Origin: a virus
Virus record (IMG/VR): IMGVR_UViG_3300038825_000684
Location: 1-34,568 of that record
DNA length: 34,568 nucleotides
Reading direction: 5' to 3' (one strand)
This document shows positions 1 to 34,568 of the stretch, piece after piece. Below the pieces are notes generated by a model, which ran no database searches, was not told the origin of the DNA, and saw only the letters and a program-made list of their open reading frames with translations. The position numbers and the translations under genes were made by a program. Position 1 is the stretch's first letter. Every line of letters begins with the position of its first letter.

Positions 1-134
1 CTGGCGCGTCCGCTGATTTTACTACTAGCTCGCTTTGTAAACCTGCGAGTTTCATGTAATACAGGTCACCAGATATTTCTTTTTTACTTTCCAGTGGCAG
101 TTTCAGCTCTGTCATCACTACGCGTTTTACCTCA
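1..134. repeat. Terminal direct repeat, copy 1 (contig overlap)
   Basis: Bases 1-134 match 34435-34568 with only two differences (A59 against G34493, and G65 against A34499). Both lie inside the terminase large subunit gene and both are third-position changes (Tyr TAT/TAC, Asp GAC/GAT). Joining the ends restores one open terminase frame. The sequence is therefore a circular assembly or a circularly permuted phage genome of 34,434 bp. The silent mismatches suggest reads from more than one strain rather than a fixed biological terminal repeat, which would normally be identical. Confidence 0.95.
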
Positions 135-367
135 CGCGCTATCTTATTAGCCAGTGAGTAGTTTGGACCTACAATCCAGCCACGCGTTCTGGGCGTGAGC
201 AACCATGGCAGGATTTCGTGCGCTGCCATAAAGGATTTTCCAGAGCGTCGCCCCATGAGACAGACGCGCCATCTAGATTTACTGTTATGAACTGCCAGCT
301 GTTGTGGAGTCGGGTGATACCCCAAAAGACTCCAGAGCTTTTGCTTGTTCACTATTTGCTTTATCAA
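1..367 (-). CDS. terL: Terminase large subunit, N-terminal part (continues at 34434/34568)
   Basis: ATPase part of the DNA-packaging motor. The frame reads through GRRSGKS (Walker A, about residues 43-49) and continues without a stop to base 1; across the circular join it continues in the gene ending at 33494, giving 435 residues in total, a normal length for this family. No ATG is available near the start. TTG at 367 is preceded by a GAGGA motif 9 bases upstream; GTG at 352 is an alternative with a weaker ribosome site. The TTG start overlaps the end of the small terminase gene by 83 bases. Function is secure from the motifs; the start is an inference. Confidence 0.85.
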   Translation of the reverse strand, partial: MIKQIVNKQKLWSLLGYHPTPQQLAVHNSKSRWRVCLMGRRSGKSFMAAHEILPWLLTPRTRGWIVGPNYSLANKIAREVKRVVMTELKLPLESKKEISGDLYYMKLAGLQSELVVKSADAP

Positions 368-683
368 TTGGATTGTCCTCGAACCCGCACTGCTGTAACA
401 CAGTTTGCAGGTTACCAGTCATGTCAACGGCTGTTTTATCACTCATACCAAGGTAGTTCTTAGCCATGAATATCTGCATTGCTATTGCGTTGTTTTCGAT
501 TGCAGATACCCACATGGCGCGTCTGAGCTTGAACTTCATCTCTTCGCGACCTGCTTCGTACTGTGGTTTGAAGTTTTGGCGTATGTATGCTTCCGAAACT
601 TCAAAGTATTTGCCGATTTCAGCGTAGTTACATCCAAATGATGCAAGCATTCGTACTTTATCTTTATCTACTTTACTCTTCAT
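285..683 (-). CDS. terS: Terminase small subunit
   Basis: Predicted 132-residue DNA-recognition partner of the large terminase. An N-terminal helix-turn-helix (about residues 15-40, core FGCNYAEIGKYFEVSEAYI) is followed by the conserved C-terminal block with MWVSAIENN and MAKNYLGMSDK, typical of small terminases in which a short helical segment ends in LGMSDK. ATG at 683 is preferred over ATG at 707: it has an AGG nine bases upstream and overlaps the upstream gene by only 11 bases. It lies directly upstream of, and overlaps, terL, the usual order. Confidence 0.85.
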   Translation of the reverse strand: MKSKVDKDKVRMLASFGCNYAEIGKYFEVSEAYIRQNFKPQYEAGREEMKFKLRRAMWVSAIENNAIAMQIFMAKNYLGMSDKTAVDMTGNLQTVLQQCGFEDNPIDKANSEQAKALESFGVSPDSTTAGSS

Positions 684-1005
684 CAATATTAGCCTGTTCG
701 ATGACATTCTTTATTTTATTAAGTGTTCTGCGCCAGTATTCCTTTACGCTGGACTCGGTGATGTCCATTTCTTTTGCTATGTCAACAAAGGTGTGGCCGA
801 GTGTGCGCTGTTTGAACACGCGGAGTTCCTGTGGAGACATGAGATCATAAAACTTATGTGCGCTGAGTTGTAGGTTGCGCAGGTGTGGTTCGATGAGTCC
901 GCTTCGGAATACTAGCATGTGGAGATGGTAGCGGTCTGCGCGGTCGATGGCGTGCAGCCACTTGTCTGTATTTTCATCAGTTAGATTAGACCAAACCTCT
1001 TCCAT
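673..1005 (-). CDS. HTH protein resembling sigma-70 region 4
   Basis: A 110-residue protein heading the late gene cluster. Residues about 57-97 (MSPQELRVFKQRTLGHTFVD, then IAKEMDITESSVKEYWRR) form a sigma-region-4/LuxR-type helix-turn-helix: acidic start, a helix ending in a G-H-T-like turn, and a recognition helix. The N-terminal half has no recognisable domain. It could regulate late transcription or help recognise the packaging site, being next to terS. It overlaps terS by 11 bases. I see no other sigma domains, so it is not a complete sigma factor. Confidence 0.65.
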   Translation of the reverse strand: MEEVWSNLTDENTDKWLHAIDRADRYHLHMLVFRSGLIEPHLRNLQLSAHKFYDLMSPQELRVFKQRTLGHTFVDIAKEMDITESSVKEYWRRTLNKIKNVIEQANIDEE

Positions 1006-1284
1006 TATTTGAATTTACGCATAAGGTGTTGACAAAAACGAAAGTAAAAATTTTAAGACGCGGTAAGCGGCAATAATAAAATTTTGCCTTGGTGTACCCA
1101 AAAGTTATACATAATGCATGTTATATGCAATTTTTGAAAATCTATAAACATAATATAAATATATACTTATGGAACATTAACTAAATAACCGTAATATATT
1201 GCGCGCGGTTTGTGTCAATGTGGCTGGGTTCGTGGCCGTTTCTTTTTGTTTTAGTTAGATAGATATTTTTTATTTTTAATGCTG
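1006..1284. promoter_or_regulatory. Divergent intergenic region between late operon and plus-strand unit
   Basis: About 280 AT-rich bases without a convincing gene. For the minus strand there is a consensus -35 TTGACA (1218-1213) and a -10-like TATTAC (1196-1191) with a 16-base spacer, a plausible promoter for the late genes starting at 1005. An inverted repeat TGCAT/ATGCA with a 5-base gap lies near 1113-1128. The 11-mer GTGTTGACAAA at 1026-1036 is identical to the left arm and next base of the palindrome beside the repressor-like gene at 11209-11243, so it may be an operator half-site. Confidence 0.45.
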
Positions 1285-1312
1285 TTGACATATACAAGTA
1301 TATTAGTATATT
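1285..1312 (+). promoter_or_regulatory. Promoter with internal operator-like dyad for the plus-strand unit
   Basis: Consensus -35 TTGACA (1285-1290), a 16-base spacer and -10 TATATT (1307-1312), about 56 bases upstream of the first plus-strand gene. The spacer holds the inverted repeat ATATAC-AA-GTATAT (1290-1303), placed where a bound repressor would block polymerase. The leader then carries a small GCGG/CCGC hairpin (1318-1334) and a purine-rich ribosome site. Confidence 0.7.
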
Positions 1313-1367
1313 CCAGAGCGGCGTGAGAGACCGCAATTAACAATAAACAAAAAAAGAGAGAGTAAAA

Positions 1368-1607
1368 ATGACTGAATTATTACTTAAGCTATTAGGAAAG
1401 CAAGAAGTTAAACGTATTCTTAATTTATGGATTAAAGATCAAATTAATGTATGCTTAGAACAAAATGCGCGCATTCAATTAGATAGTACCATATGGATGG
1501 AACATTATATTACAACTTCTAAAAAATTCAATGAATGCCCAGAGTATTTAATTGATGAACCTTTAGAGGTGGATGATCTTTTTAATTTTATTGGAGGAAA
1601 AATATAA
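1368..1607 (+). CDS. Hypothetical protein, first gene of plus-strand unit
   Basis: A 79-residue protein of unknown function. An AGAGAG ribosome site lies 5 to 10 bases upstream of the ATG. The N-terminal half is helical and leucine-rich with basic residues; the C-terminal half is acidic (EPLEVDDLF). No motif is recognised. The TAA stop shares its last base with the ATG of the GP88 gene (TAATG), so the two are translationally coupled. Codon use is AT-rich, like the rest of this unit. Confidence 0.7.
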   Translation: MTELLLKLLGKQEVKRILNLWIKDQINVCLEQNARIQLDSTIWMEHYITTSKKFNECPEYLIDEPLEVDDLFNFIGGKI

Positions 1608-2302
1608 TGTCATTAATCAAACTACTAACCGCGCCGCATGGCAGCACTAAAACCAATAAGAGTATGAAATACGGTTTTGCGAATTTCATAATGTATTTAT
1701 CACCATTTAAAAAAAGCGGCTGGAACACGTGCGCCGCGGCTACTAAAGGTTGTATTGCATCGTGTTTAGACGAAAGCGGCCGCGGTAATTGGACAGAAAA
1801 AAACGGTAAAAAAAATCCAATACATGAAGCGCGATTGAAGCGTACGCAATTCTTTTTTAATGACCGCGGCGCGTTTCTTGAACAGTTAGAGAGAGAGATT
1901 AAAAACGGTATTAAATGGGCATTAAAACGCGATTTAAAACCCGTTTTTAGGTTAAATGGTACTAGCGATTTGAGATGGGAACAATACGGTATAATGAAAA
2001 AATTTAATGACATTCAATTTTATGATTATACCAAACTATGGAACCGCCGCGATCTACCCGCTAATTATCATTTAACGTTTAGCCGCGCAGAATCTAACCA
2101 AAAAGAAACATTAAACGCGGTTGTAAATGGGTTAAATATTGCGGCCGTGTTTAGACATGAGTTACCAAAAGAATATTTAGGATTAAAGGTAATAAACGGC
2201 GATAAACACGATTTACGATTTTTAGATCCAAAACGCGCTTGTATTGGTTTGATTGCTAAAGGCAAGGCTAAACATGATCAAAGCGGTTTTGTACTTAACT
2301 AA
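1607..2302 (+). CDS. GP88-family (Gene product 88) protein
   Basis: A 231-residue protein that matches, from memory of the family, the phage and plasmid family called Gene product 88. Visible hallmarks are the N-terminal SPFKKSGWNTC segment, a three-cysteine cluster (C42, C49, C53) followed by a GRG (58-60), then SDLRWE (about 120), FYDYTK (about 138), a YHLTFSRAE segment, and a C-terminal GDKHDLRFLDP followed by GLIAKGKAKHDQSGFV. The cysteine cluster suggests a metal or cluster site, but no biochemical function is established for the family that I know of. It is the best-recognised gene of the plus-strand unit, expressed opposite to nearly all other phage genes. It seems full length. Confidence 0.8.
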   Translation: MSLIKLLTAPHGSTKTNKSMKYGFANFIMYLSPFKKSGWNTCAAATKGCIASCLDESGRGNWTEKNGKKNPIHEARLKRTQFFFNDRGAFLEQLEREIKNGIKWALKRDLKPVFRLNGTSDLRWEQYGIMKKFNDIQFYDYTKLWNRRDLPANYHLTFSRAESNQKETLNAVVNGLNIAAVFRHELPKEYLGLKVINGDKHDLRFLDPKRACIGLIAKGKAKHDQSGFVLN

Positions 2303-2327
2303 ACAACAAAAAAAGAGAGGTTAATAA

Positions 2328-2708
2328 ATGTATACAGCATTTAAAACATGGTTAACAGCAACCACGCAACTTAGTAAAAAATCAATAAACAACTATTGCG
2401 GCGGTCTTAACAAAATAACCCGCGATTTAATCGATGAGAACATGATCCAAAATAGCTTGGATGAAATTGAGCAAGTTGAGCAAGTTGAGCAGATCAAAGC
2501 GGAATATTTTGGAATTCCTAAATATAAAGAGCAGGACCAGCGCGGACGGAATATGTATAACGCGGCCTTTAATAAATATATTTATTTTAGAACAGAAACC
2601 GCGAAAAAAGAAAGCTGGTTTGATGACAAAATAGAGGTTTTAAGCGATAATCCAGAAACCGCAGAAACTTTAAAAAACATGCTTAAAAAAGGTTTTTTAA
2701 ATTCATAG
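2328..2708 (+). CDS. Protein with orphan N-terminal-type domain seen in restriction enzymes
   Basis: A 126-residue protein with a strong AGAGAGG ribosome site. Its first 30 residues (FKTWLTATTQLSKKSINNY) and the block around residue 63 onward (YFGIPKYKEQDQRGRNMYNA, then AFNKYIYF) resemble the helical domain found in front of HNH and McrB-type restriction nucleases; here it stands alone with no catalytic part. A 9-base tandem repeat gives EQVEQVEQ near residues 45-52. The family link is from memory and tentative. The stop codon (2706-2708) lies in stem I of the hammerhead ribozyme, so the mRNA would be cut about 60 bases after the stop. Confidence 0.6.
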   Translation: MYTAFKTWLTATTQLSKKSINNYCGGLNKITRDLIDENMIQNSLDEIEQVEQVEQIKAEYFGIPKYKEQDQRGRNMYNAAFNKYIYFRTETAKKESWFDDKIEVLSDNPETAETLKNMLKKGFLNS

Positions 2709-2778
2709 CCATACTGATGAGCGCGATTAGTTATCGCGCGAAATATCGCCGCATTAGCGGCGGTATATATGGAAACTA
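2706..2778 (+). ncRNA. Type I hammerhead self-cleaving ribozyme
   Basis: All core elements are present in order. Stem I 5' strand CCATA (2709-2713); core CTGATGA (2714-2720); stem II GCGCGAT/ATCGCGC (2721-2727 with 2733-2739, loop TAGTT); core GAAA (2740-2743); stem III of 10 pairs (2743-2752 with 2757-2766, one U-G wobble, loop ATTA), including the conserved A15.1-U16.1 pair (2743-2766); cleavage base H17 is A2767; stem I 3' strand TATGG (2768-2772) pairs perfectly with CCATA. A bulge AAA (2773-2775) and three more pairs (TAG 2706-2708 with CTA 2776-2778) extend stem I, a usual place for contact with loop II. The first pair of stem II is the preferred G-C. Termini are in stem I, so it is type I. 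It lies in sense orientation between two genes, and predicted cleavage after 2767 would free a 5'-OH end 25 bases before the next ATG. Confidence 0.93.
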
Positions 2779-2792
2779 AAAGAGGTATTAAA

Positions 2793-3080
2793 ATGACATG
2801 TCATATACACGAAAAAATCAATGATGACTGCGTTTTATGCGTTCCTAAAATACAATTAACGAAACTAATTAGATTCAAATTTCAGTTTAGTTTATGCGAA
2901 AATATTGATGATTTAATTAATGAGCTTGATGAAATAAAAAAAGAGCTTAATTATTTAAAATCAATAAATGCGGAATATGATCAAGGCGAAATAGACTGGC
3001 ATTTTTTCGACATTGTAACCAATGATAAAAACCTAATAAAAGAGCTTCAAAATATAGGTTTTTATGATCCGAATGAATAA
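2793..3080 (+). CDS. Hypothetical protein downstream of hammerhead ribozyme
   Basis: A 95-residue acidic protein. ATG at 2793 is chosen over ATG at 2769 because AGAGGT lies at 2781-2786, and the upstream ATG is inside the ribozyme. The N-terminus has closely spaced C and H residues (MTCHIHEKINDDCVLC), a possible small metal site, followed by helices rich in Leu, Asp and Glu. No family is recognised. After ribozyme cleavage its mRNA would begin at 2768 and keep this ribosome site. Confidence 0.65.
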   Translation: MTCHIHEKINDDCVLCVPKIQLTKLIRFKFQFSLCENIDDLINELDEIKKELNYLKSINAEYDQGEIDWHFFDIVTNDKNLIKELQNIGFYDPNE

Positions 3081-3118
3081 ACGCAGCATGAACGAAATAA
3101 TAAAAGAGAGTGAAATAC

Positions 3119-3193
3119 ATGATAACTAAAATACTAACCGCATACGTCAAAATATGCGCGGTAATATGGCTAATATTATGGCTTTTGAGTTAA
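3119..3193 (+). CDS. Tiny membrane peptide (24 aa)
   Basis: ATG at 3119 follows an AGAGAG ribosome site (about 3104-3110). The product is 24 residues: a short basic start (MITK) followed by a single hydrophobic stretch with two tryptophans, consistent with one membrane helix. Too short for family recognition. It overlaps the next tiny frame by 28 bases. Expressed peptides of this size are common in phage accessory units, but only the ribosome site and hydrophobicity support this call. Confidence 0.45.
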   Translation: MITKILTAYVKICAVIWLILWLLS

Positions 3194-3243
3194 TTATCTA
3201 CGTTTTAATGGCCGTTATTTTGGTCTTAATGTTAGATACGTAA
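3166..3243 (+). CDS. Second tiny membrane peptide (25 aa), overlapping
   Basis: An ATG at 3166 opens a 25-residue frame, almost all hydrophobic (FELIIYVLMAVILVLMLD), one predicted membrane helix. It overlaps the preceding peptide gene in another frame, and lacks a clear ribosome site, so it would depend on coupled translation. ATG at 3178 is an alternative start. It is the last frame before the terminator at 3267. Confidence 0.35.
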   Translation: MANIMAFELIIYVLMAVILVLMLDT

Positions 3244-3266
3244 TAACACTAAAAACGCAACAAATT

Positions 3267-3292
3267 AACCCGCATTTTATGCGGGTTTTTTT
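3267..3292 (+). terminator. Intrinsic terminator of plus-strand unit
   Basis: A perfect 9-bp inverted repeat AACCCGCAT / ATGCGGGTT (3267-3275 with 3279-3287), loop TTT, followed by a run of seven T (3286-3292). It lies 23 bases after the last plus-strand frame. The minus side is followed only by TTAATTTG, so termination there would be weaker. Confidence 0.92.
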
Positions 3293-3299
3293 GTGTCTA

Positions 3300-3446
3300 A
3301 AATTATGATCATAAAATTTTTTTGCTACTTTAAAAATGCACGTTTTAAGCGTTTTTTTGCATTTTTTTGCGCATAATATGGTCATTTTTGTGCCAGTTAT
3401 ATTTCCTGGTCAGGGTTATTATATTATCCTCGCAGGGTTCATTATA
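3300..3446. other. AT-rich gene-free stretch between convergent units
   Basis: No credible gene. It holds the palindrome TATGATCATA (about 3304-3313), a second stem-loop candidate AAAAATGC/GCATTTTT (3332-3339 with 3359-3366) followed by a T-run that could be a backup terminator for the plus strand, and the start of the CAGGGTT repeats. The plus-strand unit and the minus-strand replication operon converge here. Confidence 0.55.
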
Positions 3447-3463
3447 TTATTCACTCAGGGTTT
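3411..3463. repeat. CAGGGTT direct repeats
   Basis: CAGGGTT followed by ATTATATTAT occurs at 3411-3427 and again, with one extra base, at 3433-3450. A third CAGGGTT follows at 3456, so the units are spaced about 22-23 bases, roughly two helical turns. This regular phasing suggests a protein-binding array. It overlaps the end of the small minus-strand gene at 3447. Confidence 0.55.
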
Positions 3464-3665
3464 TTTTCTTTTTGAGCATTCGGTTCCGCCACGCCAATTT
3501 GTCACGCGACCACATGCGCAACCAACACCGATCTAAATTGCAAACTCTGGTGTCTTCGTACCACTCCAAAACCAGCGCACAACGCTCACCATCACTGGCG
3601 ATTTGTACGAATTCGCAGGACTTGTCCTTTTTCTTACTAAGTGAGCATTTTTGAGCTAAAATCAC
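3447..3665 (-). CDS. Hypothetical small basic protein, last gene of replication operon
   Basis: A 72-residue frame from GTG at 3665, with TAGGT about 8 bases upstream. The product is basic with four cysteines and a C-terminal half of aromatic and arginine residues (WYEDTR, WLRMWSRDKLAWRNR) ending in a lysine run. It looks like a real protein rather than a random frame, but no family is recognised. It is separated from the primase-helicase gene by a repeat-rich stretch of about 150 bases. Confidence 0.45.
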   Translation of the reverse strand: MILAQKCSLSKKKDKSCEFVQIASDGERCALVLEWYEDTRVCNLDRCWLRMWSRDKLAWRNRMLKKKKTLSE

Positions 3666-3673
3666 TAGAGTAC

Positions 3674-3811
3674 CTAGAACGCAGAATTTGAAGAATTTGA
3701 AGAATATCTCTCTCTCTCTCCTCTATAAACACAGTTTCTCAAATTCTCTTTTTTCACCTCATGGCAGAATTTGAAATTCTGCATATTCTGCATATTCTGC
3801 GTTTTCTGCAT
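3674..3811. repeat. 9-bp iterated repeats and palindrome downstream of primase-helicase gene
   Basis: Four tandem 9-mers ending in TTCTGC (AAATTCTGC 3774-3782, ATATTCTGC 3783-3791 and 3792-3800, GTTTTCTGC 3801-3809) abut a perfect dyad GCAGAATTT-G-AAATTCTGC (3764-3782). Further left, GCAGAATTT is repeated in the form GAAGAATTT (about 3681-3702), followed by a CT run (about 3705-3721). This looks like an iteron array: either a replication origin next to the replication genes or an operator cluster. The same bases also form a 45-codon minus-strand frame (ATG 3811 to stop 3674) in which the 9-mers encode repeated Met-Gln-Asn, but it has no ribosome site, so I prefer the non-coding reading. Confidence 0.6.
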
Positions 3812-3816
3812 ACGCG

Positions 3817-5667
3817 CTAATCAACCAAACCGTCTAATTCAGTTTCCATTTTACGATATTGTCCATGCCCAATCTTACTAATTAAGCCTTGTTTTGTCAT
3901 ACGCTCTAGCCAGTTTGATACCGCTGCATTACTACCAAATCCAACCACCGCATCCAGCGCAGCCTTGAACATTTCTCTGCTAAAGTTATGCCCTTCTGTC
4001 GCAATCGCCTGCAACACTTTTTCTTCCACTGATTCCTTCGGATCGGTATACCAGAACATTTCATTCTTTGGCAACGGCTTCAAGTATTCAAAATACAAAT
4101 CACCATCACTCACATTATGCAACTTGACTCCAACTGGCACACCATGCAGATCATTCTGGCTGCGCACCTTCGTAATCTTCATCACCTTTAATCCAGGCAG
4201 ACGCTGACTACTCGCAAGCTGTACAATACCATCCAGATGATTCGTGTACGCACTCCCGCCCAACATCATACTGACATCAAGCGGATTCGCTTCACCCAGC
4301 TTCTTATGATGCGATACAATTAAGATAGCAACCTTATGCTTGTTCTTTAAATTGACCATCGTCCTCAACAGGTCCATCACATCATCATTCTTGCTCACAT
4401 TCTTATTCGTACTCGTATACAAATTATCCACCACCAATACCTCGCATGGATCAAAGGTCAAATTCGCGTCCATTTCTTCCCACTTGTCAGTAAACACGTT
4501 ATCCTGCCCACTGCTCAAGATACTCAGGTTCTTGTCAAACCGATGCGCTTCCACTGGATACTTATTAACAAAATGCATCGCGGTCCGCTCGATCAACTGC
4601 TTAAAACTCTCGTCCTTCAACTCAAACTGCACATGCATAACCTTCCTAGGCTTCGGTATCCTAAAGCCCAAGAACGGCACACCTAGAGCCAAACACGTAG
4701 ACAACTGCAAACTCATCACCGACTTACCTACGTTCGTACCACCTGCAAGGCCCATAATGTCCTTCTCAAAAAACAAGTCATCAATGATAGGCTCTGGCAT
4801 ATTCACAAAGGTTTTTGCAAACTGCGAAGGACTAAAACTGCGCATTCCGCCAATATCCTCTGGTTTATCACCAAACCGCACACAGGACGCAAACAACTGA
4901 TCCAAACTATGACCATCACTAAACCAGTCAGTAAGATCATACCTAGCAGGCTTACCTTCCCACTTCATTACATACAACTCAACCTTCTTCCCAAAGAGCC
5001 TTTTTGCCAGTTTTTGCGCACCTAGTTCGCCTTTTTCGTCATTATCGTACACAATGTATACTTTATTATATTTTGACGGCAAGGTTATCTCCGCAGGCAG
5101 CGCACCCGCACCTGACGTAAATGTCAAGGCGGATGCGCCATTGCAGTATGCGGTGACTAGGTCCTTTTCTCCTTCACAGATCACAAGGCTGGAGAGAGGT
5201 AGATGCGGAGTCTCAAACACCTTGCATTCTGCGTCACCGAACTGCGGTCCTTTATGAAATTTTACATGATTCTCATTAATCTGGAACACCAACTGCGCAT
5301 TCTTCTTATCATCGCGCCTGACACCAATGGGCAGGTCCAGACACTTCTCGTTCCACGGCAACTCCAACTCCTCAACCGCTTTTCGCCAATGCTGCACAAA
5401 TGTCGCCCGCGCTTCTGAATATCCACTCTTTTTCACCTCTTTTGACTCCACTTTGACCTTAGTATTGGTCAATTTATATTCTATACGCGGGGTTTGTATC
5501 TTCTCTTCGCTAAAATCCCAACTAAACTGGCACTTATGGCAGTAGGCATACTCACCATTGATCTGCACTGTGCCTTGCTTGCGTGCGGTTCCATCGTCAC
5601 ACTCAGGACACCAAGCACGCTTACCATTATGAGTTATGCGAGAGAAGACATCCGATGCACTCCTCAA
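3817..5667 (-). CDS. TOPRIM primase - RecA-like replicative helicase
   Basis: A 616-residue fused primase-helicase for phage DNA replication. In order: an N-terminal zinc motif (CPEC about 20-23, CHKC about 43-46), a TOPRIM domain with EGEKD (about 165) and VYDNDEKG (about 206), and a RecA/DnaB-type ATPase with Walker A GGTNVGKS (about 309-316), Walker B VLVVDN (about 420) and VSHHKK. The C-terminal 80 residues look like a winged helix. No ATG lies near the start; TTG at 5667 overlaps the exonuclease stop as TTGA, with AGGA just upstream, the arrangement seen with ATGA junctions elsewhere in this operon. A TTG at 5700 would add 11 residues. Confidence 0.88.
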   Translation of the reverse strand: MRSASDVFSRITHNGKRAWCPECDDGTARKQGTVQINGEYAYCHKCQFSWDFSEEKIQTPRIEYKLTNTKVKVESKEVKKSGYSEARATFVQHWRKAVEELELPWNEKCLDLPIGVRRDDKKNAQLVFQINENHVKFHKGPQFGDAECKVFETPHLPLSSLVICEGEKDLVTAYCNGASALTFTSGAGALPAEITLPSKYNKVYIVYDNDEKGELGAQKLAKRLFGKKVELYVMKWEGKPARYDLTDWFSDGHSLDQLFASCVRFGDKPEDIGGMRSFSPSQFAKTFVNMPEPIIDDLFFEKDIMGLAGGTNVGKSVMSLQLSTCLALGVPFLGFRIPKPRKVMHVQFELKDESFKQLIERTAMHFVNKYPVEAHRFDKNLSILSSGQDNVFTDKWEEMDANLTFDPCEVLVVDNLYTSTNKNVSKNDDVMDLLRTMVNLKNKHKVAILIVSHHKKLGEANPLDVSMMLGGSAYTNHLDGIVQLASSQRLPGLKVMKITKVRSQNDLHGVPVGVKLHNVSDGDLYFEYLKPLPKNEMFWYTDPKESVEEKVLQAIATEGHNFSREMFKAALDAVVGFGSNAAVSNWLERMTKQGLISKIGHGQYRKMETELDGLVD

Positions 5668-6320
5668 AACTTCCTGCGTAGGTTGTACAGCGCACAGCAA
5701 TGACGAAACGCCTGCGCACCCGCATCCAACTTGTCACGATCAATGACATGCTTATGAAACTTCCCATCTTCCTTACCAAAGCGCATAATAATACCATATT
5801 TCACTTCTGCTTTAGGCTGCGCAGCTTCGTACATCATCGTGTATGCACCTAACTGAATCATCATCTCAGGATATGGCCCACCTTTACTGGTTTTCCAGTC
5901 CACCACCACAAGATCACCATCAATCTTACCAATGCAATCCACCGTACCACCAACGCGCAACTCTTCATTTACCAACGCAAGCTCCGCAGCAAGTACCTTG
6001 AAGTTTGCCTTATCATACCATGTTTTAAATCCAAAGAATGCTTTTAGTGCCTGCTCTTCTTGATTTGGCGTATAATCCCGCGTATCTACGTCAAAACCTT
6101 GAAGATAACCTTGTATAAGGATATGTGTTAATGTACCTATATCACCTGCTTCTCGCATCACTGCATCCGCATCTTCACCCTGAGCTGTGATGCGCTTCGC
6201 CCATGCAATCAGCGTATTTTTATTCCATCCTAACTGGTTATTAATGATAGTAGTCACACTTGCTGCACGTTTACCGTCCTTAAGCACATAGTTCTGACCG
6301 TGTAACTTTGTTTTACTCAT
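5664..6320 (-). CDS. Cas4-like PD-(D/E)XK exonuclease
   Basis: A 218-residue single-domain nuclease. The core is TVDCIGKIDGDLVVVDWKTSKG (split here as GGTVDCIGKIDG, about 123-134, and DLVVVDWKTSKG, about 135-146), followed by the QLGAY motif (about 155-159), which together are the PD-(D/E)XK active site plus motif IV of the Cas4/RecB exonuclease group. An upstream histidine in GTLTHILIQGYL also fits. It probably resects DNA ends for recombination or degrades host DNA. It lies between a tiny membrane protein gene (8-base overlap) and the primase-helicase gene (TTGA overlap). Confidence 0.82.
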   Translation of the reverse strand: MSKTKLHGQNYVLKDGKRAASVTTIINNQLGWNKNTLIAWAKRITAQGEDADAVMREAGDIGTLTHILIQGYLQGFDVDTRDYTPNQEEQALKAFFGFKTWYDKANFKVLAAELALVNEELRVGGTVDCIGKIDGDLVVVDWKTSKGGPYPEMMIQLGAYTMMYEAAQPKAEVKYGIIMRFGKEDGKFHKHVIDRDKLDAGAQAFRHCCALYNLRRKF

Positions 6321-6447
6321 CGATGTATCTCTCCTTTATTTCGGTTAATATTAAAAGTGTCATACCAAATGCCAAGGTCCAGAAAAATAATCCTAAACCT
6401 AACACTAGTATATTTGCTACCCATTCTGCTATGTCAAACATGATCAT
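6313..6447 (-). CDS. Small membrane protein (44 aa)
   Basis: An ATG at 6447 with AGGAG five bases upstream encodes 44 residues. The central stretch, about residues 10-34 (VANILVLGLGLFFWTLAFGM and on), is one long membrane helix, with an acidic N-terminus and a basic/acidic C-terminal tail. The start overlaps the methyltransferase stop as ATGA, and the end overlaps the exonuclease start by 8 bases, so it is embedded in the operon and very likely translated. Function unknown. Confidence 0.75.
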   Translation of the reverse strand: MIMFDIAEWVANILVLGLGLFFWTLAFGMTLLILTEIKERYIDE

Positions 6448-7364
6448 AGTAACTCCTTTTCTTTTATAATTGTGGCAACGGCCTGCACTACATCCACCGT
6501 CACTGCGTTGCCTGCCTGCTTATATCTTTGTGTATCGCTTATCTCGACTACCTTATCATCAATAATACCATACTTATTATGGTCATCGCTAAAACCCTGC
6601 AAACGATTGCATTCAACTGGTGTCAACCTGCGCACGTTCGTATGCGTTTCACCATATACAATTTCTTTGTCATGCAGTAATAAATTTTCTGATCCATCCT
6701 TGTAATATCTTGCGCTTATTGTTCTTGCAATCTGTGAATAGTTGGGCCGAAACCGTTGTTCATGTCTTGATGTTTTTGTTTGTGATTCACCAGCGTTGTT
6801 AACACCTTGTTTGATAGGAAATACTTTTGGTCCACGTCCTGCTCCAATATATCCGACAATGAAGACTCGCTGCCTGCTTTGTGGGATGGAGAAGTTCCTA
6901 GAATTAAGTAATTGGAACTCAATGGTATACCCAAGGTTACTAAGAACTCTGAAGATTGTAGTAAATGTGCGTCCATTGTCGTGGTTAAGTAAGCCTTTAA
7001 CATTTTCGAGTACCAGACATCGGATCGGTCTTTGTTTCTTTCGATAAAAAGATAAAAGCCGTGCAATTTCAAAAAACAGAGTACCTCTGGTGTCATCAAT
7101 TGCTCTTTTTCCAGCCATACTGAATGACTGGCATGGAAATCCTCCACAAAGGACATCAATGTTATCTGGCGTATCTTTTCCTGGTCGAATAAGTTTAATG
7201 TCATTTAGCTCCTCACTTTCTCTGTATTTATATCTATACACCGCGCTGGCATATTTATCTATCTCGCTAAATCCTACCCAGTCAAACTGGTAGCCTGCGC
7301 GCCTAAAGCCTTCGTGGAATCCACCAATTCCACTGAATAAATCAAGCATGTTTATACCCGACAT
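6444..7364 (-). CDS. C5-cytosine DNA methyltransferase
   Basis: A 306-residue Dcm/HhaI-type enzyme that puts a methyl group on cytosine C5 from S-adenosylmethionine. Motifs in order: I LDLFSGIGGF, IV GGFPCQSFS with the catalytic Cys, VI VLENVKGL, VIII QSRQRVFIVG, a variable target-recognition stretch, IX RRLTPVECNRLQGF and X QAGNAV. All are intact, so it should be active. ATG at 7364 puts motif I a few residues from the start as usual, with GGTGG upstream; a TTG at 7379 is possible. No cognate restriction nuclease is next to it, so protection from host restriction is the likely role; the target site cannot be read from the sequence. Confidence 0.93.
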   Translation of the reverse strand: MSGINMLDLFSGIGGFHEGFRRAGYQFDWVGFSEIDKYASAVYRYKYRESEELNDIKLIRPGKDTPDNIDVLCGGFPCQSFSMAGKRAIDDTRGTLFFEIARLLSFYRKKQRPIRCLVLENVKGLLNHDNGRTFTTIFRVLSNLGYTIEFQLLNSRNFSIPQSRQRVFIVGYIGAGRGPKVFPIKQGVNNAGESQTKTSRHEQRFRPNYSQIARTISARYYKDGSENLLLHDKEIVYGETHTNVRRLTPVECNRLQGFSDDHNKYGIIDDKVVEISDTQRYKQAGNAVTVDVVQAVATIIKEKELL

Positions 7365-7397
7365 GGTAGCGTCCACCAAGCCAACAAATTCAAATAG

Positions 7398-7652
7398 TCA
7401 CCCATTTTTATTGTTCGCACTTTTGTCGGGTTTACAACGTTTACAAATCTTTCTAGGCTTTCCATAACTAACAAAATCATCATAATATTCAGTACGATTA
7501 TGCCAGTTCACTCTGGAAGGTTCAAAGCATTTCCTGCACTTCGTACAATAAAATATTGTTTTATCTGCAAGTTCCGCATCTAAATTCTTTCTTTGATTGA
7601 CCTTTTGTAATGCTTTCTGTCTTCTTCCGCCAAAAACAGTAAAATTATCCAT
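7398..7652 (-). CDS. Zinc-ribbon-like small protein
   Basis: An 84-residue basic protein with two CxxC pairs (YCTKCRKC and ICKRCK, about residues 35-42 and 70-74) that would form one zinc-binding ribbon. The spacing and the FEPSRVNW segment between them are reminiscent of small HNH or recombination-accessory proteins, but no catalytic residues are clear. The start overlaps the upstream gene by 8 bases. Likely a DNA-binding accessory protein. Confidence 0.6.
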   Translation of the reverse strand: MDNFTVFGGRRQKALQKVNQRKNLDAELADKTIFYCTKCRKCFEPSRVNWHNRTEYYDDFVSYGKPRKICKRCKPDKSANNKNG

Positions 7653-7863
7653 TGATCATTTCCTTTATTTTGTCAGTTATATCATTTTCCTTACCTTGTC
7701 CATCTATGTACGCTGCAAAATGTACCTCTGCATTTTTTCTGCGCTTCATAAATGCTTTCATATCCTTGCACAAATCTTCCATAGAAAATGCCATAAACAT
7801 CGCATCTTCCCATTCATCATGCTCATTGTCATAAGCCACACTGCCTGCGTAATGTCTTTCCAT
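7645..7863 (-). CDS. Hypothetical acidic small protein
   Basis: A 72-residue protein with an acidic N-terminal half (NEHDEWEDAMFMAFSMEDLC) and an alternating C-terminal half. No family is recognised. It shares one base with the stop of the upstream nuclease-like gene and overlaps the downstream gene by 8 bases, both typical of this tightly packed operon. Confidence 0.65.
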   Translation of the reverse strand: MERHYAGSVAYDNEHDEWEDAMFMAFSMEDLCKDMKAFMKRRKNAEVHFAAYIDGQGKENDITDKIKEMING

Positions 7864-8240
7864 CAGCTAAACTCAGGAAATCGCTCATATGAATAAAACC
7901 ACTTCCTGCCTTTTGTTTGATTGTTCTTGCCAGTTGTGATTGCCAGACTCAATGCATGCGAATTATCGTATGGATAATATGCAATTATATCTTTTGGCAA
8001 ATAGTATACTGCGACTACGTCAATTCGATTTGTATCTTTATATTTGGTCAAACTAACCTCAACCGCAGTACCTCTCTTTAATTCCATTACAGTTTTGATC
8101 TGAACGCGCTTCATCGCACCATTACCTAACTCTACCACTAAATCCACTTGATCTACATCTACAACAGGCGCATAAATATTATATCCTTGGCCGATCAAGT
8201 CTTTCTGCACCGCTAGTTCACCCAGCGCACCTTTGTTCAT
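7863..8240 (-). CDS. PD-(D/E)XK nuclease-like protein B
   Basis: A 125-residue protein with the compact endonuclease-like pattern GALGELAVQKDLIGQGYNIY (residues 4-23), an Asp in VDQVDLVVEL (about 31-40) and VQIKT (about 49-53): an E, D, QxK layout typical of small stand-alone PD-(D/E)XK nucleases related to archaeal Holliday resolvases. ATG at 8240 starts one base after the stop of the upstream gene and precedes the conserved GELAVQ motif by only a few residues. Its position behind another such nuclease suggests recombination or repair work. Confidence 0.65.
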   Translation of the reverse strand: MNKGALGELAVQKDLIGQGYNIYAPVVDVDQVDLVVELGNGAMKRVQIKTVMELKRGTAVEVSLTKYKDTNRIDVVAVYYLPKDIIAYYPYDNSHALSLAITTGKNNQTKGRKWFYSYERFPEFS

Positions 8241-8241
8241 A

Positions 8242-8709
8242 CTATGCAAAGAGTAACTCCATAGGTTGAAGCTGGCTTTGTTCCATAATATATTTAGGAC
8301 CATAACCCATATCCTGCATATTAACATCCTGCAAAAGTTGCGTGGATTTTGCTCCACCAAGAATAGTAAATGTTGGAAACGATACATGCACCAGAATAAA
8401 TATATCGCAGTCGTTTGGATTCTTTTTTGTCTTTGCTTGTAGGTATCCAGGATTATAGGTAGTGGTTTTAACATCGACCTTTTTACCTCTAACCTTGAGG
8501 TCGTATCCACTGTAGTGTGGCCCAATGCTGAGATCGGGATACCTGTTAAAGTATTTGCACACTGCGATCTCACCACCTGCACCATTGATGTCAGGTTCTA
8601 GCTTGCGTGGTCCGCGAGAGATTACTCCATTGTTCTGATTTTGGAGCATCCTCGCTGTTCCTGTCTGGACTGCTATCTGCGCTTCTAACTGGTTTAGTAT
8701 TATTTGCAT
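8242..8709 (-). CDS. PD-(D/E)XK nuclease-like protein A
   Basis: A 155-residue protein with GAGGEIAVCKYF (about 43-54) followed by GYDLKVRGKKVDVKTT (about 66-81): E, D and DxK of the PD-(D/E)XK fold, and a following beta-strand CDIFILVHV. ATG at 8709 has AGAGGA upstream but overlaps the preceding gene by 119 bases; ATG at 8649 would reduce the overlap to 59 bases and keep the whole fold. The protein is distinct in sequence from the neighbouring nuclease-like protein, so the pair is not a simple duplication. Confidence 0.65.
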   Translation of the reverse strand: MQIILNQLEAQIAVQTGTARMLQNQNNGVISRGPRKLEPDINGAGGEIAVCKYFNRYPDLSIGPHYSGYDLKVRGKKVDVKTTTYNPGYLQAKTKKNPNDCDIFILVHVSFPTFTILGGAKSTQLLQDVNMQDMGYGPKYIMEQSQLQPMELLFA

Positions 8710-9019
8710 GTGGGTTTTCCTCTTTATCCATGGCAGCGTACAACACCATGTAATTAGCCACATCAAGACATCGTTGGTATGTGGTTTCATCACTATGGGT
8801 CTTGCCTGTTTTAGCATCGTTGCATATTGCATCGACATGTTTTAGTACATAAACCATTAGTGCCTGCTGTGCTGTGATTCCAAGACGCTCCGCAACGTGC
8901 TTGAAATTGTAGAATTTATCTTCATTGCTAATGGTATATTCTATTGATTTACTATCGCTAATTTTGGATGCGATATTGTAAAACTTATTCCTAAATTTAT
9001 TAAATTCATCGTATTTCAT
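8591..9019 (-). CDS. Hypothetical protein, possibly nucleotide-modification-associated
   Basis: A 142-residue protein started at ATG 9019, which has GGAG about 8 bases upstream and overlaps the adenine methyltransferase stop by 14 bases. Residues about 35-100 ([20 protein letters not shown], then VLKHVDAIC and [12 protein letters not shown]) resemble the helical DUF6378/DUF1599-type domain seen in phages next to DNA-modification genes, with its closing D-xANY motif. This link is from memory and tentative. The C-terminal 35 residues are low-complexity and overlap the next gene. Confidence 0.55.
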
Positions 9020-9467
9020 TTTCACTCTCCAAACAATGTTCACACAAAGAATCTTCACACATAATACACTTTGGATTCTCTGGCCTTAGTATTAATAAAA
9101 CACAAGGTTGCCTATTAGATTTTCTTCCAGGATTAGGTTCTCCATCTTCCAAAGCTAACCACTGTGGCATTCCTGCATATCTTAATTCTGCCCCATACTC
9201 ACACAAATATGCTATAGCTCTACAAGCAAACATTGGTATAATAAATACAATTAATTTATTTTTCTTATGTTCTTCAATAGATTTATGAACCCACTTCATC
9301 CATCCACCAACAAATGGCGGATTTACATAGTTACGCTGACCCCATTCTACTTCCAAACCATCGTAACTTTCTGGTCTAGGATGTGGACATGGATCGTAAT
9401 CAAAATCAAACTCATCATTTAATTCTTTCATCATATCTGGCGGTGTCGCCCAGTATCGTTTCTTCAC
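9006..9467 (-). CDS. Phage N-6-adenine DNA methyltransferase (Dam type)
   Basis: A 153-residue protein of the phage Dam family. It begins with [13 protein letters not shown] and EFDFDYDP, then DGLEVEW and the catalytic NPPF (about residues 49-52), followed by an IPMF-like strand. These are the hallmarks of the short phage adenine methyltransferases. The C-terminus has an unusual cysteine cluster ([12 protein letters not shown]) that could bind zinc. The start overlaps the upstream gene as ATGA. With the C5 enzyme it would give the phage two kinds of base methylation. Confidence 0.85.
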
Positions 9468-9649
9468 TCTTCCTCTCCTTCTTTCTCTATTTTATCCCAA
9501 TCAACCAAGTCTCTCAAAGCACCTACTTCAACCTTTAATGAAGCAATCTGCGCATCCATCTCAATAATTGCAGCTGTCTTACTACCATGCTTTTTAACGC
9601 GTTTTTTCAGTATCTTTTCTCTATAATTTGACCAATTAAATTCCTTCAC
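9464..9649 (-). CDS. Hypothetical coiled-coil small protein
   Basis: A 61-residue charged protein; residues about 25-45 ([20 protein letters not shown]) form a short heptad-type helix. N-terminal half basic, C-terminus acidic (EKEGEEE). It overlaps the adenine methyltransferase by ATGA and the upstream gene by 14 bases. No family recognised. Confidence 0.6.
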
Positions 9650-9821
9650 TCTTCTCTCCTTTTTTATCTATTCTCCTAAGTATTTCATCGCAGGCATCCA
9701 TACATACGTCTAAACGTAAATCCTCGCTTACAAGCACCTTTTTCAGCGCATTATTGACGCATTCGCTAACCAGTTCAACCATTGCTGACCTTGCGTTTTT
9801 CTGTTTCATTGGATATGGCAT
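9636..9821 (-). CDS. Hypothetical small protein
   Basis: A 61-residue helical protein with an AGGAG ribosome site directly before the ATG. Two or three amphipathic helices (MVELVSECVNNALKKVLV and LRLDVCMDACDEILRRID). No family recognised. It follows the resolvase-like gene by 9 bases and overlaps the next gene. Confidence 0.6.
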   Translation of the reverse strand: MPYPMKQKNARSAMVELVSECVNNALKKVLVSEDLRLDVCMDACDEILRRIDKKGEKSEGI

Positions 9822-9830
9822 TCTCTCTCC

Positions 9831-10208
9831 TTATAGCTTAGCGGAGCCATGACTATCACGATCATTAGACACGCCATCTTCGGGTTTATGGGTTTCTAAG
9901 GCTCCGCTATTAAATAAATTCTTCATCCACTCATGCTTGACTATCCAGAGCCAAGGCTTTCTATCTTGGCGCACCATCACTACGTCCGCATTCTTAAAAT
10001 CTAAGAATCCTGCAATCTTCTTTCTGCGCTTGACCTGCACTCGTATCGTCAAGTCACCTTTAGTGGCCTTGACATCAATATCACTCTTTTCACCAAAGCT
10101 ACGGCCATCACTGCCCCAACTGCGTTCGGCTATGAAGCCGAGATCGCGGAGCAATTCAACGACCTCGACTTCACCTTTGTAGCCTTTTCGGGATGCGGAA
10201 GAAGGCAT
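9831..10208 (-). CDS. Holliday-junction-resolvase-like PD-(D/E)XK nuclease
   Basis: A 125-residue protein. The order SRKGYKGEVEVVELLRDLGF (residues 6-25), SWGSDGRSFGEKSDIDV (about 30-46) and IRVQVKRRKK (about 55-64) gives the E, D and QxK residues of archaeal Hjc-like resolvases and related phage nucleases. After the core, a hydrophobic strand and a WLWIV segment complete the fold. The gene starts on the last base of the SSB-like gene stop, placing it in a recombination context. Probable job: resolving branched phage DNA before packaging. Confidence 0.78.
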   Translation of the reverse strand: MPSSASRKGYKGEVEVVELLRDLGFIAERSWGSDGRSFGEKSDIDVKATKGDLTIRVQVKRRKKIAGFLDFKNADVVMVRQDRKPWLWIVKHEWMKNLFNSGALETHKPEDGVSNDRDSHGSAKL

Positions 10209-10708
10209 CAGAAAGGTAACTCTTCCTCGCCTTCTGCGGTAGGCGTACTCTCAAAAACCTTTTCTGGTTCGTGGGTTTTCTTGAACTCTGCATACGCACT
10301 TTTTGTTTCCTCACTAAGAGGTGCTTTTGGGCATGGTGTAACAGTATACGTAGTGTCCATGCCATCACCACTGCGTGTAACGATCACATCGTATTCAGTC
10401 AGGTTGCCCCATTCGGAGTTGCGATCCAACTCTGTTAACTGCTTTTGTACAGTAGATTGGGTCACATCCAATACTTTGATTGAATTGCCATCCCACACTG
10501 GTATCTGCCAAAAATGCTTTGGCTTCTCACCTGCGGGTGCTTCACCTGCTGTTTTGATGCGAACTGGCGTACGATCATCCTGCCAATACTGATAACCCAT
10601 TACTGGTGTACCTAATATTCGGAATCTGTTTTCGCCCTTGACAAATTTCATAAAGCTACTCTCACCAGTGCTTGGCACATCGTAGGTAGGCTCTAGTAGT
10701 CCACTCAT
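10208..10708 (-). CDS. Single-stranded DNA-binding-like protein
   Basis: A 166-residue protein. The N-terminal part (FMKFVKGENRFRILGTPVMG, then YQYWQDDRTPVRIKT) resembles phage replication proteins with an OB fold, and the C-terminus EGEEELPF is an acidic tip ending in Pro-Phe, the partner-docking signature of bacterial SSB. It sits at the head of the replication genes. I infer ssDNA binding and recruitment of the primase-helicase or nucleases; the body is not close enough to classical SSB to be certain. Confidence 0.72.
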   Translation of the reverse strand: MSGLLEPTYDVPSTGESSFMKFVKGENRFRILGTPVMGYQYWQDDRTPVRIKTAGEAPAGEKPKHFWQIPVWDGNSIKVLDVTQSTVQKQLTELDRNSEWGNLTEYDVIVTRSGDGMDTTYTVTPCPKAPLSEETKSAYAEFKKTHEPEKVFESTPTAEGEEELPF

Positions 10709-10710
10709 CG

Positions 10711-10929
10711 TTACTCCTTTATTATGTTATAAGTATATCCATGGCGATCGAGTAAGGCGAGTATCTTCTTATAAGTTTTATCATCTGTATTAGCCTTGAC
10801 ACCGATGTCTGCTTTATAGACTTTTCGCGCACCTGGAATGTATGTTTGGGATTCACCCAAGACTTTTCGCACCTTTTGTGCAAAATTAATTCTTTCTTGT
10901 TTATCTGGTATATGGATTGTGAGGAGCAT
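10711..10929 (-). CDS. Hypothetical small protein, first early gene after regulator
   Basis: A 72-residue basic protein (MLLTIHIPDKQERINFAQKV at the N-terminus). No family recognised. The start codon directly abuts one arm of a 10-bp inverted repeat (10929-11001), so its translation may be controlled by RNA structure; an AGG eight bases upstream is the only ribosome site. It precedes the SSB-like gene by 2 bases. Confidence 0.65.
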   Translation of the reverse strand: MLLTIHIPDKQERINFAQKVRKVLGESQTYIPGARKVYKADIGVKANTDDKTYKKILALLDRHGYTYNIIKE

Positions 10930-11001
10930 GGGCGATACCTAATGACGTAAAAGAGAGAGAGAGTGTAGTTGTGGAAACGTCACTTCAATCAGTATCGCCC
11001 A
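10929..11001 (-). promoter_or_regulatory. Nested inverted repeat in leader of early operon
   Basis: TGGGCGATAC (10929-10938) and GTATCGCCCA (10992-11001) are a perfect 10-bp inverted repeat; inside it TGACGT (10943-10948) and ACGTCA (10978-10983) form a second, with a purine-run loop (GAGAGAGAG on the plus strand). On the minus-strand RNA the downstream arm ends on the first base of the start codon of the 72-residue protein, and its ribosome site lies between the two arms. It could be a translation-control hairpin or a pair of operators. Confidence 0.6.
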
Positions 11002-11018
11002 GTATGTATGATAAACAA

Positions 11019-11207
11019 CTAATAAGGCCATTGGATAAACTCCATCTTTAAACCAAGAACGCGAGCGATCCTGACCTTATGTTCATAACGAAACTTACGC
11101 TTGCCACGCATCATAAGTGAGAGCATTGATTTATCCAGCGCAATTTCTCGCGCCAATTGGTTTTGACTAAAACCACACTCTCTCATATGTTGTTGTAAAG
11201 GCTTCAT
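11019..11207 (-). CDS. Cro/CI-like XRE-family regulator
   Basis: A 62-residue single-domain DNA-binding protein. Residues about 14-40 (FSQNQLAREIALDKSMLSLM) form a classic lambda-type helix-turn-helix, followed by an arginine/lysine-rich turn and the closing helices. ATG at 11207 is preferred; a TTG at 11219 would add four residues, and neither has a good ribosome site. The gene starts just after a large palindrome (11209-11243), its probable autoregulatory operator. It lies between late and early blocks, where a switch regulator is expected. It lacks a dimerisation or cleavage domain, so it is more Cro-like. Confidence 0.82.
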   Translation of the reverse strand: MKPLQQHMRECGFSQNQLAREIALDKSMLSLMMRGKRKFRYEHKVRIARVLGLKMEFIQWPY

Positions 11208-11208
11208 A

Positions 11209-11243
11209 AGTGTTGACAAAGTTTAATGCGCCTTGTCAACACT
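11209..11243. promoter_or_regulatory. Perfect 11-bp palindromic operator with TTGACA in both arms
   Basis: AGTGTTGACAA (11209-11219) and TTGTCAACACT (11233-11243) are exact inverted copies separated by 13 bases. The left arm ends one base before the regulator ATG. There is no T-run, so it is not a terminator. Each arm contains the -35 hexamer TTGACA, so a bound protein would compete with polymerase. The 11-mer GTGTTGACAAA also occurs at 1026-1036 upstream of the late genes. Confidence 0.75.
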
Positions 11244-11262
11244 AAGCAAGAACTATTTTATA

Positions 11263-12321
11263 TTAGAACTCTTCTTCTATGCGCATGCCCACATTATATA
11301 CGTCTGGAGCGACTTGTTGCATGTCTAAACTGTTCTGTGCAAATCGTGCAAACATATACTCTGATTCCGCATTATTTCCTGTGCTGGTATTATCAATACA
11401 GAATATAAAAGGTCTATGCGGACCATCAGTCATATTCCAAACATCAGAGACTACAGTATCATCAGAAAATTGATATACTGTGGTTTCAGATGGAAGCACA
11501 TTACTTGCTGCAAGGTAGCTGAAATTCATATCATATGCAATACGTCCACCATACACTGCCTGACCGTATGTTCCTAGCGCAAATGGACTTTTAGATGTAC
11601 TGGATGCAGTTCTACCAAAGCTAGTAGACGTTCCATAACGCTGACCGCCCACCGATTCATTTATATCTACTTTATCATATATAATACTTCTTGTTAGACT
11701 TAAATCTGGTGACTGTGGCATATCAAAATGTTCACCAATCATAATTCCGCCTAACTTGAAATCTGTGCTGCCATCCCATGCGGTATCGCCTTCAAACTGA
11801 ATAGCCCAATATCTTAGGTCCTGTTCGTTAACTGCAACAATTGTAGTTCCATCAGAGTCAGGTGTAACAGTGCCAGTTTTGTTACTGTCACTTGCTGCCA
11901 AAGTATCAGCATTTATTATTTCTGTCACTCCTGCTGTACTCCAATTTACGTCTGCTGTTTCTGCGTTTGCACCGTCTAAAGCTGTTATGTCACTTGCTGC
12001 ATCACCAGCAAATACTTTAAATCTGCCATTACAGGAATTTAAATTATGATTTAATATTGCAATGTATGTTTGCTTATAAGAAGCAGTGGTAAATGCAACA
12101 TTAAAAAGAACATGGCCGTCTGTATCTGCACTGGTGTCAAACGTAACTTGATTAAGTGGACGTAGGTCTAAAAGATCGTCAACTGTATTTGTAGCAGGTA
12201 AACCAACAAAACCATTAGTTGCATTTGTTGCAGTAACGCTACCCACTGCGCTACCACGCGCTCTGTGATAATTAATTAAGTCTGTATAAAATCTTGGTGT
12301 GCGTATATTTTGATTTGCCAT
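11263..12321 (-). CDS. Tail-tip / minor tail protein
   Basis: A 352-residue protein, last gene of the late block. It is rich in Thr, Ser, Asn and Asp, with alternating beta patterns such as YIAILNHNLNSCNGRFKVFA and RYWAIQFEGDT that suggest a carbohydrate-binding-like beta-sandwich at about residues 60-200. No signal peptide or catalytic motif. It follows the tape measure and lectin-bearing tail protein with no spacing, so it is probably part of the distal tail. Exact role unknown. Confidence 0.6.
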   Translation of the reverse strand: MANQNIRTPRFYTDLINYHRARGSAVGSVTATNATNGFVGLPATNTVDDLLDLRPLNQVTFDTSADTDGHVLFNVAFTTASYKQTYIAILNHNLNSCNGRFKVFAGDAASDITALDGANAETADVNWSTAGVTEIINADTLAASDSNKTGTVTPDSDGTTIVAVNEQDLRYWAIQFEGDTAWDGSTDFKLGGIMIGEHFDMPQSPDLSLTRSIIYDKVDINESVGGQRYGTSTSFGRTASSTSKSPFALGTYGQAVYGGRIAYDMNFSYLAASNVLPSETTVYQFSDDTVVSDVWNMTDGPHRPFIFCIDNTSTGNNAESEYMFARFAQNSLDMQQVAPDVYNVGMRIEEEF

Positions 12322-15074
12322 TATCCTACCTCTCGTGCGGTTATATTTACTTTGCCTAGTAATCGTTTTGTTTCAACAATCATAAAATATTTGTCTGTTG
12401 CGAAATCTGTGCCAAACATTTCGACTGGCATATCTGTGAATACTACAATATCACCTGTTTCTAGCGCATATCCTTTTCTTGGATTCACGATGTCACACTT
12501 GACAATTATTTTTATATCGCCAACAATATTATTATAATAACTATACCAATCTTGATTACAGTCTGACGCTGCGGATGTTGGTATACTGCCAGTATACATA
12601 TTCAAGTTTACTTGCTGTATGCCTTGTTTTTCTCCAAGGTTGTATTTTGCTCTGGTAGTAGAATTAGTTAATACATTTCTACTGGAGTATTTACCAGATT
12701 CAGCAGGATGCAATTCATGGTTTATATCCATTTTTGTAATTACATCACTAAGTCCAGTGGTGCTGACACTAATGTTTGACAAATCATGCTCTGTAAGAGT
12801 TTCTGTTGCAGTTAATTCACTAGATTGCTTGACATATATATATTTTAATGAACCATTAGGATCGACTTTATAACAAAAACCAAATTCATAAGCCAATTGA
12901 TCTAATTTATCTTTTAATGACATAGGTTCTAACTGCCAATATCGTATTTTCCAGTCGTCTCTATCATTACTTAAATCCGAATAGTTTACTGGTGTTGCTG
13001 TAGATAACCCAGCAAATCTAACTAATAAATCGCGATGTGCATCTACACCATGAGTAATTGCATTATTACTACCAGTAAATGACTCTGTTAAGCCATCACC
13101 ACCACTATAGAAATATTCAATATTTCCTAATGCTTTAAAATCTTCTTTATCTTCAGAACTATCACCCGCAAAAGGTCTAGCAGATAACTCTACTTTTATA
13201 TTTTTAACACTGATATCGCCATAGCCATTACCTGTGTCAAAATCACGAAATGTAATCATAAAAGGATATTTCATAGCTACAGCACCATCGCTGTAAGTAA
13301 TTGTTCTTTCTACAAAGCTAGTAGTCTCTATTGTTGTGTTTACACTAACCTCAACGTCTGATGCGTCTGCTGCGAGTTTTACAGAATCAAATACAGTTGT
13401 GGTAATATTTATTAAATCAGCAAATTCGTATTTAGCTTCAAAATGCAACTTATTGATAAACTGTTTCTCAAAGATTTGACTACCTGGTGTACCTGCAATA
13501 GTACCTGCTCCACCAGTTGATCCAGGGTCAGCAAGAGTAACCGTTGCAGCCGTACTATCATTATTATCAAAAGCAAAGGCAGCGTTGGTAAACATTGTGC
13601 TAGTTGGCGCAAATGGGTCGGTTTCCAGCGCATGCACAACTCCATGAAAGTGATATGTTGCAGGAGTAATCAGAACATTAGCATCTTGTCTGGCTTCTGT
13701 TTGCTCTGAAATATCATATGAAGAAGTACCTTTACCTGCGGGTAAAAAACGATCATGTCCAATCCAAAGATTAATATGAGATTTTGACCCAGAACCATAG
13801 GACCTTGGCATTAAAGTGTAAATATTATTTTGATTTACTGATAATACTGGTACTGGATATAACTTTATACCACAATCTGCTGGTGACCCTGCATTACTTT
13901 CATTTGGCGTAAAATCGCCATAGACTACTGGAATATATTTCTTGGTTGTAGTTTCTTGATCTTGAGGAAAGCTAATTCTATCCCATGGGCGATGTGCGTT
14001 GATTTGCATCGATAGCTGTTGCTTATCATTAATATTAATATCTACCAGTCTACCTGTAAAAATGCGCTGACAACTACTCAAAGAACTTGCTTCATTAAAT
14101 TGAGCATGTACGCGCACTTCTTTATTAAAATAATTATTAGTGCCATTATAGATAATTTTATATAAATCATCTCCATTGACATGGACATTAGCTAAGTTTA
14201 TCTTGATATTGCTCGTACTAGACTTGCCAGCAGTAATATCAATCGAATCTCGGACACTTATGCTTTTGTTCATCACGATACCGTGATAGAAATTGTTATC
14301 GACAGTGGTATCTTTAAAAGCAACGCCAAATGAGTGAATATACTCACTAAAATTATCTATCGACCACTGCGCACCATTAATTGTGCCAGAGTTAGAATTG
14401 GAGCTAGAATCTGAAACAGATGTTCCATTGCCTTCATCTAACTTCCAATATCCTACTAAACCACTAGCACTGCTATCAACAGTGCGGTTATAAGAGCTTG
14501 CAATTTGCGCAGCACTTCTCGCAACATTCCACACTCTCACATGAGCTAACTCACCATTAAAACCATTGCTATTTGCAAAGCTATTGCCTATAGTCATTTT
14601 TGCATCTGTGCTGTCTCCACCCGCTGGATCATTGCTTGCAGATTCTGTTTCAACTAATGCTCCATTCTTATAAAACAATGCATTACCGCTTGCATCATCA
14701 CGAACAACTGCAACATGCGTCCATGTGTCTGCTGACAAATCAAAACTACTTGTAGTGTTAGTTTCATTTGACCCACTGCCATATTCATAAAACAAACGAA
14801 ACTCACCACCACTTTGTAAATTAACATTAAATGAAACATTTTCAGCTAATGATTCTCCAGAACCAGATGATAATTGAATGACTACGCCACTGTTTATTGA
14901 GTCTGCTTTACACCAAAATTCTATAGTAAAATTGACCTCAGAACCTAAAATATCACCAAATGTAATGTTATCGTCACTACCATCAAAGTCTAAACAATTA
15001 TTGTTATCTGCGCTAAATTGAAATAGCCAATTTTCATTTATATTTAAATCTGATGGTGCATTGGTTAATGCCAT
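12321..15074 (-). CDS. Large tail-tip protein with inserted LamG-type lectin domain
   Basis: A 917-residue protein following the tape measure gene. Residues about 25-225 are a concanavalin/LamG-like domain: CLDFDGSDDNITFGD, FTIEFWCKADS, WTHVAVVRDDASGNALFYKNG, MTIGNSFANSNGFNGELAHV, RVWNVARSAAQI and LVGYWKLDEGNG are its usual signatures, including the bound-sugar-type calcium site pattern. The first 20 residues (NWLFQF) and the part after residue 240 (HGIVMNKSISVRDSIDI) read like one tail protein split by the lectin. The rest, up to residue 917, has beta-rich tail-hub character. I infer a baseplate hub protein with host-glycan binding. Confidence 0.7.
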   Translation of the reverse strand: MALTNAPSDLNINENWLFQFSADNNNCLDFDGSDDNITFGDILGSEVNFTIEFWCKADSINSGVVIQLSSGSGESLAENVSFNVNLQSGGEFRLFYEYGSGSNETNTTSSFDLSADTWTHVAVVRDDASGNALFYKNGALVETESASNDPAGGDSTDAKMTIGNSFANSNGFNGELAHVRVWNVARSAAQIASSYNRTVDSSASGLVGYWKLDEGNGTSVSDSSSNSNSGTINGAQWSIDNFSEYIHSFGVAFKDTTVDNNFYHGIVMNKSISVRDSIDITAGKSSTSNIKINLANVHVNGDDLYKIIYNGTNNYFNKEVRVHAQFNEASSLSSCQRIFTGRLVDININDKQQLSMQINAHRPWDRISFPQDQETTTKKYIPVVYGDFTPNESNAGSPADCGIKLYPVPVLSVNQNNIYTLMPRSYGSGSKSHINLWIGHDRFLPAGKGTSSYDISEQTEARQDANVLITPATYHFHGVVHALETDPFAPTSTMFTNAAFAFDNNDSTAATVTLADPGSTGGAGTIAGTPGSQIFEKQFINKLHFEAKYEFADLINITTTVFDSVKLAADASDVEVSVNTTIETTSFVERTITYSDGAVAMKYPFMITFRDFDTGNGYGDISVKNIKVELSARPFAGDSSEDKEDFKALGNIEYFYSGGDGLTESFTGSNNAITHGVDAHRDLLVRFAGLSTATPVNYSDLSNDRDDWKIRYWQLEPMSLKDKLDQLAYEFGFCYKVDPNGSLKYIYVKQSSELTATETLTEHDLSNISVSTTGLSDVITKMDINHELHPAESGKYSSRNVLTNSTTRAKYNLGEKQGIQQVNLNMYTGSIPTSAASDCNQDWYSYYNNIVGDIKIIVKCDIVNPRKGYALETGDIVVFTDMPVEMFGTDFATDKYFMIVETKRLLGKVNITAREVG

Positions 15075-15075
15075 A

Positions 15076-17481
15076 TTATGCTAAACCTTGACTGCTAACC
15101 TTTTCGATTTCTGGAATTAAGGTATCACGTACAAATTCATCATTAGCAATCATATTACCACTTACATTGATTGTCACACCACCTGCGTTGCCAGTGCGGT
15201 TCATAGATGCTAAATTGTCTACACCAATATTTTGCACTGCATCTCTGCGCATAATAAACTCACCTGCCTGCGCAAGGATAGGAACATTATCCTGACCTTT
15301 AACCATTCCACCGTTAGCAAAACGCTGAATACCACTATTAGTTATTAGTCCACCAGTATGACCAATCATAGTGGAAAGAACATTTAATCCTGCTCCAAAC
15401 ACCTGTCCTGTAGGTCCGCCAGCGACACTTGCAATAGTACCAATTACTGATAATAGTGCTGCAAATTGCTTTTCTGGATTGTCAGTATCATCTTTTAAAG
15501 TTCTGTATGCATTGCTTAAAGCATTTAAAGAAGCTACTGCGATTGTAGTTTTATCTGCTAATTTGGTAGTTTCAGTTCCTACTTCATTTAAATTTACATT
15601 TAACATAGAAAGCACCGCATCAACATTTCCAAATTCTTCAAACAATTTTCGATTTTCTTCAACCATCGCAATAGTTGATTCAATGTTTTTTCTTTGGCCT
15701 TCTTCTGTTTGTGCAAATAAGTTTATAAAAGTTTTTTGTTTATCTTCTCTTTTCTTTTCTGCATCTTCCAAGTCTTCTACTGCTTTCTTGTTTTCTTCTA
15801 ATTGATTTTTTAATAATTCATTTGCCTGCGCATTAGCAAGGATAGTAGAAATTGCCTGCGCTTGAGTTTCAGTTAATGAAATACTAGTATCATTGGATAA
15901 GACTAATGATTTGGAATTAGCAGTAATCGCTTGTGTATTAATATCAAAAGTATTTTTTAAATCAGTAAGTACAGTGCCTTCAGCCTGCAATACTTCGCCA
16001 ATCTGATTGATAACATCTAATCGAGTTTGTTGCGCTTCCACTTCTTTTTCTACAGCTAATACTTCAGCATCTTGTGCTGTTTTTAGCAACATCATAGTAT
16101 CTACTGTATCCTGTGATAAGTCCTGCGCTAGTTTTATATTGTCATTGCGCAGTTTCTCGGCTTGAGTAAGTTCATCTACTGCGCTTTTTAATTTCCTTAT
16201 TTCAGCTAACTGAGTCAATACTGATTGCGATACGAGTTCGCCTGTTTCTTCAAACACCTTCATTTGATCACTAGCATTGGTCAAAGACATTAATTGCAAT
16301 ACTAGTGATTTTTCTTGCTGATCTAAGGACTTTCTAAATTTCTCCATAGCAGTTTCTGCTTTACTGCTACTTGATTCCATTTCATTGGTAGCATCCGCAG
16401 CATTAGCTAAACTTTCAGCATACGCCTTCAAATCTTTTTCACCTTGCTTAATTTCTTTATCAAACTCTTTTACTTCTTCAGTGAGATGATCAAAGGTTCC
16501 CATGAACTCAAATAACTTATCAAATGCTACTCCCACAACAGTCAGGAATACTCCTATACCTATTCTCTTTAATGCTGCTGCAAATTTCAATGTAGTAATT
16601 GCTGCAAGATTTGCTTGAATTTTATATGCAAGAAAAGCACTGCTTACAAGACTAATGGCAAGTGCAGCTTCTGCTAATTCTTTTTTGTTAATACCTTTTA
16701 AAAACTCCTGCGTAGCTTTTATTGCTTCCATCAATGATGGCATTAAAATATCACCTATTACAGCCTGCACTCTTACAATTTGATCCTGCATATTGCTCAT
16801 AGCACCTGTAAATGTTTCAGATAAACGCTCTGCGCTACCTGCAATTCTTCCATCGGGATCAGCTAACGCATTAATCAGTGCTTTTCTAAACTCAGGTAGT
16901 GTGATTTTACTTAAATCTTTTATTCCTTGAGAATCTTTAATGATTTGAAGTATTCCTCTCTCTCTGAGTATATCTGCTGCGCCTGCTCCTCCAGCGAAGG
17001 CACGACCCAGCGCACTTGCTGCTTCAGTAGCATTTGTACCCATAAACGCAGCCAAATCAGTTAATGCGGATAGTGTAGCTTTTGAATCTACACCAAATGC
17101 TTCTAACTGCGCACCTGCATTAACTACATCCTGGAGTTGGAATGGTGTGGTTGATGCTATTGCATTAAAACGATCAAAGGCCGCTTCTGCACCTTGGACA
17201 CTGCCAGTCAATCCAACTAATCTAGTTTTAACGTCTTCAAAGCCAGATGATGCCTGTACAAATTTATTTACAAAGACAGTCGCGCCACCTAAAGCAAAAC
17301 CATATACTAATAATCTATTTCTTAAACTTCCTAAGCTACCAATTAGGCCATTGGTAGAACCACGTAATCGTTCTGCTGCCTTATTGTAATCTTTAGTATT
17401 CTTATCAAGGTCTTTAAAGTCTTTTGTAGCTCGTGAAAAGCCTTTGGTGCGAACTTCAATTATAAATTTTTTATCAGCCAT
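15076..17481 (-). CDS. Tape measure protein
   Basis: An 801-residue protein that sets tail length. The N-terminus (about 1-60) is basic and helical, residues about 65-225 match the TP901-type tape measure domain (GFEDVKTRLVGLTGSVQGAE, TTPFQLQDVVNAGAQLEAFG, AAFMGTNATEAASALGRAFA), followed by a hydrophobic segment near 285-320, then long coiled coils (about 340-640), and a glycine-rich C-terminus with HTGG and GGMVKGQDNVPILAQAGEFIMRRD. It overlaps the chaperone gene by 8 bases. The length implies a tail of very roughly 120 nm. Confidence 0.92.
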   Translation of the reverse strand: MADKKFIIEVRTKGFSRATKDFKDLDKNTKDYNKAAERLRGSTNGLIGSLGSLRNRLLVYGFALGGATVFVNKFVQASSGFEDVKTRLVGLTGSVQGAEAAFDRFNAIASTTPFQLQDVVNAGAQLEAFGVDSKATLSALTDLAAFMGTNATEAASALGRAFAGGAGAADILRERGILQIIKDSQGIKDLSKITLPEFRKALINALADPDGRIAGSAERLSETFTGAMSNMQDQIVRVQAVIGDILMPSLMEAIKATQEFLKGINKKELAEAALAISLVSSAFLAYKIQANLAAITTLKFAAALKRIGIGVFLTVVGVAFDKLFEFMGTFDHLTEEVKEFDKEIKQGEKDLKAYAESLANAADATNEMESSSSKAETAMEKFRKSLDQQEKSLVLQLMSLTNASDQMKVFEETGELVSQSVLTQLAEIRKLKSAVDELTQAEKLRNDNIKLAQDLSQDTVDTMMLLKTAQDAEVLAVEKEVEAQQTRLDVINQIGEVLQAEGTVLTDLKNTFDINTQAITANSKSLVLSNDTSISLTETQAQAISTILANAQANELLKNQLEENKKAVEDLEDAEKKREDKQKTFINLFAQTEEGQRKNIESTIAMVEENRKLFEEFGNVDAVLSMLNVNLNEVGTETTKLADKTTIAVASLNALSNAYRTLKDDTDNPEKQFAALLSVIGTIASVAGGPTGQVFGAGLNVLSTMIGHTGGLITNSGIQRFANGGMVKGQDNVPILAQAGEFIMRRDAVQNIGVDNLASMNRTGNAGGVTINVSGNMIANDEFVRDTLIPEIEKVSSQGLA

Positions 17482-17872
17482 TTTGTTTCTTTATATCTTC
17501 TGATTGGAGTGCATTAAATTCTTCATCTATAGCCGAAAAGATGACTAAGCGATGATAATCTGCTTCATCTATGGTATTTGCAAAAGATAGATTGAATCGC
17601 TTCATAGCCATGTACTCCTCAAGCGCAAATACAGTCTCAGGCGTTAGAAAGTAAGTTGAGTCGGCACAGAATACTAATGAATGATATAACGCAGCACCAA
17701 GCGTAAATTTTCCATCTTTGCTTTCATCTACGATACGCCAAATCTCATTCCATAGTTCATCTTCATCATACGTGATGGTTTTCTTGAGCGTGGGAGACTG
17801 CGCTTGGTATGGAAAATGCAGGTTGCGACTAGGCTGGCTTTTATAGCTCATCCACATCGCAACGCGGTGCAT
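17474..17872 (-). CDS. Tail assembly chaperone, downstream part (gpT-like)
   Basis: A 132-residue frame in the -1 frame relative to the preceding 87-residue gene. Between the two lies an A AAA AAG slippery site right before the first stop. The region upstream of its ATG is open from the slippery site, and the ATG has no ribosome site, so the natural product is probably a fusion of 221 residues made by frameshifting. The sequence is mainly helical, as usual for these chaperones, which bind the tape measure protein during tail assembly. Its stop overlaps the tape measure start. Confidence 0.8.
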   Translation of the reverse strand: MHRVAMWMSYKSQPSRNLHFPYQAQSPTLKKTITYDEDELWNEIWRIVDESKDGKFTLGAALYHSLVFCADSTYFLTPETVFALEEYMAMKRFNLSFANTIDEADYHRLVIFSAIDEEFNALQSEDIKKQNG

Positions 17873-17874
17873 TA

Positions 17875-18138
17875 TTACTTTTTTTGATTTACGTCCTTGT
17901 AAGCGTTATAGATACTCATTAACACTGTATCTATGTCATTATCATCCAGTTTACCTAATGACTTTTCTGGATCGGTAAATGCGTAGTTTAATATCCAATC
18001 TAATACATCAAAGAATTTAGCAGTATCAATCTCACCTTCTTTGGTGATTGCTTTTACTTCTAACTGATGTAACTGTCTACGCGCTTTAAAGGTTATTTCT
18101 GGTACATCAAATGTACCATTATCTGTTTTTACTTTCAT
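17875..18138 (-). CDS. Tail assembly chaperone, upstream part (gpG-like)
   Basis: An 87-residue protein that begins MKVKTDNGTFDVPEITFKAR, a typical tail-chaperone start, followed by acidic helices. It ends in QKK just before TAA. Position between tail tube and tape measure genes is conserved in siphophages. Most ribosomes should make this short form; a minority should shift at 17878-17884 and add the downstream part. Confidence 0.85.
   Translation of the reverse strand: MKVKTDNGTFDVPEITFKARRQLHQLEVKAITKEGEIDTAKFFDVLDWILNYAFTDPEKSLGKLDDNDIDTVLMSIYNAYKDVNQKK
17878..17884 (-). promoter_or_regulatory. Programmed -1 ribosomal frameshift site A AAA AAG
   Basis: The last codons of the 87-residue gene read CAA AAA AAG TAA on the minus strand. 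The heptamer A AAA AAG is the classical bacterial -1 slippery sequence (as in dnaX). After slipping, the frame reads GTA ATA ATG CAC and enters the 132-residue frame without a stop. The stop in frame 0 directly follows the heptamer, which favours shifting. I do not see an unambiguous downstream stem; a short CGC/GCG stem is the only nearby candidate. Confidence 0.85.
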
Positions 18139-18170
18139 TTTGCATCCTAGAAAGATGAAAATGGCGTGAT

Positions 18171-19169
18171 TTAAGCGATCGTGATACCAATTATTTCAGC
18201 AGTTTCACTAGCTGCAAATGCTCTGAATGGAATATTTTGTAATATAAAATCTCCCATTTCTGGTTTAGAATTATCTATCATTACGTTTTGACAATCAATA
18301 ATAAAATCACTGCCCTGCGCAAGTGCCAATACAATTCCAGTGGAATCTCCAGCTATACCTGCATCAAGGTCGTGAATCTCGTCATCACGTTTTGCAACTA
18401 GCGTACCAGTAACTTCATATGGACCAGTTTGCGCATATCCATATGGGTAATAATTTGTTGTGTCTTGATAATGCACACGAACTAATGGTCGTGAAATATT
18501 AATTTCCCAAGAGTTTAAAATTAAAGTTTCTCCACCGAGCGTGTTTGTAGTTAAACCAAAAATATTTTTTGGTGCGCCTGTATCTAACACTTTGGCATTT
18601 GGTGCTGCATACGCACTTTGAACTGGTCTATATCCAGTAACAAAAGTAGTTTCTACCACCATTTCTCCACCATTAGTGCCAACGTCTTGTCTCATAGTCA
18701 TAGAAGTAGCGAAACATCCCACCATTGACACGTCAATTAGACCACCAGCCAAATCTGATCCAGCATTTTCAAACAGCAAAGTCACTGCATTTACATTTGT
18801 ACCACCATGCGTCATTGTAGTAGAGCTATTATCATTAGTATTTGCTGCTGGAGTAAGTGACGCTTCTGATGAACTGTCACCAAATAAAGCTAAACATGAT
18901 TTTAATACTGCGGTTGCTGTACCTCTCATAGTTAAAGTTACTTCATACATTTGCGTATCTGGACGATGATGTCCTTGACTAGCAAGTTGACCCAATAATC
19001 CAGATTTATTTGGTGCAACGTCTAATGGTGCAGATGCAGCTTCTAAATTAAAATCAGTTACCTGTAAAAAATCCCATGTATCAGTATTTGCATGCGCTGT
19101 GCCTAAAAGTGCCGAACCACTACCAATACCGACTTCAATAATATTTCTTGGTTGAAAATTAGTCGCCAT
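18171..19169 (-). CDS. Major tail tube protein
   Basis: A 332-residue beta-rich protein directly upstream of the chaperone pair. Features are MATNFQPRNIIEVGIGSGSA at the N-terminus, a long series of beta strands (YEVTLTMRGTATAVLKSC, LILNSWEINISRPLVRVHY, YEVTGTLVAKRDDEIHDLD) and low charge. The length fits a tube protein carrying an extra surface domain, common in siphophages. The call rests mainly on position and composition, as the family is poorly conserved. Confidence 0.7.
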   Translation of the reverse strand: MATNFQPRNIIEVGIGSGSALLGTAHANTDTWDFLQVTDFNLEAASAPLDVAPNKSGLLGQLASQGHHRPDTQMYEVTLTMRGTATAVLKSCLALFGDSSSEASLTPAANTNDNSSTTMTHGGTNVNAVTLLFENAGSDLAGGLIDVSMVGCFATSMTMRQDVGTNGGEMVVETTFVTGYRPVQSAYAAPNAKVLDTGAPKNIFGLTTNTLGGETLILNSWEINISRPLVRVHYQDTTNYYPYGYAQTGPYEVTGTLVAKRDDEIHDLDAGIAGDSTGIVLALAQGSDFIIDCQNVMIDNSKPEMGDFILQNIPFRAFAASETAEIIGITIA

Positions 19170-19357
19170 TATTTATCTTCCTTTTTTACTTTTTTTATTT
19201 CCGCACTTTCCAAATGCGATTTTAATTCTTTAGGCACGTTTATAATCTTAACTGGTAAGCCTAACATTAAGCGGTTATGCTTGGCAGCACTACCAAATGC
19301 ATAAAAATTCTTATCATCTGATAATTTTTTATACGATTCTTTTGCAATATATTTCAT
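19169..19357 (-). CDS. Hypothetical small basic protein
   Basis: A 62-residue lysine-rich protein between the tail tube and tail completion genes. It shares one base with the tube gene start and overlaps its upstream neighbour by 4 bases. The middle stretch (FGSAAKHNRLMLGLPVKIIN) gives no family match. Confidence 0.6.
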   Translation of the reverse strand: MKYIAKESYKKLSDDKNFYAFGSAAKHNRLMLGLPVKIINVPKELKSHLESAEIKKVKKEDK

Positions 19358-19785
19358 CCTATTATCTCCATTGCTGATACTACAGCAGTCATGTTTGCGC
19401 GCAATAAATCTGGATTGTCTTCATCACGCTCATATACAGTAGAGTCGATGACAGCATTATAAAACTGCCTTATACCTGACTCACTGTAATTACGGTTATT
19501 GTATAAAAGTCTTTTCATTCGCTCTGCCACTAATGACACTTGCCTAAAACTTTCTTTGGTATAGTTACCTGCAAAATCCACTTGATAGCTAATAAGGATC
19601 GTATAATCTCGAACCATGCCAGTATGAATCTGTTCATTAAGATCATCGGATACTGGCTCAATAAGAAAACTCTGATTGCTTTTATGCTCATCATAAAATA
19701 TTTGTATCCCAAATTCATTTGCAATGATACTGTGAAGATTGTCAATGACTCGATCATAGATGACATTGTTAAATGTAATTGCCAT
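19354..19785 (-). CDS. Tail completion / tail terminator-like protein
   Basis: A 143-residue protein (AITFNNVIYDRVIDNLHSII) with the alternating pattern of tail-terminator proteins of the gpU or gp17 type: N-terminal helix, then strands QSFLIEPVSDD and YTILISYQVDF, helix SFRQVSLVAERMKRLL and closing strands. Its place between a connector-like protein and the tail tube supports this. The sequence identity is too weak to name a family. Confidence 0.55.
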   Translation of the reverse strand: MAITFNNVIYDRVIDNLHSIIANEFGIQIFYDEHKSNQSFLIEPVSDDLNEQIHTGMVRDYTILISYQVDFAGNYTKESFRQVSLVAERMKRLLYNNRNYSESGIRQFYNAVIDSTVYERDEDNPDLLRANMTAVVSAMEIIG

Positions 19786-20756
19786 TATCTATAAATCTGC
19801 CCACTGCGCACAGTTCCCATTTGTACTTCATCAGATTGAAAAGTTATGGACCACTCGTCATTAACTGTATAAACACCAGCTTGGAATCTTATAAGTGCGC
19901 CATATGCTAGTGGTTGGTAATCTCCATTCATTACTTCAGCATCTACTGACTTATGCCTGCGTAAACCAGTATCGTCTTTCGTAAACACATCATACTTAAC
20001 TGTGCTTGCAGTTCCAGGAGAAAATGTACCTGCTGTGCTGATTACAACGCGAACCTCATCATAATCAGTGCTTGGTGGTCCGAACATTTTAATATCTTCT
20101 ATGTATCCAGTGGTTGACCCATTGACGCTTATCTCTCTTATGACACCAGATTCACTGCGAAATGATGTTTCATTCCACATAACATAATCGCGTCTTTTTA
20201 GCTTTACTAATAATCCATCTTCACCAAGTACGCGCTCCTCAAGCTCGTCTGCTTTCTCTGGGTCTTGGCTGCGCACTAAGTCAGCGCAGGCCAGTAATGC
20301 ATTGCAACGAATTACGATGAAATCATATGGCCTATCACTAGCTCCTTGGTAATTTGAGTTACCGCGCTTGTAGATAGGTCTATTTAAATAACTGCGCATA
20401 TGATCTGCCTGTTCTTTTACAACACGATTCTTGAGGTCTTCCCAATCCTGACCTGCTTCAAATACGCTACCATTAAGTGCAGATACTGAGCTAGATGCTA
20501 AAAAGAAATCAACAGAATCAGTGGACTCAGAGTATTTAAATTCGTTATCTGCGTTTGGAGTATCAGTAACCTTAGTCATTTCTACTCCATCCTTGTATAA
20601 ATTTTCTATATATCCAGTATTGCTTAATCTATATAGATCAGAACTAGGACTGGACCAATTAGACATTAACACTCTCTTGCGATCATAACGATCAATGTCG
20701 CTAACAATCGCTTGTAAATCTGTGGTTATATTACAAAATGCTGTTAGGTAACTCAT
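19785..20756 (-). CDS. Head-tail connector or structural protein
   Basis: A 323-residue protein upstream of the tail completion gene. The N-terminal part contains a helical block of the head-tail adaptor type (WEDLKNRVVKEQADHMRSYL, then DFIVIRCNALLACADLVRSQ, residues about 102-170); the C-terminal third is beta-rich (YDEVRVVISTAGTFSPGT, DEWSITFQSD). I infer a head completion or adaptor role from this and the gene order. Overlaps its upstream neighbour by 4 bases. Confidence 0.5.
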   Translation of the reverse strand: MSYLTAFCNITTDLQAIVSDIDRYDRKRVLMSNWSSPSSDLYRLSNTGYIENLYKDGVEMTKVTDTPNADNEFKYSESTDSVDFFLASSSVSALNGSVFEAGQDWEDLKNRVVKEQADHMRSYLNRPIYKRGNSNYQGASDRPYDFIVIRCNALLACADLVRSQDPEKADELEERVLGEDGLLVKLKRRDYVMWNETSFRSESGVIREISVNGSTTGYIEDIKMFGPPSTDYDEVRVVISTAGTFSPGTASTVKYDVFTKDDTGLRRHKSVDAEVMNGDYQPLAYGALIRFQAGVYTVNDEWSITFQSDEVQMGTVRSGQIYR

Positions 20757-20950
20757 GCTTGTGCTATCTCACTTATATTACTATTAGTAGGTAATATGGT
20801 GACATCGGGTATATCAGCGCAGATAATTAGTGCGATTATCGTTCCAATCGTAATATCAATATCTTGACGTGGGTCTTCCAATGTCTTGGCCAATTCTTTT
20901 AACTCATACATTAAATTAATTAGATTATCAATTTTTTCTGAATCATCCAT
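20753..20950 (-). CDS. Hypothetical small protein with hydrophobic segment
   Basis: A 65-residue acidic protein. An N-terminal helix (EKIDNLINLMYELKELAKTL) is followed by a hydrophobic stretch (ITIGTIIALIICADI, about residues 34-48) that could be one membrane helix or a buried strand. It overlaps the lysozyme-like gene and the connector-like gene by a few bases. Confidence 0.55.
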   Translation of the reverse strand: MDDSEKIDNLINLMYELKELAKTLEDPRQDIDITIGTIIALIICADIPDVTILPTNSNISEIAQA

Positions 20951-21419
20951 ATTTTTGTACTATTTCACAATATTTCTCTGGAGTACCTTTGCCTTTTGCA
21001 GTGTTATAGTAGGTCTTCCACTGTTTTGCTTGGTCTTCTAGCGTTCTAGGCAGTTTCTTTGGTATCCTGCGTAGATGTAATCTGCAAAATACAATCTGCG
21101 CTGCCAAATTTGTAGTAAGAATATACTCCCAGTCTTTTTCTCTTGGCGCAGTAAAATGTGACCAATCCAAATAACAGGCACTAGCAACAGACTTCATTAA
21201 GTCAGGTCGATACTGTAAATAGTTTTTAATGATATCAACGCCCACCCATGGTTCAATTTGGTAAACGCCAACCGCAGGTCCTGAGATTTGTTGAATGTAG
21301 ATATACTTAGACTCCACCAAACCGATGTTATAAATGAACTCTGCTGCTTCAGAAGAATATAGGTCTATCTTCTGCAAGACACGCTTGATGAGTCCTTTCA
21401 TTTGGTCTGGATTAATCAT
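20943..21419 (-). CDS. Lysozyme-like endolysin or virion muramidase
   Basis: A 158-residue protein with the layout of phage lysozyme/transglycosylase-like enzymes: an N-terminal helix, a glutamate in NIGLVESKYIYIQQ (E about 36) in the position of the catalytic acid, then SGPAVGVYQIEPWVGVDIIKNYL with the GPAxGxxQxEP motif that I recall from endolysin-like proteins of aquatic phages. No signal peptide. The stop of the lysine-rich peptide upstream overlaps its ATG as ATGA. It probably cuts peptidoglycan at lysis or during entry. Confidence 0.6.
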   Translation of the reverse strand: MINPDQMKGLIKRVLQKIDLYSSEAAEFIYNIGLVESKYIYIQQISGPAVGVYQIEPWVGVDIIKNYLQYRPDLMKSVASACYLDWSHFTAPREKDWEYILTTNLAAQIVFCRLHLRRIPKKLPRTLEDQAKQWKTYYNTAKGKGTPEKYCEIVQKYG

Positions 21420-21499
21420 TTGCGCTTCATCCTACGCTTCATCTTATTCTTCTTCTTTTTACCTTTTTTCTTTTTCTTTCCATAATGGTATGGCATCAT
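21416..21499 (-). CDS. Lysine-rich 27-residue peptide
   Basis: An ATG at 21499 overlaps the upstream stop (ATGA) and the stop overlaps the downstream ATG (ATGA), so the frame is locked into the operon. Sixteen of 27 residues are Lys or Arg, after a short MMPYHYG start. It would bind DNA, RNA or other polyanions. The fifth of five consecutive basic proteins. Confidence 0.7.
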   Translation of the reverse strand: MMPYHYGKKKKKGKKKKNKMKRRMKRK

Positions 21500-21741
21500 G
21501 CGCTCCTTACTTTACTTCTTGTTCTTTTACTGTACCTTGCGCGTTGCTTACCTTTCTTGTTTGCAGCGCGCTTTAGCCTATTCTCATAAGCTCTCTGTGA
21601 TTTTGTTAATCCTTTGCGGACACTAGCAGGTAAATACCTACCGCGCTTTCTACGTGGCTTTTTCTCATCACCTTTTGTGACATAGCCCCATTTTTGCTTT
21701 GTCCATTTACGTAAACTTTTCTGTGACTTCTTTAACGCCAT
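21496..21741 (-). CDS. Small very basic protein (DUF5872-like)
   Basis: An 81-residue protein in which 32 residues are Lys or Arg. It has the pattern SLRKWTKQKWGYVTKGDEKK, RYLPASVRKGLTKSQRAYEN and a KKGKQ segment, which resembles from memory the DUF5872 family found in aquatic viruses. Strong positive charge and late position suggest a nucleic-acid-binding virion or assembly protein. Confidence 0.7.
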   Translation of the reverse strand: MALKKSQKSLRKWTKQKWGYVTKGDEKKPRRKRGRYLPASVRKGLTKSQRAYENRLKRAANKKGKQRARYSKRTRSKVRSA

Positions 21742-21923
21742 TATTTATATCCACCGCCTGCGCGTTTATATGCCAAGGCTAACATCTGGGCTTTCCTTGC
21801 GGACCACTGACCAGCTCGACCACCTTTATTTCCTGCCTTGATACGATTAAAGATACGCTTTCTCAACGCAGGCTTTGTATAATTACCTGCTTCATTAACT
21901 CGCGATTTACGTTTCTTCTTCAT
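21741..21923 (-). CDS. Small very basic protein
   Basis: A 60-residue protein, 19 Lys or Arg. Recognisable blocks GNYTKPALRKRIFNRIKAGN and GGRAGQWSARKAQMLALAYK, then GGGYK, are of a type I recall from many uncultured aquatic phages, without assigned function. The ATG overlaps the stop of the upstream gene (ATGA). Confidence 0.7.
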   Translation of the reverse strand: MKKKRKSRVNEAGNYTKPALRKRIFNRIKAGNKGGRAGQWSARKAQMLALAYKRAGGGYK

Positions 21924-22099
21924 TTACCCACCTTCCTCATAGCACTTGTATGTGATTGACCGAAGGTTGCTCCTTTGCGCATTGCAGACACCATAGATCG
22001 TAAATGTTTTGCAGTGTGATGCCTTGCATGCCTGCGCATTGCGCTGACCTGACGTTTACTTAATCCTGTTACACTAATTCCTTTTATTTTCATTACCAT
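21920..22099 (-). CDS. Small basic protein (59 aa)
   Basis: A 59-residue frame, 14 Lys or Arg plus several His, with repeated SAMR motifs (SAMRRH, SAMRKG, SAMRKV). Its stop overlaps the next ATG (ATGA). ATG at 22099 or the ATG at 22093 that shares a base with the upstream stop (TAATG) could be used. No family recognised. Confidence 0.65.
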   Translation of the reverse strand: MVMKIKGISVTGLSKRQVSAMRRHARHHTAKHLRSMVSAMRKGATFGQSHTSAMRKVGK

Positions 22100-22389
22100 T
22101 TAACCTTATTTGCCCAAAAGGCTGCGCTCATGCGACCTTTCGCAATGTTCTTAGCATGTCTCGCCTTAAATGACCTGCGCTTGGCTTTCATACGCGCTGA
22201 CTCACCTCGTTTTGGTTTACCAGCTGTTCTTGCTCCTTGCTGACCAAAGCGTATTAGTTTATACCTACCACCACTAGAAGCCATAACGACATGTGACTTA
22301 GTCTTATGACTTGGAGTTCGCTTTGGTTTATTCACCCCGCGCAGGCCCAGCCTGCGCATCGTTGCTTTGACTCTTGCAGGTACTGCCAT
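22093..22389 (-). CDS. Small basic protein (DUF6321-like)
   Basis: A 98-residue protein, 29 Lys or Arg. Blocks GVNKPKRTPSHKTKSHVVMA, YKLIRFGQQGA, RRSFKARHAKNIAKGRMSAA and a closing FWANKVKW match what I recall of the DUF6321 family, a small protein common in aquatic phages. Role unknown; the charge suggests nucleic-acid binding in the capsid or during packaging. Confidence 0.75.
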   Translation of the reverse strand: MAVPARVKATMRRLGLRGVNKPKRTPSHKTKSHVVMASSGGRYKLIRFGQQGARTAGKPKRGESARMKAKRRSFKARHAKNIAKGRMSAAFWANKVKW

Positions 22390-22616
22390 TATTTGCCTTT
22401 GAATACGCCTTCTAAAATGTCAGTGACTACGTCTACTACTTTCTCGAAGAAGATTTGCTCTTTTTCTTCGGATACAAATGGTATGTCAATTCGTTTATTA
22501 ATTGCACTAGCAATCTTTTCAGCCATTTCATCTGACCCTAAGTGACTAATTGCTTCTTCCTGCATTTTTGCAGCTTGCTCTTCAGCAAGTTTTACTAGCA
22601 TTGATTTAATATCCAT
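22389..22616 (-). CDS. Hypothetical helical protein
   Basis: A 75-residue helical protein (KSMLVKLAEEQAAKMQEEAI, then VVDVVTDILEGVFKGK). No membrane segment. Shares one base with the XhlA-like gene start side and with the basic-protein gene. Frequently such proteins sit next to the XhlA-like gene in aquatic phages, so a lysis-linked role is possible but unproven. Confidence 0.6.
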   Translation of the reverse strand: MDIKSMLVKLAEEQAAKMQEEAISHLGSDEMAEKIASAINKRIDIPFVSEEKEQIFFEKVVDVVTDILEGVFKGK

Positions 22617-22828
22617 TACATTAACCTCATTATTGCGTTGATTACGATGGGTAAAGTAACTAAGGCGATACTGCCCCAGACTTGCATCTTTGCGATGGTT
22701 GTATCGTGTCTTTCTACTTTACCATTTAGTTTATCTAAATGATTTTCAATTCTACCTAAACTAGAATAAATGTTTTTCAATCTTTCGTCATGCTTTACTA
22801 ATAATTGATATATATCTTTATTTTCCAT
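22616..22828 (-). CDS. XhlA-like holin-associated membrane protein
   Basis: A 70-residue protein. Residues 1-47 form a coiled coil (VKHDERLKNIYSSLGRIENH, LDKLNGKVERHDTTIAKM) and residues 49-68 one C-terminal membrane helix (VWGSIALVTLPIVINAIMRL). That layout is the hemolysin XhlA type linked to phage lysis cassettes. It overlaps the MscS-like gene by 11 bases. Confidence 0.7.
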   Translation of the reverse strand: MENKDIYQLLVKHDERLKNIYSSLGRIENHLDKLNGKVERHDTTIAKMQVWGSIALVTLPIVINAIMRLM

Positions 22829-23186
22829 CTTCCTGTCCTGTTATACTGTGAAACCTGCCACCATTTTTTGGTAGTTCTTTTTTAATCACCATTGTTTTTA
22901 AACTTTCGTTAGGCACTGCCATTTTTATATTCCATCTACCGTCTTGATCTTTCATATAGAACACTGTTTTTCTAATTCCCATACGCACAATACGAGCTGG
23001 TCGCTCTTCAGGGCCAAGGTAAACAACGTCGTCTTGATTGTAATCATTGCCAATAAAAACCATAAGTCCTTCGTAGACATTAAGTATGAGTCCTTTAAAG
23101 ATAGATACGCCCAAGTATGCAACAGCAACCCAGACAGCTTTTCCAAATAATTCCTCTGCAATAGTTTGAAACTCATTATGATTCAT
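22818..23186 (-). CDS. MscS-like beta-domain membrane protein
   Basis: A 122-residue protein with one N-terminal hydrophobic segment (about 15-45, AVWVAVAYLGVSIFKGLILN) followed by the pattern of the mechanosensitive-channel MscS beta domain: DDVVYLGPEERPARIVRMGI, RKTVFYMKDQDGRWNIKMAV, PNESLKTMVIKKE. The PNxxL end is characteristic. It is much shorter than a full MscS. It lies in the lysis block, so it may act on the inner membrane. The ATG overlaps the spanin-like gene stop (ATGA). Confidence 0.65.
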   Translation of the reverse strand: MNHNEFQTIAEELFGKAVWVAVAYLGVSIFKGLILNVYEGLMVFIGNDYNQDDVVYLGPEERPARIVRMGIRKTVFYMKDQDGRWNIKMAVPNESLKTMVIKKELPKNGGRFHSITGQEDGK

Positions 23187-23500
23187 TTCCGCTTCTTTTT
23201 TCCCCAGCTGAGTGGGTTGATGTTAAATTCCTTTTCATAGAATGATAGCTTACTTTCCAATTCTGCTCTCTTCCGCTCTTCTTCCACGCTGTGCTTGTCA
23301 AGTAAACTCCTAATCGTGCTATCCGCTTCCACCAATTCGCTTTCAAGACTTGCAAGTCGAGACTCAATACGATAGTACCCATACACAAAAGCACCCACAA
23401 GAACGCATAGCTGTATGGCCCACTTGAAGTTAATGCTAATAACCATATTGTCATCAACCACGCTGCTACGATAACTTCTCGCTGTTTGAACATCACTCAT
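23183..23500 (-). CDS. Membrane-anchored coiled-coil protein (possible i-spanin)
   Basis: A 105-residue protein with one membrane helix at about 26-44 (KWAIQLCVLVGAFVYGYY), then a coiled coil (ESRLASLESELVEADSTIRS, EEERKRAELESKLSFYEKEF) and a basic tail (WGKKKRK). This is the layout of an inner-membrane spanin, and it directly follows the lipoprotein gene with an 8-base overlap. The assignment is by architecture only. Confidence 0.55.
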   Translation of the reverse strand: MSDVQTARSYRSSVVDDNMVISINFKWAIQLCVLVGAFVYGYYRIESRLASLESELVEADSTIRSLLDKHSVEEERKRAELESKLSFYEKEFNINPLSWGKKKRK

Positions 23501-23738
23501 GCGTTATATCTTCAAACTGATGGTGTATCCAGCACCAGTTTGATTTTGTATAGACTTTCCCATGATAATAATGCATCACTGAATCAGCACCCATTATTTC
23601 TATAAACACTGTGTTTGCCACAGTATCCTGCGGAGTGATTACAACACCGCCTACGCTCCATCCTTGACTGCATCCGCTTATTGTACTGATAAGTAACAGG
23701 CAAATCATAGCTCGTACTAATAACTTTAAAATCACCAT
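23493..23738 (-). CDS. Small lipoprotein (possible o-spanin)
   Basis: An 81-residue protein with a signal peptide and lipobox LLISTISGC (Cys about 23), predicted to be lipid-anchored in the outer membrane. The remaining 58 residues are mixed and lack the proline-rich linker of many Rz1 proteins. The gene starts inside a different frame that begins at 23766 and overlaps it by 155 bases, a nested arrangement as in Rz/Rz1. Next to a membrane coiled-coil protein, so a spanin pair is likely. Confidence 0.6.
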   Translation of the reverse strand: MVILKLLVRAMICLLLISTISGCSQGWSVGGVVITPQDTVANTVFIEIMGADSVMHYYHGKVYTKSNWCWIHHQFEDITHE

Positions 23739-23766
23739 TGTCTAACTTCTCTATTGTATGTTTCAT
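23584..23766 (-). CDS. Overlapping small protein nested with lipoprotein gene
   Basis: A 60-residue frame whose ATG (23766) overlaps the stop of the upstream membrane protein gene as ATGA. The first 30 residues (MKHTIEKLDNGDFKVISTSY and DLPVTYQYNK) look like a genuine phage protein start; the rest is Arg- and Cys-rich and reads like the shadow of the lipoprotein frame. Either both frames are used or only one is; the ATGA link favours translation of at least the start of this one. Confidence 0.45.
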   Translation of the reverse strand: MKHTIEKLDNGDFKVISTSYDLPVTYQYNKRMQSRMERRRCCNHSAGYCGKHSVYRNNGC

Positions 23767-24053
23767 ATTACCATCCACCACGCCATAGCAGTTTCAACGA
23801 TTATATCCGCAATAGTATTATATGCCCATCGTCTTTTGCTGCCATACGGTTTCCAATTCTCAATGTAGTATTCAAATACTTCCCATAATACGCCAATAAT
23901 AAATACACCCATAACGCACCAGAAGTTGGTCCAACCCCACCACTGGAATACTTTGCAAAGAAACGCACCCGCAGCAATGTGGTATGCGGTCCACCCATCC
24001 AACTGACCAGTCTTGAGTTGCCATGATACTAAGGTTGATAAAGGACTTTTCAT
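23763..24053 (-). CDS. Two-to-three-TM membrane protein (YjdF/DUF2238-like)
   Basis: A 96-residue membrane protein with hydrophobic segments at about 25-38 and 43-58 and a third near 80-96. The conserved pattern GWTAYHIAAGA, then LWEVFEYY and NTIADIIVE resembles YjdF/DUF2238 membrane proteins by its His, the WExxEY motif and the N-T-x-x-D segment. It could serve as a holin given its place in the lysis block, but the conserved polar residues suggest another role. Overlaps its upstream neighbour by 4 bases. Confidence 0.5.
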   Translation of the reverse strand: MKSPLSTLVSWQLKTGQLDGWTAYHIAAGAFLCKVFQWWGWTNFWCVMGVFIIGVLWEVFEYYIENWKPYGSKRRWAYNTIADIIVETAMAWWMVI

Positions 24054-24340
24054 CTGTCTACTACTTGATTATTAATTATTTTATGTTGAATAATGTCGAT
24101 GCGCCCATGTGAATCACCGTGAATTTCGGTGCATTTATCTACGTAAGCATTTTCAATAGTCTCAAAAGAATTAGAACGCTGAACTATTGATCCATCTACA
24201 ACCAAGAAGTAATTATAGGAACTAGGATAGGTTAGTTCCTGTTTTGTACCATCACTCATCGCAATCATCTTACGCATTCCTGGCTTGGTGTTCTTATGAA
24301 TAACCACATCGTGATTCTGGGCGCATCGTCTAACAATCAT
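24050..24340 (-). CDS. Hypothetical protein
   Basis: A 96-residue soluble protein (MIVRRCAQNHDVVIHKNTKP at the start; YNYFLVVDGSIVQRSNSFET in the middle). No family recognised. It shares a base with the stop of the preceding gene and overlaps the following gene by 4 bases. Confidence 0.6.
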   Translation of the reverse strand: MIVRRCAQNHDVVIHKNTKPGMRKMIAMSDGTKQELTYPSSYNYFLVVDGSIVQRSNSFETIENAYVDKCTEIHGDSHGRIDIIQHKIINNQVVDR

Positions 24341-24573
24341 TATTCTTTTTCAGACTCCTCACTAGACTTAGCAAGAGACTCTTCTAGTAATCGAATAAAA
24401 GCATCTTTATTAACTGCAAGTTGCTGTTGAATAAAGTTATTGCTATTTATCTTTGACTCTATGTTTTCAAGATGTAAGTACATCTGTTTTTGCTCATCAT
24501 TTAAGTCCTCATTAACATCATACTCGACATCATTAAGAACAAGTTTAGGCGATTGATTTTCTTTTTTAGCCAT
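24340..24573 (-). CDS. Hypothetical coiled-coil protein (DUF6447-like)
   Basis: A 77-residue acidic protein: a short beta part (PKLVLNDVEYDVNEDLND) followed by a helix (YLHLENIESKINSNNFIQQQ) and an acidic tail. This beta-turn plus helix layout resembles, from memory, DUF6447 proteins found beside phage tail fibre genes. It lies two genes after the tail fibre gene here. Confidence 0.6.
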   Translation of the reverse strand: MAKKENQSPKLVLNDVEYDVNEDLNDEQKQMYLHLENIESKINSNNFIQQQLAVNKDAFIRLLEESLAKSSEESEKE

Positions 24574-24591
24574 TATTGACTCCTTGTTTAG

Positions 24592-24834
24592 TTAATCTTC
24601 TTTTTTACTATCTTCATACGCTTTCTTTATATCATCTGTCCACAGTGCATTTGCTAATGTTTTTAATTCATCTGATTCACCACTTACATCTGCATCTGGC
24701 ATAAATGCTTTTCTATGATATGAAAATGATATTTCTACACCATCTTCCATAATAGATGTTTTACAGCGTTCTTGAATACATTTGTATTCTCCACGCACTT
24801 CGTAATCGTATGTTTTTTTCTTTTCTAAACTCAT
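24592..24834 (-). CDS. Hypothetical protein after tail fibre gene
   Basis: An 80-residue protein (KTYDYEVRGEYKCIQERCKT), with acidic C-terminal part. An AGGAG ribosome site precedes its ATG. No family recognised; proteins in this position sometimes help fibre attachment, but there is no direct evidence here. Confidence 0.6.
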   Translation of the reverse strand: MSLEKKKTYDYEVRGEYKCIQERCKTSIMEDGVEISFSYHRKAFMPDADVSGESDELKTLANALWTDDIKKAYEDSKKED

Positions 24835-24868
24835 TTTAACTCCTTGTTAGTTCCAATTAATTATCCAA

Positions 24869-27800
24869 TTAATTATCTATGTATGTAAATGTTAGCATAA
24901 GATTATTACTTGATACATCTATATCATTATATGTTAATTCTGTTCTATCTCCAGTTGCATTTACATAATATAAATAAATGTCATCCGTAGATTCTAACAA
25001 TAGTCCATAAATACCAGTATTATTAGAAAAATTAGTTTTTTTAGCTGATACTGGAATCATATAGTATGTAGTTGATGCTATTGCGAAAGGTACTCCAGAA
25101 ATAACAACTTGGTCTGTTCCACCTCCATCATCGCTAAAAGTAAAAAAAGTTGATACAGTTACTGTGTTTCCTATTTTTGTATAGCTATTCTGGAAAGTTG
25201 CAGAAATGGTTGGAGCGTGTCCACTTGCACTAACAAAAGCTGGTGTCCAAGTGCCTTCTTCGTAATCATCAAGTACATTTGCTCCACCATCAGCAACTTG
25301 ACTTGCTGGAAATTGAATACCAGCAGTATGAACTAAAGCACCACTATCTTGTGCCATATAAACAGCAGTTACATCTGCATTACCAAGTGTTACTGAGTTA
25401 TGGTCTTGTCCAACTGCATCTGCACCAATAACAATACAATTACCAGCATCTGTAGCATTTGCTTCTGCACTGTGTCCAATTACAACATTGTCAACTCCAG
25501 CAATAATAGCATCTCCAGCCCCAGAACCGATTGCAACATTGTTCCTTCCTGAAGTAACAGCACCTAATGCCTCATAACCAACTGCGGTATTATTATCTGC
25601 GGTAGCAGTTAAAGCTCCATCAAGAGCCGCATATCCAATTGCTATATTTTGAGAGGCTCCAGCATTTGTACCAGACATAGCAGAATTACCAATCGCTACA
25701 TTTCTTTTATTTTCATCTGATGTAGATGCTCCACCTAATGCTCCATAACCAAGAGCAACATTGTCCTCACCTGTAGTTAGTTCATCCATTGCTTGGTATC
25801 CTACAGCCGTATTTCTTGCACCAGTTGTCAACGCTCCTAAAGCATCTGTACCAATCGCTACTGCTCCAGTTTGACTATTATTTGAAACTGCATCCATTGC
25901 ATTAGTTCCAATAGCCACATTACCTGAAAGTGTTCCAGTTCCACCTTGCAGTGCATTTTTACCAATAATTACATTATCGTGAGATGCGTCATTATTTATA
26001 TAATAACCAGCTTGACTTCCGATGACTGTATTAAAATCTTCTCCACCATCAGCAGTATACATTGCTTCGTATCCAAGAGTTGTATTTCTATTGCCAGTAG
26101 TTTGAGATGCTTGAGACTGATAACCAACAGCTACATTCATTGTTCCAGTTGTTAATGCCCCAAGTGAATTTCTCCCTATAGCAATCGTACCTGTTTGAGC
26201 ATTATCATTTGTAGCATCTAATGCAAAAGCTCCAATAGCAATATTATCATTTACAGTTATAGGATTACCAGCAAATGCTCCACCAAGTAAGGCTTGCTGT
26301 CCAATTGCAATATTATTATCAGCAGTACCTATAGAACCTTCATTTAAACTTGACATTGATTGATACCCAATAGCCACATTTCCAGTTTCGCCAAATGCGG
26401 ATGAACTAAGTGCGGAGCTACCAACAGATACATTACCACCACCTGTTTTAATAGCTTTTAAAGAATTATAACCCACAGCAGTATTATTGCTGTGATTTTC
26501 ATTATCTACACCAAATCCAGCACCATAGCCTACATATGTGTTATAATCCCCAGTCCTATTTCCAAAACCAGCAAAAGTTCCAAAGCCAGTATTTTTTTCT
26601 CCAGTTGTATTTTTATTTCCAGATGCGTGTCCGAAAAAAGCGTTGTCTTCACCACCAGATGCTATATTTAAACCAGTATAAGCACCAAATAAAGTATTAC
26701 CAGTTGTGCCATCTGCACCACCAGTACCACCACTATCATTATTAGAAAGTGAGATTCTGGAGTTGGTGTCAAGTTTAAATTTTAAATCACCAGCAGTAGC
26801 TGTAGTATTTGCACCAACATAAAAGTTTATAAGAGTTGCTGAGTTCCAATCACCATTACCACCACCAAGAAGAAGTGTATTAGCTGTAGATGAAGAAGAA
26901 TATCCAATTAGTCTTATGCTTTCTTCAGCATTGGTGTAATGAACACCAGTTATACCACCACTTTTTGACGTTGAATTTGTTCTTGTCCTGTTAGCATCAT
27001 TATCAGCACCAATGGTAATCCCATCAGCTTGATAGCTTTGCACATCTAAGTGAGTTTTGGGAGTTGAGCCTATACCAATATTTCCAGAACTATTAATGTG
27101 CATTCTTGTACTTGGATTTGCACCAGTACCGCCTGTTCCAAAATACAAATCACCTCTTGGGTCTACCGATATAAAAGAACTTTCGTCACTGGTATTGAAT
27201 CTGGTATTAGCACCAGATGTATCAACCTGACAGTTAGCACCAATCATTACTCCAATACCTACATTACTTGCTTGTCGAACACCTTGTATTATGGCATCAG
27301 TATCAACAACTGCATCTTGCCATCTAATACCTTGTCCTCCTGTCGTGTAAACGTCTGGCTCAAATGCTATATCTGCTTCTGGGCTGTTTGTCCCGATACC
27401 AACTCGCTTGTCTCCAGTAAGAGTTAAAACTTCATTAGCATTAGTTGTGCTACCATCGCTAATAAAAAATCTTGTTTTACAATCAGAAGCACTTCCACCA
27501 GCCCATTCGTTAGTAATTTTATTTATGTATTGGTCACTACCAAAAGTAAATCTTAATTCAGTATTATTTCCATCTTGCAAATGCAAAGTAGCGTCTGGAC
27601 TTGTTGATCCAATACCTACATTTCCTGAACCATCTATTCGCATTTTTTCAGACGTACTACCAACTCTAAAAATTATATTACCACCAGTACCTGAAGTACC
27701 TCTATCTGCACTAATGTAAAGGTCATCTGATGATGCAAAAATATGATGGTATTTACTGTCGTCTGAATCTGTAAATCTTAATACTGGTTCTGCTGATTGT

Positions 27801-28792
27801 AGATGCAGTAATTCTGATGGTGAGTCAGTTCCAATACCAAGCCGACCATTATTATCCAGCCTCATTTTTTCAGAAAATGTGCTTCCATCTGTCCTTGTCC
27901 AAAATTGCAATGCACCTGTTTCACTTCCACTACTTACATTTGTTGCTAGACCAGATATTCTTGAATAAGTAGTTGCATTTCCATCACTATCATCACCACC
28001 AAAATTTATTATTCCTACTAAATCATCATTAGCAGTTGATGCAGACTGGTGATAAAAATCTAATTGAGCCCCACCAGAACCATCATTTGTTGATTCTAAT
28101 TTTAATAAATCACCTGTTCCTTTGATGTGCACTTTTGTATCTGGGCTTGTCTCGCCTATACCCATAGACCCTTGCTCAAAAATATACTCTGAAAAACCAA
28201 GAGTAAGTGGAACATTGGCATTTCTTGCATCATTAGTACCCATTAAGTGTATTTTAGAACTAACACTTGTCACCTCAAGATTTTGGTCAGTACCAACATT
28301 TATGTGGAGTTTACTTGAAGGTGATACGCCTAGACCAAGATTACCAGAAAAAGTAGCATTAGAATCACCATTAATGGTGAGGATGTTTGTAGAGTCTGCC
28401 CTGACTTGAAATGCAAGGTCATCTGCGGTAGTTCCAGCAATTTTAACTAATGCCCCATAACCACCAGTATCTGTATTTTCAAACCTCCCAGCATAATCAT
28501 TATTAACAGCACCTTTAACTTCAAGTATTGCAGTTCCTACTCTTGCTCCTAAATTTGCTCTTGAATTAGTTGTATCGACAACAAATACATCTGTTCCGTC
28601 AGCTTTTTCTACTAAAAATGCAGAAGTATCTGTGACTTTAATTTGTGATGTGCCTTCTATTATCTCATCAAAGGATAGTGAGCCACCGCCATCTACCTGG
28701 AGATCACCATTAATGACCAAGTCTCCTGTAATGGTTCCGCCAGAAGAGATTTGCGCTGATGTGTTGCTAATTAAATTTTTAAAGGATGCCAT
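24869..28792 (-). CDS. Tail fibre with VGIG and YadA-like head repeats
   Basis: A 1307-residue fibre protein. The N-terminal 30 residues begin with SFKNLISNTSAQISSGG. About six copies of a GNVGIGTxSPxxxLHI-type repeat occupy residues about 140-590. Residues about 690-1210 hold about 20 degenerate YadA/Hep_Hag-type repeats (IAIG..AL...TTG..NTAVGY), which form a trimeric beta-roll. The C-terminus (EGTWTPAFVSASGHAPTISA and on) is a globular end seen in other phage fibres. It is the probable receptor-binding fibre. Its base composition differs from its neighbours: only one GCGC in 3.9 kb, at the 5' end, and heavy use of ACC/GGT-type codons. Domain exchange is likely. Confidence 0.88.
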   Translation of the reverse strand: MASFKNLISNTSAQISSGGTITGDLVINGDLQVDGGGSLSFDEIIEGTSQIKVTDTSAFLVEKADGTDVFVVDTTNSRANLGARVGTAILEVKGAVNNDYAGRFENTDTGGYGALVKIAGTTADDLAFQVRADSTNILTINGDSNATFSGNLGLGVSPSSKLHINVGTDQNLEVTSVSSKIHLMGTNDARNANVPLTLGFSEYIFEQGSMGIGETSPDTKVHIKGTGDLLKLESTNDGSGGAQLDFYHQSASTANDDLVGIINFGGDDSDGNATTYSRISGLATNVSSGSETGALQFWTRTDGSTFSEKMRLDNNGRLGIGTDSPSELLHLQSAEPVLRFTDSDDSKYHHIFASSDDLYISADRGTSGTGGNIIFRVGSTSEKMRIDGSGNVGIGSTSPDATLHLQDGNNTELRFTFGSDQYINKITNEWAGGSASDCKTRFFISDGSTTNANEVLTLTGDKRVGIGTNSPEADIAFEPDVYTTGGQGIRWQDAVVDTDAIIQGVRQASNVGIGVMIGANCQVDTSGANTRFNTSDESSFISVDPRGDLYFGTGGTGANPSTRMHINSSGNIGIGSTPKTHLDVQSYQADGITIGADNDANRTRTNSTSKSGGITGVHYTNAEESIRLIGYSSSSTANTLLLGGGNGDWNSATLINFYVGANTTATAGDLKFKLDTNSRISLSNNDSGGTGGADGTTGNTLFGAYTGLNIASGGEDNAFFGHASGNKNTTGEKNTGFGTFAGFGNRTGDYNTYVGYGAGFGVDNENHSNNTAVGYNSLKAIKTGGGNVSVGSSALSSSAFGETGNVAIGYQSMSSLNEGSIGTADNNIAIGQQALLGGAFAGNPITVNDNIAIGAFALDATNDNAQTGTIAIGRNSLGALTTGTMNVAVGYQSQASQTTGNRNTTLGYEAMYTADGGEDFNTVIGSQAGYYINNDASHDNVIIGKNALQGGTGTLSGNVAIGTNAMDAVSNNSQTGAVAIGTDALGALTTGARNTAVGYQAMDELTTGEDNVALGYGALGGASTSDENKRNVAIGNSAMSGTNAGASQNIAIGYAALDGALTATADNNTAVGYEALGAVTSGRNNVAIGSGAGDAIIAGVDNVVIGHSAEANATDAGNCIVIGADAVGQDHNSVTLGNADVTAVYMAQDSGALVHTAGIQFPASQVADGGANVLDDYEEGTWTPAFVSASGHAPTISATFQNSYTKIGNTVTVSTFFTFSDDGGGTDQVVISGVPFAIASTTYYMIPVSAKKTNFSNNTGIYGLLLESTDDIYLYYVNATGDRTELTYNDIDVSSNNLMLTFTYIDN

Positions 28793-28801
28793 GTTACGCT
28801 C

Positions 28802-29134
28802 CTATGCTAGTACGATGCGTACAGTAGCTGTCGCACCTTTGCCGAGTATGTGTAAATAAACTGCTGCACCAATACCGTGAGGTACATTTAATTCGTAAAT
28901 AGTGTCTCCGCCCGCTAAATACAGGCTATTTGACGCGCTTATCATATCGCTGGAACTACTACTGAATCCATAATAAATATCGCTACTGGGCTGTAATATG
29001 ACGCTGTGTACCGCAGTAACGTCTAGGTTATATTCTGTGCTGGTGGTAACGCTTTGTGCTGTTTGTACTGAATGATTTGCAGAACTGCTGATATTCAGTG
29101 ATTCAACCACTGAATGCTTGGATAGATCAGCCAT
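28802..29134 (-). CDS. Hypothetical small structural protein
   Basis: A 110-residue Ser-rich protein: an N-terminal low-complexity half (SSSANHSVQTAQSVTTSTEY) and a beta-rich C-terminal half (IYYGFSSSSSDMISASNSLY, YELNVPHGIGAAVYLHILGK) resembling small virion proteins next to tail fibre genes. Position between the capsid and fibre genes suggests capsid decoration or fibre attachment. Confidence 0.6.
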   Translation of the reverse strand: MADLSKHSVVESLNISSSANHSVQTAQSVTTSTEYNLDVTAVHSVILQPSSDIYYGFSSSSSDMISASNSLYLAGGDTIYELNVPHGIGAAVYLHILGKGATATVRIVLA

Positions 29135-29195
29135 CTTGTTTCTCCTTCTTGAATGCCTTACCGAGCGTGACTACTCTCATGGGCATTTCGGTTAT

Positions 29196-29381
29196 TTAAT
29201 CTATGATGCCTTGACTTCGTAGACTAGCATCGCTTATTCCTTTCATGTGAATGATTGGACTTGCTATCAACTTGCGAACCTTTACAGATTTGCATTTTGG
29301 GCAAGTTATTTTATCATCCTTGGACCATAACTGTTCCCATTTATACTTGCAAGGATGACAAAGAAAATCGTTGGTCTTCAT
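29196..29381 (-). CDS. Zinc-ribbon small protein
   Basis: A 61-residue protein with two CxxC pairs (CHPC and CPKC, about residues 8-11 and 27-30) in the layout of an FmdB-like zinc ribbon, followed by a basic stretch. The ATG overlaps the stop of the upstream small gene (ATGA). Probably a nucleic-acid-binding or assembly helper. Confidence 0.65.
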   Translation of the reverse strand: MKTNDFLCHPCKYKWEQLWSKDDKITCPKCKSVKVRKLIASPIIHMKGISDASLRSQGIID

Positions 29382-29539
29382 TTCTTCTTTTTAAGACTTA
29401 TCTTTCTTTTAGGCTTCTTGACCTCGCCATTTTCATTGCAAGGCTCACATCCATCTGCGATGTATGCATCAATCTGTTCTTTACTTATAGAATCCTGTTT
29501 ACCAAAAACCGATCCATCTTTTCTTTTAAAATATTTCAT
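29378..29539 (-). CDS. Small protein after capsid gene (53 aa)
   Basis: ATG at 29539 with AGGAG five bases upstream. The 53-residue product starts MKYFKRKDGSVFGKQ, has CEPC in the middle and a very basic end (KKPKRKISLKKKK). Its stop overlaps the next ATG (ATGA). Small proteins with the N-terminal pattern YFKxxDGSVF are common in aquatic phages. Function unknown. Confidence 0.7.
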   Translation of the reverse strand: MKYFKRKDGSVFGKQDSISKEQIDAYIADGCEPCNENGEVKKPKRKISLKKKK

Positions 29540-29550
29540 TTTATCTCCTT

Positions 29551-29579
29551 AAAACTGGGTGGGCCACAAGACCCACCCA
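29551..29579 (-). terminator. Hairpin after major capsid gene (terminator or attenuator)
   Basis: TGGGTGGG (29556-29563) and CCCACCCA (29572-29579) form a perfect 8-bp stem with an 8-base loop; on the minus strand it is followed by a short GTTTTAAG. It lies just after the capsid gene and before the downstream genes. A short T-run makes partial termination likely, which would lift capsid mRNA relative to downstream genes. Confidence 0.65.
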
Positions 29580-29590
29580 ATTATCATTCC

Positions 29591-30454
29591 TTACGGATTG
29601 TTGAAGTTAACAACTCCAAGTGACGTGCTGGAAGCAGCATGTGACAAAGATGCGCCAAAAAGCACATCAGCGACGACGCTGGTGGCCAGGTGGTCGATGT
29701 CATAAGCTGATTGCACTCTTGGTTGCAATTGCATTGCCATGTACACTGATTCTTTCTTGAAAACAGTTGCAGTTTCATCTCCAGCATCGCCATCATCATC
29801 CCAATCAGTTGAGATGTAAGTTGGCATACCGTAGATCATACCCACAGAACCAGAGACATTAGGATTCTGCTCATCACCTCTGCGAGATGAATCGTAGAAA
29901 TCCTGTAGACTCAAGAGATACATGTATGAAGCAGGTGATGCATATAAGAATGTTTCACCATCTGCGTAGTCAAAACCAGCATCAAGCAGTTTTTGCAAAC
30001 CAGTTCTTAGAAGAGCTGATGTGACTTGGTTGTCATTTGACAAAGTAACATCGTTACCAGTTGCAGACTGAAGTACGTCCACTGCCAAGTAATTTTCAAC
30101 CTTTTTAGCAAGCGCATAACCCATAGACTGAGCATATGCACCAAAAAGGTTTGCTGATTCCTGGACACGAACAATATCTTCAATACGCTTTGCTTCGTAA
30201 TGATGTTGGTCCACACTAATAGTGACTTCACTATCGGTGTTTGCACTGTATGTTACCGCACTTCCTGCGGATTTCGCTGCAGCAGTCTCCTCAGAAACCT
30301 TTGGGATATGTAATGTATCACCACTAGGTAACTCAGAAGAAAAGTCCATCACTTGATTACGCAGTTGAAATTTTCTTTCTGCATAGTCAAGGATAGCATC
30401 CCGCCATAACTCAGGGATAAATACTGCGGCTGTTGTTGTTGTGACATTAGCCAT
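29591..30454 (-). CDS. Major capsid protein
   Basis: A 287-residue HK97-fold type capsid protein. Features are the N-terminal TAAVFIPELWRDAILDYAER (residues about 8-27), the long helix and E-loop region (LHIPKVSEETAAAKSAGSAV, then VSIDQHHYEAKRIEDIVRVQ written here as observed EVTISVDQHHYEAKRIEDIV), and C-terminal domain with FLYASPASYMYLLSLQDFYD and a closing strand. It follows the scaffold gene and has a ribosome site AGGAAA. Length is normal for this class. Confidence 0.88.
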   Translation of the reverse strand: MANVTTTTAAVFIPELWRDAILDYAERKFQLRNQVMDFSSELPSGDTLHIPKVSEETAAAKSAGSAVTYSANTDSEVTISVDQHHYEAKRIEDIVRVQESANLFGAYAQSMGYALAKKVENYLAVDVLQSATGNDVTLSNDNQVTSALLRTGLQKLLDAGFDYADGETFLYASPASYMYLLSLQDFYDSSRRGDEQNPNVSGSVGMIYGMPTYISTDWDDDGDAGDETATVFKKESVYMAMQLQPRVQSAYDIDHLATSVVADVLFGASLSHAASSTSLGVVNFNNP

Positions 30455-30468
30455 TTTTTATTTCCTTT

Positions 30469-31017
30469 CTAACTTCCTTTGCGCTTATACGATTCCAGTA
30501 TATTACTCCAGTTCATGCGCCTGTCTTCGTCTTTAATCTTCTTTAATTCCACATTACTGTCATTGACTGGCGCGGATGGTGCGCTGGATACCGCAACACG
30601 CTGTGTTCTGAATTTCTTAACTATAGCACGAAGCGCGTCTATGGGCAACTGCCCAAATGTTTCATGCTCATCCTCTGGTATCTCACTAAGAAGTTCAGCG
30701 CGAAGCGATGCTTCCTGCTGAGTAGCTCTTTCAACAATGGGTTCGAGTTCTGCGAGTTTGTTTGCACGCTCCTCGGCAAGATTCTTCCATTGCTCCTGCT
30801 CTTCCATTTGAGATATGCGAGTATCCTCGATTTCTTTGCGGAGTTTAGAAAGTTCTGTTTCCGCAGCTTGTGCGCGGCCACGATACTTCTTTGACTCTGC
30901 GATCAGGTTTCCAACTTCGAGGTTTTGTTGTTCCTGCTCTTGTACTTGATCAGCACCTACTGGGTCAAGCGATGGTGCTGGCACTTCCTGTGCAACTTGT
31001 GTTTGTTCTTCGGACAT
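30469..31017 (-). CDS. Scaffolding protein
   Basis: A 182-residue acidic, charged, strongly helical protein (YRGRAQAAETELSKLRKEIE, EEQEQWKNLAEERANKLAEL) with a proline- and glutamine-rich N-terminus and a helix-turn-helix basic C-terminus (DEDRRMNWSNILESYKRKGS), as in phage scaffold proteins that bind the capsid by the C-terminus. Its gene lies 14 bases upstream of the capsid gene. No protease domain is seen. Confidence 0.78.
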   Translation of the reverse strand: MSEEQTQVAQEVPAPSLDPVGADQVQEQEQQNLEVGNLIAESKKYRGRAQAAETELSKLRKEIEDTRISQMEEQEQWKNLAEERANKLAELEPIVERATQQEASLRAELLSEIPEDEHETFGQLPIDALRAIVKKFRTQRVAVSSAPSAPVNDSNVELKKIKDEDRRMNWSNILESYKRKGS

Positions 31018-31026
31018 CCTGTCCTC

Positions 31027-31485
31027 CTATATGTTTACTTTAACGTGTGTCTTGCTCATACGTGATAGGTTCTCGCCAATAGATATGGCAAATTGTTTGA
31101 CGATTGTATCTTCTACTTCTTCGCCTAATTCTTGATCTTCAGCAATAGAACGCTTTGGCATATTGCCTTCACCTTCATTATGGAGAAATAATTTTGTTCC
31201 TTGCTTATTCTTTTTAATACCATATAAGAACTGTATTTCTTGGTTCTTTTTTACATTTACTCGCACTCTTTTAAAATTATCTAACATCTTACCAGTCAAT
31301 GTTAAATTCACGTTATTAACATGTACTCCTTTGCGTTTTGCATATGACTTTGAGTAAGGTTTAAATTTCTTTCCTTCAAAATCTTCACCAAGACGAATTT
31401 GTTTTTTATGTGCTTCTACTGTTTTATCAGCCATGCGAAATACCTGAGTATCTCGAAACTTTAACATATCTTGTAGCTTAAACAT
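31027..31485 (-). CDS. Neck or virion-morphogenesis-like protein
   Basis: A 152-residue basic protein. The block LGEDFEGKKFKPYSKSYAKR followed by LTLTGKMLDNFKRV (about residues 33-72) is typical of phage virion morphogenesis and neck proteins, in which the F-x-P-Y-S segment precedes LTxTG. Start at ATG 31485 has GGAG eight bases upstream and overlaps the upstream gene by 8 bases; a longer version from 31539 would overlap by 62 bases. Confidence 0.6.
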   Translation of the reverse strand: MFKLQDMLKFRDTQVFRMADKTVEAHKKQIRLGEDFEGKKFKPYSKSYAKRKGVHVNNVNLTLTGKMLDNFKRVRVNVKKNQEIQFLYGIKKNKQGTKLFLHNEGEGNMPKRSIAEDQELGEEVEDTIVKQFAISIGENLSRMSKTHVKVNI

Positions 31486-32149
31486 CAACAGGACTCCAAT
31501 AGTGCCTGCAACGATGCCCGCCACCGTGTTCAAATCCATCTGACTTTACCTGTCTTATCTCACTAATGGTAAGTGGATCACTAGATAAATAGGTTCTGCA
31601 TACAGGACGATTCTTCTCGTCATCTGGCCCAACGTACTGATATAACGTATCTTCTGGTAAATCCATTGCCATAGCTCCAACTACAGCACGTCTATAATCA
31701 CCAAGCATTGTATAAATCGTATTTTCTACGCGTGGCGTGTTTGTGCGGACCGCAGTGCGCATAATATTCTTTAATTCATCGCCTTTTAGGCCACTATTTA
31801 GTCCAGATACCATAGCATTCTGCATTACGTTGCTGATTTGTCTGGTAACACCTTCAATACCTTGGCGTTGGAGAGTCTGGAGAGCCACGAGTTGTACCTC
31901 GCTTGTACGCCCAAAACTCGGCAAATCAGCAAGAATATCCTCAGTTGTAGCCATGAAGGAGTTGATTGCGGTAGAGAAGCGAAGCTCCTCAATAAAATAG
32001 GTCGAAAAGTCAATTGCAGCGACAATTCCCAGTATTTCAGCTGTAGATAAGCCTTCCTCTTCAAGATTTTCAACATCCTGTTGAAATCCATTGATGGCAT
32101 CTTCAATACTATTTTCATACGAATTAACTGTCTGGTCTATTGTTGGCAT
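31478..32149 (-). CDS. MuF-like minor head protein
   Basis: A 223-residue protein following the portal gene. The C-terminal part (YQYVGPDDEKNRPVCRTYLS and GFEHGGGHRCRHYWSPV) has the Cys/His pattern of the MuF/SPP1 gp7 family. The N-terminal part is helical, with a hydrophobic stretch. In phages with this gene order, such proteins enter the prohead with the portal and may act on entry. It overlaps the portal gene by 26 bases. Confidence 0.78.
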   Translation of the reverse strand: MPTIDQTVNSYENSIEDAINGFQQDVENLEEEGLSTAEILGIVAAIDFSTYFIEELRFSTAINSFMATTEDILADLPSFGRTSEVQLVALQTLQRQGIEGVTRQISNVMQNAMVSGLNSGLKGDELKNIMRTAVRTNTPRVENTIYTMLGDYRRAVVGAMAMDLPEDTLYQYVGPDDEKNRPVCRTYLSSDPLTISEIRQVKSDGFEHGGGHRCRHYWSPVDV

Positions 32150-33485
32150 TTAAGATATTAAGTAGTCTGTTCTGTGGCGCAGGTTCTTCGACTTCGGCTT
32201 GCTGTGCTTCAAACTTAGCTATCTCATCTGGTCCCGCGTCGGGATTGTGGTACTGGAACCAGTCGATAGGCTGTGCTAAATTACGGTCAAATCTCCAACT
32301 CCATAGCATAATCTCTGCTTCTGGAGTCAATGCGTAGTTTGGTTCTAGGAAGTCAACACTATATTCATCACCTACGTTCACATTAGCTTCTATTTCAATA
32401 ATTCTTTTGTCTACTTGATACCTGCGCTGTTCCCAAGGTCGCCATGTGTCTTCGGTCATTGCGCTGCGCTCGTCCATGTTTTCCATTTCCAAAATAGACA
32501 AACTTGCCGCTGACGGCGCATTCCCAGAATCCGAACGAGCATACTTTGCGCGGATATGGTTGTTATTTAGTGTGGTTTCTACTAAGAATCTAGTCGAGTC
32601 CACTATATCGTTCAAATTACCACCGCTTGAAGTTACGCCAAAGTTTGCCTGCTCTGGCAGGTATAATATCTTATCTGTGCCAATTGATATGCGTGATGGG
32701 TCATCAACACCGCTAATAAACTTGATTCCCAGGCAACCATATCTAATTGCAAGATTTAGCTCAAGTAATGCCACATTTACGGCAAGGTCCGTTTGAGCCA
32801 CGTCCATTGCGTTGCCTACGTGGTAGTCGCGGATCGGTGGATAGCGATGGCAGAAGGTTACTGGCAACATGCCATATGGATTAATGTCGTTTTCGTTGAC
32901 ACTCATCACTTTGCCTTCCTCATCAACAAGGAAATGCCTTCCAGGCACACCATAGCGTTCCTCAGTCCATACTGCATACATCACTTCTGAACTACGTGCG
33001 TTGCCTTGGTTTTCTATTGGATACATGACTCCAATTGGTTTATCTCTTGAGTCACCTGCTAAGAATAGTGGTGTAAAATGCGATAATATCTCATATTCAA
33101 TCTTTTGATCTACTTCATTCCACTTGCTTCTAAATGCCATTGTACCAAGCAGGAATGTCAAACGCTCTAAGATTCTGCGCTGCGCGTTGAGTCCATGTTT
33201 GTCTATAATAGACAAATAGGATTCGCTGGTGCGCATGCGCGGTGGGCGTTTGTATGTCATCGAACGCAGACTACAGACACGTCTGGTGAGATTATTTTGT
33301 GGGATGACCGTCTGACGCAGAGTCTCTGGGCCAAAGTAATCGCTCACATAGTGTTCTAGATTGATGCCTTCATAGAAGTCCATCAAATAGTCACGTTCGC
33401 GAGTACGCTCATCCTCGATATATTTTAACTGTTCTTGTAATGCGCTAACTATCGCGCCTTCGGATTGATCTTGAATTGTAAGCAT
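32124..33485 (-). CDS. Portal protein
   Basis: A 453-residue protein with portal features: N-terminal helix of DEL/RDYLMDFYEGINLEHYVSDY, the RQTVIPQNNLTRRVCSLRSM block, stem and wing region (NPYGMLPVTFCHRYPPIRDY, NALLELNLAIRYGCLGIKF seen as VNVALLELNLAIRYGCLGIK) and the clip region with WRPWEQRRYQVDKRIIEIEA. It is directly upstream of the MuF-like gene and downstream of terL, the usual order. ATG at 33485 is supported by the ribosome site on that side. Confidence 0.85.
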   Translation of the reverse strand: MLTIQDQSEGAIVSALQEQLKYIEDERTRERDYLMDFYEGINLEHYVSDYFGPETLRQTVIPQNNLTRRVCSLRSMTYKRPPRMRTSESYLSIIDKHGLNAQRRILERLTFLLGTMAFRSKWNEVDQKIEYEILSHFTPLFLAGDSRDKPIGVMYPIENQGNARSSEVMYAVWTEERYGVPGRHFLVDEEGKVMSVNENDINPYGMLPVTFCHRYPPIRDYHVGNAMDVAQTDLAVNVALLELNLAIRYGCLGIKFISGVDDPSRISIGTDKILYLPEQANFGVTSSGGNLNDIVDSTRFLVETTLNNNHIRAKYARSDSGNAPSAASLSILEMENMDERSAMTEDTWRPWEQRRYQVDKRIIEIEANVNVGDEYSVDFLEPNYALTPEAEIMLWSWRFDRNLAQPIDWFQYHNPDAGPDEIAKFEAQQAEVEEPAPQNRLLNILNANNRPDS

Positions 33486-33493
33486 ATCTACCT

Positions 33494-34568
33494 TTAAAAG
33501 AAATCGATGACACCAGCGTGTCGGTTTTTCATTGGAAATAAGTTAGTCAACAGAAAACGTAAAGCATCACATGCATGATCAAACTTACCATCTTTTTTTG
33601 GTTCATGTCGTAAGGTTTGATCTTCTCTATGTTCTGGATAGTGATAATTCTCATACGATTCTATACTTTTCTGGCATTTTGGATGAATAAAGAAGTGTGG
33701 TTCTCCATTTGCATCCTCAAACCATCTGCGCACATGAGATACTCCAGATACTACGTTTCTGGTTACTGCATCGCGTTTTACGCTGACGCGCAGGCCTTGG
33801 TTAGCAAATACCTGTATATCACTGATTCCTGACTGCAAATTTGTACCACTTCCAGCAGGATCGCCCCATATACCAGTAAATTCGTAGCCAAGTGACTTAA
33901 TCTTTGTCGCAAACTCCTCTGTGCGCGTGTTTTGCAGGCTGACTTCATCAATTTGATGCACATCAGCGAAATTCTTATCTTTATTGTGTAACTGAACGAT
34001 TACTGCATGCGCATGTCTGTATCCAAAGTCAATTCCAGCATATACTGGTTTGGATGGATCGTATCGTACGTCTTCTCGTATTTGTGTGGTCCTGTCTAAA
34101 GGAAACACCTTACCCGCATAGCTCTGGAACTCGCAGAGAATCTCCTGAAGATAGGTTTCTTTGGTCAGTGTGCGCTTTAATTCTTCGTGATCATCCTTAA
34201 AATATGGTGATAAGGTACTGGGAAAACGCCAAGATTCCCAATCTGGGTGTTCTTCGCTCTTTCCAAACTCATATAACTTGTGTAAATAGTTGAATCCACG
34301 CGGAGTGGAGCAGAATAACGCCCATCCTTGTCTATCAGATAGCGTTGGGCGCAGGTACATCTCAAATGTGTTTCTAGGTATCAAAGCCATTTCATCGCAT
34401 ACCAGGTAGTCAATTCCTTCTCCAATCAATGAATCTGGCGCGTCCGCTGATTTTACTACTAGCTCGCTTTGTAAACCTGCGAGTTTCATGTAGTACAGAT
34501 CACCAGATATTTCTTTTTTACTTTCCAGTGGCAGTTTCAGCTCTGTCATCACTACGCGTTTTACCTCA
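33494..34568 (-). CDS. terL: Terminase large subunit, C-terminal part (continues at 1-367)
   Basis: Nuclease part and rest of the ATPase. The frame is open to the last base and joins, across the circle, with the part at 1-367. Walker B is YLVCDE (about 25 residues after the repeat junction end). The nuclease core carries VYAGIDFGYRHAHAVIVQLH (first Asp), IWGDPAGSGTN (second Asp) and DHACDALRFLL (third), the RNase-H-like terminase triad. Ends 8 bases before the portal start. The gene is whole once the contig is closed. Confidence 0.93.
   Translation of the reverse strand, partial: EVKRVVMTELKLPLESKKEISGDLYYMKLAGLQSELVVKSADAPDSLIGEGIDYLVCDEMALIPRNTFEMYLRPTLSDRQGWALFCSTPRGFNYLHKLYEFGKSEEHPDWESWRFPSTLSPYFKDDHEELKRTLTKETYLQEILCEFQSYAGKVFPLDRTTQIREDVRYDPSKPVYAGIDFGYRHAHAVIVQLHNKDKNFADVHQIDEVSLQNTRTEEFATKIKSLGYEFTGIWGDPAGSGTNLQSGISDIQVFANQGLRVSVKRDAVTRNVVSGVSHVRRWFEDANGEPHFFIHPKCQKSIESYENYHYPEHREDQTLRHEPKKDGKFDHACDALRFLLTNLFPMKNRHAGVIDFF
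34435..34568. repeat. Terminal direct repeat, copy 2 (contig overlap)
   Basis: Same 134 bases as 1-134 with two synonymous differences. See the first copy. For annotation of the circular genome, one copy should be removed; the unit is 34,434 bases. Confidence 0.95.

Follow-up and report, generated by a model that had tools for sequence, protein, structure and literature searches.

A type I hammerhead ribozyme with a putative pseudoknot between loop II and its 3' tail, located between exchangeable genes of a phage operon

The window, that is, the whole stretch of 34,568 nucleotides of viral DNA that was analysed, contains a real, unannotated type I hammerhead ribozyme at positions 2709-2772 of the plus strand. 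Very probably, it is a functional ribozyme that carries a pseudoknot between loop II and its 3' tail and cuts the mRNA of a plus-strand operon after A2767, thereby punctuating the operon. The first-pass annotation had proposed that a type I hammerhead separates two genes of a single operon, and this is borne out by structure, a chance control and covariation. That annotation did not include the pseudoknot, the swapping of genes on either side of the ribozyme or the earlier literature.

The ribozyme and its operon

The operon and the ribozyme have the following features, with coordinates of the window.

1285-1312, plus: promoter-like TTGACA-16-TATATT, possible operon start (11 of 12 consensus bases)
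1368-1607, plus: 79-aa ORF, first gene of the operon (no family match)
1607-2302, plus: 231-aa GP88-family protein (PF17338, E 4e-41)
2328-2708, plus: 126-aa ORF directly 5' of the ribozyme; its stop codon TAG (2706-2708) abuts stem I
2709-2772, plus: minimal type I hammerhead ribozyme (core bases, three stems, fold, shuffles, covariation)
2709-2713, plus: stem I, 5' strand CCATA; partner TATGG at 2768-2772
2714-2720, plus: core C3-A9 (CTGATGA); position 7 is the sole variable one in relatives
2721-2727 with 2733-2739, plus: stem II, 7 bp, G-C first; loop II UAGUU at 2728-2732
2740-2743, plus: core G12 A13 A14 (GAA, 2740-2742) and A15.1
2743-2752 with 2757-2766, plus: stem III, 10 bp with one U-G, loop 2753-2756; first pair A2743-U2766
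2767, plus: H17, predicted cut 3' of A2767; relatives have A, C or U here, never G
2774-2778, plus: 3' tail AACUA, candidate partner of loop II 2728-2732 (pseudoknot)
2780-2785, plus: Shine-Dalgarno AAGAGG, 13 nt into the predicted 3' product
2793-3080, plus: 95-aa ORF, first gene of the predicted 3' product
3267-3287, plus: intrinsic-terminator-like site, operon end (hairpin, then T run)

The hammerhead core (C3 U4 G5 A6 N7 G8 A9 and G12 A13 A14) is present in the window, surrounded by three stems and accompanied by the A15.1-U16.1 pair. Stem I is open and stems II and III are closed by loops, which is the type I arrangement. The core, the stems and A2767 all lie where the first-pass annotation had placed them. 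The pair next to the core, G10.1-C11.1, is present in the window; some relatives have G-U, U-U or A-C instead. The triplet at the predicted cleavage site is AUA and differs from the common GUC.

The minimum free energy fold of 2705-2777 is exactly the proposed hammerhead (-30.9 kcal/mol, z -4.79), and none of 200 shuffles equalled it. A descriptor consisting of the core CUGANGA, GAAA, three stems and H17 other than G was applied to both strands. It gave 22 stem pairs in the window versus at most 19 among 10,609 dinucleotide shuffles of the window; with no shuffled window matching the stem score, the earlier judgement that a chance occurrence is very unlikely holds. Stem I could be extended in the window by UAG/CUA (2706-2708 with 2776-2778). 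This extension was rejected, because it is not conserved and competes with the conserved pseudoknot.

The stop codon of the 126-aa ORF ends 5 nt before C3, and 20 nt separate stem I from the ATG of the 95-aa gene. This gene could also begin in frame at 2769, but the start at 2793 was preferred because the earlier one does not stay in frame in every relative. The anatomy fits the first-pass description of a cut that closely follows a stop codon and precedes a ribosome site by 13 bases, the cut itself being predicted. Promoter-like sites numbered 12 versus 11.6 expected in shuffles, so that the site at 1285-1312 is weak evidence.

Covariation and gene exchange

Related viral contigs were reached via the neighbouring proteins and the primase of the window phage. 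The ribozyme is found at the same junction in the window and ten related phage contigs, and also in an apparently unrelated contig, L013. A covariance model built from six copies scores 72-101 bits in the window and the ten related loci, and 55 bits in L013. It recovered five relatives that the first descriptor scan had missed owing to mismatches in stem II. No second strong copy was detected by this model in any record searched whole, and the scans of the window revealed no further ribozyme. The window phage has a single copy, and its effect would be at most one cut. Among the relatives with a locus that was read, L021 and L033 lack the ribozyme. The searches yielded no closely related cultured phage. 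A pattern scan of genome contigs gave nine matches, none plausible as a hammerhead, and two of the four loci of the first viral pattern scan (L006 and L009) were discarded as chance matches inside coding sequence.

In an alignment of twelve sequences fitted to the structure, 93.9% of the cells are paired and two-sided changes occur in 14 of the 26 pairs. The covariation score is 0.383, whereas shuffles give 0.138 and slid partners no more than 0.080. An unfitted MAFFT alignment of six sequences agrees (two-sided changes in 8 of 27 pairs; score 0.309 versus 0.146), and RNAalifold recovers the stems unaided from the fitted alignment. The changes are two-sided at five of the seven pairs of stem II and at seven of the nine modelled pairs of stem III. 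Stem I is invariant in all twelve aligned sequences and provides no covariation evidence in lineage I; its identity in L013 is not independent, because that contig came from a pattern demanding this very stem I. Across the twelve sequences, the core is constant except at position 7, where U or A occurs. Nine sequences have A at H17, two have C, one has U and none has G, in keeping with the NUH rule. The first pair of stem II is weak (U-U or A-C) in some lineage I relatives, and therefore the copies need not be equally active. Judged by the aligned sequences, these changes show selection at the RNA level for the hammerhead fold. The comparison with relatives that had been suggested earlier thus yielded stems that are preserved, with covariation in stems II and III.

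Loop II (UAGUU, 2728-2732) is complementary to AACUA (2774-2778) just 3' of stem I. As a pairing, this is what distinguishes a pseudoknotted hammerhead, in which loop II pairs with the strand beside stem I. In the twelve-sequence alignment, 90% of the cells of this helix are paired. The pair A2729-U2777 is G-C in L015 and L017 and G-U in L012; within lineage I, this one pair has changed on both sides. One position of the helix is disrupted in L020 and L023, and the helix is not formed in L013. The alignment supports the presence of this putative pseudoknot in the lineage of the window, with some covariation. The GUC-type set, examined for a loop II-tail pseudoknot, gave no support for one.

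The genes around the ribozyme differ among the relatives. Clustering of the operon proteins into families (F numbers) gave the following pairs, upstream/downstream of the ribozyme.

Window, L014: F7/F8
L012: F9/F8
L017: F2/F5
L010: F6/F5
L011, L015: F16/F17
L023: F19/F5
L022: F9/F5
L020: F19/F30
L050: F9/F31

Homology between phages begins or ends at the edge of the ribozyme. For example, the window and L011 have in common an isolated island of 73 bp (window 2709-2781, 92%) with unrelated genes on both sides. As read from these contigs, the flanking genes have been swapped between relatives and the ribozyme has been kept, which suggests that the phages cut one long message into gene messages.

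In a sister lineage, the primase of which is about 60% identical, the same operon contains GUC-type hammerheads. In four of its five contigs two ribozymes bracket a gene, and what is bracketed behind F2 is F6, F22 with F6, or F35; L024 has one ribozyme and lacks the bracketed gene. The stems of this lineage all differ in sequence, and the fold is the same. Relatives of the small genes F2 and F6 in distant phages likewise lie between two hammerheads (L163, 516-1130; L075, 1657-2316). It is possible that F2 and F6 are ribozyme-associated gene families.

Other phage hammerheads and the Rfam models

In 14 of 19 copies, 5-9 nt lie between the end of the upstream stop codon and C3. In L014, the stop codon has been shifted by a frameshift to 40 nt upstream of C3, and the ribozyme is still kept. 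A GUC-type hammerhead pattern was found in at least 120 viral stretches; the reversed pattern, in one of its two end variants, had no viral match. Among the matches listed, an upstream ORF runs in the same direction in 131 of 138 usable copies, versus 39 on the opposite strand, and both neighbours are present in 120 of the 138. The stop codon lies between -10 and +14 nt of C3 in 100 of these 131 copies, a count to which the motif itself contributes, because its TAA and TGA account for part of the stops at 0, +4 and +14. Stops at -14 to -5, which are not derived from the motif, account for 56 of the 131 among the matches listed. The next ATG follows stem I at a median distance of 22 nt in the 138 usable copies among the matches listed. 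The stop/start anatomy of the window copy fits that of most of these 138 other phage hammerheads.

Hammerheads are frequent in phage contigs, at times with two to four in series within a few kilobases; examples among the matches listed are L063, L066, L086, L095, L098, L123 and others. GP88-family genes (PF17338) occur near hammerheads in several phages that otherwise differ (window 1607-2302, L069, L072, L083, L120, L154, L161), which may reflect no more than the frequency of these genes.

The first-pass annotation had proposed a search with the Rfam hammerhead models, an absence of matches being counted against the ribozyme. At the gathering score the window has no match to any family, nor have the 23 related loci or the 15 loci picked by the hammerhead pattern. 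The best match of the window copy is below threshold, to RAGATH-1-hammerhead (RF03152; 17 bits, E 2, cut-off 56.3), and a sister-lineage copy reaches 28.8 bits (E 0.004) with this model. To RF00163, membership of which is assigned by a score above the gathering cut-off, the window copy gave no match. It is below the cut-offs of RF00163 and RF03152, and is therefore not filed under either family. Yet the same models miss canonical hammerheads. In L063, four consecutive hammerheads with the canonical core score 25-30 bits to Hammerhead_1, below its cut-off of 34, with E values of 5e-5 to 2e-3 in a 1.5-kb search. The absence of an Rfam match at threshold is discounted as counter-evidence because canonical copies are missed too. 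The Rfam gathering thresholds hide many phage hammerheads: those tested were missed.

The window copy has in common with the type I hammerhead (RF00163) the CUGANGA and GAAA core, the A15.1-U16.1 pair, an NUH triplet, an open stem I and closed stems II and III. It differs in its score below threshold, a stem I of 5 bp, long stems II and III and the AUA triplet. RAGATH-1 (RF03152) is the best sub-threshold Rfam match of both the window copy and a sister-lineage copy, the core and stem III being aligned, whereas the 5' part of the model is unmatched.

Hammerheads between prophage genes and pseudoknotted hammerheads are already known (PMC3088659). Pseudoknots have been reported for all three hammerhead types, as have several ribozymes between small changing prophage genes (Perreault et al. 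2011, PMC3088659). In the same work, a U10.1-U11.1 mismatch was described, a long polycistronic RNA with tandem bacterial hammerheads was cleaved in vitro, and hammerheads of A. tumefaciens were also cleaved when expressed in E. coli. Its authors suggested that phage transcripts are processed into operon- or gene-length mRNAs. In contrast to that study, in the main text of which the term 'stop codon' is absent, the present analysis measures how genes are swapped around a conserved ribozyme, as well as the stop/start geometry. The most useful new points are the persistence of the ribozyme amid gene change, this geometry, for which no priority is claimed, and the covarying pseudoknot of the lineage.

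Proposed function and alternatives

What hammerheads do in phages and in prokaryotes is a question that the field has yet to answer (PMC6155905). We infer that the ribozyme of the window would self-cleave in the cell after A2767 of the plus-strand phage operon mRNA. The upstream message, with the 79-aa, GP88 and 126-aa genes, would end 59 nt past the stop codon in a 2',3'-cyclic phosphate, its 3' end being formed by the two compact hairpins of the ribozyme. The downstream message would begin with a 5'-OH and a leader of 25 nt containing the ribosome site. The stability and the expression of the two halves could thus be separate. The genes of the operon are often exchanged, and punctuation by the ribozyme may give each block of genes message ends of its own. 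The geometry, with the stop at stem I and the start about 22 nt after stem I, directly predicts the message ends. Moreover, the locus is a natural experiment, in which close relatives have the same operon with or without the ribozyme, in one or two copies and with different flanking genes.

A broader proposal, put forward tentatively and with considerable doubt, is that type I hammerheads abutting stop codons are a general, modular punctuation of phage mRNA, a portable joint between interchangeable accessory genes with cutting timed by the terminating ribosome, used by many phages and missed by current RNA annotation. If so, each newly acquired accessory gene would gain its own processed message ends.

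It is rather unlikely, but conceivable, that the ribozyme is a translation-coupled switch. A terminating ribosome covers about the next 10 nt; one ending on the upstream gene would thus cover stem I and the CUGA box, and cleavage would occur only when translation of that gene is low or finished. The stop codon does abut or overlap stem I in most copies. This adjacency, however, may merely reflect compact packing, and L014 retains the ribozyme despite its frameshifted stop codon, 40 nt from C3. Such a switch would be a refinement of operon punctuation by the ribozyme, not a replacement for it.

The homology limits at the ribozyme edge and the 73-bp island amid unrelated genes would also be expected of a DNA joint, that is, a short conserved boundary for cassette exchange by homologous recombination in which the RNA fold is incidental or a passenger. 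L024 looks like the loss of a gene and a ribozyme by recombination between ribozymes, or the reverse gain. However, a joint would keep sequence, not pairing; the pairing is under selection, with the two-sided changes noted above, and the sister lineage keeps the fold with other stem sequences. As a full account this is improbable, although the roles of DNA joint and ribozyme can coexist.

Hammerheads elsewhere serve circular RNA elements (PMC6155905), and the similar ribozyme in the apparently unrelated L013 suggests that the element may move. That the window copy is a degenerate remnant of such a circular-RNA or mobile element, of no use to the phage, is nevertheless very improbable in view of the compensatory evolution, the conserved core and the strict position and strand relative to genes; the scans of the window also revealed no second ribozyme with which to make a circle. 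Lastly, two strong GC hairpins behind a stop codon might suggest an intrinsic terminator, or another pair of hairpins mimicking a hammerhead by chance, but there is no T run 3' of stem III, the terminator-like site comes only further on (3267-3287), and the shuffles, covariation and invariant core in effect refute it.

Apart from the ribozyme, some minor features of the window phage may be recorded. A 24-aa ORF (MITKILTAYVKICAVIWLILWLLS) near the end of the operon (3119-3193) is kept with few changes in L033 and L021. In the operons of this phage group, a linker like AAAAAGAGAGGTTAAA-ATG connects many of the genes, so that KKRG forms the C-terminus of several short proteins. The linker is also a second short stretch of homology shared by genes that are not otherwise related. 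At its two ends (1-130 and the final bases to 34568) the window encodes an overlapping part of the terminase; the record therefore seems to carry a direct terminal repeat and could be a complete, circular genome. At 24869-28792 a protein of 1307 aa with many NVAIG / NTAVGYxA-like repeats is encoded, perhaps a tail fibre or adhesin.
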